Source: Solirubrobacteraceae bacterium
Lineage (GTDB): Bacteria > Actinomycetota > Thermoleophilia > Solirubrobacterales > Solirubrobacteraceae
Assembly (NCBI GenBank): GCA_017882445.1
Contig: JADGPK010000006.1
Span: forward strand, 27,936 to 91,935
DNA: 64,000 nt
Direction of reading: 5' to 3'
Both the position numbers and the translations under genes were made by a program. Position 1 is the stretch's first letter. Every line of letters begins with the position of its first letter. The notes beneath the pieces are model-generated. The model made no database searches. It was not told the DNA's origin and saw nothing but the letters and a program-made list of their open reading frames with translations. Positions 1 through 64,000 of this stretch are shown one piece after another.

Positions 1-290
1 TCGAACGTCACGGTCCCAAGGCCGTGTTCTTCGGCCGCTTCATCCTCGCTCTGCGCGTGTGGGCGTCCTGGCTGGCGGGCGCCACACACATGCACTGGCG
101 CTCGTTCGTGCTGTGGAACGCGCTCGGCGGAGTCACCTGGGCGACCGCCATCGGCCTGATCGCCTACTACCTTGGCCGCTCGGCGGGCAACGCCATCGAA
201 ACGTTCGGCCTCTTCGGTCTCGCCGCCGTGCTGATCGCGCTCGGCGGCGGTCTGTTGCTGCACCTTCGCCACCGCCGCCGCACCCTGTGA
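1..290 (+). CDS. DedA/SNARE-associated family membrane protein, C-terminal part (5' end outside window)
   Basis: Open frame from the window edge; RHGPKAVFFGRFI...RVWASWLAGATHMHWRSFVLWNALGGVTWA matches the DedA C-terminal pattern. Confidence 0.75.
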   Translation, partial: ERHGPKAVFFGRFILALRVWASWLAGATHMHWRSFVLWNALGGVTWATAIGLIAYYLGRSAGNAIETFGLFGLAAVLIALGGGLLLHLRHRRRTL

Positions 291-314
291 TCCCCCGCCA
301 GGGTCAGGTCCGCC

Positions 315-800
315 TCAGCAGGCGCTGCACGGAGCGATGCGCTCCCACATGTCCGCGAGCGTGCTCAGCTCGACCTCGGAAAAGCGCGAGAAGAAATGCT
401 CCCGGACGACCGCCAGGTGCGTCACGCGCGCTTCCTCCAGACGTTCATGCCCCGCGTCGGTCAGACACGCGTAGGAGCCGCGAGCATCGTGTTCACAGGA
501 GCAGCGCTCGAGCAGCCCCTCGCGCTCCAGACGATCGACCATCCGCGTCAGGCCGCTGCGAGAGAGCTGCGCCTGCTCGGCGAGGTCGCACATACGCATC
601 CGCGCACCGCTCGCGTCCTGTAGGTGGTGGAGCACCTCATAGGAGCTCATCGGCAAGCTGTGCGCCTGCTCCAGCTGGGCGTCCAACCGTTTGGCCAGAC
701 ACGCGTGCGCCCTGAGCAGCCCGCGCCAGGCGCGCAGCTCCCCAAACGTGAGGGCCTCCTGCTCGGCGGGGGAAATCTTGACGGCGATTGCACTCGACAT
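315..800 (-). CDS. MarR-family transcriptional regulator
   Basis: 161 aa ORF; winged-helix segment LAEQAQLSRSGLTRMVDRLEREGLLER. Confidence 0.85.
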   Translation of the reverse strand: MSSAIAVKISPAEQEALTFGELRAWRGLLRAHACLAKRLDAQLEQAHSLPMSSYEVLHHLQDASGARMRMCDLAEQAQLSRSGLTRMVDRLEREGLLERCSCEHDARGSYACLTDAGHERLEEARVTHLAVVREHFFSRFSEVELSTLADMWERIAPCSAC

Positions 801-871
801 GGCGATCCGAACCTAAAGATCTTCTCAAGCGAACATAGCAGCGTCGCGGTGCCTGCCGGGGAAGAGATCCG

Positions 872-1300
872 TCATCGCCGCGTAGCCCTCCACGCCCACC
901 GCATCATCAGCGGCTGCAGCCCCAGACGCGCGTACAGCGCCCAGCGGGGGATCTTGCTGAAACGTTCGGGCGCCTGCGCCATGTACAGGTTCGCGGGGAA
1001 CACCGCCGCGAGCAACGCGACCAGGCCCGCCCTGGACAGGCGGCGCGTCGCGGGGAACAGCACGCCTAGGCCCCCCGCCAGCTCGGCCATGCCGCTGATC
1101 AGGACCAGCCGCTTCGCGTCGCCCTCAAGGAGCGGAGGGACGATCCTTTCGTAGGGGCGAGGCTTGACGAAGTGGTTCACCCCGGCGGCCATGAAGAACG
1201 CCGCGAGCAGTCCGCGCGAGCGCCTCGCCCCCTCCCGGTTAAGCTCCCCTGGCACCACTCCTCCTCCTTCACAAGGACGGGACGCGCGGTGGATCCGCAT
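872..1300 (-). CDS. DoxX-like membrane protein
   Basis: Small membrane ORF; GLLAAFFMAAGVNHFVKP..ISGMAELAGGLGVLFPATRRLSRAGL. Confidence 0.7.
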   Translation of the reverse strand: MRIHRASRPCEGGGVVPGELNREGARRSRGLLAAFFMAAGVNHFVKPRPYERIVPPLLEGDAKRLVLISGMAELAGGLGVLFPATRRLSRAGLVALLAAVFPANLYMAQAPERFSKIPRWALYARLGLQPLMMRWAWRATRR

Positions 1301-1317
1301 GCGATCCTGCGGACAAT

Positions 1318-2874
1318 CTAGCGGCCGTCTATCAGCGACCGACCGGTCATCGCGGCCGGCTGCTCGATCCCCAGCGCCTGAAGGACCGTCGGCGCAACGT
1401 CCGCGAGGACGCCGTCGCCCGTCCTGAGATCGGCACCCCGGCTCGTGAGGATCAAAGGCACCGGGTTCATCGAGTGAGCCGTGTTCGGGCTGCCGTCCGG
1501 CTCGAGCATGTGGTCGGCGTTACCGTGGTCGGCCGTCACCACACACACACCGCCGCCCTCGTGCACCGCCGTGACCACCTCCCCCAGGCACTCGTCGACG
1601 GTCTCTATCGCCGTCACGGCCGCATCTATGACACCGGTGTGCCCGACCATGTCGGCGTTGGCGAAGTTGATGATCCCGAAGCGTGGGCGATCCTCGCGCC
1701 ACGCGCCCACGAACGCCGCGGCCGACTCGCGGGCGCTCATCTGCGGCTTGTGGTCGTACGTCGGGACATCCCGCGGAGAGGCCACCATCTCGCGCCGCTC
1801 GCCGTGCAGCGGCGCCTCGTCTCCGCCGTTGAAGAAGTACGTCACGTGCGGGTACTTCTCCGTCTCTGCCACGTGCAGCTGGGATGCCCCCGCCTGGGCG
1901 AGCACCAGCGAGAGGGTCGTCGCGGGACGCTCCGGCGAGAACACGACCGGGTAGGACCAGTCCTCCTCATAGCGCGTGAGCGTCGCGTAGCGCGCGATCG
2001 CGGCGGCGCCACCGCGGCCGCTCCAGCCCGGAAGATCCTCCTCGCTCTCGCCGAACCCGGGCTCGGCCAGGGCGCGGGTCAGCTGGCGCATGCGGTCCGG
2101 GCGGAAGTTGAAGCAGATGACGCTGTCCGCCGGTCCTATGCGCGCGTCGTCCCCGACGAGGGTCGGCTCGATGAACTCGTCCGTCTCCCCCCGTCTGTAG
2201 GCCTCGGCCACGGCCTGCCCGCCGCTGTCTGCGTGATAGGGCGCCCGGCCGGCCACGAGCATGTCGTAGGCCCGCTGCGTGCGATCCCAGCGCCGGTCGC
2301 GGTCCATCGCCCAGTAGCGGCCCACCACCGAGCCGACGCGTGCCCCGGGCGTGCGCTCGAGTTCGGAGAGGAACCCCGCTCCCGCATGGGGGAGTGTGTC
2401 GCGGCCGTCCGTGAACGCGTGCACGACCAGGTCCTTGACCGCCAGGGACCGCCCCAGTCCGATGAGCGCTCGCAGATGCTCGAGCGAGGAATGCACCCCC
2501 CCGTCTGAGACCAACCCGAGCAGGTGCACGCGCTCGGCGGCGTCAAACGCCGTGCGCAGGACGTCGCTCTGGGCGAGCGACGTATCGGCGATCGCGTCGT
2601 CGATCCGCACGAGGTCCTGGCGCACGACCGCCCCAGCCCCGAGGTTGAGATGCCCGACCTCGCTGTTTCCCATCTGTCCCTCGGGCAGCCCCACGGCACG
2701 CCCGCAGGCCGTGAGGGTCGTATGCGGATAGGCCTGCCAGAGCGCGTCGAACACCGGCGTCCGCGCGAGCGACACCGCGTTTCCGGGCCCCGGCTCAGCG
2801 AGTCCCCAGCCGTCGAGCACGATCAGACAGGCGCACGGAGCCGGCAGGCTCGTGGGGCCAGACGGAACGCTCAT
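1318..2874 (-). CDS. gpmI: 2,3-bisphosphoglycerate-independent phosphoglycerate mutase
   Basis: LIVLDGWGL, GNSEVGHLNLGAG, TADHGNAD motifs over 518 aa. Confidence 0.95.
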   Translation of the reverse strand: MSVPSGPTSLPAPCACLIVLDGWGLAEPGPGNAVSLARTPVFDALWQAYPHTTLTACGRAVGLPEGQMGNSEVGHLNLGAGAVVRQDLVRIDDAIADTSLAQSDVLRTAFDAAERVHLLGLVSDGGVHSSLEHLRALIGLGRSLAVKDLVVHAFTDGRDTLPHAGAGFLSELERTPGARVGSVVGRYWAMDRDRRWDRTQRAYDMLVAGRAPYHADSGGQAVAEAYRRGETDEFIEPTLVGDDARIGPADSVICFNFRPDRMRQLTRALAEPGFGESEEDLPGWSGRGGAAAIARYATLTRYEEDWSYPVVFSPERPATTLSLVLAQAGASQLHVAETEKYPHVTYFFNGGDEAPLHGERREMVASPRDVPTYDHKPQMSARESAAAFVGAWREDRPRFGIINFANADMVGHTGVIDAAVTAIETVDECLGEVVTAVHEGGGVCVVTADHGNADHMLEPDGSPNTAHSMNPVPLILTSRGADLRTGDGVLADVAPTVLQALGIEQPAAMTGRSLIDGR

Positions 2875-3674
2875 CGCGTCGGCGACGGCCCGGTCGCGGT
2901 CGTCGACGGCCGTGCCGCGGCGGCCACGATCGCGGCGAACGGCTCGGCCTCCAGCGAGGCGCCGCCGACGAGCGCGCCGTCCACGTCGGTGAGAGCGAGC
3001 AGCTCGGCGGCGTTCTCGGGCTTGACCGAACCGCCGTAGAGGATCCTCACCCGCTCGGCGGCATGCTCGTCGCGGTCGGCGACGAGCGCGCGTATGAACG
3101 CGATTGCCTCCTGTGCCTGTTCGGGCGTCGCCACCCTGCCCGTGCCGATCGCCCAGATCGGCTCGTATGCGATCACGACGTCCGCTAGGCGCTCGCCCGG
3201 AACGGCCGCGAGGTCCTCCTTGATCTGCTGGCGCAGCTTGCGGTCGGTGTCGTCGTTGTCGCGCTCCTGCTCGGTCTCCCCGACGCAGAGGATCGGCGCC
3301 AGCCCGGCGGCGAGCGCCGCGGGAACCTTCAGCGCGAGCGCCTTGTCGGTCTCTCCGAACATCCCTCGCCGCTCGGAGTGCCCGAGCACCACGCCGCGCA
3401 CGTCCAGCTCGCGCAGCATCGGCGCTGAGACCTCGCCGGTGAACGCGCCCTCCGGCTCCTCGTGCATGTTCTGTGCGTAGACCTCCACGCGGGAGCCCCG
3501 CGCGCTGTCGATCATCGCGCGCAGGTCGGTGAACGGGACGCAGAGCGCCACGTCCACGCCGGCGGTCGCCGAGACGCGCGGGAGCAGCGCCTGGATGTAG
3601 TCCTCGGCCTGCTCCTCGGTCTTGTACATCTTCCAGTTGCCCGCGATCAGCGGGGTACGCCGGATCAGGGTCAC
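2871..3674 (-). CDS. tpiA: Triosephosphate isomerase; GTG start overlapping the pgk stop
   Basis: RRTPLIAGNWKMYKT, VAYEPIWAIGTG, YGGSVKPENA; the longer ORF (to 4211) is antisense/out-of-frame extension. Confidence 0.93.
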   Translation of the reverse strand: MTLIRRTPLIAGNWKMYKTEEQAEDYIQALLPRVSATAGVDVALCVPFTDLRAMIDSARGSRVEVYAQNMHEEPEGAFTGEVSAPMLRELDVRGVVLGHSERRGMFGETDKALALKVPAALAAGLAPILCVGETEQERDNDDTDRKLRQQIKEDLAAVPGERLADVVIAYEPIWAIGTGRVATPEQAQEAIAFIRALVADRDEHAAERVRILYGGSVKPENAAELLALTDVDGALVGGASLEAEPFAAIVAAAARPSTTATGPSPTR

Positions 3675-4882
3675 ACCCCCCCTGCCACTCCGGCGCCTTC
3701 GAGCGCCTGGACTCCCGGAAGGGTCCTCCCCTCGACGAGCTCCAGCGTCGCGCCCCCGCCCGTGGAGAGGTGGTCCACCGTGTCCTCCAACCCGAAACGG
3801 GCGAGCGCGGCGGCCGAGTCGCCGCCGCCGACCACGGTCAGGCCCTTGGCCTGCGCGACCGCTTCGGCGACCGCACGTGTCCCCGCCGCGAACGGCTCGA
3901 GCTCGAAAGCGCCCATCGGCCCGTTCCAGAAGACCGTGCCAGCGCGCGCGATCTCGCGACCGTAGCGCTGGGCGGTCGCGGGCCCGATGTCCAGGCCCAT
4001 CCATCCCTGCGGCACCTCCACCCCGTCGAGCACACGATGCTCCGCGTCCTCGCTCAGCCGGTCGCCGATCACCAGGTCGACAGGCAGCTCGATGCTGGCG
4101 TGGTGGGGATTCGCAGCCTGCGCGAGCACCCGGCGAGCATGCTCGGTGTCCTCCTCGCAGCACAGCGACTCTCCGACCGCGTGCCCCTGCGCACAAAGGA
4201 ACGGGAAGCACATCGCTCCGCCGATGATCACCACCTCGGCGAGCTCCATGAAGCGGTCGATCACGGCGATCTTGTCCGCGACCTTGGCTCCCCCGACGAT
4301 CGCCACAAGCGGGTGGGCGGGGCTCTCCAGGATCCCGCTGAGCGTCCTGACCTCGCCTTCGAGCAGCCGGCCGGCCGCGCTCGGCAGCAGATGCGCGACG
4401 CCCTCGGTGCTCGCGTGCGCTCGGTGAGCCACCCCGAAAGCGTCGTTGACGTAGATATCGGCCAGTTCTGCGAGGGCGTGCGCGAGCTCGGGGTCGTTGC
4501 TCGTCTCGCCGGCCTCGAAACGCACGTTCTCGAGCACGAGGATCTCGCCCTCGCGAAGCTCCTCGGTCAGCGCCCTGACCTCCGCGCCGACAACGCCCGG
4601 CGCCAGCGCGACCTCGGCGCCGGTCAGCTCGCGCAGGCGCTGCGCGACCGGCGCCATCGACAGCTTCGGATCGAACCGTCCTTCGGGGCGGCCCAGATGC
4701 GAGACGAGCACGAGCCGAGCGCCGCGCGCGCGAAGCTCTTCGATCGTCACCAGCGCCGCGGTGATCCGCGTGTCGTCCGCGAGGACCGGCCTGCCGTCCG
4801 CGTCCTCGGTGAGAGGCACGTTGAAATCGACCCTCACAAGCACCCGCTTGCCGTGCACGTCCAGGTCGTCAATGCTCCTCAT
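3671..4882 (-). CDS. pgk: Phosphoglycerate kinase
   Basis: KRVLVRVDFNVPL, VSHLGRPEG, VVGGGDSAAAL motifs, 403 aa. Confidence 0.96.
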   Translation of the reverse strand: MRSIDDLDVHGKRVLVRVDFNVPLTEDADGRPVLADDTRITAALVTIEELRARGARLVLVSHLGRPEGRFDPKLSMAPVAQRLRELTGAEVALAPGVVGAEVRALTEELREGEILVLENVRFEAGETSNDPELAHALAELADIYVNDAFGVAHRAHASTEGVAHLLPSAAGRLLEGEVRTLSGILESPAHPLVAIVGGAKVADKIAVIDRFMELAEVVIIGGAMCFPFLCAQGHAVGESLCCEEDTEHARRVLAQAANPHHASIELPVDLVIGDRLSEDAEHRVLDGVEVPQGWMGLDIGPATAQRYGREIARAGTVFWNGPMGAFELEPFAAGTRAVAEAVAQAKGLTVVGGGDSAAALARFGLEDTVDHLSTGGGATLELVEGRTLPGVQALEGAGVAGGV

Positions 4883-4978
4883 CGACTCTCTCCCATCTCG
4901 TCGTGCTCCTTCACGATATCCCCGGACAGACCGCCTGTCTGCCTGACCCGCCGGCCGGGAGCGGCTCCCGTCATGCGC

Positions 4979-5995
<1,017 letters not shown>

Positions 5996-6171
5996 TCATT
6001 GCCTCCTCAAGCGAAAATGAACGATGCCGGACTGAAGGAGCACCACTCCGTCGCCCGGCGTGCCGCAGGAGGCTATCAGCGGACCCGTCGCGGGGCATGT
6101 GCCTATCTACTGACGGCGCATACCGATTTTCTACGCATACGCGGTATCGCCGTGCTCCGGCGCGGTCTCAC

Positions 6172-7137
6172 TCACGAGCCTCTGGGCAGCTTGTCGATGT
6201 CTCGGTGGGCTACCGCGACCTCGAGATCGTCGTGCTCGCGGTAGCGCTCAGCGAGATGCTCCGCGATGGCGACAGAGCGGTGGCGACCGCCCGTGCAGCC
6301 GACCGCGACCACGAGGTGAGCCTTGCCCTCTGCGACGTACTGCGGCAGGAGGAAGTCGAGCAGCGAGTGCAATCGGACGTAGAACTCCTCCAGCCGCCCG
6401 TCGCGCGCGATGTAGTCGACCACGCGACCGTCCAGCCCTGTCAGCTCCCGCAGCTGCGGATCGTAGTGCGGGTTGGCCAGGAAGCGCACGTCGATCGCCA
6501 GGTCCTCCTCGCGGGGCGGGCCGTGCTTGAACCCGAAGCTCATGAACGTCACCGACAGCCGGCCGGCGGTGTCGCGTGGCAGGAACTCCTCGGCGATCTT
6601 CTCCCGCAGCGTCGCCGCGGACGTCGCGGTGGTGTCGATCACGAGGTCCGCGCGGCCGCGCAGGGGCTCGAGCAGCGCCCGCTCGGCCGCGACGCCCGCC
6701 GCGACGCTGCCCTCCGGCGCGAGCGGGTGGCGGCGGCGGGTCTCCTTGTAACGCGTGACCAGCGTCTGCTCGGCCGCCTCCAGGAACAGGAGGTGGTGGG
6801 TCAGGCCGAGCGCGTCCAGGTCGTCGACGACCGCGCGCAGCGCCTCGAAGTACACGCCGCCGCGAACGTCCGAGACGACCGCCGCACGTTCGACCTTGGA
6901 GCCCTTGTGCACGAACAGCTCCACCAGCGAGCGGATCATCGCCGGGGGTAGGTTGTCGACGCAGAAGTAGCCAGCGTCCTCGAACACGTTCATCGCCGTC
7001 GACTTGCCCGCACCGGAGAAGCCGGTTATCACCACGAAGTCCTCCAGGCGCGACTCGATGACCGGCTTGCCGGACTTGCCGGCAGATCTCTGCTCGGTGG
7101 CAGCTCTGAGCGGACGCAGGGGCCTGATGACGGCCAT
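6172..7137 (-). CDS. rapZ: RNase adapter RapZ / YvcJ-type nucleotide-binding protein
   Basis: Walker A GFSGAGKSTA; C-terminal VGCTGGRHRSVAIAE. Confidence 0.92.
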   Translation of the reverse strand: MAVIRPLRPLRAATEQRSAGKSGKPVIESRLEDFVVITGFSGAGKSTAMNVFEDAGYFCVDNLPPAMIRSLVELFVHKGSKVERAAVVSDVRGGVYFEALRAVVDDLDALGLTHHLLFLEAAEQTLVTRYKETRRRHPLAPEGSVAAGVAAERALLEPLRGRADLVIDTTATSAATLREKIAEEFLPRDTAGRLSVTFMSFGFKHGPPREEDLAIDVRFLANPHYDPQLRELTGLDGRVVDYIARDGRLEEFYVRLHSLLDFLLPQYVAEGKAHLVVAVGCTGGRHRSVAIAEHLAERYREHDDLEVAVAHRDIDKLPRGS

Positions 7138-7196
7138 CGTCCACTCATTGTGCCGTCAGCGGCGGACGAGCGGTCAGCTCTGTATGGACGGGAGCG

Positions 7197-9074
7197 TCAG
7201 CCGGCGCGGTGGAGGTGCCCGTAGAGCTCTCGCCCGACCTTCGCAGGCAGACCGGGCACCAACTGGAGTTCCTCTCTAGAGGCCGCCACCATCGCGTCCG
7301 GCGAGCCGAAGTGCGCCAGCAGCGCCCGCTTGCGCGCCGGTCCGATTCCGGGCAGCTCGTCGAGCAGAGAGCTCGTCATCGCCCTGTCGCGCCGGATGCG
7401 GTGGTGGGTGACAGCGAAGCGGTGCGCCTCGTCGCGAACGCGCTGCAGCAGCTGCAGCTCCGGCGTGGCATGGTCGAGCACCAGCGGCGAGCGGCGCCCC
7501 GGGATGAAGATCTCCTCGATGCGCTTGGCGAGCGAGACGACCGCCACACCGCGGTCGCGGAAGCCGCGCAGGGGCCCCAGGCCCGCGGCGAGCTGGCCCT
7601 TGCCGCCATCGATGACCACCACGTTGGGCAGCGCGGCGAAGCTCGAGTCATAGGCGGGGTCGTGCGGCGAGATGTCCGCCTGGCGCTCCCACTGGGCGAA
7701 GCGTCGCGCGAGCACCTCGGCCATCGCCGCGTAGTCGTCTGAGGATCCCTCGGCGGTGCGGATCGTGAAGCGCCTGTAGTCGGCCTTCTTGGGTGCCCCG
7801 CCCTCGAACACGACCATCGAGGCAACCGTGTTGGTGCCACCCAGGTTGGAGATGTCGAAGCACTCGACGCGGATCGGTGGGACGTCGAGGTCGAGCGCCT
7901 GCTGCAGGCCCTCCACGGCCTCCACCCGGCCCTGTCGGCGGCGCTCGGAGCGCAGGCGCTCCTGGTCGAGCGCCAGGCGAGAGTTGCGCTCGGCGAGCTC
8001 GAGGATGCGGCGCTTCTCGCCGCGCTCGGCGGCGCGCAGCTCCACCGGGCCGCCGCGGCGCTCAGACAGCGCGTCGGCGAGCGCCGCGCGCCCGTCTAGC
8101 TCGCGCTGGGTCACCAGCAGAGCCGGGATCGAGGTCTGTCCGCCGTAGTACTGGAGCATGAACTCCTCCGCCACCTCCGCCACATCGCGCTCGGTCTCGT
8201 TGGCCAGGTAGAACGACTGCCTGTCGGAGAGCACCCCGTCGCGAACCTGGAAGACCTGCGCGTTGGCGTCGCGGCCGTCGACGGCGATCGCGACGGCGTC
8301 GAAGCTGCCCACCGACTCGCCGGTCACGCGGCGGCGCTCCAGCAGCGAGCGAACCGCCTGCAGCCGGTTGCGCTCGAGGGTGGCCTGCTCGAACTCCTCG
8401 CCGGCCGCGGCCGCTCGCATCCGGGCCTCGAGGTCGCGCTCGATCGCGGCGAAGCGCCCGCAGAGGAAGTCGATCACCCCGTCGATGCTCTTGCGGTAGT
8501 CCTCCTGCGAGACGTAGCCCACGCACGGCGCCTCGCAGCGCTTGATGTAGTAGTCCAGGCACGGGCTGCCGCTGCGCCGTCCCGGCTCGGGTCCGGTGCA
8601 GGAGCGGAACATGAAGACCTTGGCGAGAACCTCGAGCGTCGCTCGCACCCGCTTGGCGTTCGAATACGGACCGAAGTAGGCCCGCCCGGCACGGTGGCGC
8701 TCGCGGGTGAAGTAGACCCGCGGGTATGCCTCATCGAGTGACACCGCGATGAACGGATAGGACTTGTCGTCGCGCAGGCGAATGTTGAAGCGGGGGCGAT
8801 ACTGCTTGATGAAGCTCTGCTCCGCCAGCAGCGCCTCGGCCTCTGAAGCCACCACCACGCACTCGATGTGATCGACGCTCGCCACCATCTCTGCGTGCCC
8901 GGGACTGCTGGGTATCGTGCCCCGCCCACCCTTGGAGAAGTGCGAGGACACGCGCTTGCGCACCGACTTGGCCTTGCCGACGTAGATGACGCGTCCGCGC
9001 GCGTCTCGGAACAGGTACACGCCGGGCTGGTCGGGGAGGGCGCGTCGCTGCTCGAAAAGGGGATGCTCGCTCAA
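7197..9074 (-). CDS. uvrC: Excinuclease ABC subunit C (probable TTG start at 9074; ORF open to 9155)
   Basis: GIY-YIG segment PGVYLFRDARGRVIYVGKAKSVRKRV, UvrC core, C-terminal HhH LLDELPGIGPARKRALLAHFGS. Confidence 0.94.
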   Translation of the reverse strand: MSEHPLFEQRRALPDQPGVYLFRDARGRVIYVGKAKSVRKRVSSHFSKGGRGTIPSSPGHAEMVASVDHIECVVVASEAEALLAEQSFIKQYRPRFNIRLRDDKSYPFIAVSLDEAYPRVYFTRERHRAGRAYFGPYSNAKRVRATLEVLAKVFMFRSCTGPEPGRRSGSPCLDYYIKRCEAPCVGYVSQEDYRKSIDGVIDFLCGRFAAIERDLEARMRAAAAGEEFEQATLERNRLQAVRSLLERRRVTGESVGSFDAVAIAVDGRDANAQVFQVRDGVLSDRQSFYLANETERDVAEVAEEFMLQYYGGQTSIPALLVTQRELDGRAALADALSERRGGPVELRAAERGEKRRILELAERNSRLALDQERLRSERRRQGRVEAVEGLQQALDLDVPPIRVECFDISNLGGTNTVASMVVFEGGAPKKADYRRFTIRTAEGSSDDYAAMAEVLARRFAQWERQADISPHDPAYDSSFAALPNVVVIDGGKGQLAAGLGPLRGFRDRGVAVVSLAKRIEEIFIPGRRSPLVLDHATPELQLLQRVRDEAHRFAVTHHRIRRDRAMTSSLLDELPGIGPARKRALLAHFGSPDAMVAASREELQLVPGLPAKVGRELYGHLHRAG

Positions 9075-9249
9075 GCGAGCGTCTCCCTGCTTCGGTCGAC
9101 GATGCTCTCCCGCGCGTCGCCCTCGCCCCTCGGTGCCTCGGTAGCTGACATCCAATGCGAGGATAGGAGGCGTCCCTGAGGGCGCGCCTCGAAGTCCGAG
9201 CAGTCATCCCGGCGGCGTGCGACCTCGGAGCGCGAGGAAGCGCGAGGAG

Positions 9250-9609
9250 TCAGTAGGAGCGCGAGTGGCGGTAGACCTCGAGCAGGACGTAGAGGACGCC
9301 CGCGACGAGCAGGAACCAGGCGAGCTCGCCGAGCCCGGTCTGCCACATGTTCTTGCGCGCCACGTACGCGAACAGGCCAACCGCGACGCCGCCGTAGAGG
9401 AGCCCCCGCCGACGGTCGCCGAGGCTGTGCAGGGAGATCCGATATTCGCGGTAGAAGCGCAACCCCAGATAGGCAGCCGCGACGCCGAAGGCCACGAGCA
9501 GCACCGCTTCGAAGGTGCTCGCCGCCCGCCCGCCGCCCGGAAGGAAGTAGACGGCCGCGGCGATGGCCAGCAGTATGGCCACGTTGCGCGCGGTCTTCAT
9601 CCGCTCCAT
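9250..9609 (-). CDS. Small integral membrane protein, unknown function
   Basis: 119 aa with several hydrophobic segments; no family recognised. Confidence 0.55.
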   Translation of the reverse strand: MERMKTARNVAILLAIAAAVYFLPGGGRAASTFEAVLLVAFGVAAAYLGLRFYREYRISLHSLGDRRRGLLYGGVAVGLFAYVARKNMWQTGLGELAWFLLVAGVLYVLLEVYRHSRSY

Positions 9610-9623
9610 GGCCGAAGTGTAGG

Positions 9624-11633
9624 TCAGTCGATCAGCGTCTCGAGGCGCGCGTAGGCATCCTCCACCGCGCGCTTGGCGGCGGTGTGGCGCGCTTCGGACT
9701 TGGCGGACTCATAGCGCGTCGCCCATGCGGCCGGATCGGCGAGCTCACCCTCCAGCGCGCTCAGCGCCGCCTCGGCGTCCTCGACGGCCCGCTCGGCCTT
9801 CTGCTGCTCGCTCAGGCGGTTCTTCGACGGCCCCGTGGCCCTGGGCTTCGGCTTGCCCCTCCGGGCCGCGCCCGCCGGATGCCCGGCGGCTCGGAGCGCG
9901 CTGCCGTCCTTCAGGGAGCCGGATCCGTTGCCGGCGGCGCCGACCGGTGAAACCACGAGCGCGGCTATCTGACCAGGGCGTCCGGCCGCGAGAGCCCTGC
10001 GCTCGTCGCGCACGCGAACGTACTCGGGCCAGCCGCCGACGTAGCTGTGCAGCGAGCCTTCCTCCACCGCCACCGTGCGGGAGCCCACGGCGTCGAGCAG
10101 GGCGCGGTCGTGGGAGACGAGCAGGATCGCCCCGGTGAAGGAGCGCAGCGCGTCCTCGAGCGCCTCGCGGCTCTCGATGTCCAGGTGGTTGGTCGGCTCG
10201 TCGAGGATCAGCACGTTGGGCGGGTGCGCGTCCGATCCGACGAGCACCGCCAGGGAGAGCCGGCGCCGCTCGCCGCCGGAGAGCCCGCTCAGCGGCTTCT
10301 CAGCGTCCTCGCCCGAGAACAGGAAGCGCCCGAGCAGCGCTCGGGCCTTGCCCGGGCTCAGCCCCGTCGCGCGCTGGGCCGCCTCCACGACGCTCTGGTT
10401 CGCCTCGCCGCCAGCGCCGAGCTCGTCGGCGTGCTGGGAGAGATAGCCGACCTTGACGTTGTGTCCGATGCTGAGCTTGCCCGCCGCCAGCTCGCGACGC
10501 CCCGCCAGCGTCTCGATCACGGTGGTCTTGCCCGTGCCGTTCGGTCCCACCAGCGAGACGTGCTCGCCGCGCTCGAGCCACAGCTCGGCGTGCTCGAGCA
10601 GGACGAGAGGCGGGGCGCCGACCTCGATGCGCGCATCGATCAGCTCGAAGATCACGCGTCCCGAGCGCTCGGGCGAGGAGAAGGCGAACTCGAGTCCCTT
10701 GCCGTCGGCGGGCGCCCTGAGGGACCCCTCCTCGATCCGCTCCATCTTGGCGAGCTTCTTGACCCGCGACTGCGCCTGACGCGCCTTGGTGGCCTTGTAG
10801 CGGAAGCGCTCGATGAAGCGTTCCATCCGCTCCATCTCGGCCGTCTGCTTGTCTATCGCTCGGCCGAGCGCGATTTCGCGGGCCGCCTGCTCGCGGCGCC
10901 ACTGGTGCCACGTCCCCGCGAAGAACCGCGACCTGCCGCCCTCGAGCTCCAGCACCGCGGTGCCCACCGCCTCGAGGAACCAGCGGTCGTGCGCGACGAG
11001 GACCACGGCGGCGTCGAGATCCACGAGCGTCTGCTCGAGCCACTCCAGCGACTCGATGTCGAGGTGATTGGTGGGCTCGTCGAGCAGCAGCACGTCGGCT
11101 CCGGTCGCCAGGGCGCGGGCCAGCGATGCGCGCGTCAGCTGACCTCCGGAGAACGTGTCCAGGGCGCGTTCGAGGTCTGCCTCGCGGAACCCCAGGCCGT
11201 GGGCCATCGCCGTCGCGCGGTTGCGCCACAGATAGCCGCCTCGCGCCTCCAGCCGGGCCTGTGCGCCGGAATAGCGGGCGAGCATCGCCTCGTCGGCCGT
11301 GCCGGCGGCCATCTTGCCCTCCAGGGCGCTCAGCTCGGCCTCGATCTGCAGCTCCTCCGCGCAACCTGACAGCAGGTACTCGCGCAGCGCCATCCGCCGC
11401 TCACGCGGCGGACGCTGGTCGTGCAGGGCGATCCTCACTCCCTTCGCGATGCTCAGCTCGCCTCGATCGATCGACGTCTCGCCCGCCAGCATCCGCAGCA
11501 GCGTCGTCTTGCCCGCCCCGTTGCGCCCGGCGATGGTCATCCGTTCGCGGCGCTCCAGCTTGAACGACACGCCGCGCAACAGCGGCCGGCCGGCCATATC
11601 CTTGTGCATGTCTGAAGCGATCAGCAGAGCCAT
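9624..11633 (-). CDS. ABC-F family ATP-binding protein (duplicated ABC domains)
   Basis: Two Walker A (GRNGAGKTT, GPNGTGKTT) and two LSGGxxxR-type signatures; no transmembrane domain. Confidence 0.93.
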   Translation of the reverse strand: MALLIASDMHKDMAGRPLLRGVSFKLERRERMTIAGRNGAGKTTLLRMLAGETSIDRGELSIAKGVRIALHDQRPPRERRMALREYLLSGCAEELQIEAELSALEGKMAAGTADEAMLARYSGAQARLEARGGYLWRNRATAMAHGLGFREADLERALDTFSGGQLTRASLARALATGADVLLLDEPTNHLDIESLEWLEQTLVDLDAAVVLVAHDRWFLEAVGTAVLELEGGRSRFFAGTWHQWRREQAAREIALGRAIDKQTAEMERMERFIERFRYKATKARQAQSRVKKLAKMERIEEGSLRAPADGKGLEFAFSSPERSGRVIFELIDARIEVGAPPLVLLEHAELWLERGEHVSLVGPNGTGKTTVIETLAGRRELAAGKLSIGHNVKVGYLSQHADELGAGGEANQSVVEAAQRATGLSPGKARALLGRFLFSGEDAEKPLSGLSGGERRRLSLAVLVGSDAHPPNVLILDEPTNHLDIESREALEDALRSFTGAILLVSHDRALLDAVGSRTVAVEEGSLHSYVGGWPEYVRVRDERRALAAGRPGQIAALVVSPVGAAGNGSGSLKDGSALRAAGHPAGAARRGKPKPRATGPSKNRLSEQQKAERAVEDAEAALSALEGELADPAAWATRYESAKSEARHTAAKRAVEDAYARLETLID

Positions 11634-11689
11634 CGGCTGCTGATGGTAGGGGCCCGCCCCCGGCGCGCCGCGCTAGGATCCCGGCCGAG

Positions 11690-11965
11690 ATGCCCGATCG
11701 CCTGTTGAGGAAGCTGATTCCGCTCGCGCTGCTGCTGATGCTCGTGCTGGCACCCGGGGCGTACGCCTACAACGACGGCCGCGGCTTCTATGGAGCGACC
11801 GACGACAAGGTCGTGACCGACGCGGGCTTCATCCTGATCGTCTTCTTCCCCGTGTTCGTGTTCACGATGAGCAAGCTCCAGAAGCGCCTCGACAGGCGCA
11901 AAGACGCGCGCAAGGCCGCGCACAAGGCGCAGCTCGGCGACGTCCGCTGGCGTGGCGGCTGGTAG
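11690..11965 (+). CDS. Small membrane protein, unknown function
   Basis: 91 aa, two hydrophobic segments and a basic C-terminus. Confidence 0.55.
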   Translation: MPDRLLRKLIPLALLLMLVLAPGAYAYNDGRGFYGATDDKVVTDAGFILIVFFPVFVFTMSKLQKRLDRRKDARKAAHKAQLGDVRWRGGW

Positions 11966-11979
11966 ATCGCTCCCGGCTG

Positions 11980-12804
11980 ATGGGTGAGCCCGAGCAGAGC
12001 GGGCACGTCTCGCCGCAGAGCGCCGGCGAGGAGAGCAACGCGCCGTCGGTCCGCTACGAGCGCCGTGGCGCAGCCGCGCTGATCACGATCGACCGCCCGC
12101 ATCGGCGCAACGCCGTCGACGGGCCCACAGCGGCGGCGCTGCACGAGGCCTATCTGCGCTTCGAGTCCGAGGAGGATGCCCGCGTGCTCGTGCTCACCGG
12201 CGCGGGCGACGTCTCCTTCTGCGCCGGCGCCGATCTGAAGGCGATCGAGACGTTCCTCCCGCGGCTGACGAGCGCAGAGGGACCGATGGGCTTCAGCCGC
12301 CTGACGTCGTCCAAGCCCACGATCGCCGCGATCTCGGGCTTCTGCCTCGCCGGCGGTCTGGAGCTGGCGCTGTGGTGCGACCTGCGCATCGCCACCGAGG
12401 GATCGGCGCTCGGCTACCCGGAGCGTCGCTGGGGCGTGCCGCTGATCGATGGTGGCACGCAACGCCTGCCGCGCATCGTCGGCCTCGGTCGTGCGCTCGA
12501 CCTGATCCTGACCGGGCGGATCCTCGACGCCCGCGAGGCCCTTGCCATGGGTCTCCTGACCGAGATCGTGGAGCCCGGTGGACACCTCGAGCGCGCCCTC
12601 GCGCTCGCCGAGGGGCTGGCGCGCTTCCCGCAGCGTACGATGCTCGCCGATCGCCGCGCGGCGATCGAGGGGCTGGGGATGACGCTCGCTGAGGGACTCG
12701 CGTTGGAGGCGAAGGCGGGACCCGAGGTGTTCGCAGACGGAGCGCGCGGGGCCGGCAGGTTCGCCGCGGGCGAGGGCCGCTCAGGAGCGGGCGCGGGAGC
12801 CTAG
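11980..12804 (+). CDS. Enoyl-CoA hydratase/isomerase (crotonase) family protein
   Basis: ITIDRPHRRNAVD, FCAGADLKAI, GFCLAGGLELALWCDLRIA. Confidence 0.9.
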   Translation: MGEPEQSGHVSPQSAGEESNAPSVRYERRGAAALITIDRPHRRNAVDGPTAAALHEAYLRFESEEDARVLVLTGAGDVSFCAGADLKAIETFLPRLTSAEGPMGFSRLTSSKPTIAAISGFCLAGGLELALWCDLRIATEGSALGYPERRWGVPLIDGGTQRLPRIVGLGRALDLILTGRILDAREALAMGLLTEIVEPGGHLERALALAEGLARFPQRTMLADRRAAIEGLGMTLAEGLALEAKAGPEVFADGARGAGRFAAGEGRSGAGAGA

Positions 12805-12887
12805 GTCTCCGGTCGCGCGGTCGCGCCGGAAAACCGGCTTGACAGGACGGACCGGCGGGTGCTCATTCGAGGTAGGCTCTGAGCACG

Positions 12888-14891
12888 ATGGCCTACTTCG
12901 TGACCGGAGCGACCGGCTTCATCGGAAGCCGCCTTGTTGAACGCTTGCTCGAGAAGCGCCAGGGCAAGGTGTACGTCCTCGTGCGCGAGAGCTCCAAGCC
13001 GCGTCTGGATGACCTGATCGAGCGCTGGCAGATCCTGGCGGGCAGCTCGGCTGCGGATCGCATCGAGCCCGTAGTCGGGGACCTGCGCAGGCCGCTGCTG
13101 GGTGTCGAGCAGGAGCAGGTGACCGAGCTTCGCGGCAAGATCACCCACTTCTTCCACCTCGCCGCGGTCTACGACATGACCGCGCCGCCCGAGCGCAACA
13201 CGGCGGTCAACGTCGGCGGCACGGCCCACGCGGTGGAACTCGCACGGGCGGTGGACGCCAAGCACCTGCACCACGTCTCCTCGATCGCCGTCGCGGGCAC
13301 CTACCACGGCATGTTCGGAGAGGACATGTTCGACGAGGGCCAGCGGCTGCCCTCGCCCTATCACCGCACGAAGTTCGAGTCCGAGCGGATCATTCGCGAT
13401 CAGCCGTACGTCCCCTGGCGGGTCTACAGGCCGGGGATCGTGGTCGGCGACTCGCAGACCGGCGAGATGGAGAAGATCGACGGTCCGTACTACTTCTTCA
13501 AGGCGATCCAGCGGATGCGCCACCTGCTCCCCGAGTGGGTGCCGCTCGTCGGCTTGGATCTGGGCTACACGAACGTCGTGCCGGTCGACTGGGTGGCGGG
13601 AGCGCTCGAGCACATCGCACACCAGCCCAACCTGGACGGCCGGGCGTTCCACCTCACCGACCCCCGCCCGCAGCGCGTCGATGAGCTGATCAACGAGCTC
13701 GCCGCCGCGGCACACGCGCCGCGGTTCGCCGTGAGCATCGACAAACGCCTGATCGATCCCCTGCCCAAGTGGCCGCTCGCGCTCGCCGCGCAGCTGCCGC
13801 CGTGGCGACAGATGCGCAAGCTCGCGCTGCGCCAGCTGGGAATCCCCGAGGCGGTGCTCGCGCACATGGAGCTGGTGCCCCGCTTCGACACGCGCGAGAC
13901 GACGCAGGCTCTCGCCGGCTCCCCGCTCGAACTGCCTCCGCCGCTGCAGGACTACGTCGCCCGCCTGTGGGACTACTGGGAGCGCGAGATGGATCCCGAC
14001 CTGCGCCGGGGACGAACGCTCAAGGAGGCGCTCAACGGCCGCCATGTGCTCATCACGGGCGCCTCGTCGGGGATCGGGCGCGCGACGGCCCTGAAGGTCG
14101 CCGCCGCCGGCGGCGTTCCCCTGCTGGTGGCCCGCAACGTGGAGAAGCTCGAGGAGGTGCGCGCTGAGATCGTGGCCGGCGGCGGCGTCGCGTACGTGTA
14201 CGCGGCGGACCTCGCCGACATCGAGTCGATCGAGCGGCTGCTCGAGCGGGTGCTCGCCGATCACCGCAACATCGACATGCTCGTGAACAACGCCGGGCGC
14301 TCGATCCGGCGCTCGATCGCGCTCAGCTACGACCGCTTCCACGACTTCGAACGCACGATCCAGCTCAACTACTTCGGCGCTGTGAAGCTGATCATCGGCC
14401 TGCTCCCGCACATGCGCGAGCGGGGCTCGGGCCACATCGTGAACGTGTCCTCGATCGGGGTGCAGACCAACCCCCCGCGCTTCTCCGCCTACGTGGCCTC
14501 CAAGGCGGCGCTCGACGCGTTCACCCGCGTGGTCTCCTCCGAGGTGATCGGCGACGGGGTGACGTTCACCACGATCCACATGCCGCTCGTGCGCACGCCG
14601 ATGATCGCGCCCACGAAGATGTATGACGCCTTCCCCGCGATCAGCCCGAACGAGGCCGGCGACATGATCTGCGAGGCGCTGCGCAACCGGCCCAAGGAGC
14701 TGGGCACGCGGCTGGGGAAGTTCGGCGAGGTCGCCTACTCGATCTCGCCACGCACGATGGACAGGCTGCTGCACCTCGCCTACCGCGTGTTCCCCGACTC
14801 GGCCGCGTCCAAGGGCACCCCCGACGTCGAGGAGTACGTCTCGTTCGAGCAGATCGCGATGGCGACGTTGACGAGAGGCGTGCACTGGTAG
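12888..14891 (+). CDS. Two-domain SDR protein: N-terminal extended SDR (acyl-CoA-reductase-like) fused to C-terminal classical SDR
   Basis: N-term YFVTGATGFIGSRLVERLL and YHRTKFESE; C-term VLITGASSGIGRATAL, NNAGRS and YVASKAALDAF; 667 aa. Confidence 0.88.
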   Translation: MAYFVTGATGFIGSRLVERLLEKRQGKVYVLVRESSKPRLDDLIERWQILAGSSAADRIEPVVGDLRRPLLGVEQEQVTELRGKITHFFHLAAVYDMTAPPERNTAVNVGGTAHAVELARAVDAKHLHHVSSIAVAGTYHGMFGEDMFDEGQRLPSPYHRTKFESERIIRDQPYVPWRVYRPGIVVGDSQTGEMEKIDGPYYFFKAIQRMRHLLPEWVPLVGLDLGYTNVVPVDWVAGALEHIAHQPNLDGRAFHLTDPRPQRVDELINELAAAAHAPRFAVSIDKRLIDPLPKWPLALAAQLPPWRQMRKLALRQLGIPEAVLAHMELVPRFDTRETTQALAGSPLELPPPLQDYVARLWDYWEREMDPDLRRGRTLKEALNGRHVLITGASSGIGRATALKVAAAGGVPLLVARNVEKLEEVRAEIVAGGGVAYVYAADLADIESIERLLERVLADHRNIDMLVNNAGRSIRRSIALSYDRFHDFERTIQLNYFGAVKLIIGLLPHMRERGSGHIVNVSSIGVQTNPPRFSAYVASKAALDAFTRVVSSEVIGDGVTFTTIHMPLVRTPMIAPTKMYDAFPAISPNEAGDMICEALRNRPKELGTRLGKFGEVAYSISPRTMDRLLHLAYRVFPDSAASKGTPDVEEYVSFEQIAMATLTRGVHW

Positions 14892-15002
14892 GAGTGGAAG
14901 GCGCGGCTCGCCGGCGGCCGGGAGCGCGGATCGCCGGCGACCACAGGCACGGCTCACGGGTGGCCGGGAGCGGCTCGCGAGCGGCCCTGAGATGATCAGA
15001 GC

Positions 15003-15849
<847 letters not shown>

Positions 15850-15857
<8 letters not shown>

Positions 15858-16635
15858 CGCGCTCGGCGGCGCGACCGGGCCGTCGCCGACCAACCCGGTT
15901 GCGCTGACCTGGCGCCAATACCGGCTGGAGCGGAGGATGTTCTGGCGCAACCCGAGCGCCGCGTTCTTCAACTTCCTGCTGCCGCTGCTGTTCCTGGCGG
16001 GCGCAGGAGCGATCCTCACCGGCAGCCAGAGCGACCTGAACAGGCTCGTCCCGTCGATCGCGGGCATGAGCGTGATGTCGACCACGTTCACCGCGCTGGC
16101 CTACAACATCGTCTTCCTGCGCGAGCGCGGTGTGCTCAAGCGCATTCGCGGCACACCGCTGCCCACGATCTCCTACTTCGGCGGGGTGGCAGCCAACGCG
16201 GTGACCAACACGGCCCTGCAGATCGCGATCGTGGTGGGGGCGGGACGGGTGTTCTTCGGGATCGGATGGCCGCCCCACGTGGCCACGCTGATCGTGTTCG
16301 TGCTCGTCGGCGTCGTGTGCTTCGCCGGCCTGGGCGTCGCGTTCGCGCACGTGATCCCCAACTTCGAGTCGACCGCCGCATACGTCAACGCCGTGTTCCT
16401 GCCGGTCGTGTTCGTCTCGTTCTTCGTGTTCGACTCGAGCTCCGCTCCCGGCTTTCTCAAGACGATCGCCGACGCCCTTCCCCTCAAGCCCCTGATCGAC
16501 GGCCTGTCGGGCGCGATGGTCGCTCACGCCCACACGACGGGTCACCTCGACGCGCTCGCCGTGATCGGGCTGTGGGGCGTGTTCGGTCTGTACTTCGCCG
16601 TGCGCGGCTTCTCCTGGGAGCAGTCGCGAACATGA
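15850..16635 (+). CDS. ABC transporter permease (ABC-2 type)
   Basis: Multiple TM segments, overlaps the ATPase stop, LRERGVLKRIRGTPLP. Confidence 0.88.
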
Positions 16636-16656
16636 CCAACACAGAGAGGACCCGCC

Positions 16657-17325
16657 ATGAAGCAGCTCGCTGAGGACGTCTACCTGCTGCGGGGCTGGCC
16701 GCCCAACGCGATCAACGTGTACCTCGTCGGCGACGTGCTCATCGACGCGGCGACGCGACAGGGCGAGAAGCGGATCATGCGCGAGATCGCCGGACACAAG
16801 CTGAGCGCCCATGCGCTCACGCACGCCCATCCCGATCATCAGGGCTCGAGTCACGCGATCTGCGAACGGCTGGGCATCCCGCTGTGGTGCGGGCAGGGCG
16901 ACGTCCCGGCGATGGAGACCCCTGGCGGCGTGTTCAACTCGCAGGCGCCCGGGTGGCTGAACCGGATGCAGCGCCGGTTCTGGACGGGACCCCCCCATCC
17001 CGTCGCCCGCGCGCTGGTGGAGGGAGACGAGGTGGCCGGCTTCACGGTCCTCGAGAGCCCGGGGCACTCGCGCGGGCAGGTGGCCTACTGGCGTGAGTCC
17101 GACGGGTTCCTGATCCTGGGAGACGTGCTCAACAACATGAACGTGATGACCGGCGTACCCGGCCTGCACGAGCCTCCAAAGATCTTCACACCGGACCCCG
17201 CCCGCAACCGCCAGTCCGCCCGCAGGCTCGCCGCGCTGAGGCCGCGCGTGACCTGCTTCGGGCACGGCGCCCCGCTGCGCGACCCGGGCAAGCTCGCCGA
17301 CTTCATCGCCCGCTTGCAGGGCTGA
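16657..17325 (+). CDS. MBL-fold metallo-hydrolase
   Basis: HAHPDHQGSSH metal motif, SPGHSRGQVAYW. Confidence 0.88.
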   Translation: MKQLAEDVYLLRGWPPNAINVYLVGDVLIDAATRQGEKRIMREIAGHKLSAHALTHAHPDHQGSSHAICERLGIPLWCGQGDVPAMETPGGVFNSQAPGWLNRMQRRFWTGPPHPVARALVEGDEVAGFTVLESPGHSRGQVAYWRESDGFLILGDVLNNMNVMTGVPGLHEPPKIFTPDPARNRQSARRLAALRPRVTCFGHGAPLRDPGKLADFIARLQG

Positions 17326-17333
17326 GCGGCGAC

Positions 17334-18113
17334 GTGGCCGAGAGCGTCTTCCTCGCCGAGGGCGAGGGCTTCGTGCCGACCGAGCAGGCGCGCGGGCCGT
17401 GGGATCCGCAGGCGCTGCACGGCGGCGCACCGGCCGCCTTGATGACCGCCGCCTTCGAGCGCATGGAGCCTGGTGCGCAGTTGCCGATCGCTCGCCTGGG
17501 CTTCGAGTTCCTGCGCCCGATCCCGTTTGCGCCGCTCGCGCTGTCCACTCAGATCGTGCGGCCCGGTCGGCGCGTGCAGGAGCTGGCCGGCGAGCTTCGC
17601 AGCGGGGAGGAGCTGATCTGCCGCGCGAGCGCGCTGCGGGTGCAGGCTGTGCCGGGCGGCCTGCCGGCGGGGGCGCCTGAGGAGCGGATGCCGGGACCGG
17701 ACCGCGGCAAGGCGGTGCGCTTCGCGCTCGCCGACCCCGACGGGACGAGTTTCGCGGCCAGCGCGATGGAGATGCGCTGGCTCAGCGATCCCTCGGTCCT
17801 CGGGCCGGGACGCGTGTGGATGCGGCTGCGCCACCCACTCGTGCCGGGCGAGCCGCTCACGGGACTCGCGCGGCTGGCGGCGAGCGCGGACTTCGGCAAC
17901 GGCATCAGCGCGGCGCTCCCCTTCGACCGCTTCCTGTTCATCAACGCGGACCTCAGCATCCACCTGCAGCGCCCGCCCCGCGGCGAATGGATCGGCCTGG
18001 ATGCGCGCACGCTGCTGCACGCAGACGGCACCGGCCTGTCCGAGAGCGTGCTCCACGACGTCCACGGCGCCGTGGGACGTGCCTTTCAGACGCTCGTCGT
18101 GCAGACCCGTTGA
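17334..18113 (+). CDS. Acyl-CoA thioesterase-like (double hotdog) protein
   Basis: LHGGAPAALMTAAFERM..LGFEFLRPIPFAPLAL and paired C-terminal half. Confidence 0.75.
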   Translation: MAESVFLAEGEGFVPTEQARGPWDPQALHGGAPAALMTAAFERMEPGAQLPIARLGFEFLRPIPFAPLALSTQIVRPGRRVQELAGELRSGEELICRASALRVQAVPGGLPAGAPEERMPGPDRGKAVRFALADPDGTSFAASAMEMRWLSDPSVLGPGRVWMRLRHPLVPGEPLTGLARLAASADFGNGISAALPFDRFLFINADLSIHLQRPPRGEWIGLDARTLLHADGTGLSESVLHDVHGAVGRAFQTLVVQTR

Positions 18114-18129
18114 CGCGCGCAGGCGCCGC

Positions 18130-19077
18130 TCAGCGCACGACGACGTCGCCGAGCGCCTCGTCGATCGCGGCGAGCGTGTCGCCGCTGAGCACCACGCCCG
18201 AGGCGGCGGCGTTCGCGCGGACCTGCTCGGGACGGCTCGCGCCGACGATCGCCGAGGCGACGTTCGGCTGACGCAGGACCCAGGCGAGCGCCAGCTGCAC
18301 CATGCTCAAGCCCGCGGCCTGCGCGATCGGCGACAGGCGCTGGACGGCCTCGAGCACGGCTGGCTGGATGAGCCGATCGATGAAGCCGCCCATGCTGTCG
18401 CTCGCCGCCCTGGAGTCGGCCGGCGGCGGCTCGCCGGGACGGTACTTGCCGCTCAGCACCCCCTGCGCCAGCGGCGACCACACGATCTGGGAGATGTGCT
18501 CGCGTTCGCACAGCGGAATCACCTCAGCCTCGGGCGCGCGCCACAGCATCGAGTACTGCGGCTGGCTGGAGACCCATCGCTCGGCGCCGAGAAGCGCAAG
18601 CGACTCGTCGATCTTCTCGACCGGCCACTCGCTGAAGCCGATGTGGCGTGCCTTGCCGGAGCGGACGACCTCGGTGAGTGCCGTCATGGTCTCCTCCAGC
18701 GGCGTGTGATCGTCGTAGCGATGGCACTGGTAGAGATCCACGTAGTCGGTCTGAAGCCGCTCCAGCGAGGCGTCGACCTGCTTGTGGATCTGAGCCGCGG
18801 AGAGACCACGATCGCTGTCTGACATCGGGAAGTAGACCTTGGTGGCGAGAACGTATGAGGCGCGCTCTCGCCCGGCGAGCGCCTCGCCGAGCAGAGTCTC
18901 GGCGGCGCCGCGCCCGTACACGTTGGCGGTGTCGATGAAGTTGATGCCCGCCTCGAAGGCAGCCTCCACGCAGGCCTTCGCCTGCTCGCGCTCGACGCCG
19001 CCGGAATAGGTCAGCCACGAGCCCAGGCTGATCTCTGAGACCTCGATGTCGCTCGAGCCGAGCTTGCGGAAGTTCAT
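18130..19077 (-). CDS. Aldo/keto reductase
   Basis: MNFRKLGSSDIEVSEISLGSW, GINFIDTANVYGRGAAE, YVDLYQCHRYD. Confidence 0.9.
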   Translation of the reverse strand: MNFRKLGSSDIEVSEISLGSWLTYSGGVEREQAKACVEAAFEAGINFIDTANVYGRGAAETLLGEALAGRERASYVLATKVYFPMSDSDRGLSAAQIHKQVDASLERLQTDYVDLYQCHRYDDHTPLEETMTALTEVVRSGKARHIGFSEWPVEKIDESLALLGAERWVSSQPQYSMLWRAPEAEVIPLCEREHISQIVWSPLAQGVLSGKYRPGEPPPADSRAASDSMGGFIDRLIQPAVLEAVQRLSPIAQAAGLSMVQLALAWVLRQPNVASAIVGASRPEQVRANAAASGVVLSGDTLAAIDEALGDVVVR

Positions 19078-19103
19078 GCTGTTGCAGAGTACCCTGGAAT
19101 GGG

Positions 19104-19991
19104 ATGTCCGCAATCGATCCTGCACTGCGTATCCGCTCGGTGCACCTCGCGGTGAGCGACCTGCCGCGAAGCGTGGACTTCTACGAGCGTGTGCTCGGTC
19201 TGCCGCTGATCTCGAGCGAGCCCGACGGCGCGCGGCTTGGCCCCGATCGTGAGCGCCCGGCGCTCATGCTGAGCGATATCGCAGCCCCCACCCCCCTTCC
19301 ACCAGGCAACACGGGCCTCTACCACGTGGCGTGGCTGCATCCCTCGCGCGCGGCTCTCGCCGCCAGCATGCGCCGGGTCCTCGGCCAGCGCTGGCCGTTC
19401 GACGGCGCGGCCGACCACGGCGTCTCGGAGGCCGTCTACCTGACCGATCCCGACGGCCTGGGCATCGAGCTCTATGCCGACCGTCCGCGCGAGCGGTGGC
19501 AGCGGCCCGCCGACGGACACGGCGTGAAGATGGTCACGCTGCCGCTCGACCTCGAGGACCTGCTGGCGCAGGATCCGGGCGGGCCGGCACCGGTGATGCA
19601 GTCGGGCACGACGGTTGGACATGTGCACCTGAAGGTCTCAGACGTTCCTCGTGCAAGCGCCTTCTACAGCGACGCGCTCGGCTTCGAGGAGCAGGCCCAG
19701 CTCCCCTCCGCGGCCTTTCTCTCGGCCGGCGGCTACCACCACCACGTGGGCCTGAACTCGTGGCAGAGCGAGGGGGCGACGCCGGCGCCCGACAGCGCCC
19801 CCGGTTTGCGCCTGATCGAGTTCGAGCTCGGCGGCGCCGACGAGGCGCTCGACGCGCTCGGGCACCAGCTCGAGACAGCGTCGGCCGGGACGGGCGCATC
19901 GCGCAACGAGGGTGGCGGCGTGTCGCTGCACGACCCCGACGGGGTTCCGCTGAGTTTCGTCAGCTCCGACGCGGATCACGGTGACGGATGA
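19104..19991 (+). CDS. VOC family protein (two glyoxalase-like modules)
   Basis: VHLAVSDLPRSVDFYERVLGLPL and VHLKVSDVPRASAFYSDALGFE. Confidence 0.88.
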   Translation: MSAIDPALRIRSVHLAVSDLPRSVDFYERVLGLPLISSEPDGARLGPDRERPALMLSDIAAPTPLPPGNTGLYHVAWLHPSRAALAASMRRVLGQRWPFDGAADHGVSEAVYLTDPDGLGIELYADRPRERWQRPADGHGVKMVTLPLDLEDLLAQDPGGPAPVMQSGTTVGHVHLKVSDVPRASAFYSDALGFEEQAQLPSAAFLSAGGYHHHVGLNSWQSEGATPAPDSAPGLRLIEFELGGADEALDALGHQLETASAGTGASRNEGGGVSLHDPDGVPLSFVSSDADHGDG

Positions 19992-20047
19992 ACGAATCGC
20001 GCCGCGGCGTGGCCACAAACGAGAATGCCGCTCGTCTGACCGAACGC

Positions 20048-21001
20048 TCAGGCGCTCGCGTCGCTCAGCCGCTCGAGCTGCTCGGGCGAGAGCCTGAGCT
20101 CGTTCGCTGCCAGCAGCTCGGCCAGCTGCTCGGGCGAGGTTGCGCTGGCGACCGGCGCCGCCACGGTCGGCTGGGCCAGCAGCCAGGCGAGCGCGACGGC
20201 GGCCACGCTCGTCGCATGCGCGCCTGCGATCTCGTCGAGCGCGCCGAGCACCGCGAAGCCGCGCTCGTTGAAGTAGCTCTCGCGCACGCCCGGCGCACGC
20301 GGGCTGTCGACCTCGCTGCCCTCGCGACGGTACTTGCCCGTGAGGAAGCCCCGCGCGAGGCTGAAGTAGGGCAGGCAGGCGAGCCCGTGGCGTTTGCACA
20401 GGGGCGCCAGCTCGCGCTCGTACTCCTCGCGCTCCATCAGGTTGTAGTGCGCCTGCAGCGCCACGAAGGAGCCTGCGGCGTCGGGCACCGCCTTGCCCTC
20501 CACCGTGCCGATATCCAGCGCCTCGCCCAGGCGCGCGGCGCTGTAGTTGGACGCGGCCGCATGGCGGATCTTGCCCTCGCGGATCAGCTCTCCAAGGGCG
20601 CCGAGCGTGTCCTGCAGCGGTGTGTCGGGGTCGTCCTGGTGGGCGTAGTAGAGGTCGATTCGATCGACTCCCAGTCGCGCCAGCGAGCCGTCGACGGCCC
20701 GGCGGATCGTCGCCGGCGAGAGCCCGGAGAGATCCGGCGACGCGCCCACCTTGGTGGCGAGCACGAGCTCGTCCCTGTTGCCACGCGCGGCGACCCAGCG
20801 GCCGATGATCCGCTCCGATGCTCCCGGCCCGTCGGGTCCGCGCCGCCCGTAGACGTCGGCGGTGTCGATGAAGTTCCCGCCCGCGCGCACGTAGGCGTCG
20901 AGTACCGCGAAGGAACGCTCCTCGTCGATCGTCCAGCCGAACACATTGCCGCCGAGGCACAGCGGAAATACCTCCAGGTCGGTGTGGCCGAGACGCACCA
21001 T
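20048..21001 (-). CDS. Aldo/keto reductase
   Basis: GGNFIDTADVYGRRGP, RIDLYYAHQDDPDTPL. Confidence 0.9.
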   Translation of the reverse strand: MVRLGHTDLEVFPLCLGGNVFGWTIDEERSFAVLDAYVRAGGNFIDTADVYGRRGPDGPGASERIIGRWVAARGNRDELVLATKVGASPDLSGLSPATIRRAVDGSLARLGVDRIDLYYAHQDDPDTPLQDTLGALGELIREGKIRHAAASNYSAARLGEALDIGTVEGKAVPDAAGSFVALQAHYNLMEREEYERELAPLCKRHGLACLPYFSLARGFLTGKYRREGSEVDSPRAPGVRESYFNERGFAVLGALDEIAGAHATSVAAVALAWLLAQPTVAAPVASATSPEQLAELLAANELRLSPEQLERLSDASA

Positions 21002-21034
21002 GTGGTGCTCAGGCTACCCGCGGCGGCTACCGGC

Positions 21035-24000
21035 CTACCGCCGCCGCCCGCCGCCAAAGCTCTGCATCGGCGGCGCAGCCGCGCGCATGGTCGATCCGAC
21101 CTCGGCGCCGTCTGAGTCCTCCTCGCCTCCTGCTGTCGGCAGTCGGTGTACGCGCGCGCCCACGGCCTCCTGCGCCTCCTCGACGCCGCCCGGCAGGAAG
21201 CGCTCGAGCGGCGCCAGCTCGCGCACGATCACGTTGATCACCGGGCGGATCTCCTCGACGGCCTCGGCCTCTCTGGCCGCCTCGCCCTGGACCTCCCGCC
21301 CCTCGCGCGTGTCGCGCATGTCGCGCAGGTTCCACACGCTCGCGTCGGCCGGCTCGGAGGAGCGCTCCAGGCGGCCTCTGGCGAGCAGCAGCGGCTCCGC
21401 CCGCGCGAGCTGGCGGTGGCGCTCGTAGACCTCCTTGGACACGATCAGGTTGATCGTGCCGAACTCGTCCTCGAACAGCAGGAACATCGTCCCCTTGGCC
21501 GTCCCCGGACGCTGCCTGGCTATCACCAGCCCGGCCACCGCCACCTCATAGCCGCTCGGCAGCCGCGCGAGCTGGGCGCTGGTCACCAGCTTCGGAACGG
21601 TCAGCCGCTCGCGCAGGATCGCCATCGCGTGGTCGCCGATCGTCACCCCGCTGGTGGAGTAATCGGCGATCAGCCGCTGCCAGCGCCCGAGCGGACGCAG
21701 CCTCGGCGCCGGCGGCAGCTCCATGGGCAGCGCCAGCTGGGTCGTCTCGCCCGTCGGTGTCGTCTCGGCGGGTGTCGCCAGCCCCAGCTGCCACAGGACC
21801 GTTCGTCTATCCGCGCCCACCTGGGTGTCCTGCCCGGCGCCGAGCAGGCTGTCGCAGGCACCCGACCAGGCCAGCTGCTCGAGCGTCGCGCGCCTGATGC
21901 CGGCGCGCGCGGCGAGGTCGGCGAGGCCGCCGAAGGGTCCGTTTCGTTCACGCTCGGTCACGAGCTCGTGCATCTCGGCGTCGACCGCGCCCTTGACGTA
22001 GCCCAGGCCCATGCGCACACCCCCATCCTCGACCGTGCACAGCACGCCCGAGGCGTTCACGTCGAGCCCGAGCATCGCGATCCGGGTGGGCGGGCTTCGA
22101 TTCTCCGCCTCGTGAACGAGGCTGTCGGGAGCGTAGAAGCCCATCGGCTGCTCGTTCAAGAGCGCGCACAGGAACTCAGCGCCGTAATGAACCCGCAGCC
22201 ACGTCGACTGATAGGCGAGCAGGGCGAAGGCGGCGCTGTGGGACTTGGGAAAACCGAAGCCCGCGAAGCCCTCGACCATCCTCCACACGCGCTCCGCCGT
22301 CGCCTCCTCGGCGCCCACGTGCCGGATCGCGCCCGCGATGAAGCGCTCGCGGTGGCTGACGAGCAGCTCGTGCGAGCGCTTGCGGCTCATCGCGCGACGC
22401 AGCCCGTCCGCTTCGCCGGGGCTGAAGCCGGCGAAGGCTTCGGCCACTCCCATCACCTGATCCTGGAAGATGATCGTGCCGAGCGTCTCGCGCAGGACCG
22501 GCTCGAGCGCCGGGTGCTCGAAGGGGATCTCAAACGCGGGGTCTTCGCGCAGGCGCCTGCGACGCTCGATGTAGGGGTTGATCGCGCCGCCCTGGATCGG
22601 GCCGGGCCGCACGATCGCGACCTGGATGACGAGGTCGTCGAGGTTCTGCGGCCGCGTGCGCAGGAGCGACTGCATCTGGGCGCGGCTCTCGATCTGAAAG
22701 ACGCCGACGGTGTCGGCCGCGCGGATCGCCCTGAAGGTCTGCGGGTCGTCGAAGGGGATGCGCGAGAGGTCGATGCGTTCCCCGTGGGAGCGCTCGATCT
22801 CCTCCACACAGCGCTCCACCGCCGAGAGCATCCCCAGACCCAGCAGGTCTATCTTCAGGAAGCCCGCATCGGCGCACGAGTCCTTGTCCCACTGGACCAT
22901 CTGCCTGCCCTGCATGGAGGCGGGCACGACCGGGCAGCAGTCGATCAGCGGCCTGGTCGCGACGATCATCCCGCCCGGGTGCTGCGACAGATGCCGGGGC
23001 AGCCCGTAGGCCTGCCCGACCAGCTCTCCGAGCCAGCGCCAGCGCTCAGAGCTCGTCACCGCTCGATCCGCCCCGCCCGCCGCCGTCTCCTCCACCCCGC
23101 CGTGTCTCTCGGCGCCGCGAGCCAGGCGCTCGATCTCGCCGGCGGGCAGGCCGAGGACCTTGCCCAGCTCGCGGATCGCCCCGCGCGTGCGAAAGGTGGG
23201 GAAGGCCGCGACCAGCGCGGCGCGATCGCGCCCGTAACGCTCGTGCACGCGCGGGATCAGCCGCTCGCGGATGTCGCGCGGGAAGTCGAGGTCGATGTCG
23301 GGCAGCCCGTGCAGGTCCTCGTGCAGGAAGCGTCCCAGCGCCAGCTTGTTGGCGATCGGGTCGACGTGGGAGAGCCCGGTCAGGTAGCACACCAGCGAGG
23401 AGACCGACGATCCACGCCCGCGCCCGGGGGCCAGCAGCGCGCGCACCGAATCCGGACCGCGAACCTCCAGGGCGACCTCGCGCGCCAGCTCGAGCATGTC
23501 GTGGTGGAGCAGGAAGAAGCCCGCCAGGCCGAGGTGGTCGATCACTCCCAGCTCCTGCTCCAGCCGCGCCCGCGCCTCCGCGTGGGCCGCGCGGGCGGCG
23601 GTGGGCGCTGCGGAGCCGTAGCGCTCCTGTAGGCGCGTTCGGCAGAGCTCCGCCAGGCGGCGTGAGGAGCTCTCGTCCTCGGCACCCGGGTAGCGGTAGC
23701 CGAGGTCCCTGTCGAGATTGAACGTCAGCCGCTCGGCGAGCAGCAGAGTCTCGCGAACCGCCTCGGGATGGTCGGCGAAGCGGCTGGCCATCGCCTGCGG
23801 CGAGCTCATCACGTGACTGTGGTTGCCGCGACGCAACGGCTCGGAGGCGTCGAGCGTGGTGCGGTGGCGCAGCGCCACGAACGCGTCCTGCAGCTCGGTC
23901 CTGGCGCGTATGTGCGCGTGCACGTCGCCGGTGGCCACGCATCTCACCCCCAGGCGCCCGGCGAGCGCGGCGAGCGCGCGGTTGCGGGCGCGATCGTGGC

Positions 24001-24553
24001 GGGCGTAGGGGCGCTGCAGCTCCACGTACAGGTCCTCCGGGCCGAACGCCTCCAAGAGCCGCCGGGCGGCGGGCTCGTCGCGGACTCCGCGACCGACCGC
24101 CGATCGCCCGGCACAGCCCGTCAGGCAGACGAGACCCTCCCCATGGTCGAGCACGGCCTGCAGGTCCACCGCGGGCTCGGCGAGCTCGCGCCGATTGGAC
24201 CCGTCGCGGGTGTGAGCGTGCGCGAGCGTGATGATCCGGCAGAGGTTGCTCCAGCCGCGTTCGTCGCGCACGAGCAGCGTGATGTGACGCCCGCGAGCAC
24301 CGTCGCCGGCGTCGGCCGCGGCTCCCCCCTCGGGAGCGAGGTCGATCTCAGCGCCGTGAATCGCCCTCACCCCGTAGTCGGCCGCGACCTGGGCCAGCTC
24401 CATCGAGCCGGAGAGCGAGTTGTGGTCGGTCAGGGCGAGCGCCGCATAGCCCAGCTCGCCCGCCCGCTGGGCCAGCTCCTCGGGCAGCGAGACTCCGTCG
24501 AGGAACGAGTAGGCCGAGTGGCAATGCAGCTCCACGTAAGGGGTCGGGCTCAT
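21035..24553 (-). CDS. dnaE2: Error-prone DNA polymerase III alpha-like subunit DnaE2
   Basis: PHP N-terminus YVELHCHSAYSFLDG, PDIDLDFPRDIRE, QHPGGMI, GFGFPKSHSAAFALLAYQSTWL; adjacent to imuB. Confidence 0.94.
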   Translation of the reverse strand: MSPTPYVELHCHSAYSFLDGVSLPEELAQRAGELGYAALALTDHNSLSGSMELAQVAADYGVRAIHGAEIDLAPEGGAAADAGDGARGRHITLLVRDERGWSNLCRIITLAHAHTRDGSNRRELAEPAVDLQAVLDHGEGLVCLTGCAGRSAVGRGVRDEPAARRLLEAFGPEDLYVELQRPYARHDRARNRALAALAGRLGVRCVATGDVHAHIRARTELQDAFVALRHRTTLDASEPLRRGNHSHVMSSPQAMASRFADHPEAVRETLLLAERLTFNLDRDLGYRYPGAEDESSSRRLAELCRTRLQERYGSAAPTAARAAHAEARARLEQELGVIDHLGLAGFFLLHHDMLELAREVALEVRGPDSVRALLAPGRGRGSSVSSLVCYLTGLSHVDPIANKLALGRFLHEDLHGLPDIDLDFPRDIRERLIPRVHERYGRDRAALVAAFPTFRTRGAIRELGKVLGLPAGEIERLARGAERHGGVEETAAGGADRAVTSSERWRWLGELVGQAYGLPRHLSQHPGGMIVATRPLIDCCPVVPASMQGRQMVQWDKDSCADAGFLKIDLLGLGMLSAVERCVEEIERSHGERIDLSRIPFDDPQTFRAIRAADTVGVFQIESRAQMQSLLRTRPQNLDDLVIQVAIVRPGPIQGGAINPYIERRRRLREDPAFEIPFEHPALEPVLRETLGTIIFQDQVMGVAEAFAGFSPGEADGLRRAMSRKRSHELLVSHRERFIAGAIRHVGAEEATAERVWRMVEGFAGFGFPKSHSAAFALLAYQSTWLRVHYGAEFLCALLNEQPMGFYAPDSLVHEAENRSPPTRIAMLGLDVNASGVLCTVEDGGVRMGLGYVKGAVDAEMHELVTERERNGPFGGLADLAARAGIRRATLEQLAWSGACDSLLGAGQDTQVGADRRTVLWQLGLATPAETTPTGETTQLALPMELPPAPRLRPLGRWQRLIADYSTSGVTIGDHAMAILRERLTVPKLVTSAQLARLPSGYEVAVAGLVIARQRPGTAKGTMFLLFEDEFGTINLIVSKEVYERHRQLARAEPLLLARGRLERSSEPADASVWNLRDMRDTREGREVQGEAAREAEAVEEIRPVINVIVRELAPLERFLPGGVEEAQEAVGARVHRLPTAGGEEDSDGAEVGSTMRAAAPPMQSFGGGRRR

Positions 24554-24564
24554 CGCTCACGCAC

Positions 24565-24825
24565 CTAGGAGCTCTGGACGAACCAGCTGCCGTGGGCGCC
24601 ACGCTGGGTGAGGTCGTGGAAGACGACGACGTTTCGCCCCCGCTCCCCCACGAGCTCCCAGTAGCGGCGGCGCAGCGGCTGGGCGGTCCACCAGCGGTCC
24701 TCCACCAGCCAGGACTCGCGCAGCGACTCGATCGCTTCGCCGTTCACCTCGACCGGGTGCTCGCCGGGGCTGCCGGGTCCGAATCGCACGCGTGCGGGCC
24801 GGGGAGGGTTCAGGGCTCTGGTCAA
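24565..24825 (-). CDS. DUF6504-like small protein in mutasome cassette
   Basis: 86 aa, VEVNGEAIESLRESWLVEDRWWTAQPLRRRYWELV between imuB and dnaE2. Confidence 0.7.
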   Translation of the reverse strand: MTRALNPPRPARVRFGPGSPGEHPVEVNGEAIESLRESWLVEDRWWTAQPLRRRYWELVGERGRNVVVFHDLTQRGAHGSWFVQSS

Positions 24826-24849
24826 GACAATCGCTCCGCTCCGAGGCAG

Positions 24850-26115
24850 TCACTCGATGACGGGAGCGAGCATCACCCGCCGCTCGGGCACGCGCGAGTC
24901 GGGATCCACGCAGACGGCTCGCAGCGCCGCATCCTGCCCGGCGACGGCGCGCATCTGCAGGACGGCCTCCCGCAGGCGCTCGGTGCGAGCGGCGCACTGG
25001 GCGCGCTCGTCATCGAGCAGCGCGCCCTGCTCGTTCGCCGGTGGACCGAAGCTTTCGACCGACAACCGCAGGGCGTCGGCCGGAGCCGGAAGCAGCAGCA
25101 GACGCAGCGACAGCGCCAGTCGGATGCGCTCGGGATCACAGAGCGCCTGGCGAAAGACGACGCGCTCGCGCCAACCGCCGCCGGCAACCAGGCGCGCGGA
25201 GAGGATGACGGCGCGCAACGTGCGCCCATCGCGCTCGGAGCGAGCCAGCAGCCTGTTCACCAGCACGCCCAGCACGCGCTTCAGCGCCATGCCCGAGCTC
25301 GCGTCGCCGACCTCCATCGACTCCTCCAAGCGCTCCTGCAGGCGACGAGCGCGCACCGGACCGTCCTCGCCGCAGGCGAGCTCGTGAGCGAGCGCGCCCG
25401 GCCTCCCGAAGCGGTCGCTCATCGACGCGCGCCCCAGCTTCGCCAGCTCCCCGAGTGTGCGCACGCCGAGGCGGGTGAGCGGCTCGATGAGCGGCGCGGT
25501 CTCCCAGCGGAAGGCGAGCAGCCAGACCGGCCGGCCGGCCAGCCAGCGCCGGGCATTTGGGGTGGGCGGGCCATCAATCGACGGGCCTTCGATCAGGAAC
25601 GGACGGCGTGAACGCGCCGCCAGGGAGGCGGCGAGCGCGCAGAAGCGCGTCGGCCCGCCCCCCATGCGGGCGGGCCGCCCGCCACCGGCCGGGGATCGGC
25701 AGGCGCGCTGGGCGGCAGCGATCGTCGCGGCGTCCGTGCCGTGGATCCCGCGCAGCCCATCCGTCTCGAAGTAGGCGAGACCGGGGCGTGCTGGCTCGAC
25801 GGCCGCGCCGATCGATTCCAGGGCCCGCAGCGTTCCCTCCCAGGTCTCGGCCGCCCTCATCGGGTCGGGGGGCACGAGGACGAGCTGAGGGCAGCGGGCG
25901 AGCGCCTCGCCGAGGACCATCCCGGTCCTCACGCCACAGGCTTCAGCCGCCCCTGAGACCTCCCCCACCCGTCGCTCGGCCCCGGCCTGCGGCGCCAGCG
26001 CCAGCGCCCTCCCCGCCAGCGTCTGCTCGACGACCTCCGCTCGGCCTCCCGCGGCGACGGCCAGCTCGAAGCGGGGTAGGTGCACGCATACGACCATACG
26101 AACATATGTTCGCAT
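24850..26115 (-). CDS. imuB: Y-family polymerase-like ImuB (start could be ATG 26115 or ATG 26097)
   Basis: VCVHLPRFELAV..., TDGLRGIHG, WLLAFRWETAPLIEPLTRLGVRTLGELAKL; next to dnaE2 and SOS box. Confidence 0.87.
   Translation of the reverse strand: MRTYVRMVVCVHLPRFELAVAAGGRAEVVEQTLAGRALALAPQAGAERRVGEVSGAAEACGVRTGMVLGEALARCPQLVLVPPDPMRAAETWEGTLRALESIGAAVEPARPGLAYFETDGLRGIHGTDAATIAAAQRACRSPAGGGRPARMGGGPTRFCALAASLAARSRRPFLIEGPSIDGPPTPNARRWLAGRPVWLLAFRWETAPLIEPLTRLGVRTLGELAKLGRASMSDRFGRPGALAHELACGEDGPVRARRLQERLEESMEVGDASSGMALKRVLGVLVNRLLARSERDGRTLRAVILSARLVAGGGWRERVVFRQALCDPERIRLALSLRLLLLPAPADALRLSVESFGPPANEQGALLDDERAQCAARTERLREAVLQMRAVAGQDAALRAVCVDPDSRVPERRVMLAPVIE
26099..26112. promoter_or_regulatory. 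LexA/SOS box (CGAACATATGTTCG) at the imuB 5' end
   Basis: Perfect 14-bp palindrome matching the Gram-positive SOS consensus CGAAC-N4-GTTCG, at the head of imuB-DUF6504-dnaE2. Confidence 0.88.
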
Positions 26116-26177
26116 AAATCCGCTCGGGTGGCGTGGCCCTCATGGACTGACCGTTCGATGCAACCCACGGTCGAGGG

Positions 26178-26996
26178 TCAATCCATCGTCAGCGGGCCCT
26201 CGGCCGATCCGCTCAGGAACTGGCGCACGAACGGGTTCTCCGAGGAGAACATCCTCGCCGCGTCCCCCGCCTCCACGATCCGCCCCCGCCACAGCAGCGC
26301 GATGTACTCGCCGATCCTGCGCGCCGAGGCGATGTCGTGGGTCACGACCAGGTAGGTGCCTCCGTGGATGGAGTGCATCTCCTGGATCAGCTCGCACAGC
26401 AGCGCCGTGCGCACCGGATCCAGGCCCGAGTCGGGCTCGTCGAAGATCACGATGTCCGGCTCCATCACCAGCGCCCGCGCGAAGCCGGCGCGCTTGCGCA
26501 TGCCGCCGGAGAGCTGGGAGGGCGCGTCGTCCATCGCGTCCGCCAGCCCGACGTCGGCGAGCCGCTGGGTGACGCGCTCTGCGATCTGCGCCTCGGAGAA
26601 GTCCGTGTGCTGGCGCAGCGGGAAGGCGACGTTGTCGAACACCGTCATCGACCCGAACAGCGCGCCGTCCTGGAAGAGCACGCCGATCTTGCGGCGCAGG
26701 GCCAGAAGCTGGGGCATCGTCAGGCTGGGAACCGATTGTCCCTGCACGATGATGTCGCCCGAGTCCGGGAACATCAGCCCGATCACGTGCTTGATCAGCA
26801 CGCTCTTGCCCGTACCCGAGGGGCCCAGCACGACGGTGATCGTGTCGTCGGGAAACGCGACGTTCAGCCCGTTCAGGACGGGCACGCCGCCAAGCCGCTT
26901 GTGCACGTCGACGCAGCGGATCGACCAGTTGCCCGCCTCCGGGTCTCCGGTGAGGTCGAGCTCGCTCGAGTGATACTCGAAGTCGTCAGACATCAT
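26178..26996 (-). CDS. MlaF/Mkl-type ABC ATPase associated with MCE transport
   Basis: GPSGTGKSVLIKHVIGLMFPDSGDI, LSGGMRKRAGFARAL, FDEPDSGLDPVRTALLCELI. Confidence 0.92.
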   Translation of the reverse strand: MMSDDFEYHSSELDLTGDPEAGNWSIRCVDVHKRLGGVPVLNGLNVAFPDDTITVVLGPSGTGKSVLIKHVIGLMFPDSGDIIVQGQSVPSLTMPQLLALRRKIGVLFQDGALFGSMTVFDNVAFPLRQHTDFSEAQIAERVTQRLADVGLADAMDDAPSQLSGGMRKRAGFARALVMEPDIVIFDEPDSGLDPVRTALLCELIQEMHSIHGGTYLVVTHDIASARRIGEYIALLWRGRIVEAGDAARMFSSENPFVRQFLSGSAEGPLTMD

Positions 26997-28498
26997 TTTC
27001 CAGCGTAGACCACGTGCGGGAACTGGCTCGTCTGGCCGTTGAACGTGAACGGTCCCTGCTGGTTGCACGCCGGCGCCGGAACGTCGTTGGAGGTTTCGGG
27101 CTTGTTGGCGACTTTGAATTCGATGATCTGTTCGATGATGCTCTGGGGGATCGTTTCGTTCGCCGGGCCGCTGACCGCGGGGGCGGAGTTCGCGCAGGTG
27201 CTGCCGTCGAACACCGGCAGCCCGCTGGCGAGCGAGTTGAACGTGCCGGGCAGCGGGTAGGCGTTGGACCGGTCCGTGCCGATCCTGTTCTTGTAGATCG
27301 CAAGGCTCTCCGGGCTGAGCACGTTCATCGTCGTCAGGAAGTGCTGCTTGGGCCCTTTGCCTTCGGTGTTGCTGTTCTTTTCGCTCGCCTGCGACGCGGC
27401 TGTGAGGTTGGCGAAGAACGCCTGCAGCTCGGGTACGTACTCGCCGGTGTACTGCAGGAACGGGTCGAGGTTGTGCAGCACCGGCCTGAGGTTTTCGAGC
27501 ACGGGGACGGTCAGGTCGAGGGTCTTCTTGACGTCCGGCAGTCCCGTCTTGGCAGCCTTGGTCAGCGGCCCCAGCGCCGTGAGGAATTTGTCGAATTGGG
27601 GAGCGAACGGCTTGGCCGCCTGTAGCAGCGCGGAGAGCTGGCGCTCCGCGGGGCGGAATTCGTCGAGGAAGGGGCTGGCGTCGGCGGCGAACAGGTCGAG
27701 TTCTTTGAGCGCCACACGCGAGTTGCGCTCGAACGTGGGCAGCGCGCGGAAGGCATCTGCGAACGCCTGGCTGCCTTCGGCGGCCGCGTGGAAGGTGCGC
27801 TCGCCGTTGACGATCAGCCCTTCGAGCTGGTGGTCGCGGCTGGCGAGCGCGTTGAACACCACGCCCGTGTTGTGCACGAGCGCTTTCACGGCTCCTTCCT
27901 GGGAGTTGAGCAGGGTCACCAGGCGGTTGGCGTGTTCGACGAACGGTTCGAGTCTGGCGAAGTCCGCGTTGATCTGTTCGCCGCGGCCGTTGATCCCTTC
28001 TGACGCCGCCTGCATCCACACCTGGAAGTCGCGCCTGGTCTTGGGGTCGAACGCCGACAGGATGTCGTCGAGCGTCACCGAGGGTTCGACCTGGCTGTTC
28101 GCGAGCTGCCCGTTGTCGGGCAGATAGCGCCCGCTCTGCGCCTCGGGGATCAGCTGCACGTAGGTCTCTCCCAGCAGCGTCTTCTGTCGCAGGATCGCAT
28201 GCATGTTCGCGCGCACCGGCGCATACTGGCCGGCCACTTCGACGGTCACGTGCGTGCGGCCGTCCTTGCCTAGCTTGAGCGAGATGACGTGTCCGACATC
28301 CACACCGCTGATGCGGACGTTCGACTGCTCGGCGAGCGCTAGCGTGCGCGGGAAGGCGACCGTGAAGCGGTAGCCCTTCGGCTTCAGCGGCAGGGGACCG
28401 CCGAAGGACTCCCACAGGAACATCAAGAGGCCGAAGCAGCTGAGCACGAACAGGACGATCACGAAGATGTTGCCCAGCGTCGGCGCGCGCTTCTGCAT
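26993..28498 (-). CDS. MCE family protein
   Basis: N-terminal TM then YRFTVAFPRTLALAEQSNVRISGVDVGHVISLKLGKDGRTHVTVEV (MCE domain). Confidence 0.9.
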   Translation of the reverse strand: MQKRAPTLGNIFVIVLFVLSCFGLLMFLWESFGGPLPLKPKGYRFTVAFPRTLALAEQSNVRISGVDVGHVISLKLGKDGRTHVTVEVAGQYAPVRANMHAILRQKTLLGETYVQLIPEAQSGRYLPDNGQLANSQVEPSVTLDDILSAFDPKTRRDFQVWMQAASEGINGRGEQINADFARLEPFVEHANRLVTLLNSQEGAVKALVHNTGVVFNALASRDHQLEGLIVNGERTFHAAAEGSQAFADAFRALPTFERNSRVALKELDLFAADASPFLDEFRPAERQLSALLQAAKPFAPQFDKFLTALGPLTKAAKTGLPDVKKTLDLTVPVLENLRPVLHNLDPFLQYTGEYVPELQAFFANLTAASQASEKNSNTEGKGPKQHFLTTMNVLSPESLAIYKNRIGTDRSNAYPLPGTFNSLASGLPVFDGSTCANSAPAVSGPANETIPQSIIEQIIEFKVANKPETSNDVPAPACNQQGPFTFNGQTSQFPHVVYAGK

Positions 28499-28499
28499 G

Positions 28500-30017
28500 T
28501 CAGCCCTTTCCTGCCTTCACGCCCGACCGCGAGCTCGGTCCGCCGGTCGAGGGGGTGGAGAACGGGTGCTGACCCAACCCCGAGAACAGGCCGCCGCGGG
28601 CAGGAGCCTTGGCGTGGCGGTGCAGGCTCGCGGCGGTCGGGGCCGTGCCCAGGAGGCTCAGGCATTCCGCCTTCGTCGGGGGCCTGAGAAGCCCGACCAG
28701 GAGGTTCACGGTCGGATTGACTTCTGAGGCGCCTTTGAGGATCGGCAGGATGTTGCAGTTGAAGTACACGAGGCTGCGCCCGAGGGTGCCGTGGGCGTCG
28801 GCGGAGCTGACGACGCTGTTGAGGTTGTGGTTGGCCCAGTCGAGGAAGAACACGAAGCCGCCCTTGCTCGGACCGGGGTTGTAGGCGAGCTCGTTGAAGA
28901 ATTCGTTCAGCACCGAGAAGCTGACCGACAGCTTGGGGAACGATTCGCCCAGCTGTTTGGTCGCGGGCGAAAGTTCGTTGATCACCGGCAGGATCTGGCG
29001 CGCGAACGGGCGGATTTCGTTCTTGAAGATCGGCGTCGTTGTCAAGGCGAGACGCCGCGTGGCTTCGTTCGCGGGGCCGAGCGCGCTGGCGAAGGGCTGA
29101 AGCTTGTGCAGCGTCGGGCCGAGCACGCCGGCGGCGGTGGCGAGCTTGCCGAGGCCCGTTCCGGTCTTGCGCAGCGCGCCGGGCAGCAGGTGCAGCGTGC
29201 TCTGGAGGTTCGCGTCCTCCTGGGCGAACGTGGCAAAGACCGCGTTGGAGGCGTTGACGAGCTGCGAGAGCTGCTTGTCCTTGCCGCCCAGCGCTTCCAT
29301 CAACAGGCGGAAGTTGTGGATCGAGCGCGCGATGTTGGCGTGGCGGATTTCGAGCTGCTGCGCGATCTCCTGCCCGTAGCGCGCCGTCGGGTCGAAGCGC
29401 TTGAGCACCGCGGCGAGGGCCCGCCCGTTGTGGTTGAGCCCTTCGCCCGCTCCGGCCAGGAGCTCCTGCAGGTAGGCGCGCGTGTCGGCGTCCAGCCCGG
29501 CGAGGAATTCGTCGAAGTCGACGTTGGGCGCGGTCTGCGACAGGGGTAGCACTTCGCCGCTCTTCAGCTTGCCCGCCGAGGGCTGGCCCGGATTGACCTC
29601 AACGGTCATGTCCTGCAGCTGTGTCTTGGGGCGCAGCAGCAGGGTCGCGTTGCGGTAGATCCGCGCGTATTTGGGAGTCACTCTCATGGTGACCGTCGCG
29701 ACCCCATCGTGCAGGTCCACGCTCGCGATTTCCCCGATCTTGGCGCCGGCGATCGTCACCGCCTGACCCTGGCCCGGCGTCAGGGCCTGGGCCGTCTGGA
29801 ACTCGGCCTTGAGCGTGAAGTATTCGCGGCCCAGCACCGGCACCCATCCGGGCAGCTTGAGGTTCTCGTGCGCGAGGATGTAGCCGCCGACGGCCGCCGC
29901 GAACACGATCATCGTGACGACCGCGACGAACGCTGTGCGGTAGCGCTCGATCTGGTCGCGGACGCTCAGCCCGCCTTCGTGGCCGTGTGTCGGCGTCTCT
30001 GGAGGCGTCGTCATCAT
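28500..30017 (-). CDS. MCE family protein
   Basis: YFTLKAEFQTAQALTPGQGQAVTIAGAKIGEIASVDLHDGVATVTMRV. Confidence 0.9.
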   Translation of the reverse strand: MMTTPPETPTHGHEGGLSVRDQIERYRTAFVAVVTMIVFAAAVGGYILAHENLKLPGWVPVLGREYFTLKAEFQTAQALTPGQGQAVTIAGAKIGEIASVDLHDGVATVTMRVTPKYARIYRNATLLLRPKTQLQDMTVEVNPGQPSAGKLKSGEVLPLSQTAPNVDFDEFLAGLDADTRAYLQELLAGAGEGLNHNGRALAAVLKRFDPTARYGQEIAQQLEIRHANIARSIHNFRLLMEALGGKDKQLSQLVNASNAVFATFAQEDANLQSTLHLLPGALRKTGTGLGKLATAAGVLGPTLHKLQPFASALGPANEATRRLALTTTPIFKNEIRPFARQILPVINELSPATKQLGESFPKLSVSFSVLNEFFNELAYNPGPSKGGFVFFLDWANHNLNSVVSSADAHGTLGRSLVYFNCNILPILKGASEVNPTVNLLVGLLRPPTKAECLSLLGTAPTAASLHRHAKAPARGGLFSGLGQHPFSTPSTGGPSSRSGVKAGKG

Positions 30018-31513
30018 CCGTTCCCGTCGGCCGGGCCCGAGGACAGCGGGCCGTTGAAGTTGGGCAGCGACTGGGTGTAGCAGGGCACGAGCGGCTCATA
30101 CGGCGGCTCTTCGGCGGGGTAGGCCGGCCGCGTGCCCAGCGGGGTCAGCGGCGAGCGGCCGAGCAGCTGCAGGCCCTTGAGCTTGGTGCCGAGGATCGAC
30201 GTGTGCGCCGAGCGCAGCGTCTGCCCGCTGTTGCCGATCAGGAACTTGCCCACCGCGCCGTTGCCGTCGAAGGTCTGACCGATGCCCGACAGCCCCACGA
30301 GGCTGTACCAGAATTCCTTGTACGCTTCGACGCCCGAGGTGGCCGCGCCGTCCTGGAGCTTGGTGTTCCCGGCCGGGTAGATCACTTTGGTCAGGCATTT
30401 GTTGAACAGGTCGGTCTGGCGGTAGGCGGGCGTCTGTTCGCTCTCCAGGCGCGCGAGCGAGGGGGTAGCGGCTGCGAGCGCCTTGGCGACGCCTCCGAGC
30501 TCGCTGGGCGCGAGCGACGCCTGCACCTGTTCGATCCACGGCAGCACCGCCTTCACGGTCTGAGGCGTAGCCCTGACCCCCGGGAGGATGTCGCGCGCGA
30601 ACGTTCGCGTCGGCGGGAACGAGGCGTCGAGCGCCGCCAGCCCGCGATCGATGTTGCGCAGCGAGCTCGGCAGCTCGGCCACCGTCGCCTGGAGGCTCGA
30701 CGACTGTGCGGCGAAGGCGGCGAAGAAGGTGTTGAAGTTGACGATCAGTTCTCCGAGCTGCTGCTCGTGGACGTTCAGGGCAGCGGTCACCTTGCCGACT
30801 CCCGCGATGAGCTTGGAGAGGTCGTGGGGTTCGGTCCCGCCGAGCGCCTGGTTGATGACGGCGGCGCCGCGCAGCGAGGAGGGCCCGCGATGGTAGGCCT
30901 TGTTGAGCGCCTGGGCGGCGTTGATGCCGCGCACTTCGGGTTCCTGTTCAGCGTCTTCGGCGGCGTTCGGCTTGCGCGTCAGCGCTTCGCCGTAGTTGAC
31001 CAGGAAGTTCTGAAGGTTCGTGCGCGTGTCGGTGTTCAGCGCGTCGAGCACCTGGTCGAGCTGCACGGGGTCGGAGGTCTGCGTGATCGGGATCGTGTGG
31101 CCGGAGGACACCGTGCTCGCCGAGGGGCTGCCGGGTTGCAGTTCGATGAACCAGTTGCCTTCCAGGAAGATGCGTGGCCGGATCTTGAGCGTCGCATCGG
31201 AGTGGATCGGCAGACCACGCGGTTCGATTTCCATGCTCACCAGGCCCGCCCTGCCGTCACGCTGGATCGAGCTGACCTTGCCCACGTTGACCCCGGCGAT
31301 ACGCACGGGGGACTTGGGGTGGATGTTGACAGCGGTCGCGAACTCGGCCTTCAACGTGAAGCCGTGTTTGAACGGAATGTGCTTGGTGAAGCCGAAGTAG
31401 GCGACGAGGAGGACGAGCACGACGACGATGACCCCGGTCCGCACCGGCTTGGAGCGCTGCAGCTCGACGACGGGCACCTCGTCGTGGCGGCGCCACCAGC
31501 GCGAGCGGCTCAT
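30014..31513 (-). CDS. MCE family protein (ATG at 31513 overlaps upstream stop)
   Basis: FTLKAEFATAVNIHPKSPVRIAGVNVGKVSSIQRDGRAGLVSMEI. Confidence 0.9.
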   Translation of the reverse strand: MSRSRWWRRHDEVPVVELQRSKPVRTGVIVVVLVLLVAYFGFTKHIPFKHGFTLKAEFATAVNIHPKSPVRIAGVNVGKVSSIQRDGRAGLVSMEIEPRGLPIHSDATLKIRPRIFLEGNWFIELQPGSPSASTVSSGHTIPITQTSDPVQLDQVLDALNTDTRTNLQNFLVNYGEALTRKPNAAEDAEQEPEVRGINAAQALNKAYHRGPSSLRGAAVINQALGGTEPHDLSKLIAGVGKVTAALNVHEQQLGELIVNFNTFFAAFAAQSSSLQATVAELPSSLRNIDRGLAALDASFPPTRTFARDILPGVRATPQTVKAVLPWIEQVQASLAPSELGGVAKALAAATPSLARLESEQTPAYRQTDLFNKCLTKVIYPAGNTKLQDGAATSGVEAYKEFWYSLVGLSGIGQTFDGNGAVGKFLIGNSGQTLRSAHTSILGTKLKGLQLLGRSPLTPLGTRPAYPAEEPPYEPLVPCYTQSLPNFNGPLSSGPADGNG

Positions 31514-33030
31514 TTGCCCTTCCCCTTGACCAGGCCGAGCGCCTTCAGCGTCGTGCTCGGATACTTTTCGCCGAACAGGTTGTATTCGCGGCTGGTGATT
31601 TCCCGGTTTTTCGACACCGAGCCCGCCGGCGCGTTGCCGATCACGGTCTTGCCCGGCACGTATTTCTCGTTGCCGGCTTCGCACAGCTGCGCCTGCCCGG
31701 GACCGGCGACGTTCGGGTAGGGGTTGGCGTGGAGGTGGTTTCCGCCCGTGTCGGGGATCAGCCTGTGGCTGACCGCTTCGAATTCCGGCGACGGGCCGTT
31801 GGCGGGGGCCGAGGACGGGTAGCCCTCGTTGTTCGCCCCGGTGGGAGACAGCACGAACCCGGCGCGGGCGACCGTGCCTACGCCGACGCTCTCGGACTCG
31901 AGGCTCGCGACGTTGCGGAATGCGAGCGACCAGTAGTTGCAGACGGCCTGCTCGGGCGCGATGCCCGCTAGCAGCGGGTTGCCGACTTCGACGGTGTGCG
32001 TCAGGTCTTCGAAGCCGAGCGTGGCGACCGGATTCTGCGCAAACGCCTGGAACGCCTGCGCGGATTCGGCCAGGCGCGTGTTCAGCGCGGTGGCCGCCCT
32101 CAGGTTGACTGCTCCTTCGGTGAAGGCGTGTCCCAGCGGCGGCGCGACCGTGCGCAGCGCGACGGCGCTGGGGCGCAGCAGGTGCATGAACTCGGTGGCC
32201 TTTTCGATCAGCGGTGCCTCGTGGGGGAGCGAGTACGTCGCCTGCTCGAGCGACGCCGGCCCGCCCTCCGTCGCCGCTTCAAGCGAGGGCGTGACACTCG
32301 CGAAGGCGGTGAAGAACGTGTCCAGCTCGCTGTAGTAGGCGGCCTGCGCGTCGGCGACTGGGGCCGCCTGCGCGGACGCCCGCTCGAGAGCCACGAACAG
32401 CTCGCGCAGCCCCGTGGAGGGTTGGGCGAGGTTGTGCAGCACGGGCACCGCGTTGGTGACGAGTGGTCGCAGTTCGGCGATCGTCTTGTTGAGACCCAGG
32501 CCGCGGCCGGCGAGGCCGTCACCGAAGTTGTTCGTGTTCTGCTTGATCGCGGTCCTCGTCTTGTGGTCGAACATATTGAAGAGTTCGTCGATGTTGACCG
32601 GTTCCCGGGCCTGGCTCACTGGTAGCGTGCTGTCAGCCTTCAGCGGCTGGGAGGAGGTGCCCTTTTCCAGTTCCAGGTACTTCAGGCCGATCGCCGAGAC
32701 CGACTGCACGATCGCCTTCGTGTCTGCGGGGAGCGGTTCGATGCCCTTTTCGAGCTTGAGGCTCGCGATGGCGGTGAGCCGCCCGGTCTTCGGATCCTCG
32801 TGGGGCGTCAGCGAGCCGACCAGCCCGACCCGGGTGCCCGCGATGCGCACCTGGTTGGTGGGTTGCAACCCCGAGGCCTCGGGCAGCGTCACCTTGATGT
32901 TGTAGGTCGGGACGAACGGGAGTCCGTTGTTGGCGTTGTAGGACAGGAACACGGCCACCAGGATGATCAGCGTCGTCACGCCGCCGATCAGCAGCGGGCT
33001 GGCGGCGAGGGAGTTGCGGCGGCGGTCCAT
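31510..33030 (-). CDS. MCE family protein
   Basis: YNIKVTLPEASGLQPTNQVRIAGTRVGLVGSLTPHEDPKTGRLTAIASL. Confidence 0.9.
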   Translation of the reverse strand: MDRRRNSLAASPLLIGGVTTLIILVAVFLSYNANNGLPFVPTYNIKVTLPEASGLQPTNQVRIAGTRVGLVGSLTPHEDPKTGRLTAIASLKLEKGIEPLPADTKAIVQSVSAIGLKYLELEKGTSSQPLKADSTLPVSQAREPVNIDELFNMFDHKTRTAIKQNTNNFGDGLAGRGLGLNKTIAELRPLVTNAVPVLHNLAQPSTGLRELFVALERASAQAAPVADAQAAYYSELDTFFTAFASVTPSLEAATEGGPASLEQATYSLPHEAPLIEKATEFMHLLRPSAVALRTVAPPLGHAFTEGAVNLRAATALNTRLAESAQAFQAFAQNPVATLGFEDLTHTVEVGNPLLAGIAPEQAVCNYWSLAFRNVASLESESVGVGTVARAGFVLSPTGANNEGYPSSAPANGPSPEFEAVSHRLIPDTGGNHLHANPYPNVAGPGQAQLCEAGNEKYVPGKTVIGNAPAGSVSKNREITSREYNLFGEKYPSTTLKALGLVKGKGK

Positions 33031-34445
33031 CAGGGCGTCTCCGATGGGTCGCAGCTCAGCAGTTCGTTGTCGGTGAACGGCGAGGAGTGGTCCGCGGCCG
33101 GCTGCGTCGCCGCGCCCGGGCAGCGGCGCAGCTGTCCGGTCTTCAGGCCTTCGAGGGCCTGTTGCGGGCTGGCCGGCGTGAGGGTGTTGTTCGCGCCGAG
33201 CGTGAAGTCGGGCAGCACCGGCGTGAGGCGGGCGTAGTGTCCGTTGGCGTCGTAGTAGGAGGCTGCCTGACCGAATGTGCGCAGCGTGCCCGCGAGGTCG
33301 GGGGCGTAGGGGCCGAAGAACGCTGTGATCGGGACCGATTCCTGTAGCGCCGTGACCGTGCTCGGCGAGCTCGTCGACAGGGCCTGCGCGAGCGCCGGAA
33401 GCGCCCGCGCGAGGTCGGTGAGATCGTTGTTGGCCCCGGGCCGGTTGATCGCGAGGTTGAAGTTGCTCACCGCCGGCGTCGCCGTGGTCACCAACGGGCG
33501 CAGACGTTCCAGCAACGTGGTCAGCGACTTGGTCGTGGGCCGCGACGTGTCCACGAGCTTTTTCAGCGCGCCGAACGTGGAGGGGACTTCGGCGAACGTG
33601 CGGTTGCCCTGGCGCAGGGTGAGGGGAAGCTGGCGCAGGCCCTGGGCGAACTGCGTCTGCTGCGAGCCGATCGCCCTGAACGTCGTGTTCGCGTTTTCGA
33701 TCAGGTCCGCGAGCTGTTCCTTGCGGGCCGCGATCGTCGTCACGGCCTTGGCCGTTTCGACGAGGAAGTTCGTGAACGTCGGCTGGTCGCGCACGAGCTC
33801 GGCGAAGAAGTGGTCGGTCGCGGTGAGCGCGGGCGCGAAGTATTCGGTCGACCGGCCGAAGTCACGGCCCGCCCCGGCGTACTGTTCCGCGGTCCCCTGG
33901 ATGAACCCCTGGAGGCCCTTGCGCGTCTTCGGGTCGAGCGTGTTGAACAGCTGGTCGAGATCGACGACTTCGCGAGTGGCGCTCGCGGTCAGCGTCGCGC
34001 CGGCGGGGAGCGCCGGGTTGCTGTTGGGTCCCGGGGTCAGCACGATGTAGCGGTTGGCGATCGTGGAGAGCGACGGCACCCTCACCTGCGCGACCGTGCC
34101 CTCGTGCAACGGTGTCAACGAGGAGTCGACGTGGATCGTGACGCGCGCCTTGAAGTCGTGGGTCAGCACGATGTCGGTGATGCTGCCGACCGGCACCCCG
34201 CCTACCTGTACCTGGTCTCCCCTGACGAGCTGTCCGGCTTCCTTGAACACCAGTTGATAGTCAGCACCGCCGCCGCCGCCGAACGCGAGGTAGGCGACGA
34301 TCAGCACGACGAGCGCGAGCGCGCCCACGGGGAGGATCCGGCCGAGGCCCGACCGCGGTGAGCGCACGCGCGGAGAGGGGCCCGACGGGTTGCGCGCGGG
34401 AGGAGGCGAGGCGGCCTCGGGGCTCGGAGGGCTAGCCGTTGCCAC
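33030..34445 (-). CDS. MCE family protein
   Basis: YQLVFKEAGQLVRGDQVQVGGVPVGSITDIVLTHDFKARVTIHV. Confidence 0.9.
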   Translation of the reverse strand: MATASPPSPEAASPPPARNPSGPSPRVRSPRSGLGRILPVGALALVVLIVAYLAFGGGGGADYQLVFKEAGQLVRGDQVQVGGVPVGSITDIVLTHDFKARVTIHVDSSLTPLHEGTVAQVRVPSLSTIANRYIVLTPGPNSNPALPAGATLTASATREVVDLDQLFNTLDPKTRKGLQGFIQGTAEQYAGAGRDFGRSTEYFAPALTATDHFFAELVRDQPTFTNFLVETAKAVTTIAARKEQLADLIENANTTFRAIGSQQTQFAQGLRQLPLTLRQGNRTFAEVPSTFGALKKLVDTSRPTTKSLTTLLERLRPLVTTATPAVSNFNLAINRPGANNDLTDLARALPALAQALSTSSPSTVTALQESVPITAFFGPYAPDLAGTLRTFGQAASYYDANGHYARLTPVLPDFTLGANNTLTPASPQQALEGLKTGQLRRCPGAATQPAADHSSPFTDNELLSCDPSETP

Positions 34446-36669
34446 CGGCGCCTCCTTCGGTGGTCGTGGAGCCGACGCTTGGATTGTCCGGGATGGCCGC
34501 CGCCGAGGGACCGCGGCCGACCGTCGGATCGGGGATCTCGCCCAGTCGGGCGATCAGCTTGATCCAGTCGCTCGGCGACAGCGACGAGTCCAGCAGGCCG
34601 GCGGCGTGTCCGACTCCGGTGCTCGGCGTGCTGAACGCGACGTGGATGGAGTCGCGGGCCCCGGGACTCGCGAGCGCGACGCTCGCCCCGGGGAAGCTCA
34701 TCAGGCTGACGATCCGGTGCGGCCTGGCTAGGCCCTGAAGCATCAGGAGCTTGCGCACCAGCGTGTCGGCGATCGAGCCGGAGCCCTGGTGACCGGCGAT
34801 CGGAATGCCGTTGACCGCGCTTATGTCGATGGCGTCCGCGCCAGCGCTCGTGGGGATGCTGGCGGCCAGCGCCGCCGGGGTCGAGCCGCCGCATCTGAGC
34901 CCGGACACGGTCGGCCTGAGTCCCGATACCGACAGGTACTCGAGCATGGCGAGCACGCGCTCCTCGACCCTTCCGGCCTGGACGTCCTGGCGTCCGCAGC
35001 GGCCGAGACGAATGCCGCCGTCGTGCAGCACCTGCGGCTCGAGCTGCTGCTTGGACTCGAGCAGCACCTGGCCGACCGTCGGGGAGGTCGCCAGGAACGG
35101 GTTCTCGCCCTTGGCCCTGAAGATGGAGCTGTTCTCGAGCGCCACCCACCCGTCGAGGATCGGCTTCGGGTCGATCAGCGGAGCGCCCACACCGGCGGGG
35201 CGGATCTGGAAGAAGATGTGCGGCTGGGACCCACCGGCGCCGGCGCCCGCGCCGAGGTGGCCGAGGACGGTTCCCGCGATCACCTGGGCCCCTGGGAGCA
35301 GCGTGTGCAGGTAGACGTCGTTGGCGCCGTCTCGCAGCACGCGCACCTTCGTCGCGCGCGACGATCTCACGGGCGCCCGCGCGCTGTCCGGCGCCGGCGG
35401 CGGGAGGGGCGAGGATTCGAGATCGGCCGCCGCGCCGAGGGCGAGCGCCGAGGCGGTGGCGCCCGCGGAGATCGGCGAACGCGGCTGCGCGCCGGCGGTC
35501 GCAGGACCACTCGGGGCGGGTTCGAGACCGGACTGGGCGATGCGCCCGCTCGGCGCGGTGTGGACGTGCGGCTGGAGCACCGGGTACACCGAGGCGACTT
35601 CGCCAAGCTGGGCGTAGACGTAGGTGTTGCCGAATGCGTCGCGCAGGGAGATGAACCGCCCGAGCGACGGTGAGTTCCCGATCTGCACGATCTCGCCGTC
35701 CTGCACCGCGATCACCGGAGCGCCCGCCGGTCCGTTGATCGTCGTACCGACGAGTGTCTCGGCGGAGCGCGATCCGATCGCGGGGACGGTCGCGAAGCCG
35801 TCGTCGAAGTGCGACGGCGCGTGCACCGGAAAGCGGGCCTCGGTGAGACCGGTGATCGCGCCGAGCAGTTCGGACGGCGTGCCGCCGAGGAGCTGTGCGC
35901 GCAGCATCACCGAGTCGACGTACGCCTGCGAGTGGTTGTAGGAGAAGACCGCCGACTTGATGTCGGTGTTCCCGCCCGCGGCTCGCAGGTACCTGGCGGC
36001 GGCGAAGATCGCGTCGGCGGGGTTGTACGGGTCGCGGTAGCCGTCACCGTTCGCGTCGATGCCGTACTGAGCCCACTCGGCGGGCAGGAACTGCATCCAG
36101 CCCTCGGCGCCCGCGCTGGAGACGCTCAGGTCCCTGCCGTAGTCGGTCTCGACCTCGTTGATCGCGGCGAGCACCTGCCATGGGATCCCGTAGGCGCTAC
36201 CGGCGGCCTGGTAGATCGGCAGCAGGAACGGGGGAACCTGGAAGTCTTCGATGAAGAAGCCCGGGACGCCCGCGATTCCGGACTCAAGCGCCGGCGACAG
36301 CCCCGGGGTGAGCGCCGACGGCGAGGCGGCCTTCTGCCGGGCGCGCGCCGCGGACGAGGAGGAGGCTTCGCTCGTGGCGGTCGAGCCGCCCGCGGGCGAG
36401 CCCTTCCCCTTCGCGTTGGCGCGACCGGGGGCGGAGGAGCCCGCCGGACTGCTGCCCTGCGAGAGCTGGGCCTGCACCTGCGGCGCGGCCGGTTCCGCCG
36501 GCGGGGCGCTCGGGGACGCCGGCTGTTCGGCCGCGCCGCCCGGCGAGGAGGCGGGGGCTTCGGCCGGAGATGCAGCGACTGCTGGGGCGGCCAACACCAG
36601 GGCCGCCGGCAGCGCGACCAGCGCGAGCGCCCGGCGAACGAGTTTCGGTGCGTTGGTCACCGGGATCAC
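34432..36669 (-). CDS. Secreted lytic transglycosylase with LytM/M23-like domain, embedded in mce operon
   Basis: Signal peptide; AYGIPWQVLAAINEVETDYGRDLSVSSAGAEGWMQFLPAEW (SLT/MltB-type); later VQIGNSPSLGRFISLRDAFGNTYVYAQLG...SQPHIFFQIRP (M23-like). Confidence 0.87.
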   Translation of the reverse strand: MIPVTNAPKLVRRALALVALPAALVLAAPAVAASPAEAPASSPGGAAEQPASPSAPPAEPAAPQVQAQLSQGSSPAGSSAPGRANAKGKGSPAGGSTATSEASSSSAARARQKAASPSALTPGLSPALESGIAGVPGFFIEDFQVPPFLLPIYQAAGSAYGIPWQVLAAINEVETDYGRDLSVSSAGAEGWMQFLPAEWAQYGIDANGDGYRDPYNPADAIFAAARYLRAAGGNTDIKSAVFSYNHSQAYVDSVMLRAQLLGGTPSELLGAITGLTEARFPVHAPSHFDDGFATVPAIGSRSAETLVGTTINGPAGAPVIAVQDGEIVQIGNSPSLGRFISLRDAFGNTYVYAQLGEVASVYPVLQPHVHTAPSGRIAQSGLEPAPSGPATAGAQPRSPISAGATASALALGAAADLESSPLPPPAPDSARAPVRSSRATKVRVLRDGANDVYLHTLLPGAQVIAGTVLGHLGAGAGAGGSQPHIFFQIRPAGVGAPLIDPKPILDGWVALENSSIFRAKGENPFLATSPTVGQVLLESKQQLEPQVLHDGGIRLGRCGRQDVQAGRVEERVLAMLEYLSVSGLRPTVSGLRCGGSTPAALAASIPTSAGADAIDISAVNGIPIAGHQGSGSIADTLVRKLLMLQGLARPHRIVSLMSFPGASVALASPGARDSIHVAFSTPSTGVGHAAGLLDSSLSPSDWIKLIARLGEIPDPTVGRGPSAAAIPDNPSVGSTTTEGGAGGNG

Positions 36670-38256
36670 TCAGTTGCCCAGGAGGTAGTTGAGCAGCAGC
36701 CCGCCCGCGCCAGAGCCTTCGGCTTCGGCTTCGGGCGAGTAGTAGGTGGTGCCGGCTGTCGAGCCGCCCACGGGTTGGGCGGTGGGCGTGGAGCCCGCGG
36801 CGGTGGGCGAGCCCGCGGCGGCGGGGGAGCCCGCCAGTTCCCGCGGCGTGGGAGCCGAGCCGGGGTATTTCGCGAGCGCCTCTGCCGGCGTGGCGCCTTT
36901 CAGGACGGCGAGCGTGCGCGCCATGATCAGGCCGGTCGGTTCGCTCGCGGAGGACGCTGTGGCGACGGACGCCTTGCTCGCGCCGGTGTCGAAGATCCTC
37001 CGCACGCACCCCTGGCCCACTTCCTTGATCGCATATTTCAGGCAGGCGGTGGCCACGCCTTCGGCGCGCAGGAAGTGCCCGAGCGCGTCATATCCGTTGG
37101 CGGCGCCGGCGCCGAGGAAGATGAAGTCGAGCAGACGCTCCAGGCCGCCGGTGCTCCGCAGGCTGGCGAGCAGTTCGGCGAGGTGGCCGGAGAACGGCTG
37201 GAGGCCAGCTCCCAGCGATTTCAGCCGTGCGAGCAGAGGCTTGGTGGCGACGAGCGCGGGACCGGAGACCTTGGCGGTCTGGCCGAGGCTTCCGAAGTAC
37301 GTGGAGGAGCTGCTCGAGAACGCGGGCAGGTGCGTGAACGCCTGGTTGATCCCGGGAGCGGCGACTCCGAGGTTGGTGAACACCGGGGTGGTCTGGTCGG
37401 CGAACCGGCCGAGGCGTTCCATCGCCGGTCCGAGCTGCCTGAGGAAGGGCGGGAAGTCGGCGAGGTTGCGGGCCAGGGCGCCACGGTGCGCCGCGGTCGC
37501 CTGCGCCACCTTGTTGCTCTGCACGATGAAGTCCGCGACCCGGCCGCGGACCCTGGCGAACGGCGCCAGCGCTCGGTCGGAGTCGACGGCCAGCTGGGCG
37601 AGGACGTGGTTCTCGCTCGCCAGGATCGCGAGCACCCTGTCGAGTTCCTGCAGCGCCGGGTTGGCACGGCGGATGACCGCGCTGAGGTCGCTTCCGCGCC
37701 CGGCGAGGCCGGCGCCGAGTTCGTTGATGATGATCGTCAGGCGCTGGCGTTCGGGCAGGCGGCTGATGTCGCCGAGCAGGTCGACGTCGACCGGGCTGTG
37801 GTTGTTCTGCACCGGCAGCAGACGCTCGCCTTCGCCTTCCTGGCCCGCGGGTATCTTCGCCAGTGGCGGGGGCAGCGGCGTGCCTTCGACGCGCGGCTGG
37901 GTGGGGAGGCAGTCGACGTACTTCTCGCCGATCAGCGCCTGGGGGCGGACCGTGCAGCTGGCGTCGACGCGAAAGTCCTGGAAGCCCGTGTTTTCGATGT
38001 GCAGCACCACCGCGGCCTTGGCCTGCGGCGTCGCCGTGACCGATCCCACCGAGCCGACCTTGACACCGTCGATCTTCACGTCCTCGCCGGAGATGATGTT
38101 GCCGGCGTCGTCGAAGATCGCTCGGACGGTATAGCCCCCATTGGAGCCGCCGGCCGAGGTGGCGAGCAGGACGAGCACGACCGCGAGCGCCGCGACGCAG
38201 GCCGCGCCGGCGACACCGCCCGCCACTCTCCTCCATCCGACGGTCTGCGTCCTCAC
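36670..38256 (-). CDS. MCE family protein (first gene of the operon in this window)
   Basis: YTVRAIFDDAGNIISGEDVKIDGVKVGSVGSVTATPQAKAAVVLHI. Confidence 0.9.
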   Translation of the reverse strand: MRTQTVGWRRVAGGVAGAACVAALAVVLVLLATSAGGSNGGYTVRAIFDDAGNIISGEDVKIDGVKVGSVGSVTATPQAKAAVVLHIENTGFQDFRVDASCTVRPQALIGEKYVDCLPTQPRVEGTPLPPPLAKIPAGQEGEGERLLPVQNNHSPVDVDLLGDISRLPERQRLTIIINELGAGLAGRGSDLSAVIRRANPALQELDRVLAILASENHVLAQLAVDSDRALAPFARVRGRVADFIVQSNKVAQATAAHRGALARNLADFPPFLRQLGPAMERLGRFADQTTPVFTNLGVAAPGINQAFTHLPAFSSSSSTYFGSLGQTAKVSGPALVATKPLLARLKSLGAGLQPFSGHLAELLASLRSTGGLERLLDFIFLGAGAANGYDALGHFLRAEGVATACLKYAIKEVGQGCVRRIFDTGASKASVATASSASEPTGLIMARTLAVLKGATPAEALAKYPGSAPTPRELAGSPAAAGSPTAAGSTPTAQPVGGSTAGTTYYSPEAEAEGSGAGGLLLNYLLGN

Positions 38257-38378
38257 CCCGATCCTTCCCTGGCCGCGTTCACAACGAGCCGGGCGACCCC
38301 ACCGTTCGATGAGGTCGCCCGTCCCACTCTGCAGTCCACGAGCTTACGCCGTCGCGAACGTGAACTCCTGCTCGCTGC

Positions 38379-39164
38379 CTACTTCCTTGGGCACGGCGCT
38401 TTGTAGGTCGTCGTCACGACCTGTTCGGACAGACCGCCGAGGCCCGCGAAGGTCAGTTCCGCCTTCAGGGGGAAGCCGCCTTTCGGGCACATCCCCTTCT
38501 TCGGGACCCTGCCGTAATAGGTTGCTTTGTTGTTTTTCGGCCCGTAGGCCGCGCCGACCTTGCTGACGATCTTTTCAACCGATGCGTCGGGAGCGCCCGG
38601 CACCGTTTCGACCAGCGGCACCTGGACGACCGCCTCCGGCCCGAAGCCACCGGCGCCGTTGAGGTGGATGTACCTGCCGACCGACGTGATTTCAATCGAC
38701 GCGGGCGTGTGACCCGCGGCGAAGAAGTACAGGCCGCCGCCCGGCGCGAAGAAGGATTCAATGCTCAAAGTCTCGGGAACCCGTTCGTTGCCGAAGACGA
38801 CGAAACCTTCCGCCTTGCCCGCCGTGCCGGCCTTCGATTTCTTCGGGCACTTCGTCGGTTCCTTTTCTTCGACGATCGCTTTCTTCGAGCAGGTCGCGAA
38901 GCCCGACGGGTGCAGCACCGTGCCCTTGGGCAGGTACACGTTGATGCCGATCAGCGGAGGCGGGTACCCGCCGTATTCGGTCCCCTTGATCGTGAATTCG
39001 GCCTGGAAGGCCGCGCCGGCTCCATAGATGTTGCCGGTGCCCGGGTAGCCCGAGATCGGAACGGCTTCCGCTTTGAGCGTCACGGTGGGCGCCGCCGAGG
39101 CGACGCTCGAGAGCGCCAGCACGGCGAGGGCGGTTACGGCAAGACAGGTGGATGCTCTGCGCAT
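38379..39164 (-). CDS. Secreted protein of unknown function
   Basis: Signal peptide MRRASTCLAVTALAVLALSSVASAAP; ATG at 39164. Confidence 0.7.
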   Translation of the reverse strand: MRRASTCLAVTALAVLALSSVASAAPTVTLKAEAVPISGYPGTGNIYGAGAAFQAEFTIKGTEYGGYPPPLIGINVYLPKGTVLHPSGFATCSKKAIVEEKEPTKCPKKSKAGTAGKAEGFVVFGNERVPETLSIESFFAPGGGLYFFAAGHTPASIEITSVGRYIHLNGAGGFGPEAVVQVPLVETVPGAPDASVEKIVSKVGAAYGPKNNKATYYGRVPKKGMCPKGGFPLKAELTFAGLGGLSEQVVTTTYKAPCPRK

Positions 39165-39435
39165 CAGTATCTCTCCTATTTTGATGGACAGGACCGCCTC
39201 GATCCGGGTAGCTCCGGAGCCATGCCGGTCCGGCGACATCGAGATCCCCTGACCACTCAGCCGGGGAACATTGGCGACTTCTACTGCAATCTTATCCGCC
39301 ACGGGCGACGCCTTCAAGGTGGAACCGCACCGCGGGCCGACCGAGACACTCTTACCCCGGGCACCGCGAGGCGAAACGGCGAAGCGCTGACGGGAATGCG
39401 CGCGCATGGGCGAACTATAAGGCTCAGGTGGAGAG

Positions 39436-40554
39436 TCAGGTCGGCTGGGCGGACAGCTCGAGCTGGGCGCCGGAGAAGCGTACGCCCACCGGCTCGAGGA
39501 TGACCTGCCTGGGACCCTCCTCCACGCGTCCGGCGACCGCTGCGCTCAGCCCCAGGCTCTGCGCGATGGCCACGATCTTCTCGCCGTCGCCGGCTGCGCA
39601 GTAGAGCGCATAGCCGGCTCCCATGTTGAAGGTGCAGTACGCAGCCTGGGGATCCAGGCCCGCCTGCTCGACGAGGAAGTCGAGCACCGCCGGCACCGCG
39701 GGCAGCCGCTCGATGCGATAGGTCAGCGGCCGGGGCGGGCGCATCAGCTTGAGCAGGCCGTGGCCGGTGACGTGGCTGATGTATGTCACCCGCACGTCCG
39801 CGTCCAGCAGCGCGGCGACGAGTCCCACGTACATCACCGACGGCTCGAGCAGCGCCTCCCCCAGCGTCTCGCCGTCGGACAGCTCGGTCGCGTAACCCCG
39901 CTCCAGCCGGCCGGCGACGAGGCGGGCGAGCGAAGCGCCGTTGGCGTGCAGCCCGCTGGAGGCCACCAGCACGATCTCGTCGCCTGGGCCGAGCTCCTCC
40001 CCGAGGATCGGCGAGCGCCCCTCGGGCACGACTCCGACGGCCGCGCCTGCGAGCTCGATGTCCTTCTCCTCGAGCAGTCCCGGGAGCGATGGCGACTCCC
40101 CTCCCCCCCACACGCAGCCCGCGTCCGCGCAGGCACGGCGCCAGCCCTCGAGCAGCGCGCCGGCCCGCTCGAGCTCGAGGTACCACTCCGAGGCGCCGGT
40201 CGCGAAGTAGGCGTTCACCACGAGCGGCAGCGCGCCCACGCAGCACAGGTCGTTGAGGATCGCCGCGACGGTGTCGTAGGCGACATCGGCGAAGCGGTTG
40301 AGCCCCTGGCCTTCGAGCACCTGGCGCGCGACGACCGACTTCGTGCCCAGGCCCTCCACCACGAACGCGAACGCCTGCCCACCCAGCTCGAACACGAACG
40401 CGGGCTCGCCCCTGGATGCGTCCAGCGCGCGCCCGCCCCTCGCGTGCAGCAGCGATGACGTGGAAAGGGCCTTGGCCATGGCCAGTCGCTTGCCTGCGTC
40501 CAGGGCGTCGTAATCCACTCCCGCCGCGCGGTAGCTGGCGCCGTCTTCGCTCAT
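39436..40554 (-). CDS. AIR synthase / PurM-like protein
   Basis: YRAAGVDYDALD, VEGLGTKS, NDLCCVGALPLVVNAYFATG, SSGLHANGASL, YISHVTGHGLLKLMR. Confidence 0.8.
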   Translation of the reverse strand: MSEDGASYRAAGVDYDALDAGKRLAMAKALSTSSLLHARGGRALDASRGEPAFVFELGGQAFAFVVEGLGTKSVVARQVLEGQGLNRFADVAYDTVAAILNDLCCVGALPLVVNAYFATGASEWYLELERAGALLEGWRRACADAGCVWGGGESPSLPGLLEEKDIELAGAAVGVVPEGRSPILGEELGPGDEIVLVASSGLHANGASLARLVAGRLERGYATELSDGETLGEALLEPSVMYVGLVAALLDADVRVTYISHVTGHGLLKLMRPPRPLTYRIERLPAVPAVLDFLVEQAGLDPQAAYCTFNMGAGYALYCAAGDGEKIVAIAQSLGLSAAVAGRVEEGPRQVILEPVGVRFSGAQLELSAQPT

Positions 40555-40595
40555 GAGAGATGATCCTAAGCCCTTGCCACCACCGAGGAGGACCG

Positions 40596-41810
40596 ATGGA
40601 CTTCGAGCCCAGTCAGCGCTGTTCTGAATTCAAGGAGCGCCTCACGGCGTTCATGGACGAGCACGTCTACCCAGCGGAGGCGGTGTATGGGCGCCAGCTG
40701 CACGAGTCCGGAGACCCCCACCATCAGCCCCAGATCATGGAGGACCTCAAGGTGCGCGCGCGCGAGGCGGGGCTGTGGAACATGTTCCTGCCGGACGCCG
40801 AGCACGGCGCCGGGCTGTCCAACAGCGACTACGCGCCGCTCGCCGAGATCCTCGGACACTCGTTCATCGCTTCAGAGGCCTGTAACTGCTCCGCCCCCGA
40901 CACCGGGAACATGGAGGTGCTCCATCAGTTCGCCACCCCCGAGCAGAAGGACCGCTGGCTGACGCCGCTGCTCGAAGGCGAGATCCGTTCGGCCTTCGCG
41001 ATGACCGAGCCCGACGTCGCCAGCTCGGACGCGACCAACATCGCGATGCGGATCGAGCGCGACGGCGAGGAGTACGTGCTCAACGGGCGCAAGTGGTGGA
41101 CCTCGGGGGCGCATCACCCCCACTGCCGCATCATGATCGTGATGGGCAAGACCCAGACCGACGGGCCGAGGCACAGGCAGCAGAGCATGATCCTCGTGCC
41201 CCTCGACACCCCCGGCGTGACGCTCGTTCGCAACCTGTCGGTGTTCGGCTACTACGACCAGGAGGGTCACGCGGAAGTCGACTTCACCGACGTACGCGTG
41301 CCGGCCTCCAATCTGATCGCGGGCGAGGGCGACGGCTTCATGATCGCCCAGGCACGCCTGGGCCCTGGGCGCATCCATCACTGCATGCGGGCGCTCGGCA
41401 CCGCCGAGCGCGCCCTGGAGGCGATGTGTGCGCGCGCGGTCTCCCGCGTCACCTTCGGTCAGCCGATCGCCATGCGCGGCAACATCCAGGACTGGATCGC
41501 CGAGTCGCGCATCGAAATCGAGATGGCCCGGCTGCTGACGCTCAAGGCGGCATGGCTGATGGACACCGTCGGAAACCGCCAGGCCCGTACGGAGATCGCG
41601 GCGATCAAGGTGGCTGCGCCGAACGTGGCCCTGAAGGTCGTCGACCGTGCGATCCAGGTGCATGGCGGCGGCGGCGTGTCGCAGGACTTCATGCTCGCCG
41701 GCGCCTATGCACACCTGCGCACGCTGCGGCTCGCCGACGGCCCGGACGAGGTCCACAAGCTCTCGATCGCCCGGCGCGAGCTCGCGCCGCACATCCCGCG
41801 CGAGGAGTAG
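40596..41810 (+). CDS. Acyl-CoA dehydrogenase
   Basis: [62 protein letters not shown]. Confidence 0.92.
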
Positions 41811-41890
41811 GGGCGCCACGGTGCCGGCGCTCTCCGCGAACGGGCGAGGAAGTCGTCTCGGCGGACTCCGCTCTTGAGATGTGACGGGGA

Positions 41891-42628
41891 ATGATCTGGC
41901 TCGCACCGGCAGCGACCGTGATCGCCCTCGCCTCAGCGGCGCCGGCGCCGTCCGCACTCGTGGCCGGCGCATCCTCGACGCCACCGGCGTCCGAAGCGCC
42001 GGCGATCACACGCGTGCTCGGCGCGTCGGTGACGCCCGGTGAGGTGACCTACGGCGGCGCGGTCACGGTCGCCGGGCGCCTCACCGACGCCAACCAGGGC
42101 ATGAGCGGCGCGGAGGTGGTGCTCCAGGCCGACGCCTATCCGTTTCATGGCTTTGCCGCGCTGGCCCGCGCGGCGACCGCAGCCGACGGAGGCTTCACGT
42201 TCACAGGCGTGCGACCCGACCGCAACACCCGCCTGCGGGTCGTGCTCGAAGGATCGCCGACCACGACGAGCGCGCAGCTGTCCGTCACCGTCGACCCGAG
42301 CGTCGCGATCAACGCGCGCAGCCTCGGCCCCGGGCGGACGCGCCTCAGCATCCGGCTCGGCCACACCGTGCACGCGGGCTCGGCCTCGGCGAGCGCCTCG
42401 TGGTTCGTGGCGGCACGGGGGACGCGCGTGTTCCGCCTCGCGGCAGTCACTCAGACGCGCGAGCTCTCGCCGGGTCTCACCTACGCGAGCGCGACCATCA
42501 ACCCGCCGTCAAAGCGCTTCGTCTATCGCGTCTGCCTGAACCCGGCATGGGAACACGCGATGGGGCCGCCGGCCACGCATGGGCGCTGCCCCCGGCGCGA
42601 CTACGAGGTGCGCAGAGATGTGGGCTGA
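41891..42628 (+). CDS. Secreted protein with carboxypeptidase-regulatory-like beta domain, unknown function
   Basis: GEVTYGGAVTVAGRLTDANQGMSGAEVVLQADAYP..GGFTFTGVRPDRNTRLRVV. Confidence 0.6.
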   Translation: MIWLAPAATVIALASAAPAPSALVAGASSTPPASEAPAITRVLGASVTPGEVTYGGAVTVAGRLTDANQGMSGAEVVLQADAYPFHGFAALARAATAADGGFTFTGVRPDRNTRLRVVLEGSPTTTSAQLSVTVDPSVAINARSLGPGRTRLSIRLGHTVHAGSASASASWFVAARGTRVFRLAAVTQTRELSPGLTYASATINPPSKRFVYRVCLNPAWEHAMGPPATHGRCPRRDYEVRRDVG

Positions 42629-43436
42629 GCGGTTTCGACGCGGACGGCCGCTGATGCTCGTCGCGTGCGCCGGGCTTGCCGGCTGGGGACCAGCGAGCGC
42701 GGTGGCGCTCGAGTACGGAGGTGAGGGACGCGGCATCCCGGTCGTGCCGTATCCCTCTGCGGACGCGATCGCCGCGGCGAGCAGGTATCTCGACGGGCGC
42801 GCCGGACGGACATCGTTCGCGGTGGTGAACAGCCTGGGACAGCTGAGCGGGGTGCGGCTGCGCGAGCATTTCGAGACGGCCAGCGTGGTCAAGGTGATGA
42901 TGCTCGTCGCCTACCTGCAGATGCTGAGCGCCCAGCACCGCGGCTTGGACGCTGCCGATACGTCGCTTCTGTATCCGATGATCCACGTCTCGGACAACAA
43001 CGCCGCCTCGGCGGTGACCGCGATCGTGGGCGGCGCGGCGGTCGCGCGGGTCGCGCGGGAGTCGGGCATGTCCGACTACGCCCCGGGGGTCGGTTGGTGG
43101 GCCTACACGCAGACCTCGGCCGCGGACCAGGCGCGCCTCTTCTTCGCGCTCGAACGGCTCGTGCCACGGCGTTTCTACGCGTATGCGCGCGGACTGTTGT
43201 CGGGTATCGAGCCGTCGCAGAGCTGGGGCGTGCCACCGGTCGGTCGACCCCGATGGCAGGTGTTCTTCAAGACCGGCGCGCTCCCCGAACAGGGGTTGTT
43301 CAACGAGGTCGCCCGCCTGGAGCGGCCGCGATTGACGTTTACCATCGCCGTCTTCACCGACGGCGATCCGTCGATGAGCTACGGCGAGCAGACGATCGAA
43401 GGGGTCGCCGCGACGCTGCTGGCGCGTTCGCCATGA
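42618..43436 (+). CDS. Class A beta-lactamase-like serine hydrolase
   Basis: SxxK in TASVVKVMM, SDN in HVSDNNAAS, KTG in FFKTGALP. Confidence 0.82.
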   Translation: MWAERFRRGRPLMLVACAGLAGWGPASAVALEYGGEGRGIPVVPYPSADAIAAASRYLDGRAGRTSFAVVNSLGQLSGVRLREHFETASVVKVMMLVAYLQMLSAQHRGLDAADTSLLYPMIHVSDNNAASAVTAIVGGAAVARVARESGMSDYAPGVGWWAYTQTSAADQARLFFALERLVPRRFYAYARGLLSGIEPSQSWGVPPVGRPRWQVFFKTGALPEQGLFNEVARLERPRLTFTIAVFTDGDPSMSYGEQTIEGVAATLLARSP

Positions 43437-43476
43437 CGGTGGCGGACAGCGTGGACGGCACGCGCCGGGTGAACCG

Positions 43477-44139
43477 GTGAGCGCTCTCGCCTTCGGCGAG
43501 CGGCCGGCCGCCGGTGAGCCGCAGGGGCTGCTCGTCCTGCATCACGGACGCGGCGCCGACGAGCATGACCTGCTCGGGCTCGCCGACGCCCTCGACCCCG
43601 AGCGCAGGCTTCACGTGGTGACACCGCGGGCGCCGCTGCGACCTGCAGGGTCCCTCGGCTACCACTGGTATCTGGTGCCCCGCGTGGGCCACCCCGATCG
43701 TGAGACCTTCCACGCGGCCTTCCGGCAGCTGTGCGCCTTGCACGACGAGGTGTGGGTTCGAACCGGTATCGGCCCGCAGAGGACGGTCCTGGGCGGCTTC
43801 TCGATGGGCTCGGTGATGAGCTACGCGCTGGGCCTCGCCGCGACGCGGCCCGTGCCCGCCGGGATCCTCGCGTTCTCGGGCTTCCTGGCGACGGTGGAGG
43901 GCTGGGAGCCGGACCTGATCGGCCGCCGGGGGCTGCGCGCGTTCATCGCACACGGAAATCGAGACCCGGTGATCGACGTCAGCTTCGCCCGTCGGGCCGC
44001 TCGGCAGCTAAAGGACGCGGGGCTCGAGGTCGAGTACCACGAGTCCTCTGGCGCACACAACATCGACCCGGCCCACGTCTCGGCGGCGGCCGCCTGGCTC
44101 GGGGCGGCGCTCGAGCGTGAGCCGGGCGCTCGCTCCTGA
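43477..44139 (+). CDS. Phospholipase/carboxylesterase-type alpha/beta hydrolase
   Basis: LLVLHHGRGADEHDLLGLADALDP, GGFSMGSVMSYALG, C-terminal AHNIDP. Confidence 0.85.
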   Translation: MSALAFGERPAAGEPQGLLVLHHGRGADEHDLLGLADALDPERRLHVVTPRAPLRPAGSLGYHWYLVPRVGHPDRETFHAAFRQLCALHDEVWVRTGIGPQRTVLGGFSMGSVMSYALGLAATRPVPAGILAFSGFLATVEGWEPDLIGRRGLRAFIAHGNRDPVIDVSFARRAARQLKDAGLEVEYHESSGAHNIDPAHVSAAAAWLGAALEREPGARS

Positions 44140-44203
44140 GCAGGGGTCCGCCGAAGCCCATAGGGTTGACGCCAGCAGTACGCAATGTCCTGGAGGAGCA
44201 GAG

Positions 44204-45038
44204 CGTGAGCATCTCGATCAACTATCACCGCGAGGGTGAAGGCCCGCCGCTTGTGCTGCTCCACGGGGTCGGTCACCACTGGCAGGCGTGGCGAGCGGTG
44301 ATCGCTCTGCTCGCCTGCGACTTCGACGTGATCGCGTGCGACTCTCCCGGCTTCGGGCGCTCGGCGCCGCTGCCGGCCTCAGTCGAGCCGACCATCCCCG
44401 CCTAGGTGGACGCCTTCGAGTGGTTCTTCGCCGAGCTCGGCCTCGAGCGACCGCACGTGGCGGGCAACTCGATGGGCGGCGCGATCGCGCTCGAGCTGGC
44501 TCGTCACCGAGCGATCCGCTCGGTGAGCGCCTTCTCTCCTGCCGGCTTCTGGACCCCCGCGGAGCTGCGCTTCTGCCAGCTCTCGCTCAAGGCGCTGATC
44601 AGGATCCCGCAAGCCGTGCGTCCCGCGATCGAGGCGCTCGCGCGCACGCGCCCCGGGCGCGTGGCGCTGTTCTCACAGAGCTTCGGCTACCCGGCGCGAC
44701 TGCCGGCCGCCGAGGCCGTGGCGACGCTCCGCGACGCATGGGCCTCTCCCGCGCTGAGCGGCGCCCTGGACGCCTTTCGCCATTACCGCTTCGGCGCGCC
44801 CCAGCAGCTGCGCAGCACGCCGGTGACGATCGCATGGGGCAACCGCGACTTCCTGCTCCCCTACCGCCTGCAGGCGCCGCGCGCTCGCGCGATGCTCCCC
44901 TGGGCCACGCACGTGACGCTCGGCGCCGGGCACGTGCCGTTCTTCGACGATCCCGCCGCCGTCGCCGAGGTGATCCGGGCCAGCGCACGCTCGGCCGCCG
45001 TGCCGCGCGAGCGTCCCCCTGCGAGTCGCGAGGGCTGA
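44204..45038 (+). pseudogene. Alpha/beta hydrolase interrupted by in-frame TAG at 44403-44405
   Basis: MSISINYHREGEGPPLVLLHGVGHHWQAW...PTIPA*VDAFEWFFAELGLERPHVAGNSMGGAIALELA: both halves in the same frame, oxyanion and nucleophile motifs on opposite sides of the stop. Confidence 0.8.
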
Positions 45039-45137
45039 GCCGAGAGGCGACGGCCCGAGCTGGCGCGAGAGCCGCCGCGAGCCTGACTGTGGTGGTGACG
45101 GCGCACAGCGCGCCGCCACCACAACCGAACGCCGCTG

Positions 45138-45905
45138 CTACCAGCCGATGTGGCTGTACATCATTTCGGCGCCCTGCTGGAGGAATTCGCCGCCGTTGTA
45201 TTTGGCGTACTCGTGATATTCGGTGCCACCGGCGTTGAAGCCCTGGCAGATGGCGTCTTTGAGCCGACACCAGTCGCCGAGGCGGTTGTTGATTTTGCTC
45301 GAATAGAGTTCGCGCCTGGTCAGGATGCCCCAGTGTTCGTGGCTGTAGTTGCCCCGGTCGACTGTTTTGTCTTCGTTGTTGAAGCGCGGGTCGCCGTACA
45401 GCGCGACGCCGTAGATGTGACTGAGGGCCGAGTCGTTGTTGTGGCTCCACGTTTCGATCACGTCTCCGACCACATGCGCGCCCTGGGAGAAGCCCGCGAG
45501 CAGGATCTTCATGCTCCCGCACGCGCTGACCTCGTTGTGGATGCGGTTTTCGAGGTGTTTGTCGCCTTCCCAGACGCTGAAGTAGTAGTCCCACGCCTTC
45601 CACCATTCGGCGACGTTCACCGCCTGGTATTCCAGCCCGTAGGACTGCAGTGTCTGCGTGGACGGCTTGCGCGCTTTGACGCGTTCGAACAGCGGCCCGA
45701 TCTGCGTCCCCATCCCGTAGTTGCCCGAGTAGCTTTCACCCGATCCGCGCACCCCGATGAATTCGACGTTCGAGCACGCCAACCCGCTCGCCGGTGCGAG
45801 CGCGGCCAGCACGAGCCAAACGACCATCGCGGCCAACCCACCGGCCAGCAGCCTCCGTGTATGCCGCGCCCGGACGGGCGCGGCCTCGTCTGCGTACATG
45901 TGCAT
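45138..45905 (-). CDS. Secreted cutinase-family protein
   Basis: Signal peptide; CSNVEFIGVRGSGE, ILLAGFSQGAHVVGD (GxSxG). Confidence 0.82.
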   Translation of the reverse strand: MHMYADEAAPVRARHTRRLLAGGLAAMVVWLVLAALAPASGLACSNVEFIGVRGSGESYSGNYGMGTQIGPLFERVKARKPSTQTLQSYGLEYQAVNVAEWWKAWDYYFSVWEGDKHLENRIHNEVSACGSMKILLAGFSQGAHVVGDVIETWSHNNDSALSHIYGVALYGDPRFNNEDKTVDRGNYSHEHWGILTRRELYSSKINNRLGDWCRLKDAICQGFNAGGTEYHEYAKYNGGEFLQQGAEMMYSHIGW

Positions 45906-46066
45906 TCCTCCCTCTGGCCCGGCCCCTCTCGGCGCCAGGCGATTCCCGCCGTCACTCCGACACCGAGCCGGGCAACAGTCCCTTGAACGTCGGACAGTCT
46001 ATTTCGCCCTCTTCGGCGAAGTCTTGTACTCTCACCACGGTTGTCAGGCACGGAGAGGCCCCTACG

Positions 46067-47299
46067 TTGTTCCCAATCGACAATGCTCAGGCACGGAATG
46101 CTGCGTCGCCTCCACCCGAGTTACGGGCGGCTCTCATGCCGGCCGTGCCGGCGATCGTCGAGGCGGCGATCACCGCGATTCGCAGCCAGGGTCCGGACGT
46201 GCGCTCCTCGAAGAGCGCGCTCGAGAGAAACCTGCGCCACGGCCTGACCGACGCGGTGGATCGGTGGTTCGATACCGAGCCGCCGTCATCAGAGCCGGAT
46301 CTGCATTTCGCCCTGGGGCGCGCCCAGGCCCGCGCTGGACGCTCCCTCGACGAGCTCATGAGCTTCTACCGGATCGCCGCCCGGACGATGTGGCGCCGCC
46401 TGGCTGAGGTCGGAGCGGCCAGCGGGGTGGAACCAAAGGACCTCTACAGGCTCGCCGAGACGGGCTTCGGGTGCGTGGATGAGCTCTCCACGCAGGCGGC
46501 GGCCGGGTTTGCCGACGAGCAGTCGTACAGATCGGGGGCGTCGCACTCGCGGCGGAGCGAGCTCGTGCGTCTTCTGCTGAAAGACCCACAGCCGGACGGC
46601 GAGATCCTCGAGACGGCGGCAGAGGCCGTCGGAATCGAGCTGTCCGGGATGCTCGCATTCTTCGTCGGTCCGTCAGAGCAGCACGACGTGTTCGCCCGCT
46701 CGGCGCGCGAACACGTCGTGCTCGGTCCGCGCGAGAGCGAGTTCGTGGGAGCTATGTTCGACCCGGACGGCCCGGGGCGCCGCCGCCAGCTCGAGAAGGC
46801 GGCCGGCCACGCGGGAGTCCAGCTCGCACTCGGCCCCTCCCTCCCGGTCCCGGACGCGCGCAGAAGCCTGGGTCGAGCGCGGGAGCTCCTCGCGCTGCTG
46901 CAGGCCGGCCTGATCGAGAGCGGTCCGTTGGCGCACGCCGACGACCACGACGTCGCTCTGCTGCTGAGCGCCGAGCCGCACCTGGCCTTCCAGATCGCAC
47001 GCCGGCGGCTCGCGCCGCTGGATGCGGTTCGCGGCGATGCGACCCGCGCGAACCTGGCCCTGACCCTGCGGGCGTGGCTGCGGAGTCCCGGCCAGCGCAA
47101 GACGATCGCCCACACGCTCGAGGTCCATCCACAGACGGTCCGCTATCGGATGACGCGCCTTCGCGAGCTGTTCGGCGACGCGCTGGACGATCCCGATCAG
47201 CGCTTTGAGCTCGAGCTGGCGCTGCGCGTGCAGCCGTACGGGCGGCTCTCGGCGACCGGCGAAGAGGACGCGCCGTTGACGGACCGCCGATCGGCGTGA
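46067..47299 (+). CDS. PucR/CdaR-type regulator with C-terminal HTH
   Basis: C-terminal TLRAWLRSPGQRKTIAHTLEVHPQTVRYRMTRLRELFGDALDDPDQRFELELALRV; TTG start with GGAGAGG upstream. Confidence 0.85.
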   Translation: MFPIDNAQARNAASPPPELRAALMPAVPAIVEAAITAIRSQGPDVRSSKSALERNLRHGLTDAVDRWFDTEPPSSEPDLHFALGRAQARAGRSLDELMSFYRIAARTMWRRLAEVGAASGVEPKDLYRLAETGFGCVDELSTQAAAGFADEQSYRSGASHSRRSELVRLLLKDPQPDGEILETAAEAVGIELSGMLAFFVGPSEQHDVFARSAREHVVLGPRESEFVGAMFDPDGPGRRRQLEKAAGHAGVQLALGPSLPVPDARRSLGRARELLALLQAGLIESGPLAHADDHDVALLLSAEPHLAFQIARRRLAPLDAVRGDATRANLALTLRAWLRSPGQRKTIAHTLEVHPQTVRYRMTRLRELFGDALDDPDQRFELELALRVQPYGRLSATGEEDAPLTDRRSA

Positions 47300-47319
47300 A
47301 GATCGCGGCGACTGTGGAC

Positions 47320-49485
47320 CTAGGAGTGCCCGAAGCGCACGTCCGGCAGGATGCGCCGCGCCCAAGCGGGCAGATACCAGGCTCGGCGGCCCATCAGGCG
47401 GAGCAGGACGGGGAGCAGCAGTAGACGGATGAGCGCGGCGTCCAGCAGCACGGCGACCCCGAGGATGATCCCCATCTCCTTGGGCGGCAGCGGCCCGGAC
47501 AGCGCGAAGGTGAAGAACACGGCGACCATCACGGCCGCGGCGGCGAAGATCACCCGCCCGGAGTGCGCTAGCCCACCGATCATCGCGTCCTGGGCGTCGT
47601 GACTGCGATCCCAGTGCTCCTTGGCTGAGGAGAGCAGGAACATGGTGTAGTCCATCGAGATCGCGAAGATCATCGCGAAGAAGAACACCGGTCCCCAGGC
47701 ATCGAGGAAGCCCTGGGACTGGAAGCCGAGCAGCGAGTGAAGCGCGCCATCCTGGAAGATCCACTTCGCGACGCCGAAGGCCGCTCCGGTGGCGAGCAGG
47801 TTGGTGAGCACGCCGGCCGCGGCGAGCAACGGGGCCTGCAGGGCGAACAGCAGCAGCAGGAATCCGAGACCCAGCACGACGCCGATCACCAGGATCGTCT
47901 TGGATGAGAGCAGGCGCTGCAGATCGTGGTTTTCGGCGACCGCGCCGCCCACGAGGGTGCCGGCGGGGAGATGGGCTCGCAGCCGCTCGATCGTGGCGCC
48001 GACAGCGGGGTTGGAGGGGTCCTGGCGAGGGATGGCCGTGACCAGGGCCATCCCGCCGCCGCCGGGCTGGGCGGGCGTCGCCCGGGCGATGCCCGGGTCG
48101 CTCTGCGCGACGCGGGCGACCGTGGCGGCCTGGCCCACCGTGGTGAGGAGCTGCAGCGGGCCGGTGGCGCCCGGTCCCATGGCGGCCTGGACCTGGCCGT
48201 AGCCGACGCGCGAGGAGTCGCCGCTCGGCACGACCTTGATGGAGGGCATCGAGGTCTTCAACGACAGCACGGGCAGGGCCAGCCCGACGAGCACGATGAC
48301 CGCGAGCAGGCCGTAGCGCAAGGGGTTGCGCCACAGGCGCTCACCCCAGGCGGCGAAGCGCGCAGAGCGATGCTCGCCAGAGTGCGCCCATGGCAGCGAC
48401 AGGTTGTCGACCTTGGGGCCGAGCTTGGCCAGCACGGCGGGCAGCAGCGTCAGCGTGGCGGCGAGCGCGAAGATGACGGCGAGCATGATGCCCAGGCTCA
48501 TGCTGCGGAAGGCCGGGCTGGGGACGAGCATCACCGCGGTGAGCGAGATCAACACGGTCAGACCGCTGAACAGGACGGCCTTGCCGGCGGTGTCCATGGT
48601 GACGGCCGTGGCCTCCTGGGCGTCGAGCTTCGAGCCGAAGAAGGCGCTGCGGAAGCGCATCACAATGAACAGCGCGTAGTCGATGCCGAGCGCGAGGGCG
48701 AACATCAGCGCGAAGTTCATCGCCCAGATCGAGATGTCGAGCACCCGCGTGCCGAGATACAGCGAGCCGGCGGCCGCGAGCAGACCGAGCATCGTGAGCA
48801 TCAGCGGAAGGCCCGCTGCGACGAGCGAGCCGAACGCGAGCAGCATGATGCCGAGCGTCACCGGCCAGGAGATCACCTCGGACTTCAACATGGCCGAGCG
48901 GTTGGCGACGTTGAAGTCAGACCACATGCCGGCCGCGCCGGTGAGATTCACCTGTACTCCGCCCGTCGAGAGCTTCCTGAGGGTGCCCTTCAGGCTGTCG
49001 GCGGCGGCGACCATCCGGTTGGGGTCGCGCGCGGCGCCCCCCTGCACGATCGCGGTGTGACCGTCGCTGGAGATTGACAGCCCTGGCGTCGGAGCGACCA
49101 CAGTTCGAACCGCGGCGCTCGCCCGCAGCGTCCGCTCGACGCGCCTGATCACCGACGCGAACGCTGGGCTGGTGACCGTCTGGGTCGGGGAGTGCACGAC
49201 GGCCATCAGGCCGTAGCTGCCCAGGCCGGCGAAGTCGCGTTCGACGAGCTTGCGCGCCTGCGCCGACTGTGATCCGCTCGCTTCCCAGCCCGCGCCCGAC
49301 AGCGCGCTCTCGACCCGCGGCGCGAAGAAGCCCAGCACCACGGCGACCACGACCCAGCCGGCCAGCACGCCACGAAAGTGCGTCGCGGTGTAGCGCCCGA
49401 GGCGGCCGATCGGTCCCACGTGGGCGACCTGCCCGCTCGGCGGCTCGGCCGTCGCGAGGGTGCGGGGCGCCGCTGTCGCGCTCAC
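47320..49485 (-). CDS. MMPL/RND family transporter (GTG start at 49485)
   Basis: GIDYALFIVMRFRSAF, SMDYTMFLLSSAKEHWDRSHD and many TM helices. Confidence 0.9.
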   Translation of the reverse strand: MSATAAPRTLATAEPPSGQVAHVGPIGRLGRYTATHFRGVLAGWVVVAVVLGFFAPRVESALSGAGWEASGSQSAQARKLVERDFAGLGSYGLMAVVHSPTQTVTSPAFASVIRRVERTLRASAAVRTVVAPTPGLSISSDGHTAIVQGGAARDPNRMVAAADSLKGTLRKLSTGGVQVNLTGAAGMWSDFNVANRSAMLKSEVISWPVTLGIMLLAFGSLVAAGLPLMLTMLGLLAAAGSLYLGTRVLDISIWAMNFALMFALALGIDYALFIVMRFRSAFFGSKLDAQEATAVTMDTAGKAVLFSGLTVLISLTAVMLVPSPAFRSMSLGIMLAVIFALAATLTLLPAVLAKLGPKVDNLSLPWAHSGEHRSARFAAWGERLWRNPLRYGLLAVIVLVGLALPVLSLKTSMPSIKVVPSGDSSRVGYGQVQAAMGPGATGPLQLLTTVGQAATVARVAQSDPGIARATPAQPGGGGMALVTAIPRQDPSNPAVGATIERLRAHLPAGTLVGGAVAENHDLQRLLSSKTILVIGVVLGLGFLLLLFALQAPLLAAAGVLTNLLATGAAFGVAKWIFQDGALHSLLGFQSQGFLDAWGPVFFFAMIFAISMDYTMFLLSSAKEHWDRSHDAQDAMIGGLAHSGRVIFAAAAVMVAVFFTFALSGPLPPKEMGIILGVAVLLDAALIRLLLLPVLLRLMGRRAWYLPAWARRILPDVRFGHS

Positions 49486-49760
49486 GAGTCGGCCTGCTCG
49501 CGGGGATAGACGACCGAGCGCAACGCGAACAGGCGGCCCAGGACCAGCGAGGCGGGGCACGCGCCGAACAGCACGTAGAGCCACTGGTTGACCCCGACGA
49601 ACGCTGTCAGCAACAGAAACCACGGGGACACGGCCGCGGCGAGCGCGGCCGACAGCAGCGTGACGCTGCCGGCGAGCGCGAACAGCACACGCTCGAGCGG
49701 CCAGCGTGAATCGCCGGCGGCGGGGTTGCTGGACGGGCGGGTACACGCGGTCGCGGTCAT
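49482..49760 (-). CDS. DUF2892-like (YgaP membrane-domain-like) small membrane protein
   Basis: ERVLFALAGSVTLLSAALAAAVSPWFLLLTAFVGVNQWLYVLFGACPASLVL. Confidence 0.75.
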   Translation of the reverse strand: MTATACTRPSSNPAAGDSRWPLERVLFALAGSVTLLSAALAAAVSPWFLLLTAFVGVNQWLYVLFGACPASLVLGRLFALRSVVYPREQADS

Positions 49761-50113
49761 CGGCTCGTTCCTCCTGGAAGTAGGGCGTCGAGGTTCTCCA
49801 GCTGACGGCGCAGACCGCCACAGACGTGGTCACAAAGCTCGAACACCCCGTCATCGGCGATCGCGTAGACCGCGAAGTTGCCGTCCTTTCGCCGCGAGAC
49901 GATGCCCGCGCGGAGCAGCACGCCCAGGTGCTTCGACACGTTCTGCTGCGACGCTCCGATGGCGGCCTGCAGCTCCTGGACGCTCGCCTCGCCCTCCCGC
50001 AGAGCATCGAGCAGCCGGATGCGCATGGGCTCGCCGATGATACGAAAGCGCTCGGCGATCAACTCGACGAGCTGCTCGGGCAGCGGGCGCGGTACCTGCG
50101 TGATCGTGCTCAT
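49757..50113 (-). CDS. ArsR/SmtB-family transcriptional regulator
   Basis: GEPMRIRLLDALREGEASVQELQAAIGASQQNVSKHLGVLLRAGIVSRRKDGNFAVYAI; ATG at 50113 (TTG at 50122 also possible). Confidence 0.9.
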   Translation of the reverse strand: MSTITQVPRPLPEQLVELIAERFRIIGEPMRIRLLDALREGEASVQELQAAIGASQQNVSKHLGVLLRAGIVSRRKDGNFAVYAIADDGVFELCDHVCGGLRRQLENLDALLPGGTSR

Positions 50114-50135
50114 GCAGGGCAATATAACACAACTA

Positions 50136-50157
50136 CATCGTTGTTTGCTACTATCGT
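50136..50157. promoter_or_regulatory. Candidate ArsR operator CATCGTTG-N6-ACTATCGT in arsR/osmC divergent promoter
   Basis: Same 16 specified bases with same 6-bp spacer recur at 53268-53289 upstream of the SQR-like gene. Confidence 0.7.
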
Positions 50158-50197
50158 TGTATGAATAGGGCTACGGATCGATCGGGGTGACCATCTG

Positions 50198-50617
50198 ATG
50201 TGCATGACCGCCACCGCCCGCCGCGTCGGGCGCTCCCTCAAGCACGAGGTCGACGTCAACGGCCGCCACGTGATCGTCACCGACGAGCCCGAGTCCCTCG
50301 GCGGCACCGACGAGGGGCCCGCGCCGCACGAGTTGCTCGCCGCGACACTCGCGTCTTGCATCGCGACGATGATCGCCATATACGCGCAGAACCGCGACTG
50401 GGACATTGGCGAGACGGCCGTCACGGTCAACTACGACGCCGACAGTGTTCCCCGCCACTTCGCGGTGGACATCCACCTGCCGGATGACCTCACGCCCGAC
50501 CAGCGGCGCAGGCTGCAGCGGGTTGCGGATACCTGCCCGGTGCGTCGTGCGCTCGAAGCGGATTTCACCTTCCAGGAGCGGATCCTCACCTCGGGTCCAC
50601 AGAGCGAGGCCGCGTAG
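50198..50617 (+). CDS. OsmC family protein
   Basis: DEPESLGGTDEGPAPHELLAATLASCIATMIAIYA, ADTCPVRRAL. Confidence 0.9.
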   Translation: MCMTATARRVGRSLKHEVDVNGRHVIVTDEPESLGGTDEGPAPHELLAATLASCIATMIAIYAQNRDWDIGETAVTVNYDADSVPRHFAVDIHLPDDLTPDQRRRLQRVADTCPVRRALEADFTFQERILTSGPQSEAA

Positions 50618-50817
50618 CCGCCGCTCTCATGAGTCGGCTCAGCGCCTGCGCCGGAGGCGAGCGCAGGCCGGGCGAGGCACGTGGTCGTCAACCCGGTCGA
50701 GCCTGTTGACATCACCGCCGTCCGGTGCCATCATCGTGGCTCACGGGCACCATGGCGCCGCAGCACGACTCGTAACCGCAGACGTCGCGGACGCCACACG
50801 CAAGAGGGGGACGATCG

Positions 50818-52056
50818 ATGGGACAGATCAGGGCAGCGGCACGAATCGTTGTGATCGGCGCGCTGGCGCTCGCCGGCCTCGCCCTCTCGGCCCCCGCGGC
50901 GCTCGCGAGCTCCCAGCCGGCCTGTCCCGGCCCCGCGGCGGCCGGAACCGCGCGCTGCTTCGCGCGCGTCCTGAACGATCCCCACGGCAACCCCAGCGCG
51001 ACCACGGTGCCGAGCGGCTACGGCCCGGCGCAGTTTCACGGCGCCTACAGCCTGCCCAACACGTACGCGAGCACAGCTCCTGCGCTGCAGACCATCGCGA
51101 TCGTCGACGCCTACGACGACCCGACGATCCTCAACGACCTGTCCACCTACGACAAAACATTCGGCATCACCGAACTGCCCCCGTGCTCGGCGTCCAGCCC
51201 GAGCGCCTGCTTCCTCAAGGTCAACCAGAACGGCGTCGCCGGGTCCTATCCCTCCAAGAACTCAGGCTGGGCGGTCGAGATCTCGCTCGACGTCGAGACC
51301 GCCCACCAGATCTGTCAGAACTGCAAGATCGTGCTCGTCGAGGCCAACTCGGCCACGGGCAGCTCTCTCAATGCCGCCGAGGATGCGGCCGTCGCGCTCG
51401 GCGCGACGGAGATCTCCAACAGCTGGGGCACCAACAGCGAGTACTCAGGCGAGGTCTCCGAAAACAGCCACTTCAACCATCCCGGTGTCGCGATCACCGT
51501 CGCGTCCGGCGACAGCGGCTACGGCGCCTTCGGCTACCCAGCCGCCTCCCCGAACGTGATCGATGTGGGTGGCACGACGCTCGGCGTGACCAAACAGAGC
51601 AACGGCACCTACGCCTGGGCCAGCGAGACTACCTGGAGCGGCTCGGGCAGCGGGTGCAGCACGTACTTCTCCGCCCAGCCCTGGCAGACGCTCGTGCCCG
51701 ACTGGCCCGCGACCGGCTGCCACAGCGCGCGCGGCGTCGCGGACGTCGCGGCGGATGCCAACCCCAACACGGGCGCTGCGGTGTATGACACCACCAAGTA
51801 CCAGGGTCTGCACGGCTGGTATACGGTGGGCGGGACGAGCCTGGCCTCGCCGCTGATCGCAGCCGTCTACGCCTTGGCCGGCGACGCCGCCACACAGTCC
51901 TACCCGGCGAGCCTGCCGTATTCCAACAGCGCTTCGCTGCACGACGTGACCAGCGGCGCGAGCACCGGCAGCTGCGGCACGATCATGTGCAACGCCGCGG
52001 TCGGCTACGACGGACCCACCGGCATGGGCACGCCCAACGGGCTCGGCGGCTTCTAA
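50818..52056 (+). CDS. Secreted S53 (sedolisin/kumamolisin)-like serine peptidase
   Basis: Signal peptide; WAVEISLDVETAH, VASGDSGYGA, GGTSLASPLIAAVYALAG. Confidence 0.85.
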   Translation: MGQIRAAARIVVIGALALAGLALSAPAALASSQPACPGPAAAGTARCFARVLNDPHGNPSATTVPSGYGPAQFHGAYSLPNTYASTAPALQTIAIVDAYDDPTILNDLSTYDKTFGITELPPCSASSPSACFLKVNQNGVAGSYPSKNSGWAVEISLDVETAHQICQNCKIVLVEANSATGSSLNAAEDAAVALGATEISNSWGTNSEYSGEVSENSHFNHPGVAITVASGDSGYGAFGYPAASPNVIDVGGTTLGVTKQSNGTYAWASETTWSGSGSGCSTYFSAQPWQTLVPDWPATGCHSARGVADVAADANPNTGAAVYDTTKYQGLHGWYTVGGTSLASPLIAAVYALAGDAATQSYPASLPYSNSASLHDVTSGASTGSCGTIMCNAAVGYDGPTGMGTPNGLGGF

Positions 52057-52088
52057 GGACCCCGAGGGCCCGATTAAGGTGGCTCTGC

Positions 52089-53222
52089 TCAGCTGCCGAA
52101 CCAGCGCGCGCGGCGACTCGAGCCGAAGCGCTCCTTCTCGGCGACCAGGGCGGCGGACGGGGCGTTGAAGGTCCCGGTTCGCGTGGGACCTGACAGGAAG
52201 TCGATGTCCACGCTCCCGACTCGTCCTCTGCCGAACTCGATGTAGCACGTCCCGCGCCCGAGGTGAGGGCCTGGCGGCTCGCCGCCACGCAATCTGGCGA
52301 TCAGCGTCTGGGCCACGACGCGAGCGGCCCCCTCGGCGAACACGCCGGCCTTCGGCACGCCGGCCGTGGCGACGTCACCGACCGCGTACACGCCCGGGAA
52401 GCGCGTCTGCAGCGTGGCGAAGTCCACGGGCACGTAGCCGTCCTCGGTCATGCCACTGTCGATGACCACGTCGGGCGCGCGGTGCTTGGGCACGCCGAGA
52501 AAGAGGTCGAACGGCAACTCGGCGCCGTCGTCGAGTATCGCGACGCTGCGCCCCGGATCGAGCGCGCTGACACGACGGCCGGCGATCAGCGTGATATCGC
52601 GCTCGGCGAACTCCTTCACCAGGGCGGCAGAGGTCTCCGGCGAGGGCGGCACAGGCGTGCCGAACGGAATCACGAACGAGATCTGACACGCGTCGCGCAC
52701 CCCGCGCGCGGTGAGCTCGTCGTGCAGGAGCAGCGCACACTCGCTCGGCGCGGGAGGGCACTTGAACGGCGCACCGCAGACGCCGATGACCGCATGCCCC
52801 TGCGAGAACGTGGGGATGATCCCGGCCAGCCGTTCGGCGCCGGCGACGGAATAGAACTCGTTTCCGCCCTCGGCAAGCCCGGGCGTGGCGTCCATGTCGT
52901 AGTCGGCGCCCAGCGCGATGACGAGGACGTCGGCGTCGTGGACAGCAGCGTCCGTGGTGACGCGTCGGGCCTCGGGGTCGATCGCCGTGATCGTCTCGCG
53001 CACGACGCGCACGCCGGGCTTCGCGATGTCGCTGTAGGCCATGCGGACCGCGTCCGGCGCCGTGCGACCGAACATCACATCCAGCTTGGAGAACCCAAAC
53101 ACGAACCCGTCGTTCTTGTCGATCAGCGTGACGTCGATCTCCTCGCCCAACGCCTCGGACAGCATCGTGCAGAGCTCCAAGCCGCCAAATCCCGCACCGA
53201 GCACAACAACGCGCTCGCTCAT
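52089..53222 (-). CDS. FAD/NAD(P)-dependent oxidoreductase, sulfide:quinone oxidoreductase-like
   Basis: VVVLGAGFGGLELCTML, VIALGADYD, GVYAVGDVATAGVPKAGVFAEGAARVVA. Confidence 0.83.
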   Translation of the reverse strand: MSERVVVLGAGFGGLELCTMLSEALGEEIDVTLIDKNDGFVFGFSKLDVMFGRTAPDAVRMAYSDIAKPGVRVVRETITAIDPEARRVTTDAAVHDADVLVIALGADYDMDATPGLAEGGNEFYSVAGAERLAGIIPTFSQGHAVIGVCGAPFKCPPAPSECALLLHDELTARGVRDACQISFVIPFGTPVPPSPETSAALVKEFAERDITLIAGRRVSALDPGRSVAILDDGAELPFDLFLGVPKHRAPDVVIDSGMTEDGYVPVDFATLQTRFPGVYAVGDVATAGVPKAGVFAEGAARVVAQTLIARLRGGEPPGPHLGRGTCYIEFGRGRVGSVDIDFLSGPTRTGTFNAPSAALVAEKERFGSSRRARWFGS

Positions 53223-53267
53223 TCCTCTCCCCTTTCAGGTGGAGCGGTGCAGGGCACCACGCCGATC

Positions 53268-53289
53268 CATCGTTGGTCGACACTATCGT
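53268..53289. promoter_or_regulatory. Second copy of candidate ArsR operator upstream of SQR-like gene
   Basis: CATCGTTG-GTCGAC-ACTATCGT, 46 bp upstream of the ATG at 53222. Confidence 0.7.
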
Positions 53290-53573
53290 CCGCTCGAGTC
53301 CTCTGCACTGCTCACGTGACCAGCTGGTCCACCACGAGCACGCCACCGAGCGCCAGCAGCGCGCCGGACGTCCGCAAGACCAGATCGACATCGAGTCGCT
53401 CGAGATCGCGCGAAGCCGCCTACGCGGCAGACGCCGCCGGCCCTGAACTCAATAGTCGCCTCCCGTCAACCCGTGGGCCCAAGATGGCGGCGAAGACCAC
53501 GATGATCGCGATCTCAGTGCCGACCAGATCAAAGCCTCCAAGATTCCCGGGGCGGTTCACCGGTCGGCGGCCG

Positions 53574-54791
53574 CGTAGGGCGCATAAACCCGGCCTGCAC
53601 GTAGCCGCCTTATGAATGATGGGCACGTGGAGGCGGCGGCGGCCACTGCTGCTCAGTAGCTTGATGGACCGTTGTTCGCCGACCGGAGGTGACGCGTGCT
53701 CTCGTTTCTGTACTTGGCGCTTGGCCGGATCGTCGAGCTGCTCGTTCTGCTCTGTCGCTCGCGTGACGCGAAGGAGCTTGAGATCCTCGTGCTGCGCCAT
53801 GAGCTCAGGGTGCTGCGACGCCACGGCCGGCGGGTCCGCTACCAGGAGCACGATCGGGCGCTGCTTGCCGCGTTTTCTCGGGCGCTGCCCCGCGCTCGCT
53901 GGTCGACAGCGTTCGGCGTTCGGCCAGCGACGCTGTTGCGCTGGCATAGGCGGATGGTCAGGCGCCGCTGGACCTTCGATTCCGGGCGTCCGGGACGGCC
54001 AGCGCTCGATGGGAATCTCGTAGCGCTGGTAGTGCGCCTTGCACGCGAGAACCCGCGCTGGGGCCATCGGCGGATCGTCGGCGAGCTGGCAAAGCTCGGG
54101 GTTTCGGTCTCGGAGACCTCGGTGCGCAACATCCTCAAGGCTCACAGTCTTGGACCCGCGCCGCGGCGAAGCGGCCCCTCCTGGCGAGGGTTCATCCGCC
54201 AGCAAGCTCATAGCATGATCGCGTGCGACTTCTTCACCGTCGAGACGGCGTCGCTGCGGCGGATCTACGTCCTGTTCTTCATCGAGATCCAAACGCGGCG
54301 TGTGCATCTGGCCGGCTGCACGAGCAACCCGGATGGGACGTGGGCGACCCAGCAGGCGCGCAACCTCGTCATGGAGCTGGAGGACCGTCACGACCCGGTC
54401 CGGTTCCTGCTCCACGATCGGGACACCAAGTTCACCGCAGCGTTTGATGAGGTCTTCCAGACCCAGGGCATCCGGGTGATCAAGACACCGATCCAGGCTC
54501 CCAACGCTAACGCCCACGCCGAGCGCTGGGTGCGCACGGTCCGTGAGGAGTGCCTGGACTGGCTGCTCATCTTTGGCAAACGGCAACTCGAGCGGACGCT
54601 CCCCATCTATATCGACCACTACAACCGCCAGCGCCCGCACCGGGCGCTCGGGCTGGCGACCCCGGATCCTCGGGGCAATCCGGTCCCGCTCGGCAAGCAC
54701 AGTCCCACGCGGGTGCATCGAATAGACCGCCTCGGCGGGTTGCTGCACGAGTACCGGCGCGCAACCTGATGTTGCCTTTATGCGCCCTACG
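53574..54791 (+). mobile_element. Complete insertion sequence, about 1.2 kb, with 15-bp perfect terminal inverted repeats
   Basis: CGTAGGGCGCATAAA at 53574-53588 and its exact reverse complement TTTATGCGCCCTACG at 54777-54791, flanking one transposase ORF. Confidence 0.87.
53696..54769 (+). CDS. Integrase-core (DDE) transposase
   Basis: ARENPRWGHRRIVGELAKLG, DFFTVETASLRRIYVLFFIE, HDRDTKFTAAFDE, ANAHAERWVRTVREECLDW. Confidence 0.92.
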   Translation: MLSFLYLALGRIVELLVLLCRSRDAKELEILVLRHELRVLRRHGRRVRYQEHDRALLAAFSRALPRARWSTAFGVRPATLLRWHRRMVRRRWTFDSGRPGRPALDGNLVALVVRLARENPRWGHRRIVGELAKLGVSVSETSVRNILKAHSLGPAPRRSGPSWRGFIRQQAHSMIACDFFTVETASLRRIYVLFFIEIQTRRVHLAGCTSNPDGTWATQQARNLVMELEDRHDPVRFLLHDRDTKFTAAFDEVFQTQGIRVIKTPIQAPNANAHAERWVRTVREECLDWLLIFGKRQLERTLPIYIDHYNRQRPHRALGLATPDPRGNPVPLGKHSPTRVHRIDRLGGLLHEYRRAT

Positions 54792-54975
54792 GGACAGTTG
54801 CAGGATCCTCGCGGATCTCACGACTGCGCGTTTGGCCTCACCGTGCTTGAAGGCGTTGGTCAGTGCCTCTTGGACGATGCGGTAGATCGCGGTCTCGAGC
54901 TCGGCGCTGCCGATCGAAGGGCCGGTGCCGGCACGCCGCCGCACATGGCAGCGGACACGCTGCCGTTGGCTAGGA
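54792..54975 (-). pseudogene. Sensor histidine kinase fragment (DesK/NarL-partner type), frameshifted and cut at the IS edge
   Basis: RAGTGPSIGSAELETAIYRIVQEALTNAFKHGEAKRAVV, then after a 1-nt shift EIREDPATV right up to the IS boundary. Confidence 0.72.
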
Positions 54976-55284
54976 GCGGCGCTCCCTTCTCCCGCACTAC
55001 GCACCCGCCTATGCCTCATTCCGCCTCCATCGCTGTGAGGAGGCCCGCCTGCACGAACCCGCGGTACGCGAATCCGTGCTTTGTCGCGCCAGATCGACGG
55101 TTTTCCTCGGAGGCAGCCAATAGCGCAAGGGCTAGCGTCGAGTTATGCGACCACCGTTGCGTCTGATCGAGGCTTTGCAGCGACCCAGCTCGTCACACGA
55201 TGTCAACGAGTCCATACATGCTCGGCCACGAGCAGAGTGAATGACCCCGTCGATCCAACCCTCGACCAAGGCTAGGAGACCACG

Positions 55285-56379
55285 ATGAAAGCCCTTGTTT
55301 ACCACGGCCCCGGCCAGCGAGGCTGGGACACGGTCGATGACCCGACGATCGTCGAGCCGACCGACGCGATCGTGCGGATCGACACCTCGACGATCTGCGG
55401 CACCGACCTGCACATCCTCAAAGGGGACGTGCCCGAGACGACACCGGGCACCGTGCTCGGCCACGAGGCTGTGGGAACGGTGCAGGAGGTCGGAGCCGGG
55501 GTGACCACGGTCACACCGGGCGACCGGGTGTTGATGTCATGTGTCAGCGCCTGCGGGCGCTGTCGCTTCTGCAAGGAGGGTCGCTACGGCCAGTGTCTGG
55601 GTGGCGGCGGTTGGATCTTCGGCCATTTGATCAACGGGCTGCAGGCCGAGTACGCGCGCGTCCCGTTCGCCGACAACTCCGTCTACAAGGTCCCCGCCCA
55701 GCTAGGCGACGAGCAGGTGCTTTTCCTTGCCGACATCCTTCCGACCTCCTTTGAGGTCGGCGTGCTCAACGGCAGGGTCACACCAGGTGACGTGGTGGCG
55801 ATCGTGGGCGCCGGCCCGATCGGGCTGGCGGCGATCCTCACCGCCAGGCTCTACTCACCGGGGCAGATCGTGGCGATCGACCTGGCCGACTCGCGGCTTG
55901 AAAGCGCACAGCGCTTCGGCGCCGACACGATGATCAACAACGGCCGCGAGGACGCCGTCGCCGAGGTCATGGAGCTGACCGACGGCCTCGGTGCGGATGT
56001 GGCCTTCGAGGCGGTCGGCGTGCCGGAGACGTTCGAATTGGCCGCGGACCTCATCCGCCCCGGCGGGCACGTCGCGAACATCGGCGTGCACGGCCACTCC
56101 GCGCAGCTGCACCTGGAGAAGCTGTGGAGTCGCGACGTCACGATCACGACCGGGCTGGTGGACACGTTCAGCATCCCCCAGCTGCTGCGACTGATAGCGA
56201 GCGGTCGCCTGGACCCGTCGCTGTTCGCCACTCACCGCTTCGCGCTGGGGGACACGATGACCGCCTATGACACGTTCGCCGACGCGGCGAATACAAACGC
56301 CTTGAAGATCGTGCTGCAGGGCGCCAGCGGGAGGGCGCACAACGGCCGTGCGGCGGAGGTGGCCGCGACGACTGCGTGA
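55285..56379 (+). CDS. Zinc-dependent alcohol dehydrogenase
   Basis: [44 protein letters not shown]. Confidence 0.93.
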
Positions 56380-56464
56380 CGCTGGGGCTTGGACCCGCAT
56401 AGCCAGCCATCGCAAGAGCATCACATCAAGACCCATCCGATCACAACCACTGGAGATCGACATC

Positions 56465-58006
56465 ATGGCAACCACCGAGCAGTCCACGACGTTTGAGGCT
56501 CCCGGCCGGCCGGGCAGCCCAGTGCAGTGCAAAGCGCGGTATGACAACTTCATCGGCGGCCACTGGGTGGCGCCGATCGATGGCGAGTATCGCGACAACC
56601 TCACCCCGGCGACCGGGCAGCCGATCTGCGAGGTCGCGCATTCGGGCGCGCAGGACATCGAGCTGGCGCTCGACGCGGCTCACGCGGCCAAGGACGCATG
56701 GGGCGAGACCTCGAGCACCGAGCGTTCGAAGGTCCTGAACGCCGTCGCCGACGCGATCGAGGAGAACCTCGAGATGCTCGCGGTCGCCGAGAGCTGGGAG
56801 AACGGCAAGCCCGTGCGCGAGACGCTCGCCGCCGACATCCCGCTGGCGGCCGATCACTTCCGCTACTTCGCCGACGTAATCCGCGGCGAGGAGGGCCGGA
56901 TCTCGGAGATCGACAAGGACACGGTCGCATACCACTTCTCCGAGCCGCTCGGTGTGGTCGGGCAGATCATTCCGTTCAACTTCCCGCTGCTGATGGCGGC
57001 CTGGAAGATCGCCCCGGCGCTCGCCGCGGGCAACTGCACGGTCGTCAAGCCCGCCTCGCCCACGCCCTGGTCGATCCTCAAGCTGGCCGAGGTCATCCAG
57101 GACATAGTGCCGCCCGGCGTGCTGAACATCGTCAACGGCCCAGGTGCCGAGACCGGTAAGGCGCTGGCCTCGAACAAGCGGATCGCCAAGGTGGCGTTCA
57201 CAGGCGAGACCGTCACCGGCCGGCTGATCATGCAGTACGCCGCCCAGAACATCATCCCCTCGACGACCGAGCTCGGCGGCAAGTCGCCGAACATCTTCTT
57301 CGAGGACGTGATGGCGGCCGATGACGAGTTCCTCGACAAGGCGATCGAGGGCCTCGTGCTGTACGCGTTCAACAAGGGCGAGGTCTGCACCTGTCCCTCG
57401 CGCGCGCTGATTCAGGAGTCGATCTACGACGAGTTCATGGCTCGCTGCCTGGAGCGCATACGCGCGATCAAGCAGGGTGATCCGCTCGACCAGAGCACAC
57501 AGATCGGCCCGCAGGTCTCCCAAGCCCAGCTGGAGAAGATCGAAAGCTATGTCCAGATCGGACTCGAGGAGGGCGCGGAGCTCCTGATCGGCGGGCAGCG
57601 CAACAGGCTTGCAGGGGAGCTCGCAGACGGTTACTACTACGAGCCGACGGTGTTCAAGGGCAGCAACGACATGCGGATCTTCCAGGAGGAGATCTTCGGT
57701 CCCGTGCTCGCGGTGACGACGTTCAAGGATGAGTGCGAGGCCCTTCAGATCGCCAACGACACCCTGTACGGCCTGGGTGCGGGGGTGTGGACTCGTGACG
57801 GTGCCCGCGCATTCCGCATGGGTCGCGGGATCAAGGCCGGACGGGTGTGGACCAACTGCTACCACCTCTACCCGGCACATGCCGCGTTTGGCGGCTACAA
57901 GAGCTCTGGGGTGGGTCGCGAGAACCACAAGATGATGCTCGAGCACTACTCGCAGACCAAGTGCCTGCTCGTGAGCTACGACCAGAACCCGATGGGGCTG
58001 TTCTAG
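56465..58006 (+). CDS. Aldehyde dehydrogenase
   Basis: [53 protein letters not shown]. Confidence 0.95.
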
Positions 58007-58021
58007 GAGGCGGGCGACGTC

Positions 58022-58393
58022 ATGGCAGAGGCGAGCGTGACCGCGACCGACGACGCGATCGAGGCGATCGCGCGTTTGCGCGCCGAGCACGGTCCGCTCG
58101 CCTTCTTCCAATCCGGCGGCTGCTGCGACGGCAGCCTGCCGATCTGCCTCAAGGATGGGGAGCTACCGCCGGGCCCCGGCGACACATTGCTGGGGACGAT
58201 CACAGACGCACCCTTCTACGTAGACTCCGAGCAGTATGAGCGCTGGGGAAGGCCGTCGTTCCTACTCGACGTGCGTCCGGGGGCCGCCGAGGGGTTCTCC
58301 TTGTCGCTGCCGGACGCACACTTCGTGACCCGCGCACCGGCTGCGCCAGGCAGGCCCGACGCGCCCGATGTGCCGGCAGAAGATGAGCTATAG
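58022..58393 (+). CDS. DUF779 domain protein
   Basis: HGPLAFFQSGGCCDGSLPICLKDGEL; directly follows aldehyde dehydrogenase as in many genomes. Confidence 0.88.
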   Translation: MAEASVTATDDAIEAIARLRAEHGPLAFFQSGGCCDGSLPICLKDGELPPGPGDTLLGTITDAPFYVDSEQYERWGRPSFLLDVRPGAAEGFSLSLPDAHFVTRAPAAPGRPDAPDVPAEDEL

Positions 58394-58429
58394 CCCCACG
58401 AAGTCCGCGTCGAAATAGACTGGAGCGGA

Positions 58430-59400
58430 CATCTGCGTGTAAGAGCTCGAGCCCAACCGAAGCCCGCGGACCGCTTCTTCCTCGCTGCCGCGAGCCGGCT
58501 GCTCAAACGCAGGTGCTGGCGCACCTTCTTCGTCACACCAGAGACACTGCTCCGCTGGCATCGCGAACTCGTCGCGAGACGCTGGAGCTGCCCCCACCAT
58601 AGTCCAGGTCGACCGGCGCTCGCAGATGCAACCGCGCAGCTTGTCCTGCGCTTGGCGCGCGAGAACCCACGCTGGGGCTATGAAAGAATCACGGGAGAGC
58701 TCAAGAATCTCGGCATTACCGTTTCGCCCACCACAGTCCGCAAGACCCTGCGCGATCACGGTCTCGGACCGGCAGGCGAGCGGGGCGGCCTATCGTGGCA
58801 CGAGTTCCTTCGCGCGCAGGCGGCTGGTGTTCTCGCCGTCGACTTCTTCACGGTCGAGACGATCTCGCTCCGCAGGTTCAATGTGCTGTTCTTTATCGAG
58901 CTCGACAGCCGCCGCCTGCACCTCGCGGGCTGCACCGCCAACCCAAACGGCACGTGGATAGCCCAGCAAGCGCGCAACCTCGCCTGGACACTGAGCGAGC
59001 GAGCCACACCCGTCCGGTTTCTGATCCGTGACCGCGACAGCAAGTTCACACGCGCCTTCGACGAGACCTTCAACAGTCAAGAAATCCGCATCATCCGTAC
59101 GCCCGTCAGGGCACCGAGGGCCAACGCTTACGCCGAGCGCTGCGTCGGGACCATCCGACGCGAGTGCCTCGACTGGATCCTGATCCGCAGCCGCCGACAC
59201 CTCGAGCACGTCCTCGGCGTCTACATCGACCACTACAACGCCCACCGGCCACACCGCAGCCTCAAACTCAGGCCGCCCAGACCCCAGCGGCCAGCCCTCA
59301 TGCTCGTAGCACCCACAAACAACGACGCTGTCAAACGACGAAACCGACTCGGCGGCCTGATCCACGAATACACCCGCGCAGCCTGACCAGACTCAATAAA
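58430..59400 (+). mobile_element. 5'-truncated IS related to the 53.6-kb element
   Basis: Homologous transposase reading frame lacks the first ~50 residues seen in the first element; no start codon for the upstream part. Confidence 0.7.
58652..59386 (+). pseudogene. Truncated integrase-core transposase (homologous frame extends upstream to ~58440 without its N-terminus)
   Basis: Upstream in-frame RARAQPKPADRFFLAAASRLLKRRCWRTFFVTPETLLRWHRELVARRW then LARENPRWGYERITGELKNLG...DFFTVETISLRRFNVLFFIELDSRR. Confidence 0.75.
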
Positions 59401-59539
59401 CGCACCCCACACGTGAAATCAACCTTCCAAGCATCCTGCGCCGACTGGCTGCCAGCCCGCGCTGGGAAGCTTGCGAGCAGCGCCTGCCGATGCTCCGGCG
59501 CGAACGTAGTCATCGCGGCCACACCGATAGCGGTGGGTT

Positions 59540-59782
59540 CTACTGGTTCCACTTGTCGGCGGTCGACCTACCGTGTCTGCTGCTCTTGGCGCGCACGCTC
59601 GTGACGTCCGCCGGTGTGTCGGCGCGGAAGATCTCGCGTTCGGCGTTCACCATCTCACCTCGGCTGCGTCTGCGTGCGAACTTCGTGCGGAAGTCTCCGA
59701 CAGTTCGACGGAGCTTCTTCGTCGACGGCCAAGTTCGGCGGGTAGGGCCGCTGCTCGGCTTGCGACCTTGATGGTTGGTCAT
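59540..59782 (-). CDS. Small basic hypothetical protein
   Basis: 80 aa ORF on the strand of the following genes; no family recognised. Confidence 0.35.
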   Translation of the reverse strand: MTNHQGRKPSSGPTRRTWPSTKKLRRTVGDFRTKFARRRSRGEMVNAEREIFRADTPADVTSVRAKSSRHGRSTADKWNQ

Positions 59783-59831
59783 GAGGATCCTCTCCAGGGA
59801 GGTTGTGGGTGGTCTGTTGGCACGCGCGAAG

Positions 59832-59865
59832 CCGGCGCCGCCGCCGAGGACCGGGGCGGCGCCGG
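59832..59865 (-). terminator. GC-rich hairpin directly downstream of the 59876-60118 gene
   Basis: CCGGCGCCGCC / GGCGGCGCCGG perfect 11-bp stem, 12-nt loop; lacks a clear T tract. Confidence 0.4.
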
Positions 59866-59875
59866 TCGCGGTCGT

Positions 59876-60118
59876 TTAGTGCGCGTCCAGCATGTGCTGG
59901 CGCAAGCAGCCGAGCAGGCGGTCAATCTGCTCGCGCTCTTGGGTCGCGATCTCGCCGAACATCTCGGCGCAGTCGGTCATCTCGTCTGAGCGTGCGTCGT
60001 CGGCATAGAGCCCATAGCGGGCAGCCGAGTCGATCTTGATGCTGAGCGTCTGGATGATGTTGTGAAACGTGTTCGTGACCGGACGCTCGGTGTGGATCTG
60101 CTCGATCGTCATGGACAT
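59876..60118 (-). CDS. Small acidic hypothetical protein
   Basis: 80 aa, MSMTIEQIHTERPVTNTFHNIIQTLSIKIDSAARYGLYADDARSDEMTDCAEMFGEIATQEREQIDRLLGCLRQHMLDAH; composition unlike an antisense artefact. Confidence 0.65.
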   Translation of the reverse strand: MSMTIEQIHTERPVTNTFHNIIQTLSIKIDSAARYGLYADDARSDEMTDCAEMFGEIATQEREQIDRLLGCLRQHMLDAH

Positions 60119-61068
60119 ACTGCGTCCTCCTCTTGACCCGAGCGGGGCGCACGCAATCGGGTCGATCGTGTTGGTTGGTCGCCGCTGCGGGCGCTGCGCC
60201 GCGCCCGTGGAAGGTGCAGTTGAAACCTGGCGGCCCTGTGTGTGGCGACGGCCGCACCGGCCGTCGGGAGAACTCTCCTGGAGGCACGCTGGGAGCGCGT
60301 GGTCCCGTCTTGCTGGGCTCGCTGGACGACCGGGGCGACCGCGCGCAGGATCTCCCGCGCAGGCGCGTGCCCGAGGTCGAGGTCCACGAGCCCGACGAGC
60401 CGATCGCGCAGATCGCTGTGCAGGGTGGCTTCCATCAAGGTCAACAGCCCGCTCGGGGCAATAACCACGAGTTGGTCAAACGCTTGACGCCTGTGGGCTC
60501 GAAGTAGACGCCCAGCAAGCTGCCGTGCGTGCTCGGCGCTCTGCTCCTCGATCCGGCGCCGGCGGGTCCGCCGCGAGTCGCCGTTGGCGGGCGCGCGGTG
60601 CCGTTCGTCCTCGAAGCGGGCGAACTCCACGAGCGCGCGTGGCCCGCCTCGGAACAGCCGCGCCGCGTGCCTGCCGAGCACTGCGACACCCCAGTCTCCT
60701 GGGGTGAACATGGCGGCGAGCGGCTCAAGCCACGGGGTCGTGTCGACCACTGCCATCGGTTCGACGGGGCTAGGCAGTGGGACCGCCTCGTGGGCTGACC
60801 CCCCGGCCGAGGAGAACATCGCGAGGCCTCGGGCGCCGTAGGCGAGCCCCACCATGGAGTGCAGCATCTCGCGCACGCGCTTCACGTCGGTCTCCTCCGC
60901 GTGGCGTCCGGTGCCCGCAATCAACGCCTGGAGCTCGGCGTCGCGCGCGGCCGGTCTGGGAAACCTCGCAGCGGTCAGGTCGAGGTAGACGCTCAGAACG
61001 GGATCGCCCCCGCTGCTCAGCGCGTTGAGCCTCAGCAGGGTTCCTGTCCCAACCGCGGGCGCGGCCAT
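60109..61068 (-). CDS. VLRF1/baeRF-like (archaeo-eukaryotic release factor-type) protein with aberrant C-terminus
   Basis: DPVLSVYLDLT, WGVAVLGRHAARLFRGGPRALVEFARFEDERH, HARQLAGRLLRAHRRQAFDQLVVIAPSGLLTLMEATLHSDLRDRLVGLVDLDL. Confidence 0.65.
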   Translation of the reverse strand: MAAPAVGTGTLLRLNALSSGGDPVLSVYLDLTAARFPRPAARDAELQALIAGTGRHAEETDVKRVREMLHSMVGLAYGARGLAMFSSAGGSAHEAVPLPSPVEPMAVVDTTPWLEPLAAMFTPGDWGVAVLGRHAARLFRGGPRALVEFARFEDERHRAPANGDSRRTRRRRIEEQSAEHARQLAGRLLRAHRRQAFDQLVVIAPSGLLTLMEATLHSDLRDRLVGLVDLDLGHAPAREILRAVAPVVQRAQQDGTTRSQRASRRVLPTAGAAVATHRAARFQLHLPRARRSARSGDQPTRSTRLRAPRSGQEEDAVCP

Positions 61069-61460
61069 CAGAGCGGGATCACTCTGGGCGCGTTGTCAGG
61101 CACGGGGCGTCGCCGCGAGTCGTCACATGTACCATGCGCGCGCCGGCGGCAGGACGGGTCGCCGTACAGCGCGCGTACCACGTCAGCCTCGACTGCCACC
61201 TCGTCGCACGTCGGCGCCGCGACGTGCTCGCAGGCGCGCTGCCAGCCCGCGAACAGCAGGCTGATCGTGAGCGGAGAAGGTAGGCCCGGCTCGTCTTGCG
61301 CGGCGCGGAACGCGCGGTAGCCGGCGACCCTCAGCGCTGTCGGCTCGACCGCCAGCCAGCGTGCCGCAAGTTGCATTGCCCAAGTCGCCTCCCGCCGCGC
61401 CTGCGTGCGGGTGCGCTTTGCTTCGACGTTGGGAGCATAGGATGCCACCGCCTCCGCCAA
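61068..61460 (-). CDS. Hypothetical protein with a helix-turn-helix-like repeat
   Basis: LRVAGYRAFRAAQDEPGLPSPLTISLLFAGWQRACEHV resembles the HTH repeats seen in actinobacterial HNH/homing-associated proteins. Confidence 0.5.
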   Translation of the reverse strand: MAEAVASYAPNVEAKRTRTQARREATWAMQLAARWLAVEPTALRVAGYRAFRAAQDEPGLPSPLTISLLFAGWQRACEHVAAPTCDEVAVEADVVRALYGDPSCRRRAHGTCDDSRRRPVPDNAPRVIPL

Positions 61461-62678
61461 TCAGCCCGTGGGTTGCAGGGTCGAGGCCCGCGCCGCGCCA
61501 GGCATGACCCGCTCGGCTCTGTCGTTCCAGCGGGACACTGATTGAACGCGACGGACGAAGCGCGGGCCTTGGCTCGCCGCCGCTTGGATCGCGCTGTCAT
61601 AGACCGACTCGTAGCCCTCGGCGACGATCGTGACGTTGTAGCGCGAGGCGACGCTCTCGCGGCAGCGCAATGGGTCGATCGCGTCAAGCCGGCCCACCGC
61701 CTCCGCCATCGCCTGCTCGTCGGCGAGGAGAAAGCCGTTCTCGCCGTGGATCACGATCTCGCTCGCTGCGCCCTCAGCGAAGGCGATCACGGGCGTGCCG
61801 CAGGCGAGCGCCTCGACCATCACCATCCCGAACGGCTCCGCCCAGCGGATCGGCATCACGAACGCCTTCGCGCGCGCGAACAGCTCCTTGCGGCGGGCGC
61901 CGCCGACCTCGCCGACGAACGCGACCGCGCGGCCATCGATGTGCGGTTCGACCTCGCTGCGGAAGTACTCCTCCTGCCCGGGCTGCACGGGTCCCGCGAG
62001 CACGAGCCGCATGCCCGCCGCTCGCGCCGCCGCGATCGCGCGGTGTGCGCCCTTGGCTGCGTCCATCCGCCCCATCCACAGCAGGTAATCGTCCTTGTCT
62101 TCGCAAAAGGGCCAGTCCTCTACGCGGATCGGGTTGGGAACGACGTCTGCGACGCCCACTCCCGGCGGCGCGTGCTCGAGCTGGAAGCGGCTGATCGCAA
62201 CGAGTCGGACCTTGTGGCCGTGACGCGTGTAGAACGGACGCGTCTCGTCGTTGAACGGCGCATGCAGGGTATGCACGACCGGCACCGAGAGGCGGTGTGC
62301 CATCGCGACCGCGGTGAAGCCCGAGTGGTCGTGCAGGACATCGAAGGGCCGATCCTCCGAGGCGGCGTTGTCGATCGCGTCGTAGGCCGCGCCGACATGG
62401 TCGGACTCGTACAGTGATGAGCCGATCTGATCGGCGTGCGTGCCCTGCAGTGGCGAGTGCACGTGAGCCGCTGAGTGCGAACCGGGCGCGGCGAACAGCG
62501 TCACCTCGTGCCCGCGCGCGACCAGCCCCTCGCAGGTCAGCGCGACGACCGCCTCGATCCCACCGTAGCCCAGTGGCGGCACCGGGATCCACGGCGGCGC
62601 GAGCACCGCGATGCGAAGCCCCTTGCGCTCTACACGCGGAAGAGTTGGCAGACGGGTGGTGGCGGGGGGCGCGTTCAT
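61461..62678 (-). CDS. Glycosyltransferase family 4 protein
   Basis: PPLGYGGIEAVVALTCEGLVARGHEVTLFA, LLWMGRMDAAKGAHRAIAAA, EPFGMVMVEALACGTPVIAFAEGAASEIV. Confidence 0.9.
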   Translation of the reverse strand: MNAPPATTRLPTLPRVERKGLRIAVLAPPWIPVPPLGYGGIEAVVALTCEGLVARGHEVTLFAAPGSHSAAHVHSPLQGTHADQIGSSLYESDHVGAAYDAIDNAASEDRPFDVLHDHSGFTAVAMAHRLSVPVVHTLHAPFNDETRPFYTRHGHKVRLVAISRFQLEHAPPGVGVADVVPNPIRVEDWPFCEDKDDYLLWMGRMDAAKGAHRAIAAARAAGMRLVLAGPVQPGQEEYFRSEVEPHIDGRAVAFVGEVGGARRKELFARAKAFVMPIRWAEPFGMVMVEALACGTPVIAFAEGAASEIVIHGENGFLLADEQAMAEAVGRLDAIDPLRCRESVASRYNVTIVAEGYESVYDSAIQAAASQGPRFVRRVQSVSRWNDRAERVMPGAARASTLQPTG

Positions 62679-63013
62679 GGGGGGACTTCTATGAGCGCCA
62701 GCACAGCAAAACATCCGCCGATCCGGCGGGTTTCTTGGCTGCATGGCACAAGCTAATGTCGTCTCGTCCGGCGGACATCCGCAGCCTGCCGTCAGGAGAC
62801 GGGCGCAAACTACGGAGCCGACCGCGGCGGGAGCGGAGATCGCCGCGTCGGGGCCGCTTCCCTCCCGTAACGGGTGTGGAACGGACAGATCAAGTCGAGG
62901 ACGGGGGCCTGCGGCCCTCCATTAGCATCCTGCGACATGCCCTCCGGCCTGACTGTGCAACTGCTCCGGACAAGGTTGCCTGCAGTACTCTGGGTGGCCC
63001 CGCTAATCCTCCC

Positions 63014-63481
63014 ATGAGCAAGGCGTTGCTCCGTCGTGGACTCTTCCTCGCCCTGGCGGTCCTCCTCGGTGCCGTCGCCATCCTTTCAGTGGGAGTCGGC
63101 CTGGCCATGGCGTTAGACGGCTACGCTCCTGCCCACGTCGCGGCGATGGTGGCTGCCATCGCCTTGGTCCTAGCCTTCGCGGTCTTGACTGCGTGGCTTG
63201 CCCGGCGTTCATGGCGCGCCGTCAAGACGCCGGGCGACCCTGCGACAGACGGCCTGCATCCTGGCAAGAGCGCACAACAGCTTGGCAAAGTTGGCGACCC
63301 GCGCGCCGCGTTGTATGTCGTTGGTTGCGGTTGCATATTCCTGGGCCTGACCGTGGCCGGATTGATCCTCAGGAGAGACGGAGATCTCGCACTGGGGTAT
63401 GTCGCGACCGCTGCCGGCGTTGTTGGGTTGTTCGGCTTGAGCCTCTGGATAAAGCGTCACTCATTTCGCACGCCCTCCTAG
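63014..63481 (+). CDS. Membrane protein of unknown function
   Basis: 155 aa with four hydrophobic segments from ATG 63014. Confidence 0.6.
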   Translation: MSKALLRRGLFLALAVLLGAVAILSVGVGLAMALDGYAPAHVAAMVAAIALVLAFAVLTAWLARRSWRAVKTPGDPATDGLHPGKSAQQLGKVGDPRAALYVVGCGCIFLGLTVAGLILRRDGDLALGYVATAAGVVGLFGLSLWIKRHSFRTPS

Positions 63482-63656
63482 AGACATTCCGCGATGCTCG
63501 CCCAGGCGAGTGCGCTCTTGCATGGGCCACGACTACCTCTCCTGAGCTGCGCCGCAATACAGTGGCCGGCATCGCCGGAGCAGCATGACGGTCGGCATAG
63601 CGCGGGCGCTCGGTAGCGGCGGTACGGGCGTCCGTACGGGCGGGGCGCTTCCGCGC

Positions 63657-63676
63657 TCCGTCCGTCCGTCCGTCCG
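63657..63676. repeat. (TCCG)5 tetranucleotide repeat
   Basis: Five uninterrupted TCCG units. Confidence 0.95.
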
Positions 63677-63741
63677 CCCTCCCGCCGCCGTGCGGCCGTG
63701 CTCACCCAGCCGACTGGGCCCGTGCGTGCGGTGGCCCGCGT

Positions 63742-63761
63742 TTGGGTCGCATGCGACCCAA
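63742..63761. repeat. 20-bp perfect palindrome TTGGGTCGCATGCGACCCAA
   Basis: Read directly from sequence. Confidence 0.95.
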
Positions 63762-63911
63762 GACCACGCCCGCTGCTACCCAAGTGCTACCGCGTGCTCG
63801 CCAGCCTTCCGCAAATCGCCGTCTTTTGCTTCGCGCCACTTCGCACTTCTGCGCGGGCTTTCTCCCTGCTAGAACGCCCTTTTCGGACGTCTTCGCAGGA
63901 AGTTGAACCAG

Positions 63912-64000
63912 TGGAGACGGTGGGAATCGAACCCACGTCCGTGATCGCGTGTGAATGGCTTCTACGAGCGTAGCCGGCGCTCTGATCTCGTCCCCCACTC
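63912..64000 (-). ncRNA. ssrA: tmRNA 3' part (continues beyond the window)
   Basis: Reverse complement ...CGTAGAAGCC...CGGACGTGGGTTCGATTCCCACCGTCTCCA: T-arm and acceptor 3' strand typical of tmRNA. Confidence 0.82.

What the first reader, a model, noticed from the sequence alone, without database searches (positions are those of the whole stretch)
50136..53289. Shared 22-bp operator-like motif links arsR/osmC and an SQR-like gene into one putative regulon
CATCGTTG-TTTGCT-ACTATCGT (50136-50157) lies between the divergent arsR and osmC genes. CATCGTTG-GTCGAC-ACTATCGT (53268-53289) lies 46 bp upstream of the SQR-like flavoprotein. All 16 specified bases and the 6-bp spacer length agree, and both are in the same orientation relative to arsR and the SQR-like gene; the spacer differs, so this is not a simple duplication. 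The arsR copy also has ACAAC-N6-GTTGT at 50129-50144. The implied regulon is arsR-DUF2892-MMPL, osmC and the SQR-like gene, possibly with the S53 peptidase between them. Content (OsmC thiol peroxidase, YgaP-like membrane domain, SQR-like enzyme, ArsR like BigR/SqrR/YgaV) suggests a reactive-sulfur or peroxide response; that function is inference.
Basis: partly seen in the sequence, partly recalled or inferred. Interest (0 to 1): 0.75.

Follow-up and report, generated by a model that had tools for sequence, protein, structure and literature searches.

The report
ArsR switch real; SQR link coincidental
The two matching 22-letter DNA stretches exist, but only the one beside arsR contains a conserved repressor-binding palindrome, so the claim that one switch also controls the distant sulfide-oxidising-type gene is most likely a coincidence, while the arsR/osmC switch itself looks genuine and ordinary.

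Summary
In detail: CATCGTTG-N6-ACTATCGT is at 50136-50157 and 53268-53289, the only two exact copies in the 3.27 Mb genome. The regulon reading fails for the SQR-like gene. Across relatives in Thermoleophilia, the element conserved upstream of this arsR is not the 22-mer but the palindrome ACAAC-N6-GTTGT (50129-50144), followed at once by a TANNNT -10 box. It is the only perfect copy in this genome, and 23 of 23 exact copies in 78 named loci lie within about 80 bp upstream of arsR. The SQR copy lacks the second half-site (operator-matrix score -0.5; background mean -0.3, sd 3.9; arsR site 29.9), and no SQR ortholog promoter examined holds the 22-mer. The 22-mer is best explained as an operator half plus the osmC -10 (TACTAT) at site 1, and the SQR gene's own -10 (TAGTGT) plus leader at site 2. 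Supported: one ArsR operator between two divergent -10 boxes, controlling arsR-DUF2892-MMPL and osmC. In some relatives other SQR-type flavoproteins are in the operon or carry the operator, so a sulfur theme stays plausible but unproven. The ArsR has an invariant CxxxC and no other cysteine, unlike BigR/SqrR.

The parts
50129..50144 (.). ArsR operator candidate, palindrome ACAAC-TACATC-GTTGT
   Evidence: Only perfect ACAAC-N6-GTTGT in the genome; conserved upstream of arsR across the order
50121..50126 (-). arsR -10 box TATATT, 2 nt beyond the operator
   Evidence: TANNNT at about -13 from arsR start; 16/29 orthologs have TANNNT at -30..-5 versus 0-4/29 in control windows
50149..50154 (+). osmC -10 box TACTAT, mostly inside the first 22-mer
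   Evidence: Sequence; in the two relatives with divergent osmC the same place reads TACTGT (G151) and TACTTG (G152); inference
50136..50157 (+). First 22-mer: inner operator half plus osmC -10
   Evidence: decomposition
53268..53289 (+). Second 22-mer, 46 bp upstream of the SQR-like gene; no operator palindrome
   Evidence: operator matrix -0.5
53280..53285 (-). Probable SQR-like gene -10 box TAGTGT, inside the second 22-mer
   Evidence: Closest ortholog (G095, 85%) has GATAGTGTCG with TAGTGT at -12; 14/24 orthologs have TANNNT at -30..-5 versus 0-4/24 in controls
49757..50113 (-). arsR, ArsR/SmtB repressor with CxxxC (LCDHVCGG)
   Evidence: HTH_5/HTH_20; NF033788 82.8 bits above cut-off 55; Cys pair in all 30 aligned orthologs
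49482..49760 (-). YgaP-like transmembrane (DUF2892) gene, overlaps arsR
   Evidence: PF11127 21.2 bits, E 3e-4, below cut-off 25.3; synteny
47320..49485 (-). MMPL family transporter, overlaps the DUF2892 gene
   Evidence: PF03176 E 2e-63; synteny
50198..50617 (+). osmC-like gene, divergent from arsR
   Evidence: PF02566; same arrangement in G151 and G152
52089..53222 (-). SQR-like FAD/NAD flavoprotein, not shown to be in the regulon
   Evidence: Pyr_redox_2; NF049943 189.8 bits, cut-off 525; orthologs without operator

Best explanation
A dimeric ArsR-family repressor binds one palindrome, ACAAC-N6-GTTGT (50129-50144), lying between two divergent -10 boxes: TATATT for arsR-DUF2892-MMPL, 2 nt away, and TACTAT for osmC, 4 nt away. 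Bound ArsR would block RNA polymerase at both promoters; oxidation, persulfidation or metal binding at the CxxxC pair would release it (binding, repression and sensing are inferred). The second 22-mer, upstream of the SQR-like gene, is a chance resemblance between a half operator plus -10 box at site 1 and the SQR gene's own -10 box plus leader at site 2; it is not an ArsR operator.
For: ACAAC-N6-GTTGT has exactly one perfect copy in the genome, at arsR. A matrix trained on other genomes' arsR promoters scores this site 29.9, and 17 of 29 ortholog promoters score at least 18. In 78 loci from named genomes all 23 exact copies lie within about 80 bp upstream of arsR. It abuts a TANNNT box enriched at -12/-13 of arsR orthologs. 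Divergent osmC with the same operator occurs in G151 and G152. The SQR upstream region scores -0.5, the level of background. With at most 1 mismatch the 22-mer is absent upstream of every SQR ortholog examined; among 232 order genomes the only other arsR-linked hit is G151's arsR. The closest SQR ortholog (85%) keeps GATAGTGTCG as a -10 box but not the CAACGATG half.
Against: No binding or expression data. 18/22 identity at two promoters 3 kb apart, in matching orientation and with no 1-2 mismatch hits elsewhere, is a mild anomaly. A species-specific recent site cannot be excluded by conservation. The genome is a 234-contig assembly at about 95% completeness. The osmC -10 is inferred and is imperfect in G152. 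About 12 of 29 ArsR ortholog promoters lack a clear copy of the palindrome.
Confidence: 0.85

Rival explanations
1. One reading: the 22-mer is an ArsR operator at both promoters, making arsR-DUF2892-MMPL, osmC and the SQR-like gene one regulon.
For: Exact 16/16 match, only two in the genome; placed near promoters in both cases. In relatives other SQR-type flavoproteins sit in or beside this operon: G151 arsR-DUF2892-MMPL-SQR, and G029, G054 and G062 with the palindrome beside an SQR-like gene.
Against: The site lacks the GTTGT half and scores as background. No SQR ortholog examined has the motif. The palindrome, not the 22-mer, is conserved at arsR. The operator-linked flavoproteins in relatives are only about 27-32% identical to the window's SQR-like protein.
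Confidence: 0.07
2. The 22-mer is a site of a second, unknown regulator or sigma factor acting at osmC and the SQR-like promoter, independent of ArsR.
For: The right half overlaps -10-like sequences in both promoters; exact match of 16 bases.
Against: The -10 boxes are read on opposite strands (osmC +, SQR -); only two sites in the genome; not conserved at SQR orthologs.
Confidence: 0.05
3. The two sites are relics of a local duplication of the arsR/osmC intergenic region.
For: Same strand, 3.1 kb apart, near an IS element with perfect terminal inverted repeats.
Against: No similarity outside the 22 bp and only 2/6 in the spacer.
Confidence: 0.03

Closest known systems
ArsR/SmtB metalloregulator family (NF033788), autoregulated repressors with a palindromic operator overlapping the promoter
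   Same: HTH domain assignment, small size, palindrome next to its own -10 box, first gene of the operon it would control
   Different: Cysteine pair CxxxC in the C-terminal part; inducer unknown; operon content DUF2892-MMPL with divergent osmC
BigR/SqrR (NF040642; persulfide-sensing ArsR proteins)
   Same: ArsR family; gene company of a YgaP-like/DUF2892 gene and, in relatives, SQR-type genes
   Different: Scores 42.5 bits against a cut-off of 155; only two cysteines, four residues apart, whereas BigR uses a dithiol far apart in sequence (C34, C100 in A. baumannii, PMC7315123)
Type III sulfide:quinone reductase, selenoprotein subtype (NF049943)
   Same: The window's SQR-like protein matches the model over most of its length (189.8 bits)
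   Different: Far below the cut-off of 525; the G151 operon member does pass (552.6 bits)

Membership tests
ArsR/SmtB family | ArsR-type HTH domain above curated cut-off | tested here: met
   PF01022 40.9 (cut-off 22), NF033788 82.8 (cut-off 55)
ArsR/SmtB family | Palindromic operator at own promoter | tested here: met
   ACAAC-N6-GTTGT conserved upstream of arsR orthologs, (sequence evidence only)
ArsR/SmtB family | DNA binding relieved by inducer | not testable with these tools
   Needs purified protein
BigR/SqrR persulfide sensors | Curated BigR model score | tested here: not met
   42.5 bits vs 155
BigR/SqrR persulfide sensors | Two conserved cysteines far apart in sequence (C34/C100 type) | tested here: not met
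   Only two Cys, in LCDHVCGG; CxxxC in all 30 aligned orthologs; comparison from PMC7315123
Type III SQR selenoprotein subtype | NF049943 score of the window's SQR-like protein | tested here: not met
   189.8 vs 525
ArsR regulon (SQR-like gene as member) | Operator in its promoter, conserved in orthologs | tested here: not met
   Matrix score -0.5 here; among 24 ortholog promoters the best is 14.2 (one distal site in G044), the rest 8.7 or less
ArsR regulon (osmC as member) | Operator shared with divergent arsR in relatives | tested here: met
   G151 and G152 keep osmC-operator-arsR; also named record L157

The most novel reading that the evidence does not exclude
An uncharacterised ArsR subfamily of Thermoleophilia, with an invariant CxxxC sensor and a fixed ACAAC-N6-GTTGT operator, controls DUF2892, MMPL, OsmC and, in several lineages, SQR-type flavoproteins, i.e. 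a reactive-sulfur response built on a different cysteine arrangement from BigR/SqrR; in this strain the SQR-like gene might also be recruited through a degenerate half-site.
Probability: 0.2. Interest if true: 0.45.

Novelty: new member of a known kind. Interest (0 to 1): 0.2.

Why it matters
It replaces a misleading motif with a testable operator and operon for an ArsR subfamily widespread in poorly studied Actinomycetota. It also shows how a gapped match read off two promoters in one window can be an operator half plus a -10 box rather than a regulon.

Tried and rejected
Genome-wide regulon search with the 22-mer: no sites at 1-2 mismatches; one 3-mismatch site falls inside the coding region of a type III SQR paralog (G000:C2:97472-97493) and is taken as coincidence. 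One-mismatch operators in this genome (30 places) exceed the reversed-pattern control only about two-fold (62 versus 30 strand counts), so no further members were called. An in-frame TGA flagged in two SQR orthologs looked like selenocysteine, but alignment shows it is the terminal stop. Literature searches found no description of an ArsR-DUF2892-MMPL operon. A copy of the IS element was sought in plasmids without a match.

Full report
Observation. In the 3.27 Mb genome (G000, about 95% complete) they are the only exact copies and nothing has 1 or 2 mismatches. The pattern was chosen after seeing the match, however. Counting any pair of 8-base blocks with an equal gap of 0-12 and at most 8 G+C, shuffles of the window give 0-6 pairs (mean 1.4) and the real window gives 25 rows, partly redundant. 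Shuffled upstream regions of 48 crudely called genes hold at least one pair in 17 of 100 trials. So the match alone does not establish a shared site.

What is conserved at arsR. Upstream regions of 30 ArsR orthologs from relatives show that the recurring element is ACAAC-N6-GTTGT followed by GCTANNNT. The window's copy is at 50129-50144 and is the only perfect one in the genome. With GCTA added and one mismatch allowed, 52 of 232 order genomes have it, and the loci read show it next to arsR in most cases. A matrix built without the window's site scores it 29.9; 17 of 29 ortholog promoters reach 18 or more. In 78 loci of named genomes, mostly Solirubrobacterales and other Thermoleophilia, 22 hold exact copies and all 23 copies lie within about 80 bp upstream of arsR.

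What the 22-mer is. At arsR/osmC it runs from the inner half of this palindrome (CATCGTTG) to ACTATCGT, which contains most of TACTAT, a TANNNT -10 box for osmC. On the other side the palindrome abuts TATATT, the arsR -10 box at -13. TANNNT boxes are enriched close to the start codon of both arsR and SQR orthologs, mostly at -12/-13 (16/29 and 14/24 in -30..-5, versus 0-4 in control windows). At the SQR-like gene the shared ACTATCGT is the complement of ACGATAGT; with the next bases it reads GATAGTGTCG, whose TAGTGT is the likely SQR -10 box. The closest ortholog (85%) keeps GATAGTGTCG there but not the rest. The other half of the match lies in the leader. The second half-site GTTGT is missing, and the SQR upstream region scores -0.5 against a background mean of -0.3, sd 3.9. 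Among 24 SQR ortholog promoters the best score is 14.2, one distal site in G044, and the others are 8.7 or less. No SQR ortholog examined carries the 22-mer.

Genes. arsR (49757-50113), a YgaP-like/DUF2892 gene (49482-49760) and an MMPL transporter gene (47320-49485) overlap by a few bases and form one operon by position; the order is kept in most relatives. osmC is divergent here and in G151 and G152. In G151 a type III SQR that passes the curated model (552.6 bits, cut-off 525) follows MMPL in the same direction. In G029, G054 and G062 another SQR-like flavoprotein stands beside the palindrome. These are different proteins from the window's SQR-like gene (about 27-32% identity), so they support a sulfur-related theme but not this site.

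Mechanism. Most likely a dimeric repressor on one palindrome blocks two divergent promoters. Shown: palindrome, its conservation, spacing to -10 boxes, gene order. Inferred: binding, repression and inducer. All 30 aligned orthologs keep CxxxC (LC-xx-VCG) and the window's protein has no other cysteine, so a BigR-type distant dithiol (C34/C100, PMC7315123) is not available; the BigR model scores 42.5 against 155.

Verdict. Observation confirmed; SQR link not supported; arsR/osmC operator supported and ordinary in kind.

Noticed in passing
53575-54790: Complete IS481/IS3-like element (transposase 53696-54769) with perfect 14+ bp terminal inverted repeats GTAGGGCGCATAAA, about 285 bp beyond the second 22-mer.
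   Followed up: partly
L126 4221-8945 (G151): Arrangement osmC / operator / arsR-DUF2892-MMPL-type III SQR (selenoprotein-subtype model) in a same-genus relative.
   Followed up: partly
L139 2136-3449, L138 6360-7653, L108 205-1516: SQR-like flavoprotein genes with ACAAC-N6-GTTGT directly upstream or between them and arsR in three other genomes; possible additional regulon members.
   Followed up: partly
L177: Record titled Bifidobacterium breve MAG carries a Thermoleophilia-like arsR-DUF2892-MMPL cluster (64% ArsR identity); the label looks wrong or the bin is mixed.
   Followed up: no
L061 (G044): SQR ortholog with an in-frame TAG stop at about residue 219; possible pseudogene or sequencing error.
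   Followed up: no
   Followed up: partly
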